From Phytobacter diazotrophicus (GTDB taxonomy: Bacteria; Pseudomonadota; Gammaproteobacteria; Enterobacterales; Enterobacteriaceae), in NCBI GenBank assembly GCA_004346725.1, contig SMDE01000002.1, positions 186,001-250,000 on the forward strand: a stretch of DNA of 64,000 bases, in the 5' to 3' direction. Below the pieces are notes generated by a model that ran no database searches, had not been told where the DNA came from, and saw only the letters and a program-made list of their open reading frames with translations. A program made the translations under genes and the position numbers. The first letter of the stretch is position 1, and each line of letters opens with the position of its first letter. Below are positions 1 to 64,000 of the stretch, in pieces.

Positions 1-1252
1 CAAAATCTTTTGTGATTACTTCAATATAGCTCATTCTTTCAGGTATGAAGATTTCAATTGCCCTTTCAATTATAATCTTATCACTGATGCCTTCTACGTA
101 TATTACGGCTTTTTCATCACCAAGCTGACTAACTGATTCAATATTCTCAATGCGAGATTTTACTTCCTCAATATAGGGTGATAGTAACTCCATCACGCCC
201 ATTTTGTCATCAAGCATTGCATATTGATCATCACAAGAGGTTACATCAGACTGATCTTTCTCAATAAAAATGCAGTTAACAGCACTATCTTGTTTCGAGA
301 GATTATAAAATGCGGGGGAGTGGGTAGTTATGAACAATTGTGATACAGGTTCTGGTACAAAAGTTTTAAACTGTATAGCAAGTTTTATTGATGAGGTTAG
401 CTCAAGATTATTTTCTGGTTCTTCATAGCCCCAAATAAAAGTATACGGAGGATTGCCTCTTGCCTGTAGTGTTTTAGTTTTCTCAGCAATATACTTTAAT
501 ATCAAAGGAATGTGACGAGCTTTGATTCCATCACCGCGTTCATTGAGAGATATTTTCATTTCATTTAGGAAATCTAAATTTCCAAACAAATTACTTAGAT
601 CTCTAGGAAGTGAAAGTTCAGAATTAAAACCAAGTGATTCACTAATCTCTTTTGTTAACTCATGGAGATTCTCAGCTATACTCTTCTCAAATGCTTTGCT
701 TGAATCGCTAAAGTTTTCATTAAATACAGCATTTACAACGAAATATATTTCACTCCTTAATTTTGCGATGTACTCTTTGTCCTTGATTGCAGGAATGTAG
801 ACATATTTTACATTGCTAAGTAATTGCCTCATATTTGAGCGGGCTGGGATTTCTTGCTTTTCTGTTCTTCTGCCACCTCTAGGGCCACTATACGATTTAA
901 TCCCCAGGATGCTTTCATCGTAAAATCCACCTGAGCGCCACGATTTTGTCCATTCAATTAAATCCCCATTGGTTATATGATAACTAGATGGAATGTCCAG
1001 AAGTAATTTTATTTTTATTTCCCTAGCTTTTTTTGAATCTTTGCCAGCGGCATAAATATTGTAATCAGTAGAGAAATTAAAAAACTCCCCAGGGTTTGTT
1101 TGTGAGTTAAAGAAAAGATTTAAAGCTCTTAATATATTTGATTTCCCAGCATCATTATTGCCAACAATCACCTGTAACCGTGCGCTATCAATGACCATTT
1201 TCTGAATTGAACGAAAGTTTGTAATTTCAATCCTTCGAATACTAACGGGCAT
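1..1252 (-). CDS. OLD-family ATPase/TOPRIM nuclease, 3' end outside window
   Basis: About 417 codons are read on the minus strand before the window edge. An ABC-type P-loop (VGNNDAGKSN) lies near residue 30. A Walker B/D-loop region (YEEPENNLEL) and a switch motif (FITTHSPAF) follow, and then the start of a TOPRIM domain (IYVEGISDK). This order is the OLD/GajA architecture, in which ATPase and nuclease parts act on DNA, often in phage defence. The ATG at 1252 follows GAGG at suitable spacing. The rest of the TOPRIM domain and any partner, such as a UvrD-like helicase (the Gabija or class 2 OLD arrangement), would lie left of position 1. The gene is AT-rich compared with its neighbours, which fits horizontal transfer. 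The family call is firm; the system type is not. Confidence 0.85.
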   Translation of the reverse strand, partial: MPVSIRRIEITNFRSIQKMVIDSARLQVIVGNNDAGKSNILRALNLFFNSQTNPGEFFNFSTDYNIYAAGKDSKKAREIKIKLLLDIPSSYHITNGDLIEWTKSWRSGGFYDESILGIKSYSGPRGGRRTEKQEIPARSNMRQLLSNVKYVYIPAIKDKEYIAKLRSEIYFVVNAVFNENFSDSSKAFEKSIAENLHELTKEISESLGFNSELSLPRDLSNLFGNLDFLNEMKISLNERGDGIKARHIPLILKYIAEKTKTLQARGNPPYTFIWGYEEPENNLELTSSIKLAIQFKTFVPEPVSQLFITTHSPAFYNLSKQDSAVNCIFIEKDQSDVTSCDDQYAMLDDKMGVMELLSPYIEEVKSRIENIESVSQLGDEKAVIYVEGISDKIIIERAIEIFIPERMSYIEVITKDF

Positions 1253-1769
1253 AAAAACCTCATTGAGACAAACGTTTATTTTATAGTTAACAAAATAACA
1301 CAATTATTGTGGAAATGAATAATCAAAATTAAATAAATAACGTTGTTAGCATAGAATATGCTCTACTATGTGGAATTGCTATGGCTATATAGTATGTATA
1401 TGGTCGCAAGGCTGAGACTATCAACGCCATGCTTATAGACAAGCCAGCAAACATCAGTTCCTGGCCCAAAGCGGATAAACCGACTGAACAAAAGGCCCGC
1501 TATGAGCGAACATCTCGCGTTATATGCAGGCCTGTTTTTACACTGCCCGTTGCCGAATTTCACCGGGCAGACCGTCAAAGCCTCTGAACTCACGGGTAAT
1601 AAAGCTCTTCTCGTCAGGATCTTTTTTGATGCCAGATTTGCAGGATCGTTAATCGCAATAAGTGTAGAGATTTCAGGGGTTCTGCAGGCTGCTCAACCAG
1701 TATTGTGGCAACTTTGCTCGCAATACCAAGCCGCCACTATTCCGGCAGCAGCATAGAGCCAAAACAGAG
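1253..1769. other. Intergenic region with no convincing gene
   Basis: Short open frames exist on both strands (for example 1502-1756 plus and 1366-1593 minus), but neither has a recognisable family or a good ribosome site. On the minus strand, protein-like segments are broken by stops, so this may be debris of a lost gene. The left half is AT-rich like the OLD-type gene, and base composition shifts near 1400, which may mark an island edge. Confidence 0.4.
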
Positions 1770-2639
1770 TCATTTTGCGGTCATCGCGGGATCCGCAAGC
1801 ATTGCATCGGCGATATCCAGCATTACCCGCAGGCGATCCATATGTCGAAGGTCATAGTGATACCCTACCCATATATCTTTGGACGGCGGCGGCTCCGGCA
1901 TATGAATCGACTGTAATCCAGGTATGGCATCGCCAATAGGTCGTGGCAAAACGGCAATCCCCATTCCACGCTGGCACATCTGCGCCTGAACGGCCCTGCT
2001 GGTACTGGTGAACACTCGCCGGGACTGAGGGAACCTGTCGAGCAGCCAGGCCACGTCGGAAAAGTGGGATTGTGCCGTATTCATAAGGATAAGCCCCACT
2101 GCGGCCGGATCATGTTGCGCGATATACGCGGTTTCCGGCGCTCCATACAGCGCATAAGGCATACTCATCAGGCGGCGCTGGACAATATCCGGTTCGGTAA
2201 AGGGAACGATGCGAAAGGCGATGTCAGCATCACGACGCGAGAGATTAAGTAAGCGGTAGCTTGCGATAAGTTCCGGCACAATGGCCGGATGGCGGCGCGT
2301 CAGTTCGACCAGAACAGGCGCCAGAACATAGTTAGCAAACCACTCTGCTGATGAGATTCGCAATATCCCCTCAAGACGTTCGTGATTCCCTGCCAGGCGC
2401 CGCTCCATCGCCAGCGCAGAATCTTCCATCGCTTCTGCCAGCGTCATGACCCTGTCGCCAGCGTCCGTCAGTACAAGACCTTCATTTGTCCGACGAAATA
2501 GCGCTTGCTGCGCCTCATCCTCAAGCGCCTTTATCCTGCGCCCCACCGTTGGATGGCTCACGCCAAGGCTGCGTGCAGCCTCCCCAAAAGACCCCTTACG
2601 GATGACTGCAAGAAACACCCGGACATCACCCCATTCCAT
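1770..2639 (-). CDS. LysR-family transcriptional regulator
   Basis: A 289-residue protein of normal LysR length. The N-terminal winged helix-turn-helix (about residues 3-60) contains GSFGEAARSLGVSHPTVGRRI. The remainder is the periplasmic-binding-like effector domain. It is transcribed divergently from the gene at 2768, whose first 20 or so codons are a short-chain dehydrogenase remnant. The regulator therefore probably controlled an oxidoreductase originally and now faces an MFS exporter. The intergenic region (2640-2767) should hold its operator. No ligand can be deduced. Confidence 0.85.
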   Translation of the reverse strand: MEWGDVRVFLAVIRKGSFGEAARSLGVSHPTVGRRIKALEDEAQQALFRRTNEGLVLTDAGDRVMTLAEAMEDSALAMERRLAGNHERLEGILRISSAEWFANYVLAPVLVELTRRHPAIVPELIASYRLLNLSRRDADIAFRIVPFTEPDIVQRRLMSMPYALYGAPETAYIAQHDPAAVGLILMNTAQSHFSDVAWLLDRFPQSRRVFTSTSRAVQAQMCQRGMGIAVLPRPIGDAIPGLQSIHMPEPPPSKDIWVGYHYDLRHMDRLRVMLDIADAMLADPAMTAK

Positions 2640-2767
2640 GCCATTGTCTCACCGTTCAAAAATGAACATCGAATATACAAAAGTGTCAGTTCCAAAACAA
2701 TTATGTAAATATCACCATAGCCTCCTCAATAAACCGCCCTGGGCGGCGATTTCAGGAGGCTTACGGC

Positions 2768-4315
2768 ATGAACAAATTACAAGACAACGTTGCCATCGCG
2801 ACCGGTGGCTCCAGCGGCATCGGGACTGAACCGTTAGTAGATGAGTGTCCTGTGTCGACACATTCCATCACGCAAGCCGAGCCGCGTCGCTGGGCTATGT
2901 TTGTCATTTTACTGGTCGGCGCATTTTTGCCGCCGCTCGATTTTTTTATCGTCAATGTTGCGCTGCCTGCCATGCAAAGCGAGCTGGGCGCCTCCTCTTC
3001 CGCTGAACAACTGGTCATTTCATCCTATGCCGCCGTCTATGCGGTGACATTAATTACCGGCGGTCGGCTGGGTGATATTTATGGTCGTGGGAAGATGTTT
3101 TTTCTTGGGCTTATCGGTTTTGCTGCGGCATCGGTACTGTGCGGTTTAGCCTGGTCACCGTGGGTATTGATTACCGGGCGCATGTTACAGGGCGCCACAG
3201 CCGCCATTATGGCGCCTCAGGCGCTGGCTTCCGTGCAGGCTATTTTCCCTGAAGCGGAGAAGCCGTTAGCGCTGAGTATCTATGGCGCAGTGTTTGGCCT
3301 GGCCTCCGTTATCGGACAGGTTTTGGGTGGCCTATTGATTTCTGCGGACCTGTTTCATCTGGGATGGCGAACTATTTTTCTCGTTAACCTGCCGGTGGCG
3401 CTGCTGGTTATTCTCTTTGGCCTGCCATTGCTGAAAGAAACACGGGCGCAATCTGTACAGCGACTGGATCCCGTCGGCATGTTGCTGGCAACAGTCACCC
3501 TGAGCGCGTTGATTATACCGTTGACCGAAGGCCGTGAGGCGGGATGGCCCTGGTGGACGTGGCTGTTATTTCTTGCGGTCCCGCTGCTGGCCTCTCTGTT
3601 ATGGCGTTATGAACGTCATCTTAAGCAAAATGGCGGCTCGCCGCTGCTTGATCCGGCGGTGCTAGGCGCGCCGGGGCTGGGCCAGGGACTGGCGATCGTT
3701 TTGCTGTTTTATTCCATCGGCGCCTTCTTTCTTTTGTTTTCTGTTTATCTGCAAGGCGCCTTGCATTTAAATGCCCTGGCCGCAGGCCTGCTTTTCCTGC
3801 CATTCGGCGTCGGATTTCTGACTGGCCCCTTGCTGACGCCTTACCTGAGGCGTTTTGTCGGAAATTACCTGAGTACAATCGGGATGGGATGCGAAACATC
3901 AGGGTTAGCAGGCCTTGCCTGGCTGATTGCCAGTACGCTGACGGGCAACTCTCCCGCGATGCTGCCGCTTGCAGTACTCCTTTTTGTTACTGGTCTTGGC
4001 CAGGGGCTGGCAATGCCAACGCTGGTGCGGATGGTGACTGGCCGTGTTGCCCCGGCATTTTCAGGAATGATTGCAGGAGTGACCAGCTCGACATTACAAA
4101 TCAGCACTGCGCTGAGCGTCGCCGTCATCGGCGGCATTTTTTACAGCATGCTGGACACCGCTAAAAGCGGAGCCAATATCACGCATGCCTTTATCGTGGC
4201 GCTTCTGGCGATGGCGGTATGTCTGGCGGCAGGCGCCGGGCTAAGTATCCGGCTTATCCGGCGCGCCTCTGGTCTCCCCTCCGACCCGGCCAGCCGCATC
4301 CCGCAGCGATCTTAG
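2768..4315 (+). CDS. DHA2-type MFS exporter with a short-chain dehydrogenase N-terminal remnant
   Basis: 515 codons. From about residue 45 this is a 14-helix major facilitator of the QacA/SmvA type (DFFIVNVALPAM in helix 1, GGRLGDIYGRG as the A-motif loop), a proton-driven drug exporter of the inner membrane. Residues 1-19 instead read as the Rossmann start of a short-chain dehydrogenase, with TGGSSGIG. The ATG at 2768 has an excellent AGGAGG site 8 bases upstream. The likely native exporter start, GTG at 2852 (MSTHSITQ...), has none. A deletion seems to have joined the two genes in frame, placing the exporter behind the promoter divergent from LysR. Its stop overlaps the convergent TetR gene by four bases. 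The exporter call is firm; the chimera is inferred from sequence. Confidence 0.85.
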   Translation: MNKLQDNVAIATGGSSGIGTEPLVDECPVSTHSITQAEPRRWAMFVILLVGAFLPPLDFFIVNVALPAMQSELGASSSAEQLVISSYAAVYAVTLITGGRLGDIYGRGKMFFLGLIGFAAASVLCGLAWSPWVLITGRMLQGATAAIMAPQALASVQAIFPEAEKPLALSIYGAVFGLASVIGQVLGGLLISADLFHLGWRTIFLVNLPVALLVILFGLPLLKETRAQSVQRLDPVGMLLATVTLSALIIPLTEGREAGWPWWTWLLFLAVPLLASLLWRYERHLKQNGGSPLLDPAVLGAPGLGQGLAIVLLFYSIGAFFLLFSVYLQGALHLNALAAGLLFLPFGVGFLTGPLLTPYLRRFVGNYLSTIGMGCETSGLAGLAWLIASTLTGNSPAMLPLAVLLFVTGLGQGLAMPTLVRMVTGRVAPAFSGMIAGVTSSTLQISTALSVAVIGGIFYSMLDTAKSGANITHAFIVALLAMAVCLAAGAGLSIRLIRRASGLPSDPASRIPQRS

Positions 4316-4917
4316 TGCGATTCGCCTGAATGATGACGTAACCCGCTGGCAAGCAGCGTAAACACCTTAATAACGTCTGGCAGTCTCTTTTGCGGAGCGT
4401 CGCTCGCGGCTATCAACAGTGCAGCATTGAGCGCCGCTCCGTTCAACAGATGCGCAGCGGCCGTTGCATCCATCTCTTTGACGACCTTGCGTTCAATCAT
4501 GCTTGTCAGGGTTTGTCGGGTGGATTCAAGGCAGCTATTCTGGCTGGGCCATTGAGCGGGATCGCCCAGGAAAGCCGGGCCGTCAAGCAGGACAATACGC
4601 CTCACTTCGGGGTCCAGCGCCATCTGAATGTAGGCAATGCCTTCGGCCAGCAATCTCTCCCAGTCATCGCTGGCTGTTGCGGCAGCGGCTTTTGCGCGCT
4701 GAGCCATTTCGCTATCTATCTGGGTGACGACCGCGGCGAGTAACCCCTTTTTATCGCCAAAGGTGTGATAAAGCGCACCGCGCGTCAGACCCACACTTGC
4801 GGTTAATTCATCCATTGATGCATTAGCAAAGCCTTTTTCTGCAAAGGCCTTACGCGCGGCTGAAATCATTTTTGCGCGATTTTCTTCCATCGCCTCGATT
4901 CGGCGGTTAACAGCCAT
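4312..4917 (-). CDS. TetR-family transcriptional repressor
   Basis: 201 residues, normal for TetR. The N-terminal helix-turn-helix includes ASMDELTASVGLTRGALYHTF, followed by a helical ligand-binding domain. The ATG at 4917 is preferred over the upstream in-frame ATG at 4959 because it follows AAGGAGAGGG closely, and because the longer form would begin inside an operator palindrome. It lies divergent to ridA and convergent with the MFS exporter, so either or both could be targets. Three palindromic sites sit just upstream, consistent with autorepression. Confidence 0.88.
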   Translation of the reverse strand: MAVNRRIEAMEENRAKMISAARKAFAEKGFANASMDELTASVGLTRGALYHTFGDKKGLLAAVVTQIDSEMAQRAKAAAATASDDWERLLAEGIAYIQMALDPEVRRIVLLDGPAFLGDPAQWPSQNSCLESTRQTLTSMIERKVVKEMDATAAAHLLNGAALNAALLIAASDAPQKRLPDVIKVFTLLASGLRHHSGESH

Positions 4918-4932
4918 ACCCTCTCCTTTTTG

Positions 4933-5001
4933 ACATACATCGCGTATCTCACTTGACATACGTGATGTATGTGATAATTATTACACATACATCACGTATG
5001 T
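4933..5001. promoter_or_regulatory. Cluster of palindromic TetR-type operators
   Basis: Two perfect palindromes, ACATAC-N5-GTATGT, lie at 4956-4972 and 4985-5001. They are themselves mirror images about a 10-base AT spacer (18-base arms 4956-4973 and 4984-5001). A third copy with one mismatch (ACATAC-N5-GTATCT) is at 4933-4949. They fill the tetR-ridA intergenic region and are the obvious binding sites for the divergent TetR protein. That assignment is inference from position and symmetry. Confidence 0.8.
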
Positions 5002-5060
5002 TAAATCATTCCATCCTGTATTGCTTCATCTGCGCTATCTATTTGAAAAGAGGAAACCCC

Positions 5061-5462
5061 ATGATTCAACGTGAACCTGTTTTTCCTGCTCATCGCCATG
5101 CTCTCTATAATGAACACGGCTATTCCGCCGCGATCCGTTCTGGCGACTTGCTGTTTGTTTCTGGTCAGGTCGGAAGCCGGCCAGATGGCACGCCGGAACC
5201 CGATTTTGCCGCTCAGGTGCGACTTGCCTTCGATAACCTGAAAGCGGTTCTTGATGCTGCTGGATGTACCTTTGATGATTTGATTGATGTCACGACCTTT
5301 CATACCGATCCCGAGAATCAATTTCCCGCCATTATGCAGGTTAAGCAGTCTGTTTTTCCGCATCCCCCTTATCCAAACTGGACTGCTGTTGGCGTCAACT
5401 GGCTTGCAGGATTCGATTTTGAAATTAAGGTGATTGCTCGCATTCCTGCGCATCAGTCATAA
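5061..5462 (+). CDS. RidA/YjgF family protein
   Basis: 133 residues, the usual RidA size, with the family pattern GDLLFVSGQVG near residue 30 and LAAVLDAAGC-like and FPAIMQVKQ segments after it. RidA enzymes hydrolyse reactive enamines/imines in the cytosol; relatives act in catabolic pathways. The start at 5061 is chosen over 4953 because it follows AGAGGA, and because the upstream extension would run through the TetR operators. It is transcribed away from tetR and is the best candidate for its direct target. Substrate unknown. Confidence 0.85.
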   Translation: MIQREPVFPAHRHALYNEHGYSAAIRSGDLLFVSGQVGSRPDGTPEPDFAAQVRLAFDNLKAVLDAAGCTFDDLIDVTTFHTDPENQFPAIMQVKQSVFPHPPYPNWTAVGVNWLAGFDFEIKVIARIPAHQS

Positions 5463-5627
5463 CCAGAGGAAACAGGGCGACGACCGCTTCTGACGCCGGG
5501 AAACCATATGCGGGAGCAGGTGCGTTGCATTGGACTCTCCCGCAGATTATTCCTTGCTATCTCACGGCGATATGCAGCGGATATTATCGTCCGTCAATAC
5601 TACCCCGACCGCATGTAAGCACCTCTT

Positions 5628-6215
5628 TCAGGGGGTGACCTTCGACGCATAATGATTGTTTATTGCGTAGAGCGTACATTTCGGTGCTCCGCTGCTTTGT
5701 TGGCTTGAGCAGATCGTAAGGGCTATTGCGGCCGCTTCGTCGCTGGCCCAATAGGCCGCCCCCCATTCCCCCTGCGTATCGGTCGCGGGTGAGTTTGTTG
5801 CGCCAGTTTCGATAAACGCAAATCCACCCGCCGATATACCGACCAGCATCGCGTTATCGAAGGATGCCCATGAATTCCGACGCACAGCGCCAGGCGCCGC
5901 AACCATATTTTGGACGTCCTGTTTTCCGGCCCGCAGATGAAAAGGTTGCATGCACGAATACCCTGTATATTCTGCCGTGCCACTGGACTGGCATATCCCT
6001 GCCGCAGCACAACCACAGCAGCATATTCGTGGCATGCAAATGTGATGGTTGCGAAGGCGTATCGGTTTGGGTTCAGCGTCCAGCGACCAAACTTGGCTGT
6101 CCCTGTCGTTCCATTCGTGATTAACACGACCGCTAAAGGCTTATTACTGACTGGCCGAGTGACAAACGTATCAAGTACCGCAGGCCGACCATTGCTTAAT
6201 GTGACTTATAGCGTC
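5628..6215 (-). pseudogene. Decayed alpha/beta hydrolase (dienelactone hydrolase-like)
   Basis: Two overlapping minus-strand frames together spell a hydrolase. The upstream frame has RPAVLDTFVTRP, VVLITNGTTGTAKF and HEYAAVVVLRQGYA. The downstream frame carries the nucleophile elbow GISAGG and a C-terminal segment ending ASKVTP. The two frames are offset, so at least one frameshift separates strand beta-4 from the nucleophile. The expected oxyanion motif reads NGT instead of HGT, and a stop lies just upstream of the preserved part. No complete reading frame survives. Family assignment is by motif only. Confidence 0.6.
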
Positions 6216-6714
6216 AGAAGTTCCCTGATAATCCCGTCAATTTACTGATGTTCAGCGGTATCCATTAAAGATTCCGTGCGCCCAGGAAAACTGATGGTGG
6301 ACACCACCAATGACAAAAGAGAGATGCAGGGTGAGTGATAATACGGCTGAACATCTAAAGATATCCGTATTTGACCTGAGATATACCGCTTTGCAATTAT
6401 GTACTGGCAGGTAGAAACGCTAATTCCGATAGCGCCTTTGTATTTATGACTTATATTTCTTAATCCATCAGGTGATGATGAAGGATATTAAGATAAGCGA
6501 ATATTTACGGTGAATATAAATAGATAAAAAAACAGCCGTAAGTGAGGTTTAGGCACACAATCGCACTACAACTCAATAAAAGGCACCGCGTTATCCTTGA
6601 TTGAGGATAGTGTTGCCTCGCCCTCTTCAACTCACGATATTCATTCCCTCACAATGCCCTGTCTGATGAACAAGCAGCTTATGAGGAATGAGGAATCTTC
6701 CTGTTCATTACTTC
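6216..6714. other. Intergenic region, nothing recognised
   Basis: AT-rich sequence between the decayed hydrolase and the cscR-like gene. Short frames such as 6597-6782 lack a family, a ribosome site and protein-like composition. No tRNA, insertion-sequence end or long repeat is visible. Confidence 0.5.
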
Positions 6715-7710
6715 TCAAAAGGACTCGCGAACTAACCAGGGACTATCAACCAGTACCCTTTCGTTGCTCTCATCACCGTTAATGATGTGCAATGTACTCA
6801 GCCGACCAATTTCATAGTGCGGTAACTGTACCGTTGATAAAGGAGGCAAAAACAGGTTGCCAATCCCTACAAGGTTATCGTAGCCAATAACGCCGATATC
6901 TTGTGGGATACGTATCCCTCTCGCCAAAAGGGTCTGATACACCATAAATGCAATACGGTCGTTACCGCAAATAACCGAATCAAACTGCGGTTTCCCCTCA
7001 TGAATATGCGCTAACAGAATGTCAGGAATATCACGATAATGTTCATCGCCAAATTGCATATAACAATGATCCAGCGTGTCAGGATCAATTCCTGCCTCGC
7101 GACAGGCTCGCTCCAGCCCTTTTCTGCGACGGGAAGTTGCCAGGTGATTGGCGGGCAGATGCAAACAAATTGGCCGACGGTACCCTGCATCCAGCAACGC
7201 TTGTACTGCAGTATATTGCCCCTGTTCATCGTCAGGGATATAACAGGCAACAGGCTCCCCTTGATTCTGACAGTTTGCCAGCACACAGGGATGCGTAAGT
7301 AATTTGGGCGGGACGCGCACTTCGCGCAGCCCCATGGTAGTGAAAATGATACCCCCGGGTCGGTGCGCGAGGAGAAGATCGACAATATCGTCAGGATTAT
7401 CATCAGAGAACATATTCACCACGAAGCTGTTCCAGCCGTGTGCGCGGGCAGTCTCCTCAATTGACAGTGTAATTTCTACCGAAAAGGGTGTGGTTACCGT
7501 ATCCAGTGCGAGGACGCCAATCGTTTTATTTTTCGTTCCGACACTACGGATCTGTTTTGCTGACAGATCGGGTACGTAGTTCAGATGCAGAATCGCCTCC
7601 TGTACCCGCGCAAGCGTCTCAGGCTTTACGCGTTCAGGGTTATTCAGTGCCCGAGAAACGGTCATTAACGATACATTAGCCATTTTGGCCACATCTTTTA
7701 AAGACGCCAT
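6715..7710 (-). CDS. cscR: LacI-family repressor of the sucrose/fructan operon (CscR-like)
   Basis: 331 residues from the ATG at 7710, which follows CGGAGGG; the frame extends upstream to 7782 without a better site. The LacI headpiece (LKDVAKMANVSLMTVSRAL) is at the very N-terminus, with a hinge, then a periplasmic-binding-like sugar domain (PDLSAKQIR..., GVIGYDN). It is divergent from the symporter gene, with near-perfect LacI-type palindromes between them, so it most likely represses that operon until sucrose or fructose is present. The family is certain; the csc assignment rests on context. Confidence 0.85.
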   Translation of the reverse strand: MASLKDVAKMANVSLMTVSRALNNPERVKPETLARVQEAILHLNYVPDLSAKQIRSVGTKNKTIGVLALDTVTTPFSVEITLSIEETARAHGWNSFVVNMFSDDNPDDIVDLLLAHRPGGIIFTTMGLREVRVPPKLLTHPCVLANCQNQGEPVACYIPDDEQGQYTAVQALLDAGYRRPICLHLPANHLATSRRRKGLERACREAGIDPDTLDHCYMQFGDEHYRDIPDILLAHIHEGKPQFDSVICGNDRIAFMVYQTLLARGIRIPQDIGVIGYDNLVGIGNLFLPPLSTVQLPHYEIGRLSTLHIINGDESNERVLVDSPWLVRESF

Positions 7711-7841
7711 AACCCTCCGTTTAGCATAAACACGCCTCAATCCTCGTTGCGTAAGCGAAGCTTCACAATAAAGATTATCCATAAAAATGAACTCATTATT
7801 CTAAGCATTGAGCCTGGGATTTTGGGAATTTGGAACAAAAA

Positions 7842-7857
7842 TTTGACACAGATCTCA
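7842..7857. promoter_or_regulatory. Possible CRP site upstream of the fructan operon
   Basis: TTTGA-N6-TCTCA matches the CRP consensus TGTGA-N6-TCACA at 8 of 10 core bases with correct spacing. It lies about 10 bases upstream of the first repressor palindrome. CRP activation would suit a catabolic sugar operon, but this is a weak match. Confidence 0.35.
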
Positions 7858-7867
7858 AAATACCAAT

Positions 7868-7942
7868 GTTAACGTTAACTTTTGTGATTAACATCGTATA
7901 TCGACCCAAAAAGCGGTGTGGGTAACGCATGTTAACGTTACC
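7868..7942. promoter_or_regulatory. LacI-type operators and promoter of the fructan operon
   Basis: A perfect 12-base palindrome GTTAACGTTAAC is at 7868-7879. A second copy (GTTAACGTTACC) is at 7931-7942, inside a wider GGTAACG/CGTTACC inverted repeat that starts at 7921. Between them TTAACT at 7875-7880 and TATATC at 7897-7902 form a plausible -35/-10 pair with 16-base spacing, so the repressor would block or loop the promoter. The second operator covers the upstream ATG at 7929, arguing that translation starts further down. Confidence 0.75.
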
Positions 7943-7976
7943 ATCAACACATATAATCCGCTATGAGATTTCTCAG

Positions 7977-9215
7977 ATGAAAAAACGGTCTTCTCGCAAC
8001 TATTTGCTGCTCAGCGCCCTGTTGTTCTTTTTCTTCGTCACCTGGTCGTCATCCAGCTCGCTTCTTTCAATATGGCTTCATCAGGAAGTGGGATTAAAAG
8101 CCTCTGAAACAGGTATTATTTTTTCCGTCTTATCGGTCTCAGCCCTGGTCGCTCAGGTGTTCTACGGTTTTATTCAGGACCGTCTTGGCCTGCGCAAAAA
8201 CCTGCTGTGGTTTATTACGGCCCTACTGATCCTCTCCGCCCCCGCTTATCTCTGTTTTAGCTATTTGCTCAAGCTTAATATCTTACTGGGCAGCATTTTT
8301 GGTGGTCTGTTTATTGGCATGACATTTAACGGCGGTATCGGCGTGCTGGAGTCATATACCGAGCGTGTTGCACGTCAAAGCCATTTTGAATTTGGACGGG
8401 CTCGCATGTGGGGCTCTCTGGGTTGGGCCGTCGCAACATTTTTTGCCGGGCTGCTGTTTAATATTAACCCTGACCTTAACTTTATAGTGGCGTCATGTTC
8501 TGGCATGGTCTTCTTCTGTCTGCTGGCCCGGTTAAAAGTTGCCGCTCCGGCGAGCATGGAGAAACTGGAAATTGGGGCTAAAAAAGTCTCCCTCGATGAT
8601 GCCTTACGCCTTCTTATGTTACCTCGTTTCTGGGCACTTATTTTCTTCGTGGTCGGAACCTGTATTTACGGCGTTTACGATCAGCAATTCCCGGTTTATT
8701 TTTCTTCGCAATTTCCTACCCTGAAGGAAGGAAATGCCATGTTTGGTTATTTAAATTCATTTCAGGTTTTTCTGGAAGCGGCAGGGATGTTCTGTGCACC
8801 GTGGCTGGTTAATCGCATTGGCGCCAAAAATGGGCTTATTTTCGCTGGGATGGTGATGGCGCTTCGTATGATCGCCTCAGGCCTGGTTGAAGGACCGCTG
8901 CTCATTTCAATTACAAAACTGCTGCATGCCGTTGAGTTGCCGATATTGTTGGTTGCAATATTTAAATATAACAGCCTGAATTTCGATAAGCGTTTATCTT
9001 CCACCATTTATCTGGTGGGATTTGCCTGCACGAGCTCCGTTATTGGCACCGTGTTATCACCACTGGCGGGCTTCAGCTACGAAAAATTTGGCTTTGCCCA
9101 GTCTTATCTGATCATGGGCATTATGGTGTTCTGCACCACATTTATTTCCATCTTCCTTTTGCGTCCAAATAAGCCCTCAACTGAGCAATCCTTTTTACAG
9201 CCAGGCGCTGTGTAA
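7977..9215 (+). CDS. cscB: Oligosaccharide:H+ symporter (CscB/LacY family)
   Basis: 412 residues with twelve predicted membrane helices, matching the 415-residue size of CscB. The N-terminal block FFFFVTWSSSSSLLSIWLHQEVGL and the FGRARMWGSLGWA loop are typical of the oligosaccharide:proton symporter family. ATG 7977 (MKKRSSRN) is preferred to ATG 7929, which lies in an operator. It is the first gene of the operon, 13 bases before the cytoplasmic GH32. Likely substrates are sucrose or short fructo-oligosaccharides; the exact sugar cannot be read from sequence. Confidence 0.85.
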   Translation: MKKRSSRNYLLLSALLFFFFVTWSSSSSLLSIWLHQEVGLKASETGIIFSVLSVSALVAQVFYGFIQDRLGLRKNLLWFITALLILSAPAYLCFSYLLKLNILLGSIFGGLFIGMTFNGGIGVLESYTERVARQSHFEFGRARMWGSLGWAVATFFAGLLFNINPDLNFIVASCSGMVFFCLLARLKVAAPASMEKLEIGAKKVSLDDALRLLMLPRFWALIFFVVGTCIYGVYDQQFPVYFSSQFPTLKEGNAMFGYLNSFQVFLEAAGMFCAPWLVNRIGAKNGLIFAGMVMALRMIASGLVEGPLLISITKLLHAVELPILLVAIFKYNSLNFDKRLSSTIYLVGFACTSSVIGTVLSPLAGFSYEKFGFAQSYLIMGIMVFCTTFISIFLLRPNKPSTEQSFLQPGAV

Positions 9216-9228
9216 TTTATCGGGAGAA

Positions 9229-10671
9229 ATGACAATGACATCCTTATTAAAAAAGGCCGAAGAGACGCTTGAAAAAGCACATGCTGGAATTAACCCCCGC
9301 TGGTATCCACGCTATCACCTCGCCGCACGGGCTGGCTGGATGAACGATCCTAACGGGCTGGTATGGTTTGACGGTTGGTACCATGCATTCTATCAACATC
9401 ATCCCTATTCAACAAAATGGGGACCGATGCACTGGGGGCATGCCCGCAGTAAAGATTTAATTCACTGGGAACATCTGCCTGTTGCCCTTGCTCCGGAAGG
9501 TCCGGCAGATAAAGACGGCTGTTTTTCCGGCTCCGCTGTAGTGGTTGGCGATACGCTGGCATTGATTTACACCGGACATAAATTCCACGGCCCGTCTGAT
9601 ACGGATGACAACCTCTATCAGGTGCAATGTCTGGCAACCAGTGGTGACGGTATCCATTTCGAACGTCACGGAATGGTCATTGATACACCTCCAGGACTGC
9701 ATCATTTCCGTGATCCGAAGGTATGGCGTGAAGGGGAATTCTGGTACATGGTTGTGGGCTCACGCGTGGGAGATACCGGCCAGGTACGCCTTTACCGTTC
9801 AGCCGATCTTCATAAATGGTATGACGAGGGCATTTTTGCCGAGGCTGAACAAGGTATGGGCTATATGTGGGAATGCCCTGATTTCTTTACCCTGAACGGC
9901 AGGCGTGTGCTGATGTTCTCTCCCCAGGGCATGGCGGCTAAAGGTTATCAAAATCGTAACCTTTTCCAGAGTGGATATTTGCTCGGTGAATGGCAGCCAG
10001 GTCAGCCGTTTATACATGACGGACAATTCATTGAGATAGACAGCGGTCACGATTTTTATGCCCCGCAAAGTTTCCTTAGTCCCGACGGACGTCGAATCGT
10101 CATAGGGTGGCTGGATATGTGGGAATCACCAATGCCGGAGCAGCAGGATGGCTGGGCGGGTATGCTCTCCCTGCCGCGCGAATTAACCTTAGGTGATAAT
10201 AATCGCCTGATTATGAAGCCCGTCGAAGAAGTGTCAGCCATGCGAGGGAGTTATTTTCCTGTCCCAGTCCATTGCCTGAATAATCAACAGGTATTTGTCG
10301 CTGCAGATGCCGAAGCAGTAGAATTAATCCTGCAATGGAGCTGTAACGAGTCTGCCGCAGAACAGTATGGTGTTACGCTGGGAGATGGATTACGCGCTTA
10401 CGTTGATAACCAAGCTCAGCGTCTGGTGTTAGAGCGCAATTATCCTGATTTCTCGCTGACTGGAACGCGTAGCATTCCCCTGCCCGAGGGCAATATACTT
10501 TCACTGCGAATGTTTATTGACCGTTCGTCCGTCGAACTTTTTGTCAATGAAGGCGAAGCCTGTTTAAGCAGCCGAATTTATCCGCAGCCAGAGCAACGCG
10601 ATATATTATTATTTGCAAATAGCGGAACCGCTGTGTTGAAAGAGGCAGGATACTGGTCACTGGATAAATAA
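9229..10671 (+). CDS. cscA: Cytoplasmic GH32 beta-fructofuranosidase (CscA-like)
   Basis: 480 residues, close to CscA (477). All three GH32 hallmarks are present: WMNDPNG with nucleophile Asp40, FRDP with transition-state stabiliser Asp162, and WECP with acid/base Glu215. A C-terminal beta-sandwich follows (FIDRSSVELFVNEG). No signal peptide, so it should cleave imported sucrose or fructo-oligosaccharide to fructose and glucose in the cytosol. It sits 13 bases behind the symporter gene. A second ATG two codons downstream is possible. Confidence 0.92.
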   Translation: MTMTSLLKKAEETLEKAHAGINPRWYPRYHLAARAGWMNDPNGLVWFDGWYHAFYQHHPYSTKWGPMHWGHARSKDLIHWEHLPVALAPEGPADKDGCFSGSAVVVGDTLALIYTGHKFHGPSDTDDNLYQVQCLATSGDGIHFERHGMVIDTPPGLHHFRDPKVWREGEFWYMVVGSRVGDTGQVRLYRSADLHKWYDEGIFAEAEQGMGYMWECPDFFTLNGRRVLMFSPQGMAAKGYQNRNLFQSGYLLGEWQPGQPFIHDGQFIEIDSGHDFYAPQSFLSPDGRRIVIGWLDMWESPMPEQQDGWAGMLSLPRELTLGDNNRLIMKPVEEVSAMRGSYFPVPVHCLNNQQVFVAADAEAVELILQWSCNESAAEQYGVTLGDGLRAYVDNQAQRLVLERNYPDFSLTGTRSIPLPEGNILSLRMFIDRSSVELFVNEGEACLSSRIYPQPEQRDILLFANSGTAVLKEAGYWSLDK

Positions 10672-10762
10672 TTACGCTCGATCTCATATTACTTTTCATA
10701 TTGTGTATTTTTGTGCCAGTCTCTGGCTGGCATTATATTGTCTGAAATAACGAGATAGAAAA

Positions 10763-12046
10763 ATGGATGAGAAATTAGCACAACATAAAGCCCTAATTAA
10801 AAGCAGGACAAAACCATCTTCAAAGGAAAAAGCACTGGCGCTATTTTTATCCTTTGTTTCTTTTCCAGCCTTCGCCGAAAACAATGCAGAGATATCGGAT
10901 ACTTATACCGGGAACTATCAAAGCTATTTTCACGATGAGGATGACAGCCTTCAACGCAGACATTCAACAACAAAAACCGATGCTCAACATTCAGGAACGC
11001 ACATCTCTTCCTCCCCAGTAAAGGAAGGAACAGCAACGGTACAGCCGTCTCCATCAGTACCTGCGGCACTTCCTTCTGAGGCCAGCAGCACGACATTAAC
11101 AGAAAATCAGACTGTTGCAGCAAACAATTCTGACGATGTAAGTCTATTACGCTTGAGGCAGGAAGCCCCGCCGGTTCACTGGAATAATATCGGACGCAAT
11201 ATGGAAGCTGGCGGTCTGCATGGAAACATCGGCAGCCAGATAGAAATTGATGATGTCCGCTGGAATAATAAAAATAAAAACAGCGGTAAATTCAAGCTTG
11301 CAACCATTCAGGCTTTTTTGAGACATGATGAATTACCGAACTGGTACTTTGGCTTCTGGAATGCCAGGGAAGACAGCTATAAAGGACAATTCAGTAATCA
11401 GGACTACAAAGGAACGAACACTATTAATGAGCTTTTTGTCGGCCATATTTTCGAGACCTGGCGCGGGAATATCGGCACAGAAGTGATGGTTGGTTCCGAG
11501 ACGGCAACGAAGCGCTGGAAAAACAGATTCAAAGTCTGGCAGGACTTGCGCTTATCGAATAAATGGAGTATCGCCGGATATTCTTATGGTGAATATCAAC
11601 CTCAGGGTAACCAACCCGGCAATGGCGACCTTGAGCAGTATATTTTTGAGACTGAACCTGCAATCCAGTACCGAGTGAATCCGGATCTCGGTTTATATTT
11701 ACGCCCGTACTACTACTATAACCGGCAGGTGCGTGAAAGCTGGGGTGATATTGTTGAGCAGGAGTGGAAAGTGACTGCCGGATTCTGGCGAAACTGGTAT
11801 CCATTGTTAACGTCAATGTATATAGGCTTCGGACAGGACAAAATTGAGAACGCCAGTAATGCCAAAGAACTCTTTTACGATGGCCGCTACAAATTTATTG
11901 GCGGCACTATCAGCTATCCCGTCTTTGGTGAAGTTCGCCTTTATGGTGAATTCAAAGCGTCATTCACGAAAGAAACAGGACTCTGGACATACACAGGTCA
12001 CTCCTGGAATCCTTTCACTGTCGTTGGTGTGACTTATAACTTTTGA
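10763..12046 (+). CDS. OmpG-like outer-membrane porin with a long Ser/Thr-rich N-terminal linker
   Basis: 427 residues. A signal peptide with an unusually long basic N-region ends near residue 39 (FPAFA/EN). About 100 residues of low-complexity Ser/Thr/Pro/Ala-rich sequence follow, then roughly 280 residues of alternating aromatic beta-strands ending in VVGVTYNF, the terminal aromatic signature of outer-membrane barrels. The barrel resembles OmpG and the gene's neighbour at 13568. Its place between two GH32 genes suggests uptake of fructo-oligosaccharides across the outer membrane. The linker is absent from classical OmpG and its role is unknown. Confidence 0.75.
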   Translation: MDEKLAQHKALIKSRTKPSSKEKALALFLSFVSFPAFAENNAEISDTYTGNYQSYFHDEDDSLQRRHSTTKTDAQHSGTHISSSPVKEGTATVQPSPSVPAALPSEASSTTLTENQTVAANNSDDVSLLRLRQEAPPVHWNNIGRNMEAGGLHGNIGSQIEIDDVRWNNKNKNSGKFKLATIQAFLRHDELPNWYFGFWNAREDSYKGQFSNQDYKGTNTINELFVGHIFETWRGNIGTEVMVGSETATKRWKNRFKVWQDLRLSNKWSIAGYSYGEYQPQGNQPGNGDLEQYIFETEPAIQYRVNPDLGLYLRPYYYYNRQVRESWGDIVEQEWKVTAGFWRNWYPLLTSMYIGFGQDKIENASNAKELFYDGRYKFIGGTISYPVFGEVRLYGEFKASFTKETGLWTYTGHSWNPFTVVGVTYNF

Positions 12047-12061
12047 TACTCAGGGTATAAC

Positions 12062-13555
12062 ATGAGAACTTTTATTACGGCGACGTTCGTCGCTCTGCTG
12101 GCGCTTTCTGTCGGAAATACCCCCGCGTATTCACAGATGTCTAAAGAAACATTACAGAACAAAAGCGTCAATCAGGTTAATGACTTTTTTCCGCGCATTG
12201 AAGGGTCATTTATTGGCGATCCGATGCCTGTCTATAACGAAGGTGTATTTAATATTTTTTATCTCAATGATGTGCGCGGCGGCAGCGATTTAGGCGTACA
12301 TGCGATTCACCTTCTCTCCAGCGCCAACTTATATAATTATCAGAACCATTCAGAGGTTATTCCTTACGTTAATGATGTCAATGATCCAGAGCTGCTTTTA
12401 GGGACTGGCTCCATTATCAAAGTTGGCGATACCTGGCACGCATGGTATACCGCACATAATGAAAACGTATTTCCGGTTGAGTCAATCATGCATGCCACCA
12501 GTAAAGATCGTTTTCACTGGGTCAAACATCCACAGGATACCATCCTGCCGGGCACTAACTATCGGGGCAATGACTTCCGCGATCCGCATGTTGTCTGGGT
12601 TGATGAAAAGAAAGAATACTGGATGCTGATCACGACCCGCAGCAAGGGTCGCGGCATTATCGCGCGTTATAGCTCAACGGATTTAAAAACCTGGAGAGAT
12701 CGTGGTGTATTTTTTGACAACGACACCATCACCAGTAATTCAAACCTTGAATGCCCGACACTTGTCTTCTTTAACGGGCGTTGGTATCTGAGCTTTAGCG
12801 ATCAGTGGCCACTACGACTAACACAATACCGGGTTGCGGACAATCCAGAAGGTCCATGGCATAAGATGGATAATTATGTTGTGGATGGCTCAGGCTTTTA
12901 TGCAGGTAAATTGGCAATTAAGGACGGACGTTTATTTGTGTTTGGATGGATCCCGACAAAGGCAGGAAACAGCGATAGTGGCAATATCGACTGGGCAGGA
13001 AACCTCGTCGTCCATGAATTGACCGCAGGTATAAAAGGCCAGCTCAACAGCATAATTCCACAAGAGCTTCAGAAGGCGATAAAAGATAACCGTGGGCCGG
13101 TTCAGATGATAAAACCGATTAAAACGCTCAAGACGTCAACACAAATTGGTCCCTTACAATCATCTATTTATCCGTCTTTACCCAGGCGTGGAGAGTTGTC
13201 CGCAACGGTGGATATTCCCTCTTCGGGAATGGTCATGAGCTTTGGGCTGACAGATGACCGCGTGAGTGACGCGACGCTGAATGTTGTGTTCAACAGAAGT
13301 AAAGGTAAAGTCTATTTCTTTAATTCTCCTTTGGCATCGATTAACCAGAGTAACGCTGAATCCTGGGTTGATATTCCGCTCGGTGAAAAAATTAATCTAC
13401 GCGTGCTTATACAGAACTCAATTGCTGTTTTTTATATTAACGACAAAGCGGCATTTAGCACCCGGATGTATGCCATGCCGGACAAACCATGGAGCATCAG
13501 TTTGCCTCAACACGATAGTCTCCACGCACAATTGCAATTTAAAGAAATGATCTAA
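12062..13555 (+). CDS. Exported GH32-type fructan hydrolase or fructosyltransferase
   Basis: 497 residues with a clear signal peptide (cleavage near residue 24, PAYS/Q). The five-bladed propeller motifs are divergent but recognisable: GDPMP with Asp53 in place of WMNDPNG, FRDPHV with Asp174, and LECPTL with Glu230. A C-terminal beta-sandwich runs from about residue 350. The enzyme probably acts in the periplasm on levan- or inulin-type oligomers admitted by the flanking porins. The altered nucleophile motif leaves the specificity open, including fructotransferase activity. It lies 15 bases after one porin gene and 12 before the other. Confidence 0.75.
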   Translation: MRTFITATFVALLALSVGNTPAYSQMSKETLQNKSVNQVNDFFPRIEGSFIGDPMPVYNEGVFNIFYLNDVRGGSDLGVHAIHLLSSANLYNYQNHSEVIPYVNDVNDPELLLGTGSIIKVGDTWHAWYTAHNENVFPVESIMHATSKDRFHWVKHPQDTILPGTNYRGNDFRDPHVVWVDEKKEYWMLITTRSKGRGIIARYSSTDLKTWRDRGVFFDNDTITSNSNLECPTLVFFNGRWYLSFSDQWPLRLTQYRVADNPEGPWHKMDNYVVDGSGFYAGKLAIKDGRLFVFGWIPTKAGNSDSGNIDWAGNLVVHELTAGIKGQLNSIIPQELQKAIKDNRGPVQMIKPIKTLKTSTQIGPLQSSIYPSLPRRGELSATVDIPSSGMVMSFGLTDDRVSDATLNVVFNRSKGKVYFFNSPLASINQSNAESWVDIPLGEKINLRVLIQNSIAVFYINDKAAFSTRMYAMPDKPWSISLPQHDSLHAQLQFKEMI

Positions 13556-13567
13556 AGGGATATTATT

Positions 13568-14581
13568 ATGAAATATCATCATGCCCTGACTGTTATTTTT
13601 TCACTTATGCTCCCGACGCTGGCAAATGCAAGCATGAGCATCATGAAGGATTTATCGGGCAAGGTCATTGCCGTTGATCCGTGGTCCTATCTTGATGAAG
13701 ACGTCATGTGGACATCAACACGCTCCTCTAATCCTGCAGGCGGACGCGTTCATGGTCAGCTTAAAATGAAATATGCAATCGAAGATAATAACTGGCGAAA
13801 CAGCCATTTCCACAGCGGGAATGATTCTCTCACTTTCGTTCAGGGTGTTATGCGTAATGACGCTTTACCCGGTTGGTATCTGGCATTTTCGGAAGGCAGA
13901 ACCACAAATTATAATGGAACATGGGAAAACCAGACCTATCTCAGCCAGAACCAGTGGACACAACTCATTGTCGGCCATGAATATTTCTACAAACGTCTGC
14001 GCTATGGCTGGGACGTTATGGGAGGAAGTGCCTCAATTGAAGATCGCTGGCAGGCACGCGTCAAATTCTTTACCGATCTGCGTGTAACAGACAATTTTTC
14101 GGTCTTCAATTATCTTTACCAACAGATTGATCATCGTCGTAGCGGAGGTTCACAAAATGACCGTGACGTCCGTTCATTTCAGGCCGAGCCCGGGGTTCAA
14201 TATATTATCAACAACACTACCGGTGTTTGGTTACGTCAGAAATTTACCTCCTCTGTGTTAGACAGAGCGCAGTGGGGTGATATCGATGATAAAACCTGGA
14301 CGACCTCAATGGGTATTTGGCACAACTGGGGGAAATTATCAACGACATTCAGCGGGGGATATGGACATTATAAGAAAAATAATGCCCAGCGCGAAGATGG
14401 TGAAGTCTTCCAGAATACCAGAAACCGCTTCCTAAAAGTATCGGCTAATTACCCGCTGACATCTCGATTTACACTCTCCGGAGAGATAACAGGTTCATTA
14501 ATTAATCAGAGTGGGAGTTGGGTAACTAACGGTGATGCCATCACCACCGATTATAAACTCATGTTGGATTACAATTTTTAA
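13568..14581 (+). CDS. OmpG-like outer-membrane porin, compact form
   Basis: 337 residues with a standard signal peptide (cleavage near residue 21, LANA/S) and a barrel ending in LMLDYNF. It shares the arrangement RNDALPGWYLAFSEGR / LIVGHEYFYKRLRYGWDVMGG with the larger porin at 10763 (HDELPNWYFGFWNARE / LFVGHIFETWRGNIGTEVMVG), so the two are paralogues, but it lacks the long linker. Predicted to be a monomeric sugar channel for the fructan locus. Confidence 0.75.
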   Translation: MKYHHALTVIFSLMLPTLANASMSIMKDLSGKVIAVDPWSYLDEDVMWTSTRSSNPAGGRVHGQLKMKYAIEDNNWRNSHFHSGNDSLTFVQGVMRNDALPGWYLAFSEGRTTNYNGTWENQTYLSQNQWTQLIVGHEYFYKRLRYGWDVMGGSASIEDRWQARVKFFTDLRVTDNFSVFNYLYQQIDHRRSGGSQNDRDVRSFQAEPGVQYIINNTTGVWLRQKFTSSVLDRAQWGDIDDKTWTTSMGIWHNWGKLSTTFSGGYGHYKKNNAQREDGEVFQNTRNRFLKVSANYPLTSRFTLSGEITGSLINQSGSWVTNGDAITTDYKLMLDYNF

Positions 14582-14614
14582 AGTCATTTTTATATAACTC
14601 CAGCGAAACAAAGA

Positions 14615-14648
14615 AAGCACATATATCGCCGTGCCGGTATATGTGCTT
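14615..14648 (+). repeat. Perfect hairpin between porin and fructokinase genes
   Basis: AAGCACATATA (14615-14625) and TATATGTGCTT (14638-14648) form an 11-bp stem with a 12-base loop. There is no following T-run, so it is not a classical terminator. It could stabilise the upstream mRNA or reduce expression of the fructokinase relative to the rest of the operon. Confidence 0.6.
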
Positions 14649-14703
14649 CCTTACCCCCGGTCATTCCAGGGTATAAATAACTAATTATGTTTGAGGTAGT
14701 GTC

Positions 14704-15651
14704 ATGAACATTTGGACTATTGGCGATGCGGTAGTTGATCTCTTACCGCTAACAGATATGCAGTATCAGGCCTGTGCCGGAGGTGCCCCTTTCAATGTGG
14801 CGGTTGGAACTGCTCGCCTGAATTGTCAGAGTGGATTTATCGGCCGGGTAGGTGACGACGATTTCGGTCTTTTTTTAAAGGAAACCCTCTGCTCATCGGG
14901 AGTTTCTGTCCAGAGTATGCAGATGGATCCTCATCACAGAACCAGTACCGTACTGGTTTCCCTTAATAATCACGGTGAACGTGGATTTACGTTTCTTACC
15001 AATCCTTCGGCAGATCAGTTTTTAACACCTGACGCTCTCCCCGATTTAAGTACAGGAATATTGCATTTCTGCTCTCTGGCGCTCGTCGCTAAAACCTGTC
15101 GCAACACGTTAGTTACGGCTATCGAAAAAGTAAAACAGAGTAACGGTTTGCTGAGTTTTGATGTGAATTTACGTGAGCAAATGTGGAGCGATCGGCAGGA
15201 GATGCATGACACTGTGCACCATTTCGCCCTACAGGCTGACATACTTAAATTATCTGAGGAAGAATGGTACTGGCTGGCAGAGACGCACGATTTTAACCAA
15301 GCGCTGGATTTCCTTAAATACCTACCAGCACGGCTGAAGGTTGTAACCTATGGCGCGCAAGGCGCAATGATTCTGCAGAACGACATGATCATTCATTTTA
15401 ATGGCTACACCGTAAACAGCGTTGATACAACGGGAGCGGGTGATGCGTTCCTGGCGGGTTTACTTGCTTATATCGCTCAAGCTGGAATGCCGCAGGACAT
15501 TGAGCAAATCAAAGACGCCATGACGCAGGCCAGCGCCTGCGGCGCACTGGCAACAACCCGGAAAGGCGCGCTGACAGCCCTACCGGATAGTAAGACGCTG
15601 AATGAATTTATCAGACAATATCCTCTGCCGGACTATGAAATAAAAGCGTAG
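14704..15651 (+). CDS. cscK: Fructokinase (PfkB family)
   Basis: 315 residues, typical for CscK/ScrK. The N-terminal GGAPFNVAVGTARL motif and C-terminal DTTGAGDAF with catalytic Asp247 are both intact. It phosphorylates intracellular fructose to fructose 6-phosphate using ATP. The ATG follows GAGG at good spacing. It is the last gene of the locus, 122 bases after the second porin, with the hairpin between. Non-PTS sucrose loci carry the same repressor, symporter, hydrolase and fructokinase set. Confidence 0.9.
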   Translation: MNIWTIGDAVVDLLPLTDMQYQACAGGAPFNVAVGTARLNCQSGFIGRVGDDDFGLFLKETLCSSGVSVQSMQMDPHHRTSTVLVSLNNHGERGFTFLTNPSADQFLTPDALPDLSTGILHFCSLALVAKTCRNTLVTAIEKVKQSNGLLSFDVNLREQMWSDRQEMHDTVHHFALQADILKLSEEEWYWLAETHDFNQALDFLKYLPARLKVVTYGAQGAMILQNDMIIHFNGYTVNSVDTTGAGDAFLAGLLAYIAQAGMPQDIEQIKDAMTQASACGALATTRKGALTALPDSKTLNEFIRQYPLPDYEIKA

Positions 15652-15898
15652 CCTCAACGATAGCCAGCAACACCCGGCCTGAAGCGTTCCGGTGCAAGCC
15701 ACCGGGACTCGTTTTGCTTTCCTCCTCCCTATTTTGAAACGACATATTAAGTGTAACCTCCGCTTATGGCGCGGCGCGATCGGCCGCGGGAGGCATGACG
15801 GCAGCGATAAGAAAAAGCAGAAATGCGTACATGTTTGCATAAGTGATTAAAAACTAATGACGCCGACGCCCCTTAACAACGGATAACAGCTCAATTTA

Positions 15899-16576
15899 TC
15901 AGTAGAACTGACATGAAAATCGCCAGACGCCGTCTGGTGATTTGTGAAAATAGCCAATGCCGTTGTCCGCCCACATCCAGTTAACTTTTTCTTCAGATCC
16001 CACCTGAAAGACGAAATCCTCAAGCCCGACACCATGTTGTATTTCCGCAGGGTATCCGCCAACTTTGGTTCCCCCGTAGCGGCTAAAGTCCTCAAAGAAA
16101 CTGTCACTGGCTGGTTCATCATCGTTTACGGCAGAAAGATCAAGAATATCCCAGGCATCCTCCCAGCCCGGCGCATCATCATTGACACTTAACCATCGCA
16201 CAGGAAACGCGCGATACGGCGTGGCCAGTTCAGGTAATAATTCAAGCCCATCAAGCGTGGCATATTCACGAATTAGCCAGCCTTCACCATGGGGTTGGTC
16301 AAAAGGATGGCTTTCCATATTATGAAAGAGAACCAGAAGAGCGACATTCTCGAGTTGTTCAGGAATAACAGGAAGCTCATCGATACGAATCTGAAGAAGC
16401 GGAAACATCGGTTTCCCTCTCCAGACAGGCAGCCCTTCGCCTGCAAGCGATACTCCTTTTAAAAACCAGGAGGTAAGAGGATCTGCACTGGGGCGAAAAC
16501 CACCGACCTGAGCCACCGATGCGGGGCGCAATTTGGACCTGAGCTCTTCTAAAACTAACGCACTTTCGGATTTCAT
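15899..16576 (-). CDS. DUF1963 family protein (YwqG-like)
   Basis: 225 residues. The pattern PLTSWFLKGVSLAGEGLPVW... and the aromatic and acidic content match the DUF1963/YwqG proteins of unknown function. No signal peptide or membrane segment. The gene stands alone between the fructokinase and a small kinase. Members of this family are sometimes found near polymorphic toxins, but nothing here shows such a link. Confidence 0.7.
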   Translation of the reverse strand: MKSESALVLEELRSKLRPASVAQVGGFRPSADPLTSWFLKGVSLAGEGLPVWRGKPMFPLLQIRIDELPVIPEQLENVALLVLFHNMESHPFDQPHGEGWLIREYATLDGLELLPELATPYRAFPVRWLSVNDDAPGWEDAWDILDLSAVNDDEPASDSFFEDFSRYGGTKVGGYPAEIQHGVGLEDFVFQVGSEEKVNWMWADNGIGYFHKSPDGVWRFSCQFY

Positions 16577-16867
16577 CTTCGTTGCCTTGCGTATGAGGAT
16601 ATTCTCTTAATATCGGGGATTCAGACCTGCTCATTATATATAAAAATGATTCCCGGAAAGGCCCGGACCAAAGAAGACCTCAGTAAGCCTTTCTCAAAAC
16701 AGATGACTTTTCACCCTCCCCCTGTTAGCTTCATCTGATGATAAAAATCTGTTCAGTATCTTCTTATGCGTTAATTATTATCACCTGCACCTGTCAGGTG
16801 GGATAACGCTCGTCATTTTCCCGCCGGTAAGGCGGGCCTTACCGGTAATCATCCAGTGAGGCAAAGC

Positions 16868-17374
16868 ATGAATACGGATACACCTGTCAAAGCAGTAAAA
16901 CCAACCCTTCACCTTTTATGTGGAAAAATCGCTTCGGGTAAATCCACGTTAACTGCAAGATTGGGGGTATCGCCGGGCACGATTATTATCAGTGAGGACA
17001 CGTGGCTGGCTGCGCTCTATAAAGATGAAATACAGTCCGTCGCGGCGTATGTGCAGTGCGCAGCAAAGCTCAAAAATGCCATGAAGCCACATCTGATATC
17101 CTTACTGAACGCTGGTGTATCGGTCGTTCTGGATTTTCCGGCAAATACACGGGCGAATCGTGAATGGATGATGAGTATCATTACGGCGTCGGGTGCTAAT
17201 AATTGCCTGCATTATCTCAACGTCTCTGACGATATATGCAAAGCCCGTTTACGCGCCCGTAACGCCGAAGGCGCGCATGATTTTGCAGCAACAGATGAAG
17301 GGTTTGAAATGATAACGCGTTATTTCACCGCGCCGACTGCAGATGAAGGGTTCGCTATTATTGAATACAGCTAA
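16868..17374 (+). CDS. P-loop kinase-like ATPase (AAA_33 type)
   Basis: 168 residues. A Walker A motif LLCGKIASGKST is at residues 16-27, then SEDTWLAALYKDE and a hydrophobic VVLDFP strand typical of zeta-toxin-like/AAA_33 nucleotide kinases. ATG 16868 is chosen over GTG 16856 because GAGG lies 8 bases upstream. It is convergent with the APH-like gene and separated from it by a terminator. The substrate is unknown; such proteins are often annotated as small-molecule phosphotransferases. Confidence 0.7.
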   Translation: MNTDTPVKAVKPTLHLLCGKIASGKSTLTARLGVSPGTIIISEDTWLAALYKDEIQSVAAYVQCAAKLKNAMKPHLISLLNAGVSVVLDFPANTRANREWMMSIITASGANNCLHYLNVSDDICKARLRARNAEGAHDFAATDEGFEMITRYFTAPTADEGFAIIEYS

Positions 17375-17387
17375 AATAGTGAACCTG

Positions 17388-17409
17388 AGCCGTCAGCAGA
17401 CGGCTTTTT
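17388..17409. terminator. Rho-independent terminator
   Basis: AGCCGTC and GACGGCT form a 7-bp stem with an AGCA loop followed by TTTTTA. It sits between the convergent kinase and APH-like genes and terminates the former. Confidence 0.8.
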
Positions 17410-17424
17410 AATGCCCGTATTTAT

Positions 17425-18213
17425 TCAAAGCATTTTCTCTATGTTATCTAACCAGTCGGGAAGATGTTCTTTGTACCAGTTAAGATACAAAGGAAAGGTT
17501 GATTTTTTCCGCTCATAAAGCAGCGTAATCACTTCGGTGACGATCCATGCTTTAGCAATAGCCATTTCTCTCGCCAGCGCTGTGGAATTACGCTGACCCG
17601 ATAACTGGCAATAGCGTTCGGCAAGATCAGTAAAGGCGTGTTTCGCTCCCATTCCTTTTATAAGGGGAGCCAGATCGATAGCCGGGCTTCCTCTTCCAAA
17701 TCTTTCCCAGTCGAAAAGCACAACATCACCGTTCGCTCTTCTTCCCCAATTACCGGCATTGCTATCGCCAGAAATCAGATTCTGATAACCAAACAAAACA
17801 TCACTACACTGCCGGAAGTGCCGAAATTGTCGTGCACTTTTGTCGGGTAACGCCAGGAGCAGAAGAGCGTGCTCAAGCGCGGAGTCTGACCATGTATGGT
17901 TGTGGTAAAGCCACTGCGGACTGGCGGTGTATCGATGTAAGTTTCCGAGCATAATGAGTATTTCATCTGCGCAGACTTCATCCTGGTCAACCTCACGGGG
18001 GATATATTCCAGTCTTAGCCTGCGTAACTCAGGATCGGCAGATAACAGTTTCGGCACGGCAACGCCTGCGTGGGTGAGTGCATTGGCCGCCTGTTGATAA
18101 AAATGGTACTCCACCTCACCAACAGGACATTTCTCGATGAACTGATATCCCGCTTCATCCACGAGAAGCGCCACTCTGGCTACCCCCATCCGGGATAGAT
18201 TTTCAACTGACAT
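17425..18213 (-). CDS. APH-family phosphotransferase
   Basis: 262 residues of the aminoglycoside phosphotransferase/choline kinase fold. The Brenner-type catalytic loop reads SGDSNAGNWG (residues about 149-158), with Ser where His is usual, followed by the metal site VLFDWERFGRGSPAIDLA. The GGGAGTGAG upstream of ATG 18213 supports the start. Close matches are chromosomal genes of unknown substrate, so it should not be read as a resistance gene. Confidence 0.75.
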   Translation of the reverse strand: MSVENLSRMGVARVALLVDEAGYQFIEKCPVGEVEYHFYQQAANALTHAGVAVPKLLSADPELRRLRLEYIPREVDQDEVCADEILIMLGNLHRYTASPQWLYHNHTWSDSALEHALLLLALPDKSARQFRHFRQCSDVLFGYQNLISGDSNAGNWGRRANGDVVLFDWERFGRGSPAIDLAPLIKGMGAKHAFTDLAERYCQLSGQRNSTALAREMAIAKAWIVTEVITLLYERKKSTFPLYLNWYKEHLPDWLDNIEKML

Positions 18214-18269
18214 AGCTCACTCCCTCAGTGGGTATTTTTCTGGTACTCCGGTGTTTAAAGCGATGGCAT

Positions 18270-19151
18270 TTATGCGCGAATAAAATCGACAAAGGCCCGC
18301 AACGCGGTCGGCAGATTCCGCCGCCCGGAGTAGTAGAGGAAAAATCGCCCCGGCGGCGCGCTGAAGCTATCCAGTAGAGACACCAACCGACCCGCGGCTA
18401 CCTCTTCTCTCACCATCGCCTCGTAAACGTAAGCAATGCCTGCACCGTCGCGTGCAGCCTGAATCATTAACATATCGTCGTCGAACACCAATGGGCCAGC
18501 AACAGCAACGGTCAGCGATTTTCCTGAGACCAGAAATTCCCAGTGATAGTGGCGGCCACTTGGGAAACGGCGGCAAATGCAGGCGTGGTCCAGCAGTTCG
18601 TCCGGCGTTTTCGGCGCGTCATGCAATTTCAGGTAAGACGGCGACGCAACACAAACGAAGCGCTGCGGCGGACCGACAGGAACAGCCACCATATCTCCGG
18701 CCAGGCTTTCGCCAAAACGGATACCCGCGTCAAAGCCACTGTCCACGATATCAGCCAGGCCGTCGTCAGTCACAACGTCGACTTTTACGCACGGATACTT
18801 CGCCACAAATCCCGCCAGTATCGGGGCCAGCACCAGCCAGGCCGCCGGACGCGGTACGTTCAGACGCAGCGTCCCTGCGGGTACCGCCTGTAACGCCGTC
18901 ATGTCGGCGAGCGCATCGGCGACATCACGCAAAGCAGGAGCGAGCCGGGCCAGCAGGCGATGGCCTGCCTCGGTGGGCGTAACGCTGCGGGTGGTGCGGT
19001 GGAGCAGATGCACGCCCAGTCGCTCTTCAAGTCCACGCATGGCATGGCTCAGGGCCGAGGCAGAGACACCTCGCTCAGCGGCCGCTTTACGGAAGCTGCG
19101 ATGCCGTGCCACGGCTTCAAAGGCGTCAAGTTCATGCAGATCGATTGTCAT
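18270..19151 (-). CDS. LysR-family regulator
   Basis: 293 residues with the LysR helix-turn-helix near residues 5-60 (RSFRKAAAERGVSASALSHAMRGLEERLG) and a full effector domain. It is divergent from an aldo/keto reductase gene with about 100 bases between the start codons, the usual layout for direct control. No effector can be named. Confidence 0.87.
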   Translation of the reverse strand: MTIDLHELDAFEAVARHRSFRKAAAERGVSASALSHAMRGLEERLGVHLLHRTTRSVTPTEAGHRLLARLAPALRDVADALADMTALQAVPAGTLRLNVPRPAAWLVLAPILAGFVAKYPCVKVDVVTDDGLADIVDSGFDAGIRFGESLAGDMVAVPVGPPQRFVCVASPSYLKLHDAPKTPDELLDHACICRRFPSGRHYHWEFLVSGKSLTVAVAGPLVFDDDMLMIQAARDGAGIAYVYEAMVREEVAAGRLVSLLDSFSAPPGRFFLYYSGRRNLPTALRAFVDFIRA

Positions 19152-19253
19152 ATTGATGAGAATTATTCAGTAGTTCATCAAACATAACACGGCTTATCGC
19201 CTGCTATCTACCGTGACACACTGGCGCCGTCTACTTGATTGAGGAGTTAAACC

Positions 19254-20267
19254 ATGCAGCACAGAAAACTGGGGAATGCCGATTTCACTATCTCACCTAT
19301 CGGGCTGGGAACCTGGGCCATCGCGGGGGCGGGCTGGGAATTTGGCTGGGGAGCGCAGGATGACGAAGAAAGCCTGTCCGCGCTGGAATACGCCGTGGAA
19401 CGCGGCGTGAACTGGATCGACACCGCCGCCGTTTACGGTCTGGGTCATGCCGAGGAAATTGTCGGAAGACTGCTGCGCCGGGTGCCGGCTTCGCGCCGTC
19501 CGTTAGTCTTCACCAAAGGCAGCCTGGTCTGGGATCCGATAAGTCGGCAGATTTCGCACTCCCTGGCACCGGATTCGTTACTTCGGGAGATTGACGAAAG
19601 CCTGCGCCGCCTTCGGACAGAAACTATCGATCTGTATCAGATCCACTGGCCTGCCTTCCCGGCAGATGGCCCGGATGACGGCATTGAGGCGGCGCTCTCG
19701 GTGCTGGCCAGGGCTCGTCAGCAAGGAAAAATCCGCGCCATCGGTGTCTCCAATTTTGACGTCACACAACTCAAGCGCGCCCAGGCCGTTACGGAGATTG
19801 CCTCACTCCAGCCGCCTTATTCAGCACTCATGCGCGAGGTCGAATCTGACATCCTGCCCTTCTGTGAGCAAACGGGTGTCGGCGTCATCGCCTATTCCAC
19901 CCTGCAATCAGGTCTGCTGAGCGGCGCGATGACGCGTGAACGCATCGCCCGCCTCCCCGATGACGACTGGCGCAAAACCCGCAGTCCGGACTTTCGGGAG
20001 CCACGGCTGACCCAAAACCTTGCGTTGGTGGAGACCTTCCGTCGGATTGGCGATCGCCACGGGCTGACTCCCGCGGCGGTGGCGATTGCCTGGGTGCTGA
20101 GACAGCCTGCTATATCCGGTGCGATTGTCGGCGCGCGCCGCCCGGCACAGGTCGACGGTCTGCTGGGGGCTGCCGGGTTCAGACTAAGCGAGGACGAACT
20201 GGCTGAAATCGCGCCGTTTCTGCCCGAAGGCATGGGCACCAACGTGCCAGAAGAAACGGCGTCCTGA
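19254..20267 (+). CDS. Aldo/keto reductase
   Basis: 337 residues forming an (alpha/beta)8 barrel. The catalytic tetrad is visible: Asp and Tyr in WIDTAAVYGLGHAEE, Lys in VFTKGSL, His in LYQIHWP. NADPH contacts appear near the C-terminus (GAIVGARRPAQ). It would reduce aldehydes or ketones in the cytosol. GAGGAG lies just upstream of the ATG. It is divergent from LysR and probably regulated by it. Confidence 0.88.
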   Translation: MQHRKLGNADFTISPIGLGTWAIAGAGWEFGWGAQDDEESLSALEYAVERGVNWIDTAAVYGLGHAEEIVGRLLRRVPASRRPLVFTKGSLVWDPISRQISHSLAPDSLLREIDESLRRLRTETIDLYQIHWPAFPADGPDDGIEAALSVLARARQQGKIRAIGVSNFDVTQLKRAQAVTEIASLQPPYSALMREVESDILPFCEQTGVGVIAYSTLQSGLLSGAMTRERIARLPDDDWRKTRSPDFREPRLTQNLALVETFRRIGDRHGLTPAAVAIAWVLRQPAISGAIVGARRPAQVDGLLGAAGFRLSEDELAEIAPFLPEGMGTNVPEETAS

Positions 20268-20364
20268 ATGGCGTCCCTTTATCCTTAATGGAAAAGGTCG
20301 CCACTGTCTCACTCAGCGCTTTGGGCTGTACATCCGGCACAAAGCGCGCTCTTTTGCCGGGTAT

Positions 20365-21558
20365 TTATACGGCGACCGGTTTTGTCCGCACGCCGATAAA
20401 TACAATGAACATCGCCGTCAGCAGCAGTAACCCGCTGCCGGTGAAGACACCGCTTGCCCCGGTGACGTCGAATATTGCCCCACCACCTGCCGCGCCCGCG
20501 CCAATGGCAAGCTGCACCGATGCCACCAGCAGCCCGCCCGCGCTTTCCGCCTCATCCGGCACGGTCGTCGCAAGCCAGGTGCTCCAGCCTACCGGCACCA
20601 TGCCAAAGGCAAAACCCCACAGGGTAACCAGCAAGCCATCCAGCAGCGCCAGATGCCCAAACAACACCATCGCAACCGCCATCAGCCCCATTCCAAACGG
20701 CACCAGCGCCAGGGTCAGATGTAAATTGCGTGATAGCAGATGCCCGGCGAGGGAGGTGCCGACAAAGTTTGCCAGCCCAAATCCCAACAGGATCAACGAA
20801 ATGCTCTCCACGCTCACCTGCCCGACTGTCTCCAGAAAAGGTCGCAGATAGGTGAAGAAAGCAAAATGGCCGCTGAAAATCAGAATACTCGCCAGCATCC
20901 CGCCCACCATGCCCGGTCGACGCAGTACGCGAAACAGTGCGCTCAGGCTGCTACTGTGTTCCGGTTTCATGGATGGCAGCACCCATAATTGCCACAGCAG
21001 CGCCAGCGCGCTCGGTGCGGTTGAAAGAAGAAAGACATTACGCCAGCCTATAATGCTGCCCAGATAGCTGCCGAGCGGTGCGGCGACGACTGTTGCAACC
21101 GACACGCTGGAAAAGATAATCGCCAGCGCTTTTGGCACCTGGGCGATGGGCACCAGCCTTAGCGCGGTGGCGGTCGACATCGCCCAGAAACCGCCAATCG
21201 CCACGCCTAACAGCAGACGCCCAAGCAGCAATACATGCAGCGAGGGGGCAAAGGCCACCAGCAGACTGGAGATGATTTGCAATATCGAAAAGAAAATCAG
21301 CACCCAGCGACGGTCAATATTTTTCGTGGCGGCGGCAATCAACAGCCCACTCAGCAGTGCCACCAGTGCCGTGGCGGTCACCGCCTGCCCGGCCATCCCT
21401 TCGCTTACCCCCAGACTCGCCGCCATGGGCGTCAATAAACTGGCGGGTAAAAACTCGGCGGTAATCAAACCAAACACCCCAAGCCCCAGTGAATAGACGG
21501 CTCGCCAGGCGGGCTTTACGGGCGCAGTCACCTCTCTCACCGCAACATCTGCATTCAT
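20365..21558 (-). CDS. MFS exporter (DHA1, 12-helix)
   Basis: 397 residues from ATG 21558 (MNADVAVREV), which follows GGGAGAG; the longer frame to 21642 has no ribosome site. Twelve helices with GLGVFGLITAEFLPASLLTPMA in helix 1 and RRWVLIFFSILQ in the loop, similar to NepI/YdhP-type exporters of nucleosides or drugs. It is divergent from an AraC-type gene, whose product is the likely regulator. Confidence 0.82.
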   Translation of the reverse strand: MNADVAVREVTAPVKPAWRAVYSLGLGVFGLITAEFLPASLLTPMAASLGVSEGMAGQAVTATALVALLSGLLIAAATKNIDRRWVLIFFSILQIISSLLVAFAPSLHVLLLGRLLLGVAIGGFWAMSTATALRLVPIAQVPKALAIIFSSVSVATVVAAPLGSYLGSIIGWRNVFLLSTAPSALALLWQLWVLPSMKPEHSSSLSALFRVLRRPGMVGGMLASILIFSGHFAFFTYLRPFLETVGQVSVESISLILLGFGLANFVGTSLAGHLLSRNLHLTLALVPFGMGLMAVAMVLFGHLALLDGLLVTLWGFAFGMVPVGWSTWLATTVPDEAESAGGLLVASVQLAIGAGAAGGGAIFDVTGASGVFTGSGLLLLTAMFIVFIGVRTKPVAV

Positions 21559-21671
21559 TTGTTCTCTCCCGTCATAAAATGTGACCTGTGTCGCAAAGCA
21601 TAGGAAGTTCCCCACGGACGATCTATGACATATAATCTCCAATTATTGATAATTCGTCCGGAGTTGTAGCG

Positions 21672-22628
21672 ATGGCGGTTCAGACCCCCGATCTCATCAG
21701 CGAGTTACTGCGCGGTATGCGCCTTTCTGGCGTGAAATACCGCCGCTTTGAGGCCAGCGCGCCGTTCGGTTTCGCCTTCGACGCCGCACCCGGTAAAGCC
21801 CAGTTTCATTTCGTTAGCCGTGGCCCGGCGGTATTACGGATGGAGAGCGGTACCCGTTTTGCGCTCAACAGCGGCGATGCGCTGTTTATTCCCAACGGCA
21901 ACGCTCATGCCCTGCTCTCGGATGACAACGCGACGGCGACGCCGGTCTCCGCATTTCACGGCGAAGCCATTTGCGGCTCGGTCTGCCAAATCACCTGCGA
22001 ACCCTGCAAAGGCAGTGAAAACGTGGTGATATTCAGCGGATGTATGGATTTCGAACTGGGCGGGATGCAGCCGCTGATTAAAGCGATGCCGGAAGTGATG
22101 ATGGTCAGTAAGCTGATGTCAACCTGGCCGGAAATTCACCCCCTGCTTGCCGCCATGGAGCGCGAATCAATGACCCGTCAGGTCGGGTTTGCGGGTATCC
22201 TGGCGCGGCTGGCGGATGTGGTCGCAGCGCTGATTGTACGCGGTTGGGTGGAAGCCGGTTGCGGCAAAGCCACCGGCTGGGTGCAGGTGCTGCGCGACCC
22301 ACGGCTGAGCCGGGCGATTTACGCCATGCATCAACAGCCGGGTATTAACTGGAGCGTGGCGGACCTGGCAAAAGAGGCCGGAACATCCCGCTCTGTCTTT
22401 GCCGAACGTTTCCTCTCTGCCACCGGTAGCACCCCGGCAAAATATCTCAGCGAGCTACGTATGCGACTGGCGATCCAGTACATTAGCCATGAAAACCAGG
22501 CTATCGAAACCGTGGCGCTGCAACTGGGCTATGGTTCGCTCGCGGCATTCAGCCGGGCCTTTAAGCGCATTGTCGGCCACCCGCCGGGCGCCCTTCGCGA
22601 GGCCGCCCAGTCACAGCCGGAGTTATGA
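21672..22628 (+). CDS. AraC-family regulator with cupin sensor domain
   Basis: 318 residues. The N-terminal cupin-type sensor (about 20-190) carries GDALFIPNGNAHAL. The two C-terminal helix-turn-helix motifs include WSVADLAKEAGTSRSVFAERF and IETVALQLGYGSLAAFSRAFKRIVG, the AraC signature. A C-x3-C type pair (QITCEPCKG) resembles the metal/thiol site in this AraC_binding_2 group. It is divergent from the MFS exporter gene, which it most likely activates. Confidence 0.87.
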   Translation: MAVQTPDLISELLRGMRLSGVKYRRFEASAPFGFAFDAAPGKAQFHFVSRGPAVLRMESGTRFALNSGDALFIPNGNAHALLSDDNATATPVSAFHGEAICGSVCQITCEPCKGSENVVIFSGCMDFELGGMQPLIKAMPEVMMVSKLMSTWPEIHPLLAAMERESMTRQVGFAGILARLADVVAALIVRGWVEAGCGKATGWVQVLRDPRLSRAIYAMHQQPGINWSVADLAKEAGTSRSVFAERFLSATGSTPAKYLSELRMRLAIQYISHENQAIETVALQLGYGSLAAFSRAFKRIVGHPPGALREAAQSQPEL

Positions 22629-22648
22629 GGGTTTGCACCGGTTGAAGA

Positions 22649-23329
22649 CTACTGGCGAATATGTCCGGCAATCATTTCTGACAAGGTGTTTTCTTCCCCC
22701 AACCGGGCGAGCCGTTCTGTTATGGCATCAAAATACCGATCATCGGCTTTTGCCACGCAGATGGCCTGTTGAATTTCGGTGAAATCATCCGGCAACACGC
22801 GAAAGCCTGGATTGTTTTGGGCTGCGGCCTCAAGCGGCTGGCGAATACCGGCGGCCATCTCACCTTCCCCCGCTAAAAAAGCATCAATCGCCGCCTGGGA
22901 GGATGAAAGGCGGTTCAGGGTTGCATGATGTAACTCGCGTGATAGCCAGAGGTCATAGGCCGCATTCTTGCCCACATTGATGACGACACCCGGCTTATCC
23001 ATGTCGCTAACGCTTCGCCAGTCACTCTGTTCGCGCACCAGCAAGGTCCCTTTAATGGTGATATACGGGGACGTAAAGCGCAGGCGATCCTCGCGTTTGG
23101 GATCGATTGCCAAAAAGGCAATATCCCAGACGTCCTGGCCGGCGTCCTCAACCACCTTCCCGGCGGCAGGATAAGTGATGAATTCCGGGCGGCAATGCAG
23201 ATGACGGGCGATATCTTTTGCCAGTTCAACGGTGATACCTGCTGGCTGACCATCAGGCGTCAACGAGGCCAACACAGCATTACCTAAATTGATGGCAAAA
23301 CGCAGGGTGGGTAACGTTTCATCTGACAT
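22649..23329 (-). CDS. Solute-binding-protein-like domain without signal peptide
   Basis: 226 residues of the polar amino-acid-binding type (LRFAINLGNAVLASL..., GITVELAKDIARHL, WDIAFLAIDPKREDRLRFTSPYI). The protein begins directly with the domain and has no signal peptide, though AGGAGAAG is correctly placed before ATG 23329. It would therefore stay in the cytosol. There are no permease or ATPase genes next to it. Such orphan proteins exist in enterobacteria; the ligand and role are unknown. Confidence 0.75.
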   Translation of the reverse strand: MSDETLPTLRFAINLGNAVLASLTPDGQPAGITVELAKDIARHLHCRPEFITYPAAGKVVEDAGQDVWDIAFLAIDPKREDRLRFTSPYITIKGTLLVREQSDWRSVSDMDKPGVVINVGKNAAYDLWLSRELHHATLNRLSSSQAAIDAFLAGEGEMAAGIRQPLEAAAQNNPGFRVLPDDFTEIQQAICVAKADDRYFDAITERLARLGEENTLSEMIAGHIRQ

Positions 23330-23441
23330 GAGCTTCTCCTGTGCGCAACGCGGTGTGATCGGTTCTCCCGTCAGGAAAAGATAGCAACAGGCCGTTCATC
23401 ATGCGCGGGCAATCTGCAACTGAATTGCCCGCGCCTTATTG

Positions 23442-24674
23442 CTACGCCCCACTTTCCAGCCGCTGGCGCTTACGAAGATTAGGGAACCACTTCATCCATA
23501 GCGCCACCACCACCAGCGTACCGATACCGCCAATGGCCGCCGCAGGCACGGCACCAAGCCAGGCGGCAAGCATCCCGGACTCGAACTCACCCAATTGATT
23601 TGAGGTATTGATAAAAATGGAGTTCACCGCGTTGACGCGCCCGCGCATCTCATCCGGCGTGTCGAGTTGTACCAGCGAGCCACGAATGACCATGCTGACC
23701 ATATCACAACCGCCCAGCGCAAAAAGCGCCAGCAGCGACAGCCACATCCAGCTCGACAGCGCGAAAACCAGCGTGGCAACACCAAACCCCGCCACACTCA
23801 TAAACATGATCATCCCGACATTGCGCTTAAGCGCACGATGGCTTAACCAGAAGCCCATCAGCAACGCCCCTACGGCAGGGGCGCTACGCAGCACGCCCAG
23901 GCCAATGGGGCCGGTGTGCAGCACATCGTGAGCGAAAATCGGCAGTAGCGCCGTTGCCCCGCCCAGCAGGACGGCAAAGAGATCGAGGGAGATAACCCCT
24001 AAGACATCCGGGCGCTTACGGATAAAATCGACACCGGCAAACAGTGAGGAAAGCGTCGGCGGGGTACGCGGCGGCAGCGCCTGCTCATAGCGCAACGTCA
24101 GCACCAGCATTAACGAGAGCAGATACAGCCCCGCCGTCACCGCATAAACTACCTCCGCACCAGCCGCATACAGGAAACCGCCCAGTGCAGGCCCGACAAT
24201 CTGCGCCGCCTGGCCGGATACCGCGTTGGCGGCCGTAGCACGCGGCAAAATCGAGGTGGGCACCAGTGCAGGTAGCATTGAGATCATCGCCGGTGATTCA
24301 AGGGTTTTCGCCGAAGAGATAATAAAAATCAGCGACAGGATCACCCCAACGCTGGCATCCCCTTTCCAGGTCAGCCAGGCGAGGAGCGCAATGGCCGCCC
24401 ATTCCAGTATCTGGCCAAACAACACGACCCGACGGCGATCAAACTGGTCGGCAATGTGCCCGGCGGGCAGTGCGAGAATAACGGAAGGGAAAAATTGCAC
24501 CAGGCCTATCATGCCCAGCCAAAAGGCACTGTGGGTTTGCGAATAGATTTGCCAGCCAACGATGATAGACAACATCTGAAAGCCGAAGCTTGAGCTGGTG
24601 CGCGCCAGCCAGAACGAGACGAATGAGCGATGTTGCAGTAAACGGCCATCGTTGCCGGACAACAGTGGTGCCAT
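23442..24674 (-). CDS. MFS exporter, EntS/MFS_3-like
   Basis: 410 residues from ATG 24674 (MAPLLSGNDG), which is preceded by TAGGA; the frame continues to 24707. Twelve helices with FVSFWLARTSSSFGFQML in helix 1 and DQFDRRRVVLFGQ after it, as in enterobactin exporter-like and tetracycline-type MFS_3 proteins. The central region TPDEMRGRVNAVNSIFI is characteristic. Substrate unknown. It may be co-transcribed with the downstream solute-binding-like gene 112 bases away. Confidence 0.82.
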   Translation of the reverse strand: MAPLLSGNDGRLLQHRSFVSFWLARTSSSFGFQMLSIIVGWQIYSQTHSAFWLGMIGLVQFFPSVILALPAGHIADQFDRRRVVLFGQILEWAAIALLAWLTWKGDASVGVILSLIFIISSAKTLESPAMISMLPALVPTSILPRATAANAVSGQAAQIVGPALGGFLYAAGAEVVYAVTAGLYLLSLMLVLTLRYEQALPPRTPPTLSSLFAGVDFIRKRPDVLGVISLDLFAVLLGGATALLPIFAHDVLHTGPIGLGVLRSAPAVGALLMGFWLSHRALKRNVGMIMFMSVAGFGVATLVFALSSWMWLSLLALFALGGCDMVSMVIRGSLVQLDTPDEMRGRVNAVNSIFINTSNQLGEFESGMLAAWLGAVPAAAIGGIGTLVVVALWMKWFPNLRKRQRLESGA

Positions 24675-24806
24675 AGAAAATCCTATAAAAGTGGTAAGCC
24701 AGGGCATGATGTTTGCCCGGCGGTGATTCCTGTTTCCCGTTTAGTGAATGCTGTAGCGCCCGGGATGCGCATAGCATTATTCAGTACATGTCCGTTAAGT
24801 GGACCA

Positions 24807-24961
24807 GGTTCCGTTCACGAAAACTCATGCGAACTCCGTCACGATCAGCCTCGTGAACGGGTAAAGGGGGCCACCGCGGCCCCCTGCACCATCCCCGCGG
24901 CCCCATCGCTGTCAGCCACGGGTTTCATTGCGTCCAAAATGGCTGTGTCGTGAACGGAACC
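24807..24961. repeat. 155-bp element bounded by 14-bp inverted repeats
   Basis: GGTTCCGTTCACGA (24807-24820) and TCGTGAACGGAACC (24948-24961) are perfect inverted repeats. A third copy of the inner part, TCGTGAACGG, is at 24851-24860. Inside lie a strong GC hairpin (GGGGGCC 24866-24872 with GGCCCCC 24878-24884) and a repeated CCGCGGCCCC. It lies between emrB and the MFS_3 gene. It may be a small non-autonomous mobile element or a compound terminator. It encodes nothing recognisable. Confidence 0.6.
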
Positions 24962-24999
24962 TTTCCTTCTCGCTAATATAGCGTCCCTTCCCACTCTTA

Positions 25000-26538
25000 T
25001 TAATGCCCCGCCGCTGGCGCTGCCCCCGGCGCACCGGCGCGAATAAACGGCGGTTTCGCAAACCAGATAATCACCACCAGCACCATGAACCCCCACCCCA
25101 ACAGCCAGAAATAGTCGATGGTCGACATCATATAGGCCTGCTGTTCGATGGTTTTATCCACCGCGGCAAGGTGCTGCTGCGTGACGCCACCCATCTTATT
25201 GAGGTAATCCATGGCTGGCGGGTGATACACCGAGACACTCTCGGTCAGATTCGCATGGTGAAATACCTCACGCCGCGACCACAGCCAGGTCGTCAGTGAC
25301 GAGGCAAAAGAACCTCCCAGCACGCGGAAGAACGTCGCCAGACCGGAGCCTTCCGCCACTTCATTGCCGTGCAGATTCGACAGCACAATCGTGGTGATCG
25401 GCATAAAGAACAGCGCTACACCGATACCCATAAACATCTGCACTTCGGCGATAGTGCGAAAATCCACGCTGGTGTTGAACTGCGCACGCAGCAGACACGA
25501 CACCCCCATGGTCAGGAACGACAGCGACGCCAGAATCCGCAGATCGACCCGGTTGGCATAACGCCCCACGATAGGCGTAAGCAGCAGCGGCAGGAAGCCC
25601 ATCGGCGCCGCCGCCAGCCCCGCCCAGATCGCGGTGTAGCCCATCTGGGTTTGCAGCCACTGCGGCAGAATAATGTTGATGGCAAAAAACGCCGCGTAGC
25701 CGAGCATCAGTGTGGTGGTGCCGATGGCGAAGTTGCGGTCGGCAAACAGCCGCAGGTTCACAATCGGATGGCGCTCGCCAAGCTCCCAAATCACAAAGGA
25801 GACCAGCGCAATAGCTGAGATCACCGACATAACAATGATCTCGGTCGACGAGAACCAGTCGAGATCGTTGCCTTTATCCAGCACCACCTGCAACAGACCC
25901 ACGCCCAGCACCAGCAGCATAATGCCGATGTAATCAATGGGGGCGTGCGTGGTTGTCTCCTCACGTTCGCGCAACTGCGTCCACACGACGATGGCCGCAA
26001 AAATACCGATCGGCACGTTGATATAGAAAATCCACGGCCAGGAGTAGTTATCGGTGATCCAGCCCCCGGTAATCGGCCCGACGATGGGCGCCACCACGGT
26101 CACCATCGACAGCAGCGCCAGCGCCATGCTGCGTTTGGTGGTCGGGAAGATAACCAGCAGCAGCGTCTGGCACATCGGGAACATGGGCCCGGCGAAAAAC
26201 CCCTGCAGCGCACGGAAGATAATCAGCTCGGTCATGCTATGGGCAAAGCCGCACAGGAACGAGGTCAGAGTAAACAGTGTGACCGATCCAACAAACAGCT
26301 TAAGTTGCCCAAAGCGCCGGGTAAACCACCCGGTCAACGGCAGTGCGATGGCATTGCAGACTGCAAACGAGGTGATAACCCAGGTCCCCTGGTCCGAACT
26401 CACGCCAAGGTTGCCGGCGATGGTCGGCAACGCCACGTTGGCGATGGTGGTATCCAGCACCTGCATGAAGGTCGCCAGCGACAGTGCAATGGTGGCGAGC
26501 AGCAGGCTGGGTGGCGTAAAGGCCGCCTTATCTTGCAT
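25000..26538 (-). CDS. EmrB-type DHA2 drug exporter
   Basis: 512 residues with 14 helices. Motif C-like VAPIVGPITGGWITDNYSW and helix 1 FMQVLDTTIANVALPTIAGNLG are diagnostic of EmrB. It pumps hydrophobic drugs out with its periplasmic adaptor EmrA and TolC. It is the last of the three-gene unit, 10 bases behind the adaptor gene. This is an emrAB paralogue or orthologue; flanking genes differ from the E. coli emr locus as I know it, so no symbol is assigned. Confidence 0.9.
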   Translation of the reverse strand: MQDKAAFTPPSLLLATIALSLATFMQVLDTTIANVALPTIAGNLGVSSDQGTWVITSFAVCNAIALPLTGWFTRRFGQLKLFVGSVTLFTLTSFLCGFAHSMTELIIFRALQGFFAGPMFPMCQTLLLVIFPTTKRSMALALLSMVTVVAPIVGPITGGWITDNYSWPWIFYINVPIGIFAAIVVWTQLREREETTTHAPIDYIGIMLLVLGVGLLQVVLDKGNDLDWFSSTEIIVMSVISAIALVSFVIWELGERHPIVNLRLFADRNFAIGTTTLMLGYAAFFAINIILPQWLQTQMGYTAIWAGLAAAPMGFLPLLLTPIVGRYANRVDLRILASLSFLTMGVSCLLRAQFNTSVDFRTIAEVQMFMGIGVALFFMPITTIVLSNLHGNEVAEGSGLATFFRVLGGSFASSLTTWLWSRREVFHHANLTESVSVYHPPAMDYLNKMGGVTQQHLAAVDKTIEQQAYMMSTIDYFWLLGWGFMVLVVIIWFAKPPFIRAGAPGAAPAAGH

Positions 26539-26548
26539 AACGCCCCTC

Positions 26549-27739
26549 TTAGCGGCTGTTTGCCGCTACGGACTGACTGTTGTCATGAAGGATTTTCGCC
26601 ACCATCTGATCGGCTTTATCCAGCGCGTTTTGGTACACATCGGTGGTAAAGCGCGGTGCTGCGACCGTTTTTTGCGGCAGCAGATGGCCTTCGGTGTCGC
26701 GGATATCCACTTTGGCAAACATTGACAGCCCGACACGCAGCGGATGTTTCTCCATATCGTGCGGGTCTAGGGTAATACGCACCGGCAGACGCTGAACGAT
26801 TTTGATCCAGTTGCCGCTGGCGTTCTGGGCCGGCAGCAACGAGAACGCGCTGCCAGTACCAATACCTAAGCTCTCAATGGTGCCCTGGTATTCCACTTTA
26901 TCGCCGTACAGGTCGGCGGTCAGGACCACCTTCTGCCCCAGACGCATGGTGTTCATCTGGCTCTCTTTGAAGTTGGCATCCACCCAGACCTGATCCAGCG
27001 GGACGATCGACATCAGTGTCGTGCCGGAGTCAACGCGCATTCCCAACTGGACCGCGCGTTTCGCCACAAAACCGCTGACCGGCGCCACAATGGTGCTACG
27101 GGCGTTATCCAGATAGCGCTGGCGCAGGGTTGCCACCGCGCTTTTGATTTCCGGGTGGCTGTCGATGACCGTGTCATCCACCATCGCCAGGTTGGTACTC
27201 AACGCCTGTTGCGCCGCCGCTAAATCACTCTGCGCCGTGGCCACGGCATCGCGATAGTGCGACATATCTTCTGCCGCAATCGCCCCGCTGGCAAAAATCT
27301 TCTGTCGACGTGCGAAGTCGTTCTGCGCGGTTTGCAGGGCCACTTTTTTTGCCGCCACCTGAGCGCGGTAGTTGTCTGCGGTGCTGTACAGACCACGGAC
27401 CTGACGCACGGTGCTGGCCAGGTTGGCTTCCGCCTGTTGCAGGGCAATTTGCGTGTCGCTGGGGTCAAGCAATACCAGCGGCTGGCCTTTGGTGACGTAG
27501 TCCCCTTCATCAACGGCGACCTGGGTGACCGTTCCGGCAATTTGCGGGGTCAGTGTCACGAGGTTGGCATTAACGTAGGCATCGTCAGTGGTTTCGTAAT
27601 AACGGGCATACAGGAAGTACCATGCCAGGCAACCGGCGGCAATAAGCACCAGGATTACCAGCAGTATGGCGAAGTTGCGCTTACGTTTGCTGGGTGCGCG
27701 TTCTGGTTGTGCAGATGACTGTGCAGATGAATTTTGCAT
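26549..27739 (-). CDS. EmrA-type membrane-fusion protein (HlyD family)
   Basis: 396 residues. One N-terminal membrane anchor (about 25-45, FAILLVILVLIAAGCLAWYFL), then the lipoyl/biotinyl half DDAYVNANLVTLTPQIAGTV, a coiled-coil hairpin (about 100-200) and the second half TIVAPVSGFV. It bridges the EmrB-type exporter to the TolC channel in the periplasm. It starts 27 bases after the MarR gene and is 10 bases before emrB. Confidence 0.9.
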   Translation of the reverse strand: MQNSSAQSSAQPERAPSKRKRNFAILLVILVLIAAGCLAWYFLYARYYETTDDAYVNANLVTLTPQIAGTVTQVAVDEGDYVTKGQPLVLLDPSDTQIALQQAEANLASTVRQVRGLYSTADNYRAQVAAKKVALQTAQNDFARRQKIFASGAIAAEDMSHYRDAVATAQSDLAAAQQALSTNLAMVDDTVIDSHPEIKSAVATLRQRYLDNARSTIVAPVSGFVAKRAVQLGMRVDSGTTLMSIVPLDQVWVDANFKESQMNTMRLGQKVVLTADLYGDKVEYQGTIESLGIGTGSAFSLLPAQNASGNWIKIVQRLPVRITLDPHDMEKHPLRVGLSMFAKVDIRDTEGHLLPQKTVAAPRFTTDVYQNALDKADQMVAKILHDNSQSVAANSR

Positions 27740-27766
27740 CTTTATCGTAACCTTATTCAGGACAAC

Positions 27767-28222
27767 TTAACGATGGGGTTTGGTGGCCTCGTCTGGCAGC
27801 ATTTTTATCAATAGCTGTACCAGCAGGCGGGATTCTTCTGGGGTCAGACGGGCAGTCAGCGAGCCAAGAATGGAAGACAGCGCTTCGTTCTGAAAGCGAT
27901 CGCAAATTTTCTGCCCTTTATCAGTCAGCGCCAGGATAACCTGACGTTTGTCTTCCGGATTGGGAGTGCGCAGGATCAGTTCGCGCTTCACCATCCGCTC
28001 GAGCATCCGGCTCATGGCCCCGGCATCCATCAACAAATTTTTGCTGACTTCAAGCGGGCTGTTGAAACCTTTGTAAATGCTGATCAGGACTTTAAATTGC
28101 GCAGCGGTGATATCCGTGTCGGCAAAAAAGTGGCTGATAAGCTGGTCTTTAAACTGGTTCGCCAGATGAATCAGTAAGCCGAGATGGAGCTTAGGATTAG
28201 GGGTATCTGTAACGTCTTTCAT
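27767..28222 (-). CDS. MarR-family repressor of the emrAB-type operon
   Basis: 151 residues. The winged helix-turn-helix contains ITAAQFKVLISIYKG, a recognition helix in NLLMDAGAMSRMLERMVKRELI, and the wing RTPNPEDKRQVILALTDKG. First gene of a MarR-EmrA-EmrB unit, the order seen for mprA/emrR. A perfect inverted repeat lies directly upstream of the start codon, fitting autoregulation released by phenolic or hydrophobic ligands. Confidence 0.88.
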   Translation of the reverse strand: MKDVTDTPNPKLHLGLLIHLANQFKDQLISHFFADTDITAAQFKVLISIYKGFNSPLEVSKNLLMDAGAMSRMLERMVKRELILRTPNPEDKRQVILALTDKGQKICDRFQNEALSSILGSLTARLTPEESRLLVQLLIKMLPDEATKPHR

Positions 28223-28225
28223 GTT

Positions 28226-28271
28226 ATTTGCCTGGTCAATAATTACAAATGAAATTACTGACCAGGCAAAT
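28226..28271. promoter_or_regulatory. Perfect inverted repeat upstream of the MarR gene
   Basis: ATTTGCCTGGTCA (28226-28238) and TGACCAGGCAAAT (28259-28271) match over 13 bases with a 20-base AT-rich spacer. The arm centres are 33 bases apart, about three helical turns, so two dimers or one dimer pair could bind the same face. The spacer would hold the promoter. It starts 4 bases from the MarR start codon. Confidence 0.75.
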
Positions 28272-28383
28272 GTTTGTCAACGTGGTGTCAGCAAAAGAGC
28301 ACAAATCTATACATTCAGAATGGTGCGTTTCGCGCCGCTGCGCTTATAGCCGGATACTGTTGCGCCGTTTTCGGCGGGGCAAT

Positions 28384-28515
28384 TTACAGACATTTCAGGG
28401 ATTCAGTGATAAACAGACAGGAGACAGCACCCAGGATTGCGGCTCCGGTTTCGAGCAGCGAATGGAATATTCGTCGCCCTACGCTCAGCTTTGGTGGCTC
28501 ATTTCGTTGTTGCAT
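28384..28515 (-). CDS. Possible small membrane protein, 43 residues
   Basis: Reads from MQQRNEPPKLSVGRR through one hydrophobic stretch (about residues 24-38, TGAAILGAVSCLFIT) to a TAA. GAGAG lies about 8 bases before the ATG. It follows the 53-codon frame at 28559 by 43 bases on the same strand. No family recognised. It may equally be a remnant, since the surrounding 700 bases have no other gene. Confidence 0.3.
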   Translation of the reverse strand: MQQRNEPPKLSVGRRIFHSLLETGAAILGAVSCLFITESLKCL

Positions 28516-28558
28516 GTAGTTCACTCTCTACCATGTCAAGTATCTGTTCAAACGCTCC

Positions 28559-28720
28559 CTACCCCTGCGTCCGCTTGACGTGCAGTGCTTCAAGGAATGG
28601 ATTTAGTGCAGGCTCAACCAGGAAATACAGCAGGTCAAAATTGCGGTGTCGGAGCGCGTAGTAGACTTCCGGGTCACTCTGCCGCAGACGCTCAGACGTG
28701 TAAATTGATCTTTCTGCCAT
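28559..28720 (-). CDS. Possible small protein or gene remnant, 53 residues
   Basis: Protein-like composition, with SERLRQSDPEVYYALRHRNF then a short hydrophobic segment and LEALHVKRT. Only a weak GGGG ribosome site precedes the ATG. The text looks like part of a real coding sequence, possibly the end of a larger gene that has been lost. I cannot name the family. Confidence 0.35.
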   Translation of the reverse strand: MAERSIYTSERLRQSDPEVYYALRHRNFDLLYFLVEPALNPFLEALHVKRTQG

Positions 28721-29005
28721 ACCCCGGCTAAAAGGAGATTACCTATCAGCCCCCCACGCAGTGAGATTAACAGCGAGCTGCGTTGATCTATTAGTAATGT
28801 TATTTGAATGAAGAGATCTGATTTTTGCGCAGAGTGAACATCATGGGTTCGCAATCAGGTTAAGTACCAATCGGGCAAAGTAGATAATTGAAGGATGAAG
28901 TGCTTTATTAACCGGCTGTACGATTAATTACAGCCGGCCAAAGAACCGTCGAGAACCAGGCTGGGAATGACATGTCCTCTACTAACGCTGGTTAAACTTC
29001 CCTTC
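28721..29005. other. Intergenic region, nothing recognised
   Basis: No coding frame with a plausible start, no repeat and no RNA gene seen between the small frames on the left and the SDR gene on the right. Confidence 0.5.
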
Positions 29006-29776
29006 TTACTCCGGCAACATAACACCTGAAAGCTCAGCACAGATATGAAGCAGGCGATCCTGTAGTGCAACATCATGGGCCTGTGGATTCGCGGTCATGC
29101 GCTTGAGGTGGTAGAAATATTTACCTGTTACCTTTGCCTGCGGATCATCACTGGCGGCAAGCCAGGCCTGAGTCAGATGCGCCTGGTTCATATCGTCGGG
29201 CGCACCTGGGCCGCCCATTTTTGTGGGCACCCAGCCGGGCTCCAGAGAGTTGACGTGCACTCCCCGCCAGCGACGCGCCACGGCAAAAGCCAGCATCGCG
29301 TCATGCAGTTTGCTCTCAGCGTAGGCCTCAGCGCCATTCCAGGGCCGCTTGCGCCAGAGAATATCGTCCAGACTGGACCCGACATGATGATGCATACCGG
29401 AACTCAGATAGACGAGGCGCTGCGGACGCGCGATCAATGCGGTTAGTATGTAAGCGGAAAGCGTATTAATAGCGAACACATGCGGCAGCCCGTCTCGGGT
29501 CACACGACAGGCTTCACGATAGCCTACTGCGGCGTTATGGATCACAGCATCGAAATGCCCAAGATCGTTAACGCGTGATGCGGTTTCCTTCGCCCCAGCA
29601 ATCGTTTCGAGGTCGCCGACGACGACCGCTTCGGCCTGCGGTAAAGCGCGCCGGGCATCTTCTGCACGACTGATATTACGCGCGTGCAGCACAATATCAT
29701 GCCCCTGCTGAACCAGCAGTTCAGCCGTCATCAGGCCCAGGCCGGTGGACGAGCCGGAAATAAAAATACGAGACAT
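29006..29776 (-). CDS. Short-chain dehydrogenase/reductase
   Basis: 256 residues. The Rossmann motif is at the N-terminus (MSRIFISGSSTGLG), followed by HNAAVGYRE-type strand beta-4 and a catalytic YxxxK in AEAYAESKLHDAM. ATG 29776 follows GGAGAAG. The open frame extends to 30067, but that part overlaps the MFS gene and is not protein-like for the family. Last gene of a three-gene unit with an MFS exporter and an amidohydrolase, 55 bases after the MFS. Substrate unknown. Confidence 0.82.
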   Translation of the reverse strand: MSRIFISGSSTGLGLMTAELLVQQGHDIVLHARNISRAEDARRALPQAEAVVVGDLETIAGAKETASRVNDLGHFDAVIHNAAVGYREACRVTRDGLPHVFAINTLSAYILTALIARPQRLVYLSSGMHHHVGSSLDDILWRKRPWNGAEAYAESKLHDAMLAFAVARRWRGVHVNSLEPGWVPTKMGGPGAPDDMNQAHLTQAWLAASDDPQAKVTGKYFYHLKRMTANPQAHDVALQDRLLHICAELSGVMLPE

Positions 29777-29831
29777 AAAACTTCTCCAGAGTAGTGCGCC
29801 GCCAGACACGGATGACGGCACTGCGTGATAT

Positions 29832-31031
29832 TCAGGATTCGGCGCGGCGGGAGACACTCGCGAGCAGCGCACCCAACAGTGCACACAGCGCGCCAGAGAG
29901 ATAAACGGCGGCATAACTGTAATGGCCGGCGATACCCCCCGCAGCCGGGCCAGAGAGGCCATAGGCGATATCAAGAAAAGCGACGAAGGCGCCCATCGCA
30001 CTACCACGATTGGCCGGTGGCACCCGCCGGAGTGCTTCGACACCCAGCGCCGGGAAAACCAGCGCACAGCCCAGTCCGGTCACCAGCGCACCGGCAAGCG
30101 CCGTCCATTCATTTGTGCCCAGCCACAACATGGCCTGGCCGATGGCTTCAACCGTCAGCGACCAGATTGCCACGCGATAGCCGCCCATCCGATCAGGCAG
30201 ATGGCCGAAGACAAGGCGAACGAAAATAAACCCGAGCCCAAAGGCTGTCATGACCAGACCGGCGTTCTGCCAGTGGTGTGCCGCAAAGTACAGCGAGGCA
30301 AAAGCGGTGAGTCCGGATAAGCCGACACCCTGCAGCATCAGCCCCAGCCCTTCGCGCCAGATGCGTCCGATCACCCGATAAAATGGCAGTCGCGCGCCTC
30401 CTGGCGACACATAAGCAGAAGAGCCCAGCGCGATCAGCACAGACAATACCGGTGCAGCGATGCAGGCTATCATGGCCACTGCGAGGCTGTAATGCTGATA
30501 CAGCGCCATGCCAACCGGCGCGCCAATTGACAGAGCCGCGAACATGGCAATGCCGGTCCATGACATCGACATTCCGGCCCGCTGCGGGCCAACCGAAGCA
30601 ATCGACCAGGAGACACACCCCGTGACGAACTGGCTTTCGCCAAAGCCAGCCATCAGACGACCTGCAATGACGATGCCGAGGCTGGCGGTGGGTGATAGAT
30701 TCAACGCGGAAGCGGCCAGATACAACCCACCCGCCAGTGCTGAAAGTAGTGCACCCTGCAGTGCAGAACGCTTGCCGCCCTGCTGGTCGGTCACCCGTCC
30801 GGCATAGCCACGGGTAAGCACGGTGGCCAGAAACTGAATGCCGATCACCAGTCCCACCACGAGGTTACTGAATCCGAGGTGACCATGTATGAATAACGGA
30901 ATCACCGGCAATGGCAGGCCAACCGCCAGATAGCCAAAGAACAGTGCGGCGATAACGCCCGATGCCGGGCGGGGAAGCAGCGCGGGCGGTGTGTTTTCCT
31001 GCGCGCTCCGCTTTATAGCGAGATCTGACAT
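29832..31031 (-). CDS. MFS transporter, YhhS/YfcJ-like
   Basis: 399 residues with twelve helices. The stretch GESQFVTGCVSWSIASVGPQRAG and the following MSWTGIAMFAA are characteristic of the YhhS/YfcJ arabinose-efflux-like group. It lies between the amidohydrolase and SDR genes on the same strand, so it may move the substrate or product of that pathway. Confidence 0.82.
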   Translation of the reverse strand: MSDLAIKRSAQENTPPALLPRPASGVIAALFFGYLAVGLPLPVIPLFIHGHLGFSNLVVGLVIGIQFLATVLTRGYAGRVTDQQGGKRSALQGALLSALAGGLYLAASALNLSPTASLGIVIAGRLMAGFGESQFVTGCVSWSIASVGPQRAGMSMSWTGIAMFAALSIGAPVGMALYQHYSLAVAMIACIAAPVLSVLIALGSSAYVSPGGARLPFYRVIGRIWREGLGLMLQGVGLSGLTAFASLYFAAHHWQNAGLVMTAFGLGFIFVRLVFGHLPDRMGGYRVAIWSLTVEAIGQAMLWLGTNEWTALAGALVTGLGCALVFPALGVEALRRVPPANRGSAMGAFVAFLDIAYGLSGPAAGGIAGHYSYAAVYLSGALCALLGALLASVSRRAES

Positions 31032-31097
31032 GGAAATCTCCTATGTGAGAAAGGCGTAAAAGTGTGATACGGCCCGCCGCGACGGGCCGCTCTGTCC

Positions 31098-32420
31098 TCA
31101 GGCTGCGGTGAAGCGATCGACGTGCCAGCCGCTGGCTTTGAGCAGGTAATCACGGGACGCCGTGATATCTGCCTCCAGCGCGGCCAGATCAACGTCAATC
31201 AGTTGTCCCGCGCGCTTACGTAACTGACCCGCCACCATTACCGTGTCCACATCCGCGCGTTCAATCGCCTGCACCACCGTTCCGGTTACGTTCGTAACCG
31301 GGAAGACGGCGACGCCGCTGGTGCGTACCATAATGATGTCAGCCTGCTTACCTGGCGTAAGGGTGCCGATCTGGTCCTCCAGTCCGGCTGCGCGTGCGCC
31401 ATTGACGGTTGCCGCCTTCAGCACGGCCGCGACCGTAACAGGTGCTGGCGCGTTGTCTTCGCCACGGAAGCGCCGGTAGCGCATCGCCGAGCGTTGTTGT
31501 CCAAACAGCGCATGCATTTCTCCGAACATATCGCTGCCAAACGCGGTATCCAGGTCAATGCCCAGCGCTGGCGTCAGACCATAATTAACGGCCTGCTGAT
31601 AAGCGAAGCTCTCGTCGTCAAAGCCAAACAACGCATCTGAACGCGGATTAATGGTGACGTTAACGCCTGCGTCGGCCAGTAACTGCCATGTCTCCTGCGG
31701 AACCCGAGAACAATGGTTAAAAATGTTATGCGTGCCCAGCACGCCCGGTTTGGCAAATTCAGGGCCGAGCTTCACCAGATCTCCGATGAATTCCGTCAGA
31801 ATCCGCATGTCAAGATCGCGTGCGATCTGCCACCAATCCAGATTAAGCTGCCCAAACAGGCCCACGCGTACCAGGCTTTCCGGGGTATTCCAGCGCTGCG
31901 CCAGCCGCGGCAGCTCGCCCGGCAGATGCGCGGCTGACGCTTGCTTGTCCATCGCCGCTCCCACCATGTGTAATGCGCGAATGCCGCTCTCCTGCAGGGC
32001 ATCCAGCGCGGCATCAGTGTGAGCCGGGCTGCGCGCGTTGTGGCAGGCATCAATAACGGTAGTGATACCTGCGTCCAGAGAGGCGGCCGCGGTCAGTCTG
32101 GTACTCAGATACATGTCCAGCGGCCGGTAGTGGACACCCAGTTTTTCGGCGACAACATCAATGTAAGCAAACAGATCGTCCACATCGGGCATCATGCGAC
32201 GCATGACACCCAGCCACATGTGATGATGAGCATCAATCAGTCCTGGCATAACAATATGATTAGTGGCATCAATCACCTCAGCGTCATCCGCCTGCAGAGC
32301 CGGACCAACAGCCGCGATACGATCGTCCTCAACAAGGACGTCGCCGACGTCAAGATTAGGAACATTGGCATCCAGCGTAAGGATGGTGCCGCCTTTGAAA
32401 AGAGTGCGCTTCGTTGTCAT
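31098..32420 (-). CDS. Amidohydrolase-superfamily enzyme (TrzA/AtzA-like)
   Basis: 440 residues from ATG 32420, which follows AGGAA; the frame runs on to 32576 without a better start. Metal ligands His65 and His67 are seen in PGLIDAHHHMW, with VIDACHNARSP, FNHCSR and a late Asp in ALGIDLDTAFGSD, as in cytosine deaminase/atrazine chlorohydrolase-type enzymes. It would hydrolyse an amine or amide on a ring compound. First gene of the operon that faces the LysR gene at 32589. Confidence 0.85.
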   Translation of the reverse strand: MTTKRTLFKGGTILTLDANVPNLDVGDVLVEDDRIAAVGPALQADDAEVIDATNHIVMPGLIDAHHHMWLGVMRRMMPDVDDLFAYIDVVAEKLGVHYRPLDMYLSTRLTAAASLDAGITTVIDACHNARSPAHTDAALDALQESGIRALHMVGAAMDKQASAAHLPGELPRLAQRWNTPESLVRVGLFGQLNLDWWQIARDLDMRILTEFIGDLVKLGPEFAKPGVLGTHNIFNHCSRVPQETWQLLADAGVNVTINPRSDALFGFDDESFAYQQAVNYGLTPALGIDLDTAFGSDMFGEMHALFGQQRSAMRYRRFRGEDNAPAPVTVAAVLKAATVNGARAAGLEDQIGTLTPGKQADIIMVRTSGVAVFPVTNVTGTVVQAIERADVDTVMVAGQLRKRAGQLIDVDLAALEADITASRDYLLKASGWHVDRFTAA

Positions 32421-32588
32421 GTCGTATTCCTCAGAATAAAGGGATGTTGTCCGTTGCGGCGTTGCCCGGCCCGAAACCGAAAAAACGGCGTGTCGCAACG
32501 ACATGACCGACACAATAGGTTGCGCACCATCTTTGATAAAGGTAGTTTTATTCAAATTATTTTTGCTAAAAATCAAAGATGAGTACTT

Positions 32589-33521
32589 ATGAGTTTTGAC
32601 GGACGACTTCTCTCCGGGCTAAGTGTGTTGGCAGCTGTCGTCGAGGCTGGTAGTTTCAGCCGCGCTGGCGAGATATTGGGACTTTCTGCTTCCGGCGTAA
32701 GCCGATCTATTGATCGGCTTGAAGAGCGGCTCGGTGTACGCCTGCTGAACCGCACCACGCGCACCCTGAACCTGACCAGCGAAGGCAGGGCTTTATATGA
32801 GCGCGCCGCACCGCATCTGGAAGGCATTGAGGTAGCGGCAAGCTATGTTTCTGGTGCTGCCGTGACGGTGCGTGGTGCATTGCGTGTTAGCGTGAATCCC
32901 ATCTTTGCTCGCTACATTCTGGCACCCAAATTGCCGCTGTTGCGCCAGCGTCATCCGGATCTGAAACTGACGGTGGTACAGCAACCCGATGTCGGCGATC
33001 TGGTGACGGAGGGGATCGATGTCGCGGTGCGCTTCGGGCCGCAACCACCCTCTACCATCACATCAAAGCTGCTGCTGAATACGCGCGTGCTGACGGTAGC
33101 CGCGCCAGCTTATCTGGCACAGCACGGAAGACCACAGCATCCCCAGGACCTTACCGGGCATGAATGCATTCAGTATATTGATCCGCGCAGCGGTAAACCG
33201 TTCAGTTGGGAATTTCGGCGCGGTCGGGAATGGCTGTCGGTAGAGACACAAGGACATCTGATCACAACTGATGTCGATCTTATGGTGCAGGCCTGTGTGA
33301 GCGGCACCGGTATTGCGCAGGTGTTGTCACTGAGTGTCGCGCACCTGATAGCGGACGGGAAGCTCACAGAACTGTTTCCGGAGTGGCCGGATGAAACCTA
33401 TCCGCTGTACATTGCCCGCCCATCGCGTCGTCTGGCACCAGCAGCTGTCGAGGCCTTTCTGAATTTTTGCACTGAAATCAGTGACGATTTTGAAGAGATC
33501 CAGCCCAGGGCACAGCGATGA
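32589..33521 (+). CDS. LysR-family regulator of the amidohydrolase operon
   Basis: 310 residues with the LysR DNA-binding domain GSFSRAGEILGLSASGVSRSIDRLEERLG and a full effector domain. It is divergent from the amidohydrolase-MFS-SDR unit, with 168 bases between start codons. The shared AT-rich intergenic region is where its operators should lie. Inducer unknown. Confidence 0.87.
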   Translation: MSFDGRLLSGLSVLAAVVEAGSFSRAGEILGLSASGVSRSIDRLEERLGVRLLNRTTRTLNLTSEGRALYERAAPHLEGIEVAASYVSGAAVTVRGALRVSVNPIFARYILAPKLPLLRQRHPDLKLTVVQQPDVGDLVTEGIDVAVRFGPQPPSTITSKLLLNTRVLTVAAPAYLAQHGRPQHPQDLTGHECIQYIDPRSGKPFSWEFRRGREWLSVETQGHLITTDVDLMVQACVSGTGIAQVLSLSVAHLIADGKLTELFPEWPDETYPLYIARPSRRLAPAAVEAFLNFCTEISDDFEEIQPRAQR

Positions 33522-33626
33522 CAAGAATAGATTCGGTCTGCTTCGGGGAAGAAAGCTCTTTAGCCGAAATGTCGCGAGATTGAATATCCACTTCACACTC
33601 ATAGCTGCCGTTCAAATATCTCGCAT

Positions 33627-33908
33627 TCAGCACGAGAGGCGATAATCATCATCTCTGATGGGCAGAATAACCGGGCTGTCCAGGGGACACGGCAAATGAC
33701 CACAATGGCCCCGTTCCGCAAGAAAGTGGAGCTGACGGGTTACGGTAAGGCGATCTCTGGTTCCGTATTCCTGAAAAGTGGTCAATGAACAGAATTGGCG
33801 CCCCGTCAGGTCTGCGCGGAATACCAGCCAGCGACCACCTTCACGCTTGACCCCAATATGCCGTCCAAAAACGTTGTAGATCAGCACTATCAGACCCCTT
33901 TCAGTCAT
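33627..33908 (-). CDS. Hypothetical protein, 93 residues, possibly decayed
   Basis: The first half (LIYNVFGRHIGVKREGGRWLVF followed by RADLTGR) resembles a family of small enterobacterial proteins of about 70 residues that start with a YNVFG...G.W..F pattern. The second half does not resemble that family and may reflect an old frameshift. No strong ribosome site precedes the ATG. The gene lies alone upstream of the phn-type transporter on the opposite strand. Function unknown. Confidence 0.4.
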   Translation of the reverse strand: MTERGLIVLIYNVFGRHIGVKREGGRWLVFRADLTGRQFCSLTTFQEYGTRDRLTVTRQLHFLAERGHCGHLPCPLDSPVILPIRDDDYRLSC

Positions 33909-34131
33909 TGTGTCACTGGGATGGTATATTCAACTGGTGATGATTACTTCGTCAACAGATGCAAAATGTCCGCCCCTCGCCCATAACGACCTTATCGTTT
34001 TTATCCTTTTTCAATAGCTTTACGCCCAGGACGTTTTCGCCCCGTTCATTATTTGTTCTCTGTTTCATCATAAAACGATCACACGCAATCCCCGTAATGT
34101 TGGGCATTCTCGTGAAAAATCTGGATGACAC

Positions 34132-34974
34132 ATGAACAGCGCACTGGCAGAACACCCGGAAACCCTGGCGCCCTCGTCGCACCACTTGCACAGCGCCCCG
34201 CTGCATAAGGTGCTGAGCGTCAAAAACTTAAGCAAATCCTACAACAGCCATCAGGCCGTGTTACAGGACATCAGCTTTGACCTGCACAGCGGTGAGATGG
34301 TCGGCGTGATTGGCCGCTCCGGCGCCGGTAAATCCACCCTGCTGCATGTGCTCAACGGAACGCACAGCGCGACATCCGGTGAGATCCTGAGTTTCCCCGA
34401 TGTCGGTCTACCGCGCGATGTTTCCCGCCTTAAAGGCCGCGAGCTGAGCCAGTGGCGCAGCCAGTGCGGGATGATTTTTCAGGACTTTTGCCTGGTGCCG
34501 CGTCTCGACGTGCTGACCAACGTACTGCTGGGCAGGCTCAGCCAGACCTCAAGCTTTAAGTCGTTGTTCAAAGTCTTTACAGCCGAAGATCGCGCAAAAG
34601 CTATTGCACTGCTGGAGTGGCTCAACATGCTGCCGCACGCGCTGCAACGTGCGGAAACCCTTTCCGGCGGTCAGATGCAGCGTGTGGCAATTTGTCGGGC
34701 GTTAATCCAAAACCCCTCGATTTTACTGGCGGATGAACCCGTCGCCTCGCTGGATCCCAAAAATACGCAGCGCATTATGCGCGTGTTACGAGAAGTGAGT
34801 GAGCAAGGCATCAGCGTGATGGTAAACCTGCATTCCGTGGAACTGGTAAAGGAATACTGCACGCGCGTTATCGGTGTTGCACAGGGACGGATTGTTTTTG
34901 ACGCCTCTCCTTCTGAGCTGACACAGGATGTTTTGCACACGCTTTATGGTGATGAAATAAGTCAACTGCATTAA
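34132..34974 (+). CDS. phnC: PhnC-type ABC transporter ATPase
   Basis: 280 residues. Walker [10 protein letters not shown], signature LSGGQMQR and Walker B ILLADEP are intact, in the phosphonate-importer subfamily pattern ([38 protein letters not shown]). It powers uptake with PhnD and the two PhnE permeases downstream. First gene of the operon, 35 bases before phnD. Family members import phosphonates or phosphorylated organics. Confidence 0.88.
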
Positions 34975-35009
34975 TTCTTCCTTCAATTGAGACGACACAG
35001 GCAATGACA

Positions 35010-35951
35010 ATGAAAAAGCATATTTCAGGCGCATTACGTTTATCGGCATTGATGACAGGTCTTCTGCTGGCGTGGCAGGTGAACGCGGCTGAACAACCGA
35101 AGGAATTAAATCTGGGTATCCTCGGCGGGCAGAACGCCACCCAGCAAATTGGCGATAACCAGTGCGTAAAAGACTTTCTGGACAAGGAACTGAGCGTCGA
35201 CACCAAATTGCGTAACTCGTCTGACTACTCTGGCGTTATTCAGGGCTTGTTGGGCGGCAAAGTCGACGTGGTGCTGAGCATGTCGCCTGCATCGTATGCT
35301 TCGGTCTATATCAACAACCCGAAAGCGGTGGATATTGTGGGCCTCGCCGTGGACGATAAAGACCAGTCGCGCGGCTATTATTCTGTGGTTATCGTCAAAG
35401 CAGACAGCCCGTATAAGAAACTGGAAGACCTGAAAGGCAAACCGTTCGGCTTCGCTGATCCGGATTCCACCTCTGGCTTCCTGATCCCGAACCAGACGTT
35501 CAAACAGCAGTTCGGCGGCACTGCCGACAACAAATACAACAACTTCTTCTCCAGCGTCACCTTCTCCGGCGGCCACGAGCAGGACATTCTGGGTGTACTG
35601 AACAATCAGTTCGCGGGCGCAGTAACCTGGACTTCCATGGTCGGCGATTATAACTCCGGCTACAGCGTGGGCGCGTTTAACCGCCTGATTCGTATGGATC
35701 ATCCGGATCTGATGAAACAGATCCGCATTATCTGGAAATCACCGCTGATCCCGAACGGCCCTATTCTGGTGAGCAATAGCCTGCCGGCTGATTTTAAAGC
35801 CAAAGTGGTCACCGCCATCAAAAAACTGGATACCGACGACCATGCCTGTTTCGTCAAGGCGATGGGCGGCACCCAGCATATCGGTCCTGGCAGCGTGGAA
35901 GATTACAAACAGATTATCGATATGAAACGTGAGCTGGTGACCGCACGTTAA
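35010..35951 (+). CDS. phnD: PhnD-type periplasmic binding protein
   Basis: 313 residues with a signal peptide (cleavage near residue 25, VNA/AEQ) and the PhnD fold (LNLGILGGQNATQQ, GKVDVVLSMSPASYASVY, FADPDSTSGFLIPN, FSGGHEQDILGVLN). The second ATG (35010) is favoured over 35004 because AGG is spaced 8 bases from it and only 2 from the first. The STSG and HEQ positions match the phosphonate-head site of this family. No C-P lyase or phosphonatase is present nearby, so the ligand may be another phosphorylated compound. Confidence 0.85.
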   Translation: MKKHISGALRLSALMTGLLLAWQVNAAEQPKELNLGILGGQNATQQIGDNQCVKDFLDKELSVDTKLRNSSDYSGVIQGLLGGKVDVVLSMSPASYASVYINNPKAVDIVGLAVDDKDQSRGYYSVVIVKADSPYKKLEDLKGKPFGFADPDSTSGFLIPNQTFKQQFGGTADNKYNNFFSSVTFSGGHEQDILGVLNNQFAGAVTWTSMVGDYNSGYSVGAFNRLIRMDHPDLMKQIRIIWKSPLIPNGPILVSNSLPADFKAKVVTAIKKLDTDDHACFVKAMGGTQHIGPGSVEDYKQIIDMKRELVTAR

Positions 35952-35977
35952 TTCGCACTCACGTGCGTTAAAAAAAT

Positions 35978-36005
35978 AGCCCCTGGCTGAACGCCCGGGG
36001 CTTTT
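35978..36005 (+). terminator. Terminator-like hairpin inside the phn operon
   Basis: AGCCCC-TGG and CCC-GGGGCT pair around CTGAACG, followed by TTTT, between phnD and the first permease gene. It likely lets some transcripts stop after the binding protein, giving more PhnD than permease, a common pattern in ABC importers. Confidence 0.7.
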
Positions 36006-36040
36006 GTTCGAGTGTTGTCTCCGCCTGAGACCGGTTAGCC

Positions 36041-36910
36041 ATGAACACGAATATGTCGTTTGAGCAGTATTACCAGAACATCCGAATGCGCCAGAAACGT
36101 GACACGTTCGCCTGGTCGCTTGTCTTACTCGTACTCTATTTTACTGCCGGAAACGCAGCGGAATTTAACCTGAACACCATCTGGCATTCACTGCCGAATT
36201 TCTTCGACTACATGCGGGAGACCATGCCGACGCTGCATGTATCCACGCTCTTTGCCGACAGCCATACAAAGGGGTCGCTGGCCTACTGGGGCTATCGTCT
36301 GCCTATCCAGTTGCCGCTTATCTGGGAAACCCTGCAACTGGCGCTGGCAGCCTCGCTGATATCGTTTGTCCTGGCAACGGTATTCGCTTTTTTGGCGGCA
36401 GGTAATACCTGGTCGCCGCCACTGGTCCGTTTTGGTATCCGCGCGCTGGTGGCATTTTTACGTACCATGCCGGAACTGGCGTGGGCGGTTATCTTTGTGA
36501 TGGCGTTTGGTATTGGCGCGATCCCCGGTTTTCTGGCGCTTATGCTGCATACCGTTGGTAGTCTGACCAAGCTCTTCTACGAAGCGATTGAAAGCGCTAA
36601 TGACCGCCCCGTGCGCGGTCTGGCCGCCTGTGGCGCGAGCCATTTTCAGCGCGTCCGCTTCGCCCTGTGGCCACAGGTGAAGCCCCTTTTTCTCTCCTAT
36701 GGGTTTATGCGCCTTGAGATCAACTTCCGCTCCTCCACCATTCTGGGGCTGGTGGGCGCTGGCGGCATCGGCCAGGAGCTGATGACCAATATCAAACTTG
36801 ACCGCTACGATCAGGTCAGTATCACGCTATTGCTGATTATTGTCGTCGTTGCGGCACTGGATACCCTGTCTGGCCGTCTGCGCCAGTGGGTGCTGGAGGG
36901 TGGAAAATGA
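36041..36910 (+). CDS. phnE: PhnE-type permease subunit 1
   Basis: 289 residues with about six membrane helices and the permease coupling loop EAIESANDRPVRGLAACGASHFQ, plus RSSTILGLVGAGGIGQELM, diagnostic of PhnE. It pairs with the next permease; the two genes overlap by 4 bases (ATGA), implying equal translation. Starts 89 bases after phnD, behind the hairpin. Confidence 0.87.
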   Translation: MNTNMSFEQYYQNIRMRQKRDTFAWSLVLLVLYFTAGNAAEFNLNTIWHSLPNFFDYMRETMPTLHVSTLFADSHTKGSLAYWGYRLPIQLPLIWETLQLALAASLISFVLATVFAFLAAGNTWSPPLVRFGIRALVAFLRTMPELAWAVIFVMAFGIGAIPGFLALMLHTVGSLTKLFYEAIESANDRPVRGLAACGASHFQRVRFALWPQVKPLFLSYGFMRLEINFRSSTILGLVGAGGIGQELMTNIKLDRYDQVSITLLLIIVVVAALDTLSGRLRQWVLEGGK

Positions 36911-37788
36911 GTCACTGGCAGGCCGCACCCGATGTGGCATTAAGTCGTCAGCAACATAAGACGTTATTTCAGGCGCAGGGGCGTTATTTGCGCCGTCTTG
37001 GTCTGATTGCCCTGGCGGGGTTGCTCTATTACGTCTGGTTTTTTGCCCGGTTCGGCATTCCCGCCGATCAGGCCCTCAACGGCATCACGCAAATTGGCCG
37101 TTACATCCTGCGTATGTTTGTCTGGCATGACTTTATGCACTGGCCGTTTCGCTACTACTTCACCCAAATTGCCATGACGCTCGCCATCGTCTTTGCCGGG
37201 ACCCTGACCGCCACCTTTATCGCGCTGCTGCTCTCCTTCTTTGCCGCACGTAATATTATGAAAGGCGGTATCGCCGGAGTGGTGGCGTTTTTGATGCGTC
37301 GCCTGTTCGATATGTTGCGCGGTGTTGATATGGCTATCTGGGGGCTTATCTTTGTCAGGGCCGTGGGGCTTGGGCCACTGGCCGGGGTGCTGGCGATCAT
37401 CATGCAGGACACCGGATTGCTGGGGCGTCTGTATGCGGAAAACCACGAGGCGGTGGACCGCTCACCGGCTCGCGGGCTGACGGCTGTCGGTGCCAGCGGT
37501 CTGCAAAAACACCGCTTTAGTACCTTTACCCAGTCCTTCCCCACGTTTCTGTCGCTCAGCCTCTACCAGATTGAATCGAATACCCGGTCAGCGGCGGTGC
37601 TGGGCTTTGTCGGCGCAGGCGGGATCGGCCTGATTTACGCCGAAAACATGCGCCTGTGGAACTGGGATGTGGTGATGTTTATCACCCTGATTCTGGTGGC
37701 GATCGTGATGGCGATGGATGCGGCGTCCGCCTGGCTGCGACGCCGCTATATCACCGGAAAGCCGGTTCCGCTTTATAAAGCGCCGTAG
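36907..37788 (+). CDS. phnE: PhnE-type permease subunit 2
   Basis: 293 residues. The coupling loop ENHEAVDRSPARGLTAVGASGLQ and NTRSAAVLGFVGAGGIGLIY match PhnE. ATG 36907 is chosen over 36886 because it forms an ATGA overlap with the upstream stop. Two non-identical PhnE subunits suggest a heterodimeric channel. It converges on the HAD phosphatase gene with 4 bases between stop codons. Confidence 0.87.
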   Translation: MSHWQAAPDVALSRQQHKTLFQAQGRYLRRLGLIALAGLLYYVWFFARFGIPADQALNGITQIGRYILRMFVWHDFMHWPFRYYFTQIAMTLAIVFAGTLTATFIALLLSFFAARNIMKGGIAGVVAFLMRRLFDMLRGVDMAIWGLIFVRAVGLGPLAGVLAIIMQDTGLLGRLYAENHEAVDRSPARGLTAVGASGLQKHRFSTFTQSFPTFLSLSLYQIESNTRSAAVLGFVGAGGIGLIYAENMRLWNWDVVMFITLILVAIVMAMDAASAWLRRRYITGKPVPLYKAP

Positions 37789-37792
37789 CGGT

Positions 37793-38458
37793 TTAGTCCA
37801 GACGCCAATTCAGCACCGGCCAACGGTGCTGCTCTCCCTGGGCGGCGAGCTGTGAACAGGGATTGACCAGAAAAACCTCGTCGGCACGCAGACACAGGGG
37901 CAGATCATTAATTGAATCGGTGTAAAACGTCAGCGGACCATCGGCTTGCGGATGCGCGTCGAGCCAGTGGTGAAGGCAGGTGATTTTGCCCTCCTGATAG
38001 CTCGGTGTGCCGTCAATGATGTCGGTATAGCGGTCGTTATCCATTTTAACCTCAATACCAATGGCGTGCCGGATACCCAGCACAGGCGCGATTGCCTTCA
38101 CCAGCAGGCTGACCGAAGCCGAGATAATCAGCATCGGCTGATGTTGCGCCTGTAATAACTGGATAAGCGCGAGCGCCTGCGGGTAAATACGCGGACGGAT
38201 GTCGGTTTGCACACAGCGCGCCACCAGTTGGTCAACGTCATCACGGCTGAGTCCGATGAGCGGAGAGAGGATCAGCGCAACGTATTCCTGCAGATCCATC
38301 TCCCCCCGTGCGTAATCGAGCATCAGACGTTCTTCATGCAGCAAATATTCCGGGTCGCTGACATACCCTTCGCGGACCAGAAAGCGGCTAAAGATGGTGC
38401 TGCTGTCGCCATCTATCAGCGTATTGTCCAGATCGAATACGTAAAGCGGTTGCGACAT
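37793..38458 (-). CDS. HAD-IB phosphatase (phosphoserine phosphatase-like)
   Basis: 221 residues from ATG 38458, which follows AGGAAG; the frame extends to 38500. The HAD motif I DLDNTLIDGDSS is at residues 8-19, motif II is the Ser in IISASVS, and motif IV is DSINDLPL, all intact. Subclass IB enzymes dephosphorylate small metabolites such as phosphoserine. It abuts the phn-type transporter convergently, which suggests it may act on an imported phosphorylated compound. That link is inference. Confidence 0.82.
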   Translation of the reverse strand: MSQPLYVFDLDNTLIDGDSSTIFSRFLVREGYVSDPEYLLHEERLMLDYARGEMDLQEYVALILSPLIGLSRDDVDQLVARCVQTDIRPRIYPQALALIQLLQAQHQPMLIISASVSLLVKAIAPVLGIRHAIGIEVKMDNDRYTDIIDGTPSYQEGKITCLHHWLDAHPQADGPLTFYTDSINDLPLCLRADEVFLVNPCSQLAAQGEQHRWPVLNWRLD

Positions 38459-38746
38459 TGTGGCTTCCTTTTTATCCGTTTTGGACGCACAGACTGACAA
38501 AAATATATGACATCACGATGTTGAGCGGCGCATTTTTTATGCATTGAAAATGGCGATTTTACAAAAACAGGCACACGCTTGTGATCGGGGCAATACCGCT
38601 TTGTACCGGTCTTGATCAATGATGAGTCAATAAGAGCCGTTTTTATTTTAATTCCCCACAAACGGTGTTGCTTATAAGAAAGGAATTGGCTATCAAATCT
38701 GTAGATTCATTCAAATACCTCTAACTGGAAGCAGTGTATATCGTAA

Positions 38747-40960
<2,214 letters not shown>

Positions 40961-40966
40961 CCGACA

Positions 40967-40990
40967 ACCCGGCGAGACCTCTCGCCGGGT
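40967..40990. terminator. Terminator hairpin between katG and hmuV
   Basis: ACCCGGCGAGA and TCTCGCCGGGT form an 11-bp perfect stem with a 2-base loop, followed by GTTTATTC. It separates two convergent genes and can serve both strands. Confidence 0.75.
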
Positions 40991-40992
40991 GT

Positions 40993-41772
40993 TTATTCGC
41001 TTAAAAAGAGATACGGTTTTTCACTGTGTGGGTGCTGCTCCACCCGCACATCCGCCTGATACCATTTTTCGATGATCGATTTCTGAATAACCGTCTGCGG
41101 CGTGCCCTGCGCCACCAGTTTTCCCTGATGTAAGAGCAAAATCCGGTCTGCCCACAGCGCCGCCAGGTTCAGGTCGTGAAGCACCGTACAAACGTGCAGT
41201 TTTCCGCGCCGGGTCAGGCTTTTCATCAGGCGCAGTAGCTGCTGCTGATGATAGAGATCTAACGCTGAGGTAGGCTCATCAAGAAACAGCCAACCCTGCG
41301 GGCCATCATCCTGCCAGAGCTGCGCCAGACTGCGTGCCAGTTGAACGCGCTGCTGCTCGCCGACGGAGAGCGTGCTATAGCGGCGACCCGCCAGTTCGCA
41401 ACAACCGGTCAGCGCCATCACGCTGCGCACAATCTCACTTTCTTTGCCCGGTCCCCAGGGGGCGCGCCCCATGGCGATAATCCCCTCAACCGGCCAGTCA
41501 AATTGCATTCGGGTTTGTTGCAGCATCACCGCCCGGTGGCGGGAGAGCACCTCGGGCGGCCAGTCGTGTAGCGGGCGGCCATCCAGACAACACAGCCCCT
41601 CTTTGGCCTTTAAAAACCCGGTCAGCAGGCGCAGCAGTGTCGATTTCCCCGCGCCATTAGGGCCAATCAGCGCCACCAGTTCCCCTGCTTCGAGGGTGAC
41701 AGAGACATCGTTAATCAACTGGCGCGCGCCCATCCAGAGGTTGAGGTGCTCAGCCGTTAAAGACTTAACCAT
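40993..41772 (-). CDS. hmuV: Haemin ABC transporter ATPase HmuV
   Basis: 259 residues from ATG 41772. Walker A GPNGAGKST, signature LSVGEQQRVQLAR and Walker B LFLDEPTSAL are intact. It drives haem import through HmuU. Its start overlaps the end of hmuU by 8 bases. The open frame extends upstream to 41892 within hmuU but is not used. Confidence 0.92.
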   Translation of the reverse strand: MVKSLTAEHLNLWMGARQLINDVSVTLEAGELVALIGPNGAGKSTLLRLLTGFLKAKEGLCCLDGRPLHDWPPEVLSRHRAVMLQQTRMQFDWPVEGIIAMGRAPWGPGKESEIVRSVMALTGCCELAGRRYSTLSVGEQQRVQLARSLAQLWQDDGPQGWLFLDEPTSALDLYHQQQLLRLMKSLTRRGKLHVCTVLHDLNLAALWADRILLLHQGKLVAQGTPQTVIQKSIIEKWYQADVRVEQHPHSEKPYLFLSE

Positions 41773-42757
41773 GGGTCGCCCTCCCCTGACGGAAGATAAG
41801 CCACAGGAACCAGGGCGCGCCCAGTACACTGGTGAGCAGCCCCACCGGCATTTCCGCAGGCGCCACCACGGTGCGCGCAATCGTATCGGCAATCAGCAAC
41901 AGTATCGCCCCGGCCAGCACCGAACCCGGCACCAGCGCCCGATGGTCCGCCCCCAGCCACAGGCGCATCAGGTGCGGCACCACCAGGCCAATAAAGCTGA
42001 TAATGCCGCTGATGGCAACGCTGGCCGCCACCAGCAGTGCGCTGCACAGCAGCAACAACCTCTGCAGCATGGGCACGTTCACGCCGAGGTAATGCGCTTC
42101 TTCATCGCCCAGTTGCAGCAGGTTGAGCTGCCCGGCCACGCGCCAGACCACGACGGCAGAGGGCACCATCAGCGTAGCGGCGACGGCAAGCGTTGACCAC
42201 TGCGCCTGCCCAAGCCCACCCATCCCCCACAAAGAGAGCTGGCGCAACTGGGCATCATTACTGATCCACGACAGCACACCCACCAGCGCGCCGCACAGGG
42301 CGTTAATGGCAATCCCTACCAGTAACAGTCGTGAGAGCGAACTGTCGCGGGTTTTGCTGAGGATGAAAATCACCATCATCACTCCGACGCTACCGAGAAA
42401 CGCCGCCAGCATCGGGGCATACAGGGCCACCAGAGCAGGCACCGTCAATGGCAGCACCAGCCAGCAGGCTACCGCCAGCGCCGCACCACTGCTGACACCC
42501 AGCAAGCCTGGGTCCGCCAGTGGATTACGAAACAGCCCCTGCATCACGCAGCCGGAAAGCGCCAGCGATGCGCCTACAACCAGCGCCAACAGCACGCGCG
42601 GCAAACGGATAGTCAGCCAAATCTGGCGCAACGCTTCATCACCGCTGTGCCAGAGGCTGGCAAGCGGGAGCTGCATCGCCCCCACCGTGCTGGCCATCAG
42701 CGTTAGCCCGGCCAGCAGCACCGTCAGCCCCCAGAGATAGCGGGTCACAGGGCGCAT
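41765..42757 (-). CDS. hmuU: Haemin ABC permease HmuU (FecCD family)
   Basis: 330 residues with about ten helices and the FecCD pattern (RLPRVLLALVVGASLALSGCVMQGLFRNPLADPGLLGVSSGAA; AISGIISFIGLVVPHLMRL). It moves haem across the inner membrane. The start codon overlaps the hmuT stop by one base. Confidence 0.92.
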   Translation of the reverse strand: MRPVTRYLWGLTVLLAGLTLMASTVGAMQLPLASLWHSGDEALRQIWLTIRLPRVLLALVVGASLALSGCVMQGLFRNPLADPGLLGVSSGAALAVACWLVLPLTVPALVALYAPMLAAFLGSVGVMMVIFILSKTRDSSLSRLLLVGIAINALCGALVGVLSWISNDAQLRQLSLWGMGGLGQAQWSTLAVAATLMVPSAVVVWRVAGQLNLLQLGDEEAHYLGVNVPMLQRLLLLCSALLVAASVAISGIISFIGLVVPHLMRLWLGADHRALVPGSVLAGAILLLIADTIARTVVAPAEMPVGLLTSVLGAPWFLWLIFRQGRATHG

Positions 42758-43575
42758 TACGGCAATTGCTCCGCTTTGTCACGCAGCACTTTCAGCGCCT
42801 GTGGGGTGCGAACGCCAAAACCGAGCAGCGCGATATCGTCCACGATCAGCAGTTGCTTACTGCGCCCGGCAGGTGTTTGTGCAAGACCGGGCAGTTTCCA
42901 CAGGTTCTCTTCCCCGCCCATGCTTTTGACGCCGTCGGCGGAAATCACCACCAGGTCCGGTTTGCTGGCAATCACCCCTTCTTGCGAGAGGTTGCGATAG
43001 TGGCTAAAGCCCTGCATCGCATTGATTAAACCCGCGGCGCGAATCGCCCCGTCGGCAGCGGTCTCCTGCCCTGCGACCATCGACCCCATCCCGCCGTGGC
43101 TGAGGATAAACAGCACGCGTTTGTTAAGCGGTTGCGTCGGCAACGCGGCGATTTCGGCATCCAGTTTTTTGCGCAGTTCGGTCCCTTGTGCGGTTTTCCC
43201 GATGGCGGCGGCGACAGCGTCCACTTTCTTATCAATGGCCGCCACGTCATAACCGCCCGGAACGTTGACCAGCTTCACGTTGTTCTCTTCCACTTTTTTC
43301 AGCACCAGCGAGGGCTGCGCCTGGGCGCTTGCCAGTACAAGGGTCGGGCGCAGCGAGAGGATGCCTTCGGCATTCAACTGGCGCACATAGCCCACGTCGG
43401 GAAGCTTTTGCACCTCGCCAGGCCAGGTGCTGGTGCTGTCGCGCGCGACCATCTGCGGCCCCGCCCCCAGCGCCCAGGCAATTTCGCTGACATCGCCGCC
43501 AAGCGTAATAATCCGTTCGGCGGCGGCGCTGGCCATCAGCGGCAGTGCCGCCAGCAGCAGGACGAGTTTTTTCAT
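42757..43575 (-). CDS. hmuT: Periplasmic haemin-binding protein HmuT
   Basis: 272 residues with a signal peptide (MASAAA/E near residue 20). The cluster-A binding-protein fold is seen in RIITLGGDVSEIAWALG, LLSLRPTLVLASAQAQP and DLVVISADGV. A conserved Tyr in DVGYVRQLNAEG is a likely haem ligand in this group. It hands haem from the TonB-dependent receptor to HmuUV. Overlaps hmuS by 4 bases. Confidence 0.92.
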   Translation of the reverse strand: MKKLVLLLAALPLMASAAAERIITLGGDVSEIAWALGAGPQMVARDSTSTWPGEVQKLPDVGYVRQLNAEGILSLRPTLVLASAQAQPSLVLKKVEENNVKLVNVPGGYDVAAIDKKVDAVAAAIGKTAQGTELRKKLDAEIAALPTQPLNKRVLFILSHGGMGSMVAGQETAADGAIRAAGLINAMQGFSHYRNLSQEGVIASKPDLVVISADGVKSMGGEENLWKLPGLAQTPAGRSKQLLIVDDIALLGFGVRTPQALKVLRDKAEQLP

Positions 43576-44624
43576 GCCGCTTTTCCTTTCTCTGCCAGCG
43601 CGTCAATCTGTGAGCGCCACTGGCTCTGTTCCGGCTGGCCTTCGCTGCGCTGGCCGTACAACTGGGCGATCTGCGTGCCATCGGCGGCAAACAGCTCAAG
43701 ACTGGTGACATACCCGTCGGCGGTCGGCTTGCGGGTGATCCAACTTTCGGCAATGGTCTCCTCGCGCAGATGCAGGGTGAAGGCCGGGTTGAAAATGTTG
43801 AGCCAGCCTTTCATCGGCGTCACCTTTTCCAGCCCGCCGGTAAAGATCTGCACACAGCCACGGTTGCCCACGAAAATCATGATTTCGTTACCCTCCCGCA
43901 GCACGGTATTGAGCAGTTGCGACAGCGCATCGTTACCCACCCGCATAGCGAGATCATCCCTGACCAGCCGAAAGGCCTGCTGGCGGGAAATATTGTGTTG
44001 TTTCAACAGGCCAAAGAACTGATGCACATCGGTCATTGCGCGCCAGGCTTTATCCAGCGCCGCGCCGTCGGCATCCTGCGCGTAGCCAGGTGCGTCAATG
44101 GGTTGCAGCGTTAACGGCTGTACTTGCGGGGCGCTAAAGCGGGCAACCACCTCACCCCACGCAGCGCGATCGGTCTGTTCCGTGGCGTACACCTTGAGCA
44201 CCGCGTCCCCCTGATGATCAAAGAACTGTATGCTCTGGCGTTCACCGTGCGCACTTGCTTCACGCACAAAAAAGGCGCTGGCCCACTGGCTAATAAACAG
44301 GCGCAAATCCAGCGCCCGTGGGTTCAGTACCAGACCGGCACGCTCACTGATATGCAGGTTGGTAAAACTGCCCAGATGTTCATGAACCGCATAGTCATTG
44401 CGACAAATGCACTTCGTTTCCCCTACCAACTCAAGTGCGCTCAGGATCTCGCGTGCGTCATTGATCAGCGCGGTGGCGTCATGTCCTGTGCGGGCGTGCG
44501 TGAGTTCCGCTTCGCTTACCCCCAGTTCGCTGGCAATGTCGCGCGCGTATTTGCCCCGCGTCGCGGTTTTGATCTCCTGATACTGCTGCCAGAGTGCGGC
44601 GTAATCTTGCGATGAATGGGTCAT
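43572..44624 (-). CDS. hmuS: Haem-handling/degrading protein HmuS
   Basis: 350 residues of the ChuS/HemS family: tandem repeat structure with GLVLNPRALDLRLFISQWASAFFVRE and EIMIFVGNRGCVQIFTGGLE. The protein binds haem in the cytosol and takes part in its breakdown or storage. AAGGAAG lies before the ATG. Between hmuR and hmuT in the usual hmuRSTUV order. Confidence 0.92.
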   Translation of the reverse strand: MTHSSQDYAALWQQYQEIKTATRGKYARDIASELGVSEAELTHARTGHDATALINDAREILSALELVGETKCICRNDYAVHEHLGSFTNLHISERAGLVLNPRALDLRLFISQWASAFFVREASAHGERQSIQFFDHQGDAVLKVYATEQTDRAAWGEVVARFSAPQVQPLTLQPIDAPGYAQDADGAALDKAWRAMTDVHQFFGLLKQHNISRQQAFRLVRDDLAMRVGNDALSQLLNTVLREGNEIMIFVGNRGCVQIFTGGLEKVTPMKGWLNIFNPAFTLHLREETIAESWITRKPTADGYVTSLELFAADGTQIAQLYGQRSEGQPEQSQWRSQIDALAEKGKAA

Positions 44625-44650
44625 AGGTGTGCTTCCTTTATGAGATTAAA

Positions 44651-44672
44651 CCTCCGGCGCACAGGCCGGAGG
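44651..44672 (-). terminator. Intercistronic hairpin between hmuR and hmuS
   Basis: CCTCCGGC and GCCGGAGG form an 8-bp stem with a GCACAG loop, followed on the minus strand by TTTAAT. A partial terminator here would favour the abundant outer-membrane receptor over the downstream transporter genes. Confidence 0.55.
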
Positions 44673-44693
44673 GCAGGTTAAATGGAACAAAAA

Positions 44694-47066
44694 TCAGAAA
44701 TCGACGTTCACGCCCAGTTGCCATGTACGGCCAGGCATGACGGCAAGCGCTTTGTCGTAAGCATCCTGATTGGTGGTCTCCTCCTGGGTACGGCTGTTCA
44801 GGTAATCCCAGTATTTGCGATCGGTGATGTTATAAACGCCGCCGTGCAGTTTGACGTTCTTCGCCACCTGCCAGTACGCGGTCCAGTCCAGCAGGCCGTA
44901 GCCCGGCACGCGCATGTATTCGGCGCTGGATTCGCCAAGGGACGAACCGGTATTGCTATAGGATTCACGGGTGGTTGCGGTGGCCTGCTTGCCTTTGACG
45001 AAGGTGGCGGTCAGCGCGGTGCCATACCGTTTTGCCGGGTCATCCCAGGCCACGCCTGCAATGGCTTTCATCGGTGCGACGCTATCAAGGTCGATGTATT
45101 TGTCGCCCATATAGCTCGATTTCGACTGGCCCTGCGTATAGCCGTACGCCAGGGTCGCGCTCAGGCCATTAACCTCTTCAAACCAGGTGCCGAAGTTAAA
45201 TTTAGTGCTGATTTCACCGCCATAGATAAAGGCTTTATCGCGGTTTTCCGCCTGATAAATGGTGTAAATGTTGGACGGCACGCGGGTGAACTTGTCCGGG
45301 TTGCCGGTACGGGTGTAACGCGTATAGGCGATAAAGTTCTTATAACTGTTGTAGAACAGCGCGGTGCGCAGGGTAATGCCTTCCGTCACCTCACCTTTCA
45401 TCCCCCATTCGAGATTATCGCTGGTTTCGGTTTTAAGGTCGGTATTACCCACCAGCGCATACTGCCCGCGCCCTGCATAGTTTGAGCCCAGATTCCAGGA
45501 GCCGTACAACTGGCTGGCGTTGGGGAATTCCGCCCCGCGTTTGTATTGCAGGTAGGTCATCAGACGCGGCGTCAGATCGTACTGGAAGGTCAGCGACGGC
45601 AGCCACTGGGTGTCTGAGTTTTTGCCATACAGCGTGGACACGTCGGACTCATCCAGCACCGTGCTGTTGCTGGTCAGACTGGCGAGGTTGTCCGGCTTCA
45701 TTGACTGATGCACAACGCGCACGCCGGGGATAATCGCAAAGTTACGATCGGCAAGGTCGAAATTAATCTGATCCTGGGCGAACGCCCCCAGCGTGTAGCC
45801 ACGGCTATCGGCTTCCGGCTGCATAATCTCGCTAAACACACTCGGTATTGGCGACTGGCTGAACGGACGCTGTGTTTTGCTGGTGCTGGCGTTGAAACCG
45901 GCGCTTAAATCGTGGCGCCCGAGGGTTTTCGTCAGCGCGTTGGTGATGCCCCAGGTATCGGTATCATAGTTTGAATTTACCGTCTCCATCGACAGCGTGG
46001 TGCTGTCCGGCATGTATGTCCAGTCGTGGGCTTCCGTATGCTGGTAGTAAACTTTGGTGGACATGCTGTCCAGCCAGGCATTCACTGGCGTCCAGTCATC
46101 TTTCAGGCTGACACCCCAGCGACGCGTCTGGCTGGTCTGGTTGGCGTTGCCGATAATGGAACTGCCTGCGCTGTTCCACGCATCGTAATGGGTGTGGTTG
46201 GTCTTGTGGTAGTAATCCAGCGTACCGGTAAATTTATGCGCCTCATTCGGCTGCCAGATACCGGAAGCCAGCATCGCATCGGAGTGCCAGTTGGCCGGGT
46301 AGGCGTCAATTGTGCCGCTGTTATTACGGGTCTGCTGACCGTCACGACGGCTGTAAACAAAGATGCCGCGCAGGGTTTCATCGCCGCCCGCCGCCGTCAG
46401 GCCGTTGTGCCAGCTACGATCCGCTGAATCATAATCCGACTGGTAACCAAAGTAGGTCTGCTTACCCGCTTGCAGGTAATTGTCTGCCGATTTCGGCTGG
46501 AACGAGACGTTGCCGCCGATAGAAGTATTGGCGGTTTCGGTGGAGGTGGCGCCAGACTGAATATCAATCCCACCGTACATATAAGGGTCGATATAATCGC
46601 GACCAATACCAAAGGTATTCAGGCCGGAGCGGCTGACATAACTACGCCCGGTGGCATCGGGTTGCGCAATACCGTCAACGTCGATCCCGACACGGTTACT
46701 TTCCAGGCCACGAATGTTGTATCCGGTATAGCCACCACGGTCAAAGCCGCTTTTGCCATTGCCGGAACCCCCGCTTGCGCCGGTGGCGCTAATAAGCGGC
46801 TCGTAGCGCATGATTGAACCAAAGTCGTTGGCGCCTTTGTTTTGCAGATCCTCTGCACTTACCGTATGGCTGCTGCCCGCTTTCAGTACAGGTGCAGGTG
46901 CGGTAACAACCATCTCCTCGGCATTGTCCTGCCGGGTATCGGTTGCGGTGGTCTGTTTTACGTGAGCATCAGCCGCCACGGCGGAGGTCTGATACAGTGC
47001 TGCGAGCAGTGAAGTCACCAGAACGCTCTTGCGAAACGGTGTCCGGGAAAGTTGCGATGTACCCAT
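44694..47066 (-). CDS. hmuR: TonB-dependent haem/haemoglobin receptor HmuR
   Basis: 790 residues from ATG 47066 (MGTSQLSRTPFRKSV), followed by a signal peptide ending SAVAA near residue 32. The TonB box EEMVVTA, the plug (GGYTGYNIRGLESNRVGIDVDGI) and a 22-strand barrel ending in WQLGVNVDF are present. It takes haem or haem proteins across the outer membrane. First gene of the hmu operon. A Fur box lies about 120 bases upstream. The frame extends to 47153 but without signal-peptide character. Confidence 0.93.
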   Translation of the reverse strand: MGTSQLSRTPFRKSVLVTSLLAALYQTSAVAADAHVKQTTATDTRQDNAEEMVVTAPAPVLKAGSSHTVSAEDLQNKGANDFGSIMRYEPLISATGASGGSGNGKSGFDRGGYTGYNIRGLESNRVGIDVDGIAQPDATGRSYVSRSGLNTFGIGRDYIDPYMYGGIDIQSGATSTETANTSIGGNVSFQPKSADNYLQAGKQTYFGYQSDYDSADRSWHNGLTAAGGDETLRGIFVYSRRDGQQTRNNSGTIDAYPANWHSDAMLASGIWQPNEAHKFTGTLDYYHKTNHTHYDAWNSAGSSIIGNANQTSQTRRWGVSLKDDWTPVNAWLDSMSTKVYYQHTEAHDWTYMPDSTTLSMETVNSNYDTDTWGITNALTKTLGRHDLSAGFNASTSKTQRPFSQSPIPSVFSEIMQPEADSRGYTLGAFAQDQINFDLADRNFAIIPGVRVVHQSMKPDNLASLTSNSTVLDESDVSTLYGKNSDTQWLPSLTFQYDLTPRLMTYLQYKRGAEFPNASQLYGSWNLGSNYAGRGQYALVGNTDLKTETSDNLEWGMKGEVTEGITLRTALFYNSYKNFIAYTRYTRTGNPDKFTRVPSNIYTIYQAENRDKAFIYGGEISTKFNFGTWFEEVNGLSATLAYGYTQGQSKSSYMGDKYIDLDSVAPMKAIAGVAWDDPAKRYGTALTATFVKGKQATATTRESYSNTGSSLGESSAEYMRVPGYGLLDWTAYWQVAKNVKLHGGVYNITDRKYWDYLNSRTQEETTNQDAYDKALAVMPGRTWQLGVNVDF

Positions 47067-47182
47067 AATGTTGCAAGCCTTAGAATTTATTAGTATCAGG
47101 CCCACCGTTGCTTCCAGTCTTTTTATTGAGCGGGTGCTGTCAGCATAAGACACACTGCACCGCTCTTTATCTTGACCGGAAT

Positions 47183-47201
47183 CATAATGATAACTATTAT
47201 C
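47183..47201. promoter_or_regulatory. Fur box upstream of hmuR
   Basis: CATAATGATAACTATTATC matches the 19-base Fur consensus at 16 positions. It lies between hmuR and the divergent small gene at 47284, so it can repress both under iron-rich conditions. Confidence 0.85.
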
Positions 47202-47283
47202 AGTTGCAACAACTTCACAATTTCTTCACGCTTTGCGCATTCTTTTGTCTACACTAAGCCAACGTTTACACTTGTTGGTTAAC

Positions 47284-47577
47284 ATGATTATGCAAAACAA
47301 ACCCGCCATCACCTTACAGTACTGCTCCCAGTGCAACTGGATGCTGCGCGCCAGTTGGATGGCGCAGGAACTGCTTCACAGCTTTAGTGCCGACTTAGCT
47401 TCCGTCACCCTGGTACCGGGTACGGGCGGTATTTTTGTCATTGATATCGACGGAAAGGTTATCTGGGACCGTAAAGTGGATGGCGGTTTTCCGGATGCCG
47501 CAGAGCTAAAACGCCGCGTGCGAGATTACTGCTTCCCGGAAAAAGATCTCGGGCATCTGGAAAAGAAAAGCGACTAG
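47284..47577 (+). CDS. SelT/SelW/SelH (Rdx) family protein
   Basis: 97 residues. A CxxC redox pair (YCSQCNW) near the N-terminus and the strand VTLVPGTGGIFVIDIDGKVIWDRK define the Rdx family, thioredoxin-like proteins of unknown partner. ATG 47284 or 47290 are both possible; the longer frame to 47233 lies over the promoter. Divergent from hmuR across the Fur box, so it is probably iron-regulated too. Confidence 0.8.
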   Translation: MIMQNKPAITLQYCSQCNWMLRASWMAQELLHSFSADLASVTLVPGTGGIFVIDIDGKVIWDRKVDGGFPDAAELKRRVRDYCFPEKDLGHLEKKSD

Positions 47578-47875
47578 CCAACGTAAAATGTGCGAGCAGT
47601 TTATATTTGTTGCTCGCGCATAATCGAATAATTGTCAGACAAACAGCGCCCCGCCACCTTAATATCCCTGATCATCATTGCTATTTCACTTCCCAAAACT
47701 ACCGCTGCCAATAATTCTGCACAGAGTAAATATTTATTTACCGGCTTTAATGCAACATCTTGATTCAAAATACATTATTCTATTTAAGTGATCCGCTTCA
47801 TATTGTTTAGCGTTCTCTATTAAGCCGTTTCCGATGCCCGATATGATGCGAAAAATAAACCCAATGGAGATCACA
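47578..47875. other. Intergenic region, nothing recognised
   Basis: AT-rich leader region of the YheO-like regulator gene. No gene, repeat or clear operator seen. Confidence 0.5.
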
Positions 47876-48559
47876 ATGAATAAAGATGAATCAATCAAGG
47901 ATATCGGTTTATTTACCGACGCAGATACCGAGTGTATGAAATCATTTTCACACCTTGCAGAAATGATCGCAGGCCTGATAGGGCCACACTGCGAAGTGGT
48001 GCTGCATTCATTTGAAGATCACAACGCGTCGGTGAATAAAATTATTAATGGCCACCACACCGGTAGAACGATCGGCTCGCCCATTACCGATATGGGACTT
48101 AAGACGCTGCAATTGTTTAACAAGACCGGCATCAATAATACGCTGAGCTATTTTACGCGAAATAAAAAAGGTGAGTTGTTTAAATCAGCGACGTCGGTGC
48201 TCTTTGGCGAAGAAGGCAAAGCGATTGGGCTATTTTGCGTCAATATCAATCTCTCTGTTCCCTTTCACCAGATGCTCGAAACTCTGATCCCGGACGGTGA
48301 GGAACCCATGCCTTTTACCGAACATTTCGGTGCCAGCCCGCATGAGGTTGTGATGGAAGCGGCAGACAATGTTATCGCCAGCGTACAAAGAGACGTCATG
48401 ATAACCAGCAAATTCAAAAACAAAGCGGTGGTTAACCAACTGTATAATAATGGCATTTTTGAGCTAAAAGACGCTGTGAAGATTGTCGCCGCCCGTCTTG
48501 GCATCACCCGCTATGCCATCTACAAATATCTGCGTGAACGTAAGTCCCGCCAGGCTTAA
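47876..48559 (+). CDS. YheO-like PAS/helix-turn-helix transcriptional regulator
   Basis: 227 residues from ATG 47876, which follows GGAG; the frame extends to 47834. The YheO-type PAS domain is at about 25-140 (AGLIGPHCEVVLHSFEDH, GRTIGSPITDMGLK, KSATSVLFGEEGKAIGLFCVNIN). The C-terminal helix-turn-helix is FELKDAVKIVAARLGITRYAIYKYLRE. It lies 600 bases upstream of tpl on the same strand and may regulate tyrosine use. That role is inference from position. Confidence 0.8.
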   Translation: MNKDESIKDIGLFTDADTECMKSFSHLAEMIAGLIGPHCEVVLHSFEDHNASVNKIINGHHTGRTIGSPITDMGLKTLQLFNKTGINNTLSYFTRNKKGELFKSATSVLFGEEGKAIGLFCVNINLSVPFHQMLETLIPDGEEPMPFTEHFGASPHEVVMEAADNVIASVQRDVMITSKFKNKAVVNQLYNNGIFELKDAVKIVAARLGITRYAIYKYLRERKSRQA

Positions 48560-50528
<1,969 letters not shown>

Positions 50529-50537
50529 TGTGTTTTC

Positions 50538-50565
50538 CTGCCCCATGACCTGATGGGGCAGTTTT
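50538..50565 (+). terminator. Rho-independent terminator after tpl
   Basis: CTGCCCCAT and ATGGGGCAG form a 9-bp stem with a GACCTG loop, followed by TTTTG. It separates tpl from the permease gene, which probably depends on read-through or its own promoter. Confidence 0.85.
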
Positions 50566-50688
50566 GTTTCTCGCCGATAAAAAATGATGTTCAAACTTAT
50601 ATAACGCTACCCTGATTATTCGCGTTGCTGCCAACGCGTGTGCAACCTGAATAACGACGGGTAGGATACTTATTCAGGAATATCTATT

Positions 50689-51951
50689 ATGGCCCTCTCT
50701 TTATCTGAACCGATTCGTGACGCCGGGCTGACCAGCGGCGCCATGCTTGTTATTGCCACCGTGGTGGGTGGCGGTATGTTTTCACTGCCTATCGCGATGG
50801 CGGGCGTCTGGTTTCCGGGTGCCACCCTGATCCTTATCGCTATTTCACTGATGATGCTGATGACCGGATTAATGCTGGTTGAGGTGAATCTGCATTTTGA
50901 TGTCGGTGCCAGCTTTAATACATTTACTCTGGAACTGCTCGGCAAACGCTGGAATTTCGTGGTCGGCCTCGCCTTCGGTTTTGTTTTATATATTCTGACC
51001 TATGCCTATATTTCCGGCTCGTCGGCGGTATTATCGAATACCATCGCCAAATACAGCGGGATGCGCTTACCTTCCCCTGTGTCGATTATTCTGGTTAGCG
51101 TGATTGTCAGCCTGATTGCATGGTACAGCTCGCTGCTGGTTGGCCGCATCACCACCGTTCTGATCTTCGGTAAATTTATCGCTTTTTTCGCCACTTTTTC
51201 CGGCATGATCGGCACGATTAACGTCGATAATCTGTTCGATACCGCCAGCGTCGCCTTGCCGCAGACCCGCTATTTGCCCTATGTGTTAATGACACTGCCG
51301 TTTTGTATTATCTCTTTCGGTTTTCATGGCAATGTGCCAAGTCTGGTGAAGCTCTACGGTAAAGAGAATATTCACCACATTAAAAATTCCATCATCGTCG
51401 GAACGTTATTTGCGCTGATTCTCTATATCTTCTGGCTGGCGGTGACCATGGGCAATATCAGTCGTGCCGACTTCTCGCCGATCATCGCCAAAGGCGGCAA
51501 TATTGATGTGTTTGTTGAGGCGATTGGCGGGATTTTTACCAGCCGCTATATGGAATTGATTTTGACCTTCTTCGGTAACTTTGCCGTTGCCAGTTCGCTA
51601 CTGGCTGCCACGCTCGGTCTGTTTGATTACATCGCCGACCTGTTCCATTTTCCCAATAACGGCATCGGGCGCTGCAAAACGGCTATTGTGACCTACCTGC
51701 CCCCGGCGGCGGTGTGCCTGTTCTTCCCCAACGGCTTTGTCCACGCCATCGGCTATGCCGGGCTGGCGTTTACCATCTGGAGCGTGATCCTGCCACCTTT
51801 CCTGGTCAAAAGCGCCCGCCAGCGCTTCGCCACAGCCGCTTACCGTGCGCCCTGCAATAATGCCGTGCTCAACACCGTTATCGTCTGCGGCGGGATCGTC
51901 TATTTAACCGTTATTCTGGAAGTTTTTGGCCTGCTTCCCGTTTTTCACTGA
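50689..51951 (+). CDS. tutB: Tyrosine permease (TutB/TyrP family)
   Basis: 420 residues with eleven or so helices of the HAAAP aromatic amino acid family (GAMLVIATVVGGGMFSLPIAMAGVWF; FHGNVPSLVKLYGKE). It brings L-tyrosine in with protons. A tutB permease next to tpl is established in Pantoea (Erwinia) herbicola; here the pair is in the same order. Starts 160 bases after tpl. Confidence 0.87.
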   Translation: MALSLSEPIRDAGLTSGAMLVIATVVGGGMFSLPIAMAGVWFPGATLILIAISLMMLMTGLMLVEVNLHFDVGASFNTFTLELLGKRWNFVVGLAFGFVLYILTYAYISGSSAVLSNTIAKYSGMRLPSPVSIILVSVIVSLIAWYSSLLVGRITTVLIFGKFIAFFATFSGMIGTINVDNLFDTASVALPQTRYLPYVLMTLPFCIISFGFHGNVPSLVKLYGKENIHHIKNSIIVGTLFALILYIFWLAVTMGNISRADFSPIIAKGGNIDVFVEAIGGIFTSRYMELILTFFGNFAVASSLLAATLGLFDYIADLFHFPNNGIGRCKTAIVTYLPPAAVCLFFPNGFVHAIGYAGLAFTIWSVILPPFLVKSARQRFATAAYRAPCNNAVLNTVIVCGGIVYLTVILEVFGLLPVFH

Positions 51952-51975
51952 CAGGCGGTAGCATGGAGGATGGCA

Positions 51976-52092
51976 ATGTTTCTGACACTGCTCCAGTATC
52001 AGCAGCCGCTGTTTTGTCGGTTTACGTTGCTGCGTGTTGTGGTGACACTTTTACGCAGCGTGGGGCTACGTAGTAAAACACGCTGCCAGTGA
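51976..52092 (+). CDS. Candidate 38-residue basic hydrophobic protein
   Basis: An ATG with a near-ideal GGAGG site 6 bases upstream begins MFLTLLQYQQPLFCRFTLLR and ends RSKTRCQ. The centre is hydrophobic (LLRVVVTLLRSVGL) and flanked by Arg/Lys, suggesting a membrane-associated small protein. It starts 24 bases after the tutB stop. No known family recognised. The ribosome site is the main evidence for translation. Confidence 0.5.
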   Translation: MFLTLLQYQQPLFCRFTLLRVVVTLLRSVGLRSKTRCQ

Positions 52093-52141
52093 GCAGAGCC
52101 TGCATTGCAGGCCCCGGTGGGAAAACGCTTTGCTGTGCTCG

Positions 52142-52180
52142 AATCCCCGCTTAACCTGGCTCGACGGTTTGGCGGGGATT
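52142..52180. terminator. Hairpin between tutB region and diguanylate cyclase gene
   Basis: AATCCCCGC (52142-52150) and GCGGGGATT (52172-52180) form a 9-bp stem with a 21-base loop between convergent genes. It touches the stop of the cyclase gene. Possible bidirectional transcription end, without a strong T-run. Confidence 0.4.
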
Positions 52181-53123
52181 ACGCCTGGCTCCTGGCTGCG
52201 GTGCTGGCGCGAACAATATTTCGCCCGGAACGCTTAGCCTCGTAGAGTGCGTCATCCGCCGCCTGAATTAAGCTGCCATAGTCTGTATGCACGCGTTGGT
52301 TGAGGCTGGCAACACCTACGCTGACGCTCACGACATCGCCCGGCGAACCAGAATGCGGCAGCCCCAGCGCCTGAACACTCGCACGTAATCTTTCCGCCAC
52401 GACGACGGCATCAGCCGAGCGCGTTTCCGGCAATAGCGCACAAAACTCTTCCCCGCCGTAACGGAAAAGCATGTCATAGGGGCGCAACAGTGAACCTCGC
52501 ATAGCCGCCGCGATCTGTTGCAGGCACAGATCGCCCTGCTGATGACCGTAGCGATCGTTGTAGCGCTTGAAGTAATCCACATCAATCAACAACAGCGCCA
52601 GTGGTTTGTTATTACGCTTACTGGCACGCCACTCTTTCTCAATGCACAGATCGAAATAGCGACGGTTACCCACCGCCGTCAGTCCGTCGGATAACGATTG
52701 TGAGAGCAGGACATGTGCCTGTTCGCGTAACAGCGACTCCCGGCGAACGGCCATGCTGACATCGACAATCTGAATGAGGCAGTAACGCTCCACATCGCCC
52801 AGCGGGACGATAGTGATCGCCTGGCTTAAACGCTCACCGGGCTGTGCAGGTTCCGCAAACAGCGGGAACGGCGAACGATGCAGCGATTGCGACAACAGCG
52901 CCGGTAAGTTGTGGCATATCGCTTGTTTAATCGCTACGCCAACCCGGTGGTTACGCAAATCCGGAAAAACCGCGAAAAAATCCTGACCTTTGGCTTCGCT
53001 TGCCGCACGACCTGTATGTGCTTCTAGCCACGCGTTCCACAACGTAATCTTGTAGTTCGCATCAACAACAATCACGCCCAGACTCAGGGCGGAAAATGCA
53101 TCCAGTAGCAGCTTGTCATTCAT
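52179..53123 (-). CDS. PAS-GGDEF diguanylate cyclase
   Basis: 314 residues. An N-terminal PAS domain (about 5-120, GVIVVDANYKITLWNAWLEAHTG) precedes a GGDEF domain. The active-site motif reads GGEEF at residues 223-227, and an inhibitory I-site RPYD lies five residues before it. Both indicate an active, product-inhibited cyclic-di-GMP synthase. It is the third gene of a CheY-CheC-cyclase operon, so its activity may be tied to the receiver protein. Confidence 0.9.
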   Translation of the reverse strand: MNDKLLLDAFSALSLGVIVVDANYKITLWNAWLEAHTGRAASEAKGQDFFAVFPDLRNHRVGVAIKQAICHNLPALLSQSLHRSPFPLFAEPAQPGERLSQAITIVPLGDVERYCLIQIVDVSMAVRRESLLREQAHVLLSQSLSDGLTAVGNRRYFDLCIEKEWRASKRNNKPLALLLIDVDYFKRYNDRYGHQQGDLCLQQIAAAMRGSLLRPYDMLFRYGGEEFCALLPETRSADAVVVAERLRASVQALGLPHSGSPGDVVSVSVGVASLNQRVHTDYGSLIQAADDALYEAKRSGRNIVRASTAARSQA

Positions 53124-53128
53124 GGTTA

Positions 53129-53767
53129 TCAGAGCCCGTCGGAAGCAAAACCAGATTCAACGCGTTCAATATAGAGGCTGATTTGTTCGCGCAAATCACG
53201 CAACGCCGACATGTCCAGGATAAAAGCCAGATACCCTTCAATTTCCTGACGTTCCAGCGAAAAATCGATGCGCAACATCAGCACCGATGGGTCGCTGGGG
53301 TCGTGCGACGGGTTCAGGATCTGCTCACTGGTCCCCACACGAAACACGGGCAATGAACCCTGTAACTCTTTTTGAAACATATTCGCCAGCGTGCCCACAC
53401 AGGCATTGAGCACAATGTTGCCGATTTCGCTCATCGCTTCGCGCTCCATCTCACCCAGTTCATGGGCAGGGATGAGATCCCCTACCATCATGCGGACGAT
53501 TTCAAAGCTGGCGGTCTCCGGAAACATCAGAATAGCTTCGGTGGCGTACGCCCCTTTGTATTGCTGGCTGATGCCACACAATGAGAGACCGGCCCCGAGC
53601 TCATCGGCCGCTTCCGAACGGGTGGTAATGCGCACCGACGGGACAGACATGCGGACTTCTTCATTAACGATGTCACTCATCGCGGCAGCCGCGTGACCCA
53701 CACCGATATTGAAGATCTCCATCAGGCTGTCTGCTTCGATTTCGCTCATATCCGTCAAATCGATCAT
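53129..53767 (-). CDS. CheC-type phosphatase
   Basis: 212 residues with both CheC active-site repeats: DSLMEIFN near residue 13 and AMSEIGN near residue 110, each followed by the helix and later Pro. CheC enzymes remove phosphate from CheY-like receivers. It is encoded directly after the receiver gene (stop and start overlap by one base) and 5 bases before the cyclase, so it most likely resets that receiver. Confidence 0.85.
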   Translation of the reverse strand: MIDLTDMSEIEADSLMEIFNIGVGHAAAAMSDIVNEEVRMSVPSVRITTRSEAADELGAGLSLCGISQQYKGAYATEAILMFPETASFEIVRMMVGDLIPAHELGEMEREAMSEIGNIVLNACVGTLANMFQKELQGSLPVFRVGTSEQILNPSHDPSDPSVLMLRIDFSLERQEIEGYLAFILDMSALRDLREQISLYIERVESGFASDGL

Positions 53768-54132
53768 CAGTTCGACTCCAGGTTTTGCAGCATGGCGCGA
53801 ATTTGCGGTTCTTTAATCGGTTTGGATAAAAAGCCCAGACCAAGCTGGTCGGCCTGCGCCTGCACGGAGTTCTGCACGTTAGCCGTCAGCAGTACGATGT
53901 GCATATCCGGGTGCGTCTCACGCAGGATAGCCGCCGCCGCAAGACCGCCCATTCCTGGCATATTGACATCCAACAGGATCAGATACGGTTTTTTGATGGC
54001 CGCCATCTCAATAGCCTGCTCGCCCGTCATCGCCTCTTCAATCTGCCACTCAGGGTGCTGGCTGAGCACATACTGCTTTGAGATCATGCGTGACAACCGG
54101 CTGTCATCCACGATGAGAATATGTCTGGACAT
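53767..54132 (-). CDS. Single-domain CheY-like receiver
   Basis: 121 residues, only a receiver domain. Acidic pair Asp9-Asp10 (ILIVDDSRLSR), phosphoacceptor in LLDVNMPGMGG (Asp55), Thr in VLLTANVQ and Lys in FLSKPIKE are all intact. No output domain, so it acts by protein contact, probably with CheC and the cyclase encoded downstream. No histidine kinase gene is adjacent. Confidence 0.9.
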   Translation of the reverse strand: MSRHILIVDDSRLSRMISKQYVLSQHPEWQIEEAMTGEQAIEMAAIKKPYLILLDVNMPGMGGLAAAAILRETHPDMHIVLLTANVQNSVQAQADQLGLGFLSKPIKEPQIRAMLQNLESN

Positions 54133-54453
54133 AATTTTACTTTCTCTTTTATTTATTCAACTGGCATAAAAATCACCCGACTAGCTGTGTCGGTCTTTGC
54201 ACGCAGTACCGCTCATTCTCACCCTGATTGCGCAATATTTCCGTTAGGTAACACTATTCATCGGCAACAATGACGAATTAATTAGTGCCAGATTGTAAGA
54301 AGTTGCATATTGCGTGCAGCTTAGTCTGCTAATTGATGTTTTATTCGCCACAACGCCATTCTAGTGCGAAAACAGGCGGGCAATGCGCAGAAAAAAGAGG
54401 CATATGTGCAAGGCGGCCATACATTACGCAGGGTACCTCGCCGTTAAAAAGAG
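54133..54453. other. Intergenic region, promoter side of the CheY operon
   Basis: About 320 bases with no gene. It should hold the promoter of the minus-strand receiver operon. No operator or repeat was recognised. Confidence 0.4.
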
Positions 54454-54481
54454 AAAAGCGGAGCATGGCTGCCCCGCTTTT
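54454..54481 (-). terminator. Terminator of the aldB-like gene
   Basis: AAAAGCGG and CCGCTTTT pair around a GC-containing loop; on the minus strand the stem is followed by TTTTCTCTTTTT, a good T-tail. Confidence 0.75.
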
Positions 54482-54509
54482 CCCCGATGTTGACGCAATA
54501 AACGCGGTA

Positions 54510-56030
54510 TTAGTAGAAGCCCATCGCCTTACCGCTGTAACTCACCAGCAAGTTTTTAATCTGTTGATAGTGGCTCAGCGCGAGTTTATGGGTCTCACGC
54601 CCTACGCCGGAGTTTTTATAGCCACCAAATGCCGCATGGGCCGGATAGAGATGGTAGCAGTTGGTCCACACGCGACCGGCTTTAATGTTGCGCCCCATGC
54701 GCCATGCACGATTAATATCCAGCGTCCACAGCCCGGCTCCCAGTCCATATTCCGTGTCGTTCGCGATGCGCAGCGCTTCCGCTTCATCTTTAAAGGTGGT
54801 GATCCCGATAACCGGCCCGAAGATCTCCTCCTGGAAGCAGCGCATATGGTTCTCGCCTTTGATCAATGTCGGCTGAATATAGAAGCCATTTTGCAGATGG
54901 TTATCGTGCGCAACGTGCGCGCCGCCGGTGATGATTTCGCCCCCTTCTTCTCTGGCGATATTGATATAAGAGAGGATCTTGTCGTACTGCTCGCGGGAGG
55001 CCTGCGCGCCGATCATGGTGTCGGTGTCAAAGGGGTCGCCTTTGCGGATGTTTTCCATACGCGCCACGACTTTTTCAACAAACTGCGGGTAGATAGATTC
55101 TTGTACCAGCACGCGTGACGGACAGGTACAGACTTCGCCCTGGTTAAAGAAGCCCAGCACCACCCCTTCGATGGCTTTATCGATATACTCTTCGTCGCCA
55201 TTGAGCACATCTTCAAAGTAGATGTTCGGCGATTTACCGCCCAGTTCGACGGTGCTCGGAATGATGTTGTCTGCGGCACAAGAGAGAATGTGGCGGCCAA
55301 TAGGCGTTGATCCGGTAAAGGCGATTTTTTCAATACGCTTGCTGCGCGCCAGCGGTTCACCCGCTTCGGTACCGTAGCCGTGCACCACGTTCAGCACCCC
55401 TTTCGGCAGCAAATCACCAATTAACTCCATCAGCACGCAAATGCCGAGCGGGGTCTGTTCTGCCGGTTTCAGTACGATACAGTTACCTGCCGCCAGCGCC
55501 GGCGCCAGTTTCCAGGCGGCCATCAATAGTGGAAAGTTCCACGGGATAATCTGACCGACCACCCCCAGCGGTTCATAAATGTGGTAGGCGACGGTATTGC
55601 TGTCAATTTCTGCTGCCGTCCCTTCCTGTGCGCGGATACAGCCCGCAAAGTAGCGGAAGTGATCCACCGCCAGCGGCAAGTCAGCATTCAGGGTTTCGCG
55701 GATCGGTTTACCGTTATCCCAGGTTTCCGTCAGCGCCAGCAGCTCCAGATTCTGCTCAATGCGATCGGCGATCGCCAGCAGCACGTTGGAACGATCCTGC
55801 GCGCTGGTTTTGCCCCACGCGTCTGCGGCGGCATGGGCGGCGTCGAGCGCCTTTTCAATGTCTGCGGCACCTGAACGCGGGAACTCAGCAATCACTTCAC
55901 CGGTTACCGGCGTGGTGTTGGTAAACCAGCGCCCTTCTACAGGATCGACAAATTCACCGCCAATGTAGTTGCCATAACGTTTTTTAAAGGAGACTTTAGC
56001 GCCAGTCTGGCCAGGGTGAATGTATTTCAT
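54510..56030 (-). CDS. aldB: NAD(P)-dependent aldehyde dehydrogenase (AldB/ExaC-like)
   Basis: 506 residues. Catalytic Cys301 is in [12 protein letters not shown], the general base Glu in [10 protein letters not shown], and the cofactor motif FTGSTPIG is intact. It oxidises acetaldehyde and related aldehydes to acids in the cytosol. It is divergent from a sigma-54 activator of the AcoR type, and a -24/-12 promoter with GG and GC at the right spacing precedes it. This layout matches alcohol/acetoin-responsive aldehyde dehydrogenases. Confidence 0.9.
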
Positions 56031-56095
56031 AAGATGTTCCTCTATTTTTATGGGTACAGGTGAGGCGTCGCGCCCTGTGCGGACATCTCTTCATA

Positions 56096-56111
56096 AGCAG
56101 CTCTTATGCCA
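56096..56111 (-). promoter_or_regulatory. Sigma-54 promoter of the aldB-like gene
   Basis: On the minus strand TGGCATA-AGAG-CTGCT matches TGGCACG-N4-TTGCW at 9 of 12 fixed positions, with GG and GC exactly 12 bases apart. It lies about 66 bases before ATG 56030. Together with the divergent sigma-54 activator this is a strong functional match. Confidence 0.75.
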
Positions 56112-56241
56112 AAACCTGCGCCGAACAGAGAAAATCTTTTATCTTTTTCTAAAACAGCAGGTTACGAAATTAAAATTTTTATCATTGCTGTCTGACAGGA
56201 TAAAAAAATCGCACCGCCCTTCGCGAACTGTGTCGTCCATC

Positions 56242-56280
56242 GCTACACGCGGGACACTTTTATGCTACACAATTGTAACA
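56242..56280. promoter_or_regulatory. Candidate upstream activator sites
   Basis: GCTACAC occurs twice, at 56242-56248 and 56264-56270, exactly 22 bases (two helical turns) apart; each copy is followed within ten bases by ACA. They lie about 130-170 bases upstream of the sigma-54 promoter, the normal enhancer distance, and just before the activator gene. Confidence 0.5.
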
Positions 56281-56302
56281 TCTCAGTTCTCCGGAGTGTG
56301 CC

Positions 56303-58075
56303 ATGCCGCATCGCGTACCGTCTTTTACTCTCGCCCCGCAGACCACCGGGCTTCCCTGCCAACTGGAAGACTCCTGGCAGCGTAGCCTCAATTACGGGCT
56401 TCACCGCGACGACGACACCCAGCCGTGGGTGGCCAGGTCGATGCTGAAAGACGCGCGGGCGGAAAATGCCTGGATAAGCCAGTTAGTTGCGCCGCTTCTT
56501 GCCAGGCTGCAACCGGAATTGTCCAGCCATCCGTCTATTATGGTGATGTCGGATGCCACCGGCCTGGTACTGGAAACCCACGGCAATGCCGATTTCCTGC
56601 ATAAAGCGCAGCGTTATGCGCTGGCGCCGGGCAATTTGTGGGGTGAACATGCACGGGGAACCAACGCCATTGGCACCGCGCTGGCTATGCAGCGCCACTG
56701 CGAGGTCTCCGGCGGTGAGCACTACCTTAACCGCAATGCCGGACTGTTCTGTTCCGCTTCACCGGTATTTCGCCCGGACGGCACCGTGGCCGGCGTACTG
56801 GACATCTCCACTCCGGCGCAACTGCCGAAACACGATGCGGCCGCCCTGATTCGCCGGGCAGTCTGCCAGATTGAGCATGCGTGGGCCGCCAGCACCGTCA
56901 GTGCCGATCGCTGGTTGCTGAGCCTGCACAGTGACGCCAGCGTGCTGGGAAGCGCTCAGGAGCTGCTGCTGATTTTTGAGCAGAACACGTTGCTGGGAGC
57001 AAACAAGCTGGCGATAGACGAGTTCTGTCTCACACCGGGACACTTTGGTGCGACAGCGATCGAGACACTGTTTCCAGGCATTACTCTTAATGCGGGTGAA
57101 ACCACCCTGGAAGCCAGCAATTGTCAGCGTTATTACGCCCGCCAGACCACACCCACGCGCCGCTATATGGGGCGTGGCGTCGCCCGCACGCCGGTTACGG
57201 TTGACCCGGAAAAAGAGAAAGCGCTGCGGATTATCAATGCCGGGATTGCCCTGTGTATCACCGGCGAGACAGGAAGCGGTAAAGAGCATTGCGCCCGCGA
57301 GTTACACAGCCGCAGCCAGTGGCGGGAGGGTAATTTTGTCGCCATTAACTGCGCGGCCCTGCCCGAGAATCTGATTGAATCGGAGCTGTTTGGCTATGCC
57401 CCAGGCGCATTTACCGGGGCCAACCCGAAAGGTTATAGCGGGAAATTCCGCGAAGCCCACGGCGGCGTTCTGTTTCTTGATGAAATCGGCGATATGCCAC
57501 CGGGTCTGCAAACCCGATTGCTTCGGGTATTGCAGGAGAAAAAAGTGACGCCGCTCGGCTCAAATACCGCCTACAGCGTCAATTTTGCGCTGATCTGCGC
57601 CACCCATCAGGATCTTACCGCGCAGGTGGCCGCAGGGGCATTTCGTGAAGACCTGCTGTACCGTATTCAGGAGTTTCATCTGCGCATCCCGCCGCTGCGC
57701 GAATGGCCCGACACTCGCCAGTTTATCCAAAAATTGTGGCAGGAGCTGGGCGCCAGCGCGCGTGATATTACCCTTAGCGAAGAGGCTATCCACGCCCTTG
57801 CCGCCCGCCCCTGGCCGGGCAATGTGCGTCAGTTGTTAAGCCAGTTGCGGGTATTACTGGCGCTGGCGGATGACCATTCGGTGGTCCGGCTGGCGGATCT
57901 GCCCGGCGATCCCACTCCCGCCCCGGCGACCGTTATGCTGTCTGCCCCTGCCGATGAGCAAATCGCCATCCGTGAGGCCCAGGGCAATATGAGCCTGGCG
58001 GCAAAAAAACTGGGAATTTCACGCAGTACGCTTTACCGGCGACTGGAAAAACGCCAGAGCGTCGGCAGCGTCTGA
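56303..58075 (+). CDS. Sigma-54-dependent activator, AcoR type
   Basis: 590 residues. An N-terminal sensor (about 1-200) with the GNLWGEHARGTNAIGTALA signature of AcoR proteins is followed by an AAA+ domain with Walker A GETGSGKE, the sigma-54 contact loop GAFTGAN, and FLDEIGDMP. The C-terminal Fis-type helix-turn-helix is MSLAAKKLGISRSTLYRRL. It would switch on the divergent aldehyde dehydrogenase gene in response to an alcohol, aldehyde or diol. Confidence 0.9.
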   Translation: MPHRVPSFTLAPQTTGLPCQLEDSWQRSLNYGLHRDDDTQPWVARSMLKDARAENAWISQLVAPLLARLQPELSSHPSIMVMSDATGLVLETHGNADFLHKAQRYALAPGNLWGEHARGTNAIGTALAMQRHCEVSGGEHYLNRNAGLFCSASPVFRPDGTVAGVLDISTPAQLPKHDAAALIRRAVCQIEHAWAASTVSADRWLLSLHSDASVLGSAQELLLIFEQNTLLGANKLAIDEFCLTPGHFGATAIETLFPGITLNAGETTLEASNCQRYYARQTTPTRRYMGRGVARTPVTVDPEKEKALRIINAGIALCITGETGSGKEHCARELHSRSQWREGNFVAINCAALPENLIESELFGYAPGAFTGANPKGYSGKFREAHGGVLFLDEIGDMPPGLQTRLLRVLQEKKVTPLGSNTAYSVNFALICATHQDLTAQVAAGAFREDLLYRIQEFHLRIPPLREWPDTRQFIQKLWQELGASARDITLSEEAIHALAARPWPGNVRQLLSQLRVLLALADDHSVVRLADLPGDPTPAPATVMLSAPADEQIAIREAQGNMSLAAKKLGISRSTLYRRLEKRQSVGSV

Positions 58076-58153
58076 ATTGCGCTTACAGGGAGGGCCCTTG
58101 CTCAGAACAGAGATTGGCTCTCCCTGCCTGTCGGGTTATTAGAGAGGATGAAT

Positions 58154-58193
58154 CGGTGAGCCCTGATGTGAATTGATACCTCAGGGCTCACCG
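58154..58193. terminator. 13-bp inverted repeat between convergent genes
   Basis: CGGTGAGCCCTGA (58154-58166) and TCAGGGCTCACCG (58181-58193) pair perfectly around a 14-base loop, between the sigma-54 activator and gtrC-like genes. No long T-run, but position suggests a transcript end for both. Confidence 0.6.
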
Positions 58194-58199
58194 TTGTGC

Positions 58200-59711
58200 T
58201 TAGCGTAGCGGTATCCGGTGGTGATAAACGAAAATCGTCATGTCGGCGTAGAGCAGCGTCTCGTCAGGTTTGCCCAACTGCGCCCTCACCGCCTCCAGGC
58301 GCGGATGGGGTGCCGTTTCCGTTTCGACTGCGGGGATCGCCACAAACTGGCGCTCCGGCGAAGTTTGCACGTAAGCATCGGTTAACCACGATCTCAGCGT
58401 CTGAGGGCGCGTGTTATCAAACTGAATATGGAAATCGGTTTGATCAAACATTACCGGGGAAATATGGATTTCACCAAACGATAACCAGTTAACGTTGTTA
58501 GATAATTTCCAGTAATCCCCGTAACCGAAAGTCAGATTATTCTTTTTCAGGAAGGAGATGTAGTCGTACGTCTGGTTTTCCTGGTCGTACAACGGCTTAG
58601 TAGTAACCTGATAAGAATAGAGAGAAGAGGCAATATAAAGCGGGAATACCAGCGCAATCACGGCCTTCTTCGTAAATGAAAAAGCCAGAACGACCATCAC
58701 AATAGCAAAACAGACCGCGCTGACAAAAAAGCGGGCGCTGATATCAGCAGGAAAATCGTAGCTGATAATAAATGATGAAATAATGCCGGAGACGGTAAAG
58801 AAGCTGAACAGTGAGACAAAAATCGCCTCAGTGCCTTTCCTTAAACAAATAATAACGGCGCACAGGAACAGGGCCATCCAGATAACAAAAGAGGCGATAT
58901 AGGCCAGCGGCGTGTGAACAAAAAAGAGATTCAGGCTCTTTCCTAAAAGCTGAACGACCCACGCGGCATTATCCGGCCATTGCGCCACTGGCATCAGTTT
59001 AAAACGCTGAATCGGCAAGCCCATAAGTCTTTGCAGAGCGTGGGACATGCTGATAATAAAACTCACACCCAATATGATGCTGAACTTCTTAGGAAGAAGG
59101 CGCCGCCAGCTAAAATAGCCACAGGTCAGCAGTAACGGGAGAAAATACGTGGCCAAAAACCACGGGTCAGAAATAGAGGCAAAAAGCGCAATAAACGTCG
59201 TCAGCCAGAGTACAGGTTGGGATTTTTTCTGGATATTGAAGAACGCCAGCGCAAAAACCAGCACCCCAAAGAAATTGGTAGAGTAATGCGAAAAAGGATG
59301 CGCAGCGAAACCAAAGGTGTAAACGTAAGCCGGGAGCAGAATCAGGCAAATAGCCGCAAGCAGTGCGTGCCAGGCTTTCGACATCGTATAAACGACTGAT
59401 GCCAGAATAAAAGCGCTTAACCCCACAAATGCTGACGTAGACAGAACCAGCGGGTGAATGCCGTCGCTCCCCATCAGCGCAAAAAAGAGGAAATTGACGG
59501 GATAGGTGGTGAAATACCAGTTATCCGGCGTGGGTGCCCAGTCTTTAAAAGCGGAAAACCCCTCGGTAAGAAACGCCCGCCAGACCAGAGGACTATTGGC
59601 AGAGTCCGGGTCCAGGGAAAAATAACGCATTGTCAAAAAGTAAGAACCACCAAGGGCAATAATTAACAACAACAGAAAGAATCCGACTTCTTTCAGGCTA
59701 AACTTAAACAT
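58200..59711 (-). CDS. GtrC-like serotype-specific glucosyltransferase
   Basis: 503 residues with roughly ten membrane helices and a C-terminal soluble part. It is the third gene after gtrA and gtrB, the position of the serotype-specific transferase that moves glucose from the lipid carrier to the O-antigen in the periplasm. The motif SLDPDSANSPLVW in the first periplasmic loop carries the acidic residues expected of such GT-C-type enzymes. The linkage formed cannot be predicted. The next gene overlaps by one base. Confidence 0.78.
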   Translation of the reverse strand: MFKFSLKEVGFFLLLLIIALGGSYFLTMRYFSLDPDSANSPLVWRAFLTEGFSAFKDWAPTPDNWYFTTYPVNFLFFALMGSDGIHPLVLSTSAFVGLSAFILASVVYTMSKAWHALLAAICLILLPAYVYTFGFAAHPFSHYSTNFFGVLVFALAFFNIQKKSQPVLWLTTFIALFASISDPWFLATYFLPLLLTCGYFSWRRLLPKKFSIILGVSFIISMSHALQRLMGLPIQRFKLMPVAQWPDNAAWVVQLLGKSLNLFFVHTPLAYIASFVIWMALFLCAVIICLRKGTEAIFVSLFSFFTVSGIISSFIISYDFPADISARFFVSAVCFAIVMVVLAFSFTKKAVIALVFPLYIASSLYSYQVTTKPLYDQENQTYDYISFLKKNNLTFGYGDYWKLSNNVNWLSFGEIHISPVMFDQTDFHIQFDNTRPQTLRSWLTDAYVQTSPERQFVAIPAVETETAPHPRLEAVRAQLGKPDETLLYADMTIFVYHHRIPLR

Positions 59712-60631
59712 TACTTATCCTTTTTCGCGCCTTTTACAATATAGCGAGGCCTTTTTTTGGTCTCGATATAAATCCGACCAATATACTCACCCAAAACCCC
59801 AATACCAATGAGTTGCACACCACCCAGGAACAGGATCGATACAAGTAACGACGGATAACCGGCCACCGCATTTCCCCATATCAGCTTATCGATAATCATC
59901 CATGTCCCATAAAGGAATGAGAGCGCGGCGACCAAAAAGCCAAGATAGGTCCAGACCCTGAGCGGTAAGGTAGAAAAGCTGGTAAAGCCTTCCAGCGCCA
60001 GGTTCCATAATTTCCAGCCGTTAAATTTCGACTCTCCGCGAACCCGTTTTGAGCGGGTATACTCGACCACCGCTACCTCGCCCTCAACCCAACTCAATAA
60101 GCCCTTCATGAACAAATTGCGTTCCTGTAGTAGCTTGATATTTTCGACCGTTTCACGTGACAACAGGCGAAAATCCCCTACGTTCTCTTCAATCTTCGGT
60201 GAACTTATTTTGTTGTGGATCCGGTAAAACCAGCCGGCAGTTTTACGTTTGAAATGGCTGTCACTGCTTCTGTCGCTACGCTTGGCAAGGACCACGGACC
60301 AGCCTTCCTGCCATTTGTTAATAAGCTCAGGAATAACCTCTAACGGGTCCTGAAGATCCACATCAATTGGGATAACCGCATCCCCCGTGGCATATTCGAG
60401 CCCTGCCAGCAATGCGGGTTCCTTACCAAAGTTACGGATGAAGTTAATCGCGTTAACGCCAGGATCTGCCTTCGCAAGCGCATTGATAATCTGCTCCGTG
60501 GTATCTGTACTGCCATCATTAATAAAGACAATTTCCAGATCGTATTCAGAAAGCGTCTCTTTCGCCGCCTGATAGAAAACAGGAATGGCGTCTTCTTCGT
60601 TAAAGACGGGAACAACCAAAGAAATCTTCAC
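59711..60631 (-). CDS. gtrB: Bactoprenol glucosyltransferase GtrB
   Basis: 306 residues. A GT2 catalytic domain ([39 protein letters not shown]) precedes two C-terminal helices (about 230-290). It loads glucose from UDP-glucose onto undecaprenyl phosphate at the inner face. Overlaps gtrA by 4 bases. Confidence 0.93.
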
Positions 60632-60987
60632 TTTTTCACCCTGAAGACAATGAATCTGGAGTAGATAAAACCGAAAACCAGACTGATAGCAGAAAACGCT
60701 ACGAGTGTAATCACGGGGTTAATATGCGCGCGATCGGCCAGTTTACCGACGCCCGCCGCCATAGCCCCCATAAAAATGACATACAACACGTAGCGAACGG
60801 TCGTCGCCTGGGCTTTGAATGTCCAGCGGGCGTTAACGAAAAATGAAAACGTCACGGCGACACAAAAGGCAGCAAGATTGGCTATCGTCTGGCTGGCGCC
60901 TGCAAAGAACAGAATGGCGAACACCAGCCAGTGGAGAAGCGTATTGATCACGCCCACGGAGGTGTATCGGACGAACAGTTTTAGCAT
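60628..60987 (-). CDS. gtrA: GtrA-family flippase
   Basis: 119 residues with four helices and the GtrA pattern ([38 protein letters not shown]). It is thought to flip the glucosyl-lipid across the inner membrane. First gene of gtrABC. No phage integrase or tRNA attachment site is seen nearby, although such operons are often phage-derived. Confidence 0.92.
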
Positions 60988-61417
60988 AAGAATAGCCAGG
61001 TTTACCCTGGGCCAGGTCAGGTCGCTGTTTGGGCAGGGATTTTAGCAGTTGCCGCCATAGAGTGAAAGCCAGGATCAGGTAGCACGCAGTATGACGAGGC
61101 GAGGAAATTCGTCGGGGATGGATGGTTTTGTGGGGTATCGAGGGTTCACAAAATGCTGCACTGTGTTATTCGCGATGGTCGATCATAACAGCGCTTAGAT
61201 ACGCCGGATTAATTTCAAGAGTCCCTCACAGATTTGCCGCTTACATACAACTGTCAAACAAATGTAAATCCAGGCTTAAACCAGTATTTCTTTTAAAAAG
61301 CGCATTTTTTAATTAGTCATGAACTTACAAACATTTACATAAATTCATTTTCACACAGTTTTTGTGGGTGTAATAGTCAGCGGGCACAAGATGCTAAAAC
61401 CAAACAAGAGGGATTTT
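60988..61417. other. Intergenic region between gtr operon and peptide locus
   Basis: 430 bases with no gene. It must hold divergent promoters for gtrA (minus) and the peptide gene (plus). Two GATC sites only (61073, 61181), not the spaced set known from OxyR/Dam phase-variable gtr promoters. Confidence 0.45.
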
Positions 61418-61583
61418 ATGTTAAGCATCAGAGGATTAAATTTTTTTTGAAATAGCTCAGGTTAGTGGTGGTGGCAACGCGGCTGTCATTGGTCTCGCTG
61501 CAATAATTGCGGCATCAAACATTGGCGCGACCTGTGATTTCGATTCTAATTCCAGCTCACGCTCAGGAGTACCGTTTAGGTGA
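61418..61583 (+). pseudogene. Microcin-like double-glycine peptide gene with a T8 frame interruption
   Basis: ATG 61418 follows AGAGGG at ideal spacing. As written, translation stops after MLSIRGLNFF at TGA 61448-61450, within and after a run of eight T (61441-61448). Skipping one T gives 54 residues: leader MLSIRGLNFFEIAQVSGG, then a Gly/Ala-rich hydrophobic core (GNAAVIGLAAIIAASNIGA), one Cys and a Ser-rich tail ending SGVPFR. The VSGG end matches leaders cut by peptidase-containing ABC exporters (as in microcin V). The restored frame ends in TGA 61581-61583, overlapping the next ATG. It may be a true pseudogene, a slippage/recoding site, or phase-variable. Confidence 0.6.
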
Positions 61584-61759
61584 TGAGCAAAATGAATTTT
61601 AATTTGACTGACTCGCTTACTTATCTGGCAAAAATCATTCTGGTTTTGCTGTTGAGTTACACTGTTTATAATCAGATTAATAATGGATTGCAATGCAGTC
61701 ACAGCATTGCAAATATACTAATTTATATGTGCCTGGTTAGCGGTATTATTTCCGTATAA
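61583..61759 (+). CDS. Candidate immunity protein, 58 residues, two membrane helices
   Basis: Starts MSKMNFNLTDSLTYLAK with helix 1 at about residues 12-30 (IILVLLLSYTVY) and helix 2 at about 41-58 (SIANILIYMCLVSGIISV). The ATG shares one base with the stop of the restored peptide frame, typical of toxin-immunity pairs translated together. Small two-helix membrane proteins are the usual immunity partners of class II microcins. No sequence family recognised. Confidence 0.55.
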   Translation: MSKMNFNLTDSLTYLAKIILVLLLSYTVYNQINNGLQCSHSIANILIYMCLVSGIISV

Positions 61760-61825
61760 AATACAGTAATTAATACATTAGCAATGATATTCAACAAAAA
61801 ATCGATCAAAGCACCTCCTCAGTAA

Positions 61826-62188
61826 CAGATTTACCATATCATACGGACAAGCTCCCGCCGCCCCCTGATAGTCCCTTTATCTGCACCGGGCTACTCTAAG
61901 GCAGAACCCGCCATTTCTGAAACCCGTCGTCGCTATAAAGTCAGCTATGTCAGAGCCAGCCACATAAACAGCAAAACCTGCATGACAACATACTACTCAC
62001 AACATTCCAGCCTGTATCTCAAAGACGACGGGTTGAAAGAGGCGGGATTTGAAACCGGGCGCAGCGTGACCGTGAAGATCTCGCAGGGGTGCATTGTGAT
62101 GATGGCGGACTGTAACGAGGTGCAGGAGTTGCGCGAGCAGCTTTATCAGGCTAAAGAGGGGGTAGGATGTGCTGGTTTAGTGGGCTGA
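61826..62188 (+). pseudogene. SymE-family toxin remnant lacking its start
   Basis: The frame from stop 61823 to TGA/TAG end at 62188 reads KAEPAISETRRRYKVSYV, then LYLKDDGLKEAGFETGRSVTVKISQGCIVMM, which is the SymE AbrB-like domain. No ATG, GTG or TTG precedes the conserved N-terminal part; the first ATG is 61982, inside the domain. So the gene is either truncated or starts late with loss of the first strand. SymE genes of this type commonly sit next to Rhs loci, as here. Confidence 0.6.
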
Positions 62189-62206
62189 ACGGGAATAAAT
62201 AATAAA

Positions 62207-62237
62207 AAGCCGGGAAGATACGATATCTCCCCGGCTT
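62207..62237. terminator. Bidirectional terminator
   Basis: AAGCCGGG and CCCGGCTT pair, with an inner GATA/TATC extension, and T-rich sequence follows on both strands (TTATTTTTATTT on plus, TTTTTATTATT on minus). It serves the SymE remnant and the Rhs/immunity transcript. Confidence 0.85.
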
Positions 62238-62241
62238 ATTT

Positions 62242-62655
62242 TTATTTAATAATATCTAAAGCAATTACTGCTGCTTCATGGATATCACCATCATCTGATG
62301 CTAATGATATATTCAATCCATTAATTAGTCTTTTATCAGGAAATGAAGCTGCAAGTTGAGTTACCCAATATCTGACGCCTTTAGCTGTAAGAGGGTTTTC
62401 AAGTATATTTGAAATAGATATTACAACATCGTCAATATCATATTCATAAAAAACATCCTCAACTAATTGATATACACCCCAACCATCCCCATCTCCATAT
62501 GATTGCATAAATAGCGGTATAGCCTCTTTAGCTGGATTTTCAAGAAAATATTTCCTAACATCATCATATTTATTAATAAGCTCCTGTGTCAGGAGTTGAT
62601 CCGATGGCATCGGCTGATGTTCTAGCAAAAATTGTAACGCTTCATCTTTAGTCAT
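62242..62655 (-). CDS. Putative Rhs immunity protein
   Basis: 137 residues from ATG 62655 (MTKDEALQFLLEHQ), preceded by GGAGATG inside the Rhs gene. The protein is helical and acidic (DVFYEYDIDDVVISISNILEN; SDDGDIHEAAVIALDI), like many HEAT-type immunity proteins. It begins 2 bases after the Rhs stop, so the two are co-translated. It most likely neutralises the Rhs C-terminal toxin. AT-rich compared with the Rhs core, as expected for a swapped module. Confidence 0.75.
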   Translation of the reverse strand: MTKDEALQFLLEHQPMPSDQLLTQELINKYDDVRKYFLENPAKEAIPLFMQSYGDGDGWGVYQLVEDVFYEYDIDDVVISISNILENPLTAKGVRYWVTQLAASFPDKRLINGLNISLASDDGDIHEAAVIALDIIK

Positions 62656-62657
62656 AT

Positions 62658-64000
62658 TTACATCTCCAGCGTTTTCCATAGCTCTTTATTCTGACGAATT
62701 AACTCATTCAATTGTCTGTTCACTATATCTTTGTCGTAACCTGCATTCCTAAGAATTTTTCGCAGATCCACAATATCCCTTGCCAAATACTCACGGTTAG
62801 TTAACCCAGGAACCATAGGCTTTTTAAAAGTCCATGTTAACTCATGAAGATCTTTCCGTAAGTTAATAGTAATGCCTCTACTATGTGTTGTAGGGCTGGC
62901 AGCATTTTGAATTGCATGATGAGGAGTATGTGTTGGATTAAGACCAGATCTAAGGTTGCCTCCTCGTACCTGACCATATGTGCCAACATATAAATCTTCG
63001 CCTTGTTTGGCTAAACCACATTTTAGACCAAGCGGGTCGATCCATGACAGAGCATTCGGCGCATACGCATAAAGGTTTATCCCCCCCGCCAGCCCTATCG
63101 GGTCCTGCTGGGTGAACCTGCCGCTATCCGGGTCGTAATAACGGAACAAATTGTAGTGCAACCCGGTCTCCCGATCCAGGTATTGCCCCTGCATACGCAG
63201 GTTCTGCGCATAGCCCGTCTCCTGCGGTATCGACTCGTGCAACAGTTTACCCCACGCGCTGTTCTGCCCTTCCCAGCGGATATGTCCTTCACGGTCCGTC
63301 ATCCGTTCCGGCGTACCGTTTGGCTGACAGTGGAACCAGAAGATATCCGGATCCTTCGTGCCATCGATACGCGCCAGCGGTTCATAACTTTCCGCGTCGC
63401 TATAGACATAAGTCAGGGGCACATCGTCGTGAATTTCCTGCAACAGGCGAAAACCTTCCCACAGAAAACGTGTCGTCACCTGCTTTCCTACCGGCCTGCC
63501 CCCCAGCGTCTGCTGGCGTGTTTTGCTGATACGCCGGCCGAGCGGGTCATAGCGGAAACTGACCTGCGTTTGTGGTTTGTTGCGATCCCTCGGGACGGCC
63601 ACCACATCGGTTAACCGGTGCTCGCCGTCGTAACGATAGTGCCAGCGCGTCTGACCGTTGTCTTTTTCGGTGGTCCGCCCATGAATGTCATAGCTCCACT
63701 GAATGCCATTTAAACGGGTGAGACGGTTATGACGAACAGACTGCTGCAGGCTGTTATCCAGCGGGTTACCCGCCGCATCCCAGCGCCATTGCTCTTTTCC
63801 GGGGGACGTGCCGTCCTGTTCCAGCAGACGCCCGGCGCTGTCATATTTCCAGTTACACCAGTTGAACGGATCATTATCACGCTCTTCGCGCACCGGGTTG
63901 TTGCGGTAGTCGTAATCCCAGCGGCGTGACCAGCGTGCGGGTGCCGGGCGCTGCGCATTGCCGGTGAACACATCCCGGCGATGGATGCGTCCGAGACGAT
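62658..64000 (-). CDS. rhs: Rhs polymorphic toxin, C-terminal part (N-terminus outside window)
   Basis: About 447 codons of a larger protein. Rhs/YD repeats (WKYDSAGRLLEQDG, WSYDIHGRTTEKDN, FRYDPLGRRISKTR) lead to the conserved core end FRYYDPDSGRFTQQDPIGLAGG and the cleavage boundary WIDPLGLKCG. After this comes a variable 115-residue tip with NPTHTPHHAIQNAAS and HSRGITINLRKDLHELTW. The paired His residues suggest a nuclease of the HNH/EndoVII type, but I am not sure of the subfamily. The GC-rich core changes to an AT-rich tip at the boundary, a mark of tip exchange. Delivery is typically by type VI secretion. Confidence 0.9.
   Translation of the reverse strand, partial: RLGRIHRRDVFTGNAQRPAPARWSRRWDYDYRNNPVREERDNDPFNWCNWKYDSAGRLLEQDGTSPGKEQWRWDAAGNPLDNSLQQSVRHNRLTRLNGIQWSYDIHGRTTEKDNGQTRWHYRYDGEHRLTDVVAVPRDRNKPQTQVSFRYDPLGRRISKTRQQTLGGRPVGKQVTTRFLWEGFRLLQEIHDDVPLTYVYSDAESYEPLARIDGTKDPDIFWFHCQPNGTPERMTDREGHIRWEGQNSAWGKLLHESIPQETGYAQNLRMQGQYLDRETGLHYNLFRYYDPDSGRFTQQDPIGLAGGINLYAYAPNALSWIDPLGLKCGLAKQGEDLYVGTYGQVRGGNLRSGLNPTHTPHHAIQNAASPTTHSRGITINLRKDLHELTWTFKKPMVPGLTNREYLARDIVDLRKILRNAGYDKDIVNRQLNELIRQNKELWKTLEM

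Follow-up and report, generated by a model that had tools for sequence, protein, structure and literature searches.

A probable orthologue of the Escherichia coli fos fructo-oligosaccharide locus in Phytobacter diazotrophicus

We analyzed a stretch of 64,000 nucleotides from the genome of Phytobacter diazotrophicus (contig SMDE01000002.1), referred to below as the window. Seven intact, uninterrupted ORFs occupy positions 6715-15651, where a LacI repressor gene is divergent from the genes for a symporter, a cytoplasmic GH32 enzyme, an OmpG-family porin, an exported GH32 enzyme, a second OmpG-family porin and a fructokinase. The seven-gene set claimed in the preliminary description of this DNA was recovered in full, with all ORFs whole at their coordinates and with agreeing Pfam families. 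Comparison with annotated orthologues corrected the repressor start to 7710, not 7782, and the symporter start to 7977; the mechanical symporter start at 7929 falls within an operator-like palindrome. The features are the following, with genes named after their fos orthologues:

6715..7710, minus strand: fosR orthologue, LacI-family repressor, 331 aa (Pfam LacI and Peripla_BP_1; ORF open to 7782)
7842..7857, plus strand: CRP-like site TTTGA-N6-TCTCA (promoter alignment)
7866..7880, plus strand: operator-like palindrome 1, ATGTTAACGTTAACT (promoter alignment, pattern count)
7885..7894, plus strand: invariant block TGATTAACAT adjoining operator 1, unchanged in all 16 promoter regions of the alignment
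7929..7943, plus strand: operator-like palindrome 2, 63 bp 3' of operator 1, whose core TAACGTTA is likewise unchanged in all 16
7977..9215, plus strand: fosT orthologue, LacY-family symporter, 412 aa (Pfam LacY_symp, E 9e-126; ORF open from 7929)
9229..10671, plus strand: fosE1 orthologue, cytoplasmic GH32 fructosidase, 480 aa (Pfam Glyco_hydro_32N and 32C, 4.5e-105)
10713..10733, plus strand: intergenic hairpin GTGCCAGTC-TCT-GGCTGGCAT between E1 and the X-E2-Y genes, with no U-tract
10763..12046, plus strand: fosX orthologue, OmpG-family porin with an N-terminal leash (Porin_OmpG_1_2, PF16946, E 7e-132)
12062..13555, plus strand: fosE2 orthologue, exported BT1760-like GH32 enzyme, 497 aa (Pfam Glyco_hydro_32N, 6.4e-24)
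13568..14581, plus strand: fosY orthologue, OmpG-family porin without a leash, 337 aa (PF16946, E 2.9e-129, from residue 43)
14704..15651, plus strand: fosK orthologue, PfkB-family fructokinase, 315 aa (Pfam PfkB)
15686..15708, plus strand: terminator-like hairpin of 9 pairs directly 3' of fosK (pattern scan only)

The deposited chromosome of E. coli BEN2908 (NZ_LR740776.1) carries the identical seven genes in the same order and orientation (fosR / fosT-E1-X-E2-Y-K). Over essentially their full length, the window proteins are identical to the BEN2908 Fos proteins at 86% (R), 92% (T), 81% (E1), 73% (X), 82% (E2), 90% (Y) and 69% (K) of positions. Among the proteins compared, the BEN2908 proteins are the best matches for R, T, X, E2 and Y; in the case of E1, a short plasmid form described below ties with FosE1 (81.4%), and for K the same plasmid form is slightly nearer (71% vs 69%). 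Operator-like sites and a CRP-like site are also common to both loci, whereas the host genus differs and divergence is greatest in FosK (69%) and FosX (73%). The BEN2908 locus, which serves the use of short-chain fructo-oligosaccharides (scFOS), is situated in the AGI-3 island (PMC3325963). In the parts of that paper examined, it consists of fosT, E1, E2, X, Y and K plus the divergent fosR, with two operators that FosR binds for repression and a CRP site, and glucose is described as also repressing. An E. coli fosT deletion strain was unable to use scFOS and its growth on scFOS was restored by a plasmid with the whole locus, while FosX and FosY were termed proteins of unknown function (PMC3325963). 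We consider it very probable that the Phytobacter cluster is an orthologue of this locus and works by the mechanism proposed below, the two taken together.

The preliminary description knew of no enterobacterial operon with this set. That novelty fails because identical genes in identical order were already published as BEN2908 fos (PMC3325963); what we report is the known gene set, as a fos locus carried by a related bacterium. Our comparisons add to it an apparent kinship of E2 with BT1760, the cassette behavior of X-E2-Y, a putative FosX leash, conserved candidate operators with a CRP-like site, and a predicted E1-X hairpin. LacI regulators for sucrose and FOS are listed in PMC4052901, with the name FosR absent from the parts examined. 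The FOS locus of PMC6952197, in the parts examined, is that of Dorea and has no bearing on the Phytobacter one.

The cluster had also been described as a sucrose locus expanded from a standard csc set. Homology to csc is real, with R, T, E1 and K being 55, 39, 56 and 45% identical to CscR, CscB, CscA and CscK, respectively. The E. coli csc operon (L035, NZ_CP027546.1) likewise has a related double operator-like site, comprising two GTTAACGTTA copies 64 bp apart, and csc and fos likely share ancestry. Both likenesses would suit an origin from a csc operon that acquired porins and an exported GH32 enzyme and that serves mainly for sucrose use. However, all seven proteins are nearer to Fos proteins (69-92%), and csc has neither porins nor an exported GH32 enzyme, while its GH32 gene diverges from those for the kinase and the symporter. 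In addition, the same Phytobacter genome carries a scrKYABR set for sucrose on another contig. Its sucrose-PTS IIBC component, sucrose-6-phosphate hydrolase, fructokinase and fructose/sucrose repressor each exceed their NCBIfam cut-offs, and a porin of LamB type belongs to it as well; FosK is 47% identical to ScrK of this set. The expanded sucrose locus is unsupported because the closest kin are fos and the genome has its own scr set. We reject membership in csc because of the lower identities (39-56% to Csc vs 69-92% to Fos) together with the different gene arrangement, and we regard the csc-derived origin as highly improbable.

The proposed search for the same gene order in other genomes was positive. 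We examined 17 outside loci, selected for their resemblance to E2 or to the DNA of the locus, and the arrangement is not due to chance because the order and orientation of R, T, E1, X, E2 and Y are conserved in all 17. The closest named loci, from Kosakonia sp. S29 and Phytobacter ursingii, are 95-100% identical per protein, and their flanking DNA matches the window too. The fos locus is present on contigs named Kosakonia, Phytobacter, Citrobacter, Pantoea, Erwinia, Lelliottia, Hafnia, Klebsiella and Cedecea, and also on plasmids, one of them typed conjugative. X-E2-Y is contiguous in 20/20 E2-bearing loci checked for gene order (L001-L003, L006-L019, L029, L038 and L039, with L023-L028 left out), which represent three families of the order, by kinship labels, and named genera. 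As for the alignments, A1 lacks L015 as well as L001 and L002, which hardly differ from BEN2908; A2 and A3 comprise the window and L006-L019; A4 lacks L015, where the contig ends within fosY; and A5 lacks L001, L002, L015 and L016.

The short fos-like form on a 61.8 kb E. coli plasmid (L030, NZ_CP173571.1) has T, E1, K and R at 90, 81, 71 and 83% identity, with no match to X, E2 or Y and with a RafY-type porin (PF16966) instead. Conversely, L039 has the X-E2-Y genes with R, and T and E1 are without a match in 16 kb. X-E2-Y behaves as a cassette that occurs with and without T/E1, and T/E1 also occur without it.

In the fosR-fosT intergenic region, the TGA and TC-CA of the CRP-like site are unchanged in all 16 aligned promoter regions; a role as CRP site would agree with the one described in the examined parts of PMC3325963. 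Operator-like palindrome 1 has 15/15 bases invariant across the 16 sequences and forms with palindrome 2 a direct repeat of 63-bp spacing. The 13-base operator pattern, with at most one mismatch, yields 4 matches in the window (the two sites on both strands) vs 0.05 expected. These two predicted FosR operators and the CRP-like site were set beside the description in PMC3325963, not its operator letters. The E1-X hairpin has 9 pairs and a predicted energy of -13 kcal/mol, which was equalled by 0 of 200 shuffles. Its sequence TGCCAGTCTCTGGCTGGCA is identical in nine of 15 rows, i.e. in close relatives, and L013/L014 and L018/L019 have a different sequence in this region. A compensatory double change in the hairpin was considered and dropped: in the best-folding stem, the L012 changes are one-sided with pairing retained and the L009 change is confined to the loop.

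Among the core proteins, FosT matches in alignment R302, K319, H322 and E325 of LacY, which we take to be residues with functional roles. FosE1 scores above the cut-off of TIGR01322 (scrB_fam), and by eye its N-terminus is not signal-like. The best NCBIfam match of FosK is a fructokinase model, at 364.8 and below the model cut-off of 450.

Both porins match PF16946 along the whole profile (1-294 of 294), with 439.6 bits for FosX (residues 123-427) and 431 bits for FosY vs a cut-off of 23, and FosY is 31.5% identical to the FosX barrel. The OmpG label of FosX rests on the Pfam model, since no solved structure matches it by sequence up to E = 1; its predicted structure is too poor for use (pLDDT 43.4). 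The OmpG-family assignment is not new, because the E. coli RefSeq annotation already names FosX and FosY 'OmpG porin family protein'. Among the literature matches listed for FosX, FosY or OmpG with fructans, no title or opening of an abstract dealt with these porins; the primary fos papers (2009, 2011) may say more. OmpG-type channels are generally unspecific. This property, together with the replacement of FosX and FosY by a RafY-type porin in the short plasmid form, would fit two unspecific porins that are chance passengers with no role in fructan entry. We think this very unlikely, given the contiguity of X, E2 and Y in all order-checked E2-bearing loci and the confinement of full-length PF16946 porins to E2 carriers: of 198 Enterobacteriaceae genomes, four have such porins, two in each, and every one of these four carries E2.

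FosX is composed of a signal-like sequence, a conserved peptide YTGNYQSYFHDE (residues 48-59), a variable linker and the barrel domain from residue 123. The majority share per column averages 0.35 in the linker, compared with 0.80 across residues 48-59 and 0.87 across the barrel. The YQSY motif of the peptide is kept in 15/15 aligned sequences (YQSYF in 14, YQSYY in L019), as well as in FosX of BEN2908, L038 (41% identical) and L039 (49%). The leash is 54-89 residues long and predicted to be a loop. ScrY of the same genome has a periplasmic N-terminal extension of another kind, Pfam Sugarporin_N; sugar porins can therefore bear such extensions. As a speculation that we rate as unlikely, FosX may be a leashed porin whose N-terminal peptide, expected to be periplasmic, docks FosE2 at the inner channel mouth or reversibly plugs the channel.

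The N-terminus of FosE2, MRTFITATFVALLALSVGNTPAYSQ, is signal-peptide-like by eye and has no lipobox Cys, and FosE2 is therefore predicted to be periplasmic. Its nearest solved relative, by sequence and fold, is the endo-levanase BT1760: the five best PDB sequence matches are all BT1760 chains, and the predicted model (of moderate quality, pLDDT 63.4 and pTM 0.64) superposes on them with TM 0.56-0.58 and rmsd 8.6-11.3, at only 21-22% identity in the Foldseek alignment. D53, D174 and E230, the GH32 triad, align with BT1760 residues, as do T115, Q248 and R252, which match its active-site Thr104, Gln239 and Arg244; all six are invariant in 15/15 FosE2 sequences. The C-terminal domain of BT1760 type (PF16346) scores 29.3 bits, just below the cut-off of 31.4. 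There is a tension between this resemblance to a beta-2,6 endo-levanase and the reported dependence of BEN2908 fos expression on beta-2,1 scFOS.

BT1760 is a cell-surface endo-levanase (PMC5245892, PMC6560043) that acts with a SusC/SusD pair (PMC6560043), according to the parts of these papers examined. The levan PUL of Bacteroides thetaiotaomicron has an enzyme with the catalytic triad of FosE2, while the fos locus has two OmpG-family porins in place of SusC/SusD: by Pfam, none of the seven locus proteins is a SusC-like TonB-dependent transporter or a SusD-like lipoprotein. For a levan-making enzyme, the same genome has no GH68 match.

The gene set and order, the families, the orthology and the conservation of putative operators and active-site residues derive from sequence comparison. 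Their best reading is a two-compartment mechanism. FosR would repress the operon at the two palindromic operators and CRP-cAMP would activate it in the absence of glucose. Oligofructans would pass the outer membrane via the channels FosX and FosY, and in the periplasm FosE2, by a putative endo-action and with a presumed linkage preference, would shorten chains too long for the importer. The short products would be taken in by FosT through proton symport and split in the cytoplasm by FosE1, and the fructose would be phosphorylated by FosK. The two-compartment fructan system of the preliminary description is upheld as a fructan-directed set with outer-membrane/periplasmic and symporter/cytoplasmic parts, but not in its standing as an undescribed operon. 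The presence of R-X-E2-Y without T/E1 in L039 counts against this best explanation.

Within a fos identity, X-E2-Y may act on another substrate than the core, e.g. on levan or graminan; E2 would then be located on the cell surface or beyond it, and the core would import just the short products that are released. The resemblance of FosE2 to the cell-surface enzyme BT1760 points this way, as do the separability of cassette and core (T-E1-K without X-E2-Y on the E. coli plasmid, R-X-E2-Y without T/E1 in L039) and the consideration of another fructan type as possible inducer in the examined parts of PMC3325963. In contrast, the aligned FosE2 sequences covering the N-terminus show, by eye, a signal-peptide-like start without a lipobox, and by Pfam no secretion component is found among the seven locus proteins. 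We hold this variant possible, although somewhat unlikely.

If the leash reading is true, X-E2-Y would amount to a mobile channel of the outer membrane that brings along its own enzyme for trimming, and it would parallel the SusCD-levanase utilisome with passive porins. Known so far from an avian E. coli island, the fos locus is an enterobacterial module of wider occurrence. Its two 'unknown' genes can now be tested as a pair of OmpG-family channels that go with a BT1760-like enzyme for trimming. This raises the question of whether levan-type or longer fructans are used via the X-E2-Y cassette, a matter of relevance to which bacteria of the gut and of plants benefit from prebiotic fructans.

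All seven genes that a preliminary description had placed at 6715-15651 are present and intact; in order, they encode a LacI repressor, a LacY-type symporter, a ScrB-like GH32 enzyme, an OmpG-family porin, a second GH32 enzyme, another OmpG-family porin and a PfkB sugar kinase. By comparison with annotated orthologues, the start of the repressor was moved to 7710 and that of the symporter to 7977. That description knew of no enterobacterial operon with this set, but the fos locus of the avian E. coli strain BEN2908 was already on record. The accessible part of its published account (PMC3325963) presents an operon of FosT (MFS), the GH32 enzymes FosE1 and FosE2, FosX and FosY, both of unknown function, and FosK, next to a divergent FosR, and reports that a fosT deletion strain did not use short-chain fructo-oligosaccharides, growth being restored by a plasmid with the whole locus.

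The BEN2908 chromosome record (4013583-4022478) carries LacI, MFS, GH32, OmpG porin, GH32, OmpG porin and kinase genes, which is the order of the window. Protein identities between the window and BEN2908 fos are 86% (R), 92% (T), 81% (E1), 73% (X), 82% (E2), 90% (Y) and 69% (K), compared with 55% (R), 39% (T), 56% (E1) and 45% (K) for csc, the E. coli sucrose operon. Since both identities and gene order favor BEN2908 fos, the cluster is, judged by sequence, an orthologue of fos, and csc is a more distant cousin. The window's cluster and csc have in common paired GTTAACGTTA sites, spaced by 63 bp in the window and by 64 bp in csc.

The surrounding genome (5.54 Mb in 31 contigs) has a single other GH32 gene, which lies on contig C1 within a scrK-scrY-scrA-scrB-scrR arrangement:
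L034 1561-8076 (G000:C1): scrKYABR sucrose-PTS set of the window's genome
The fructokinase, sucrose-PTS IIBC, sucrose-6-phosphate hydrolase and fructose/sucrose repressor of this set all exceed NCBIfam cut-offs, and its porin is of LamB type with a Sugarporin_N extension. Because a separate scr set exists in the same genome, the initial label of 'sucrose locus' is ill-suited to the window's cluster, which might still use sucrose as well. No levansucrase (GH68) was found in this genome.

The loci most similar to the window's belong to Kosakonia sp. S29 and Phytobacter ursingii, where the flanking DNA on both sides also matches, so that the cluster lies at the same site in all three. The G+C content of 6715-15651 is 46.5% versus 52.6% for the whole window, with a minimum of about 45% in X-E2-Y.

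A search for the same gene order elsewhere, proposed at the outset, found R-T-E1-X-E2-Y conserved in order and orientation in 17/17 outside loci, which were chosen by similarity to E2 or to locus DNA and include two nearly identical sequences (L001 and L002) and one that stops inside fosY (L015). FosK follows at 69% identity or more in 10 of these 17; no FosK was found in L012-L016, and L018 and L019 have a downstream kinase match of only 26-27%. Counting its own genome each time, FosE2 (E 1e-100 or better) occurs in 9 of 392 Enterobacteriaceae genomes and 4 of 394 genomes of the order; at E 1e-40 or better, the only carrier among 369 genomes of the class is its own. Of 5,426 E. coli genomes, 36 contain 80% or more of the fos DNA of E. 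coli. The window's DNA also matched 36 of the 5,426; in none of them did the match extend over 80% of that DNA at the sensitivity used. Among 133 plasmid records with any tblastn match, 38 have an E2 that is 80-90% identical. pNDM-M121, a large plasmid of E. coli, carries a complete fos locus (L001 7943-16838), and thus fos can ride on such plasmids.

Core genes (T and E1) and an X-E2-Y cassette can occur apart. A 61.8-kb E. coli plasmid (L030 8112-15170) has a short fos-like form with T-E1-K, a RafY-type porin and R, and no match to X, E2 or Y in that locus. Fourteen E. coli records match fos over T-E1 only, at about 82% (one of the 14 was examined), and truncated loci in Klebsiella are also mentioned in the accessible part of PMC3325963. 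The cassette can stand with the repressor alone, as in a locus from another family of the order (L039 6140-11477, G701), where R and X-E2-Y are present and T and E1 have no match within 16 kb. In a further family (L038), T-E1-X-E2-Y is present, with no match to R or K within 18 kb. X, E2 and Y are contiguous in all 20 E2-bearing loci checked for order (the 17 outside loci plus L029, L038 and L039). Some match to the OmpG-family porin domain PF16946 occurs in 14 of 198 Enterobacteriaceae genomes. It is full-length in four, all E2 carriers with two matches each; the other ten have one partial match each (best E 1.1e-8), six of them exceeding the family cut-off.

Where core and cassette meet there is a hairpin:
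10713-10733: fosE1-fosX intergenic hairpin, conserved in close relatives
In the window it forms nine pairs (-13 kcal/mol; 0/200 shuffles equally stable), compared with eight in BEN2908 and L009 and seven in L012, and its 19-base core is identical in 9/15 rows. L013/L014 and L018/L019 have a different sequence at this position, the latter pair showing by eye another short inverted repeat closer to fosX. Without a U-tract, the hairpin is not a typical terminator. Upstream of the operon, ATGTTAACGTTAACT and TGATTAACAT are invariant in 16/16 promoter regions, as are the core of a second operator-like site, TAACGTTA, and, in a CRP-like motif, the bases of the half-sites. For fos, the available text of PMC3325963 mentions a pair of FosR operators together with a CRP site. 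Allowing at most one mismatch, the 13-base operator pattern matches four times in the window (0.05 expected), always between R and T, as two palindromes each read on both strands.

The best reading of the gene set is a two-compartment scheme, in which a porin step and a periplasmic step, both of which we infer, would precede symport by T. Read in the light of the known roles of the LacY residues, the alignment of T with LacY supports symport: R302, K319, H322 and E325 are identical, whereas Val replaces LacY E269.

For the exported enzyme, the best five solved relatives of FosE2 by sequence are chains of BT1760, the Bacteroides thetaiotaomicron endo-levanase (E 5e-44 to 5.9e-43). The nucleophile, stabilizer and acid/base of BT1760, together with Thr104, Gln239 and Arg244, as named in the accessible part of PMC6560043, align with D53, D174, E230, T115, Q248 and R252 of FosE2, which are invariant in 15/15 sequences. 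Using a predicted FosE2 model of moderate quality (pLDDT 63.4, pTM 0.64), Foldseek also placed five BT1760 chains on top (E 7.7e-22 to 2.4e-20, TM 0.56-0.58, rmsd 8.6-11.3). This nearness among solved enzymes is no proof of endo-action by FosE2.

FosX carries an additional stretch between its signal-like N-terminus and its barrel:
10904-11134 (FosX residues 48-124): conserved YQSY(F) peptide and fast-changing leash before the OmpG barrel
The peptide, YTGNYQSYFHDE in the window, is followed by the linker; YQSY occurs in 15/15 aligned FosX proteins and YQSYF in 14/15. The YQSY-to-RLRQ span has 54-89 residues, of which 53-71% are Ser, Thr, Ala, Pro, Asn, Gly or Gln, versus 41% in residues 125-427 of the window's FosX. 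Averaged over alignment columns, the majority share reaches 0.80 in residues 48-59, 0.35 in 60-124 and 0.87 in 141-427, the linker value being alignment-dependent because gap-majority columns were scored 0. No leash-like stretch is present in FosY, whose porin domain begins at residue 43. The predicted FosX model was of too low quality to interpret; we propose a putative docking or gating role for the peptide and leash.

The cluster is thus a real but already known kind of system, a further fos locus, and the new details are the leash, the cassette and the likeness to BT1760. These three bring the still unsolved half of fos within reach of tests.
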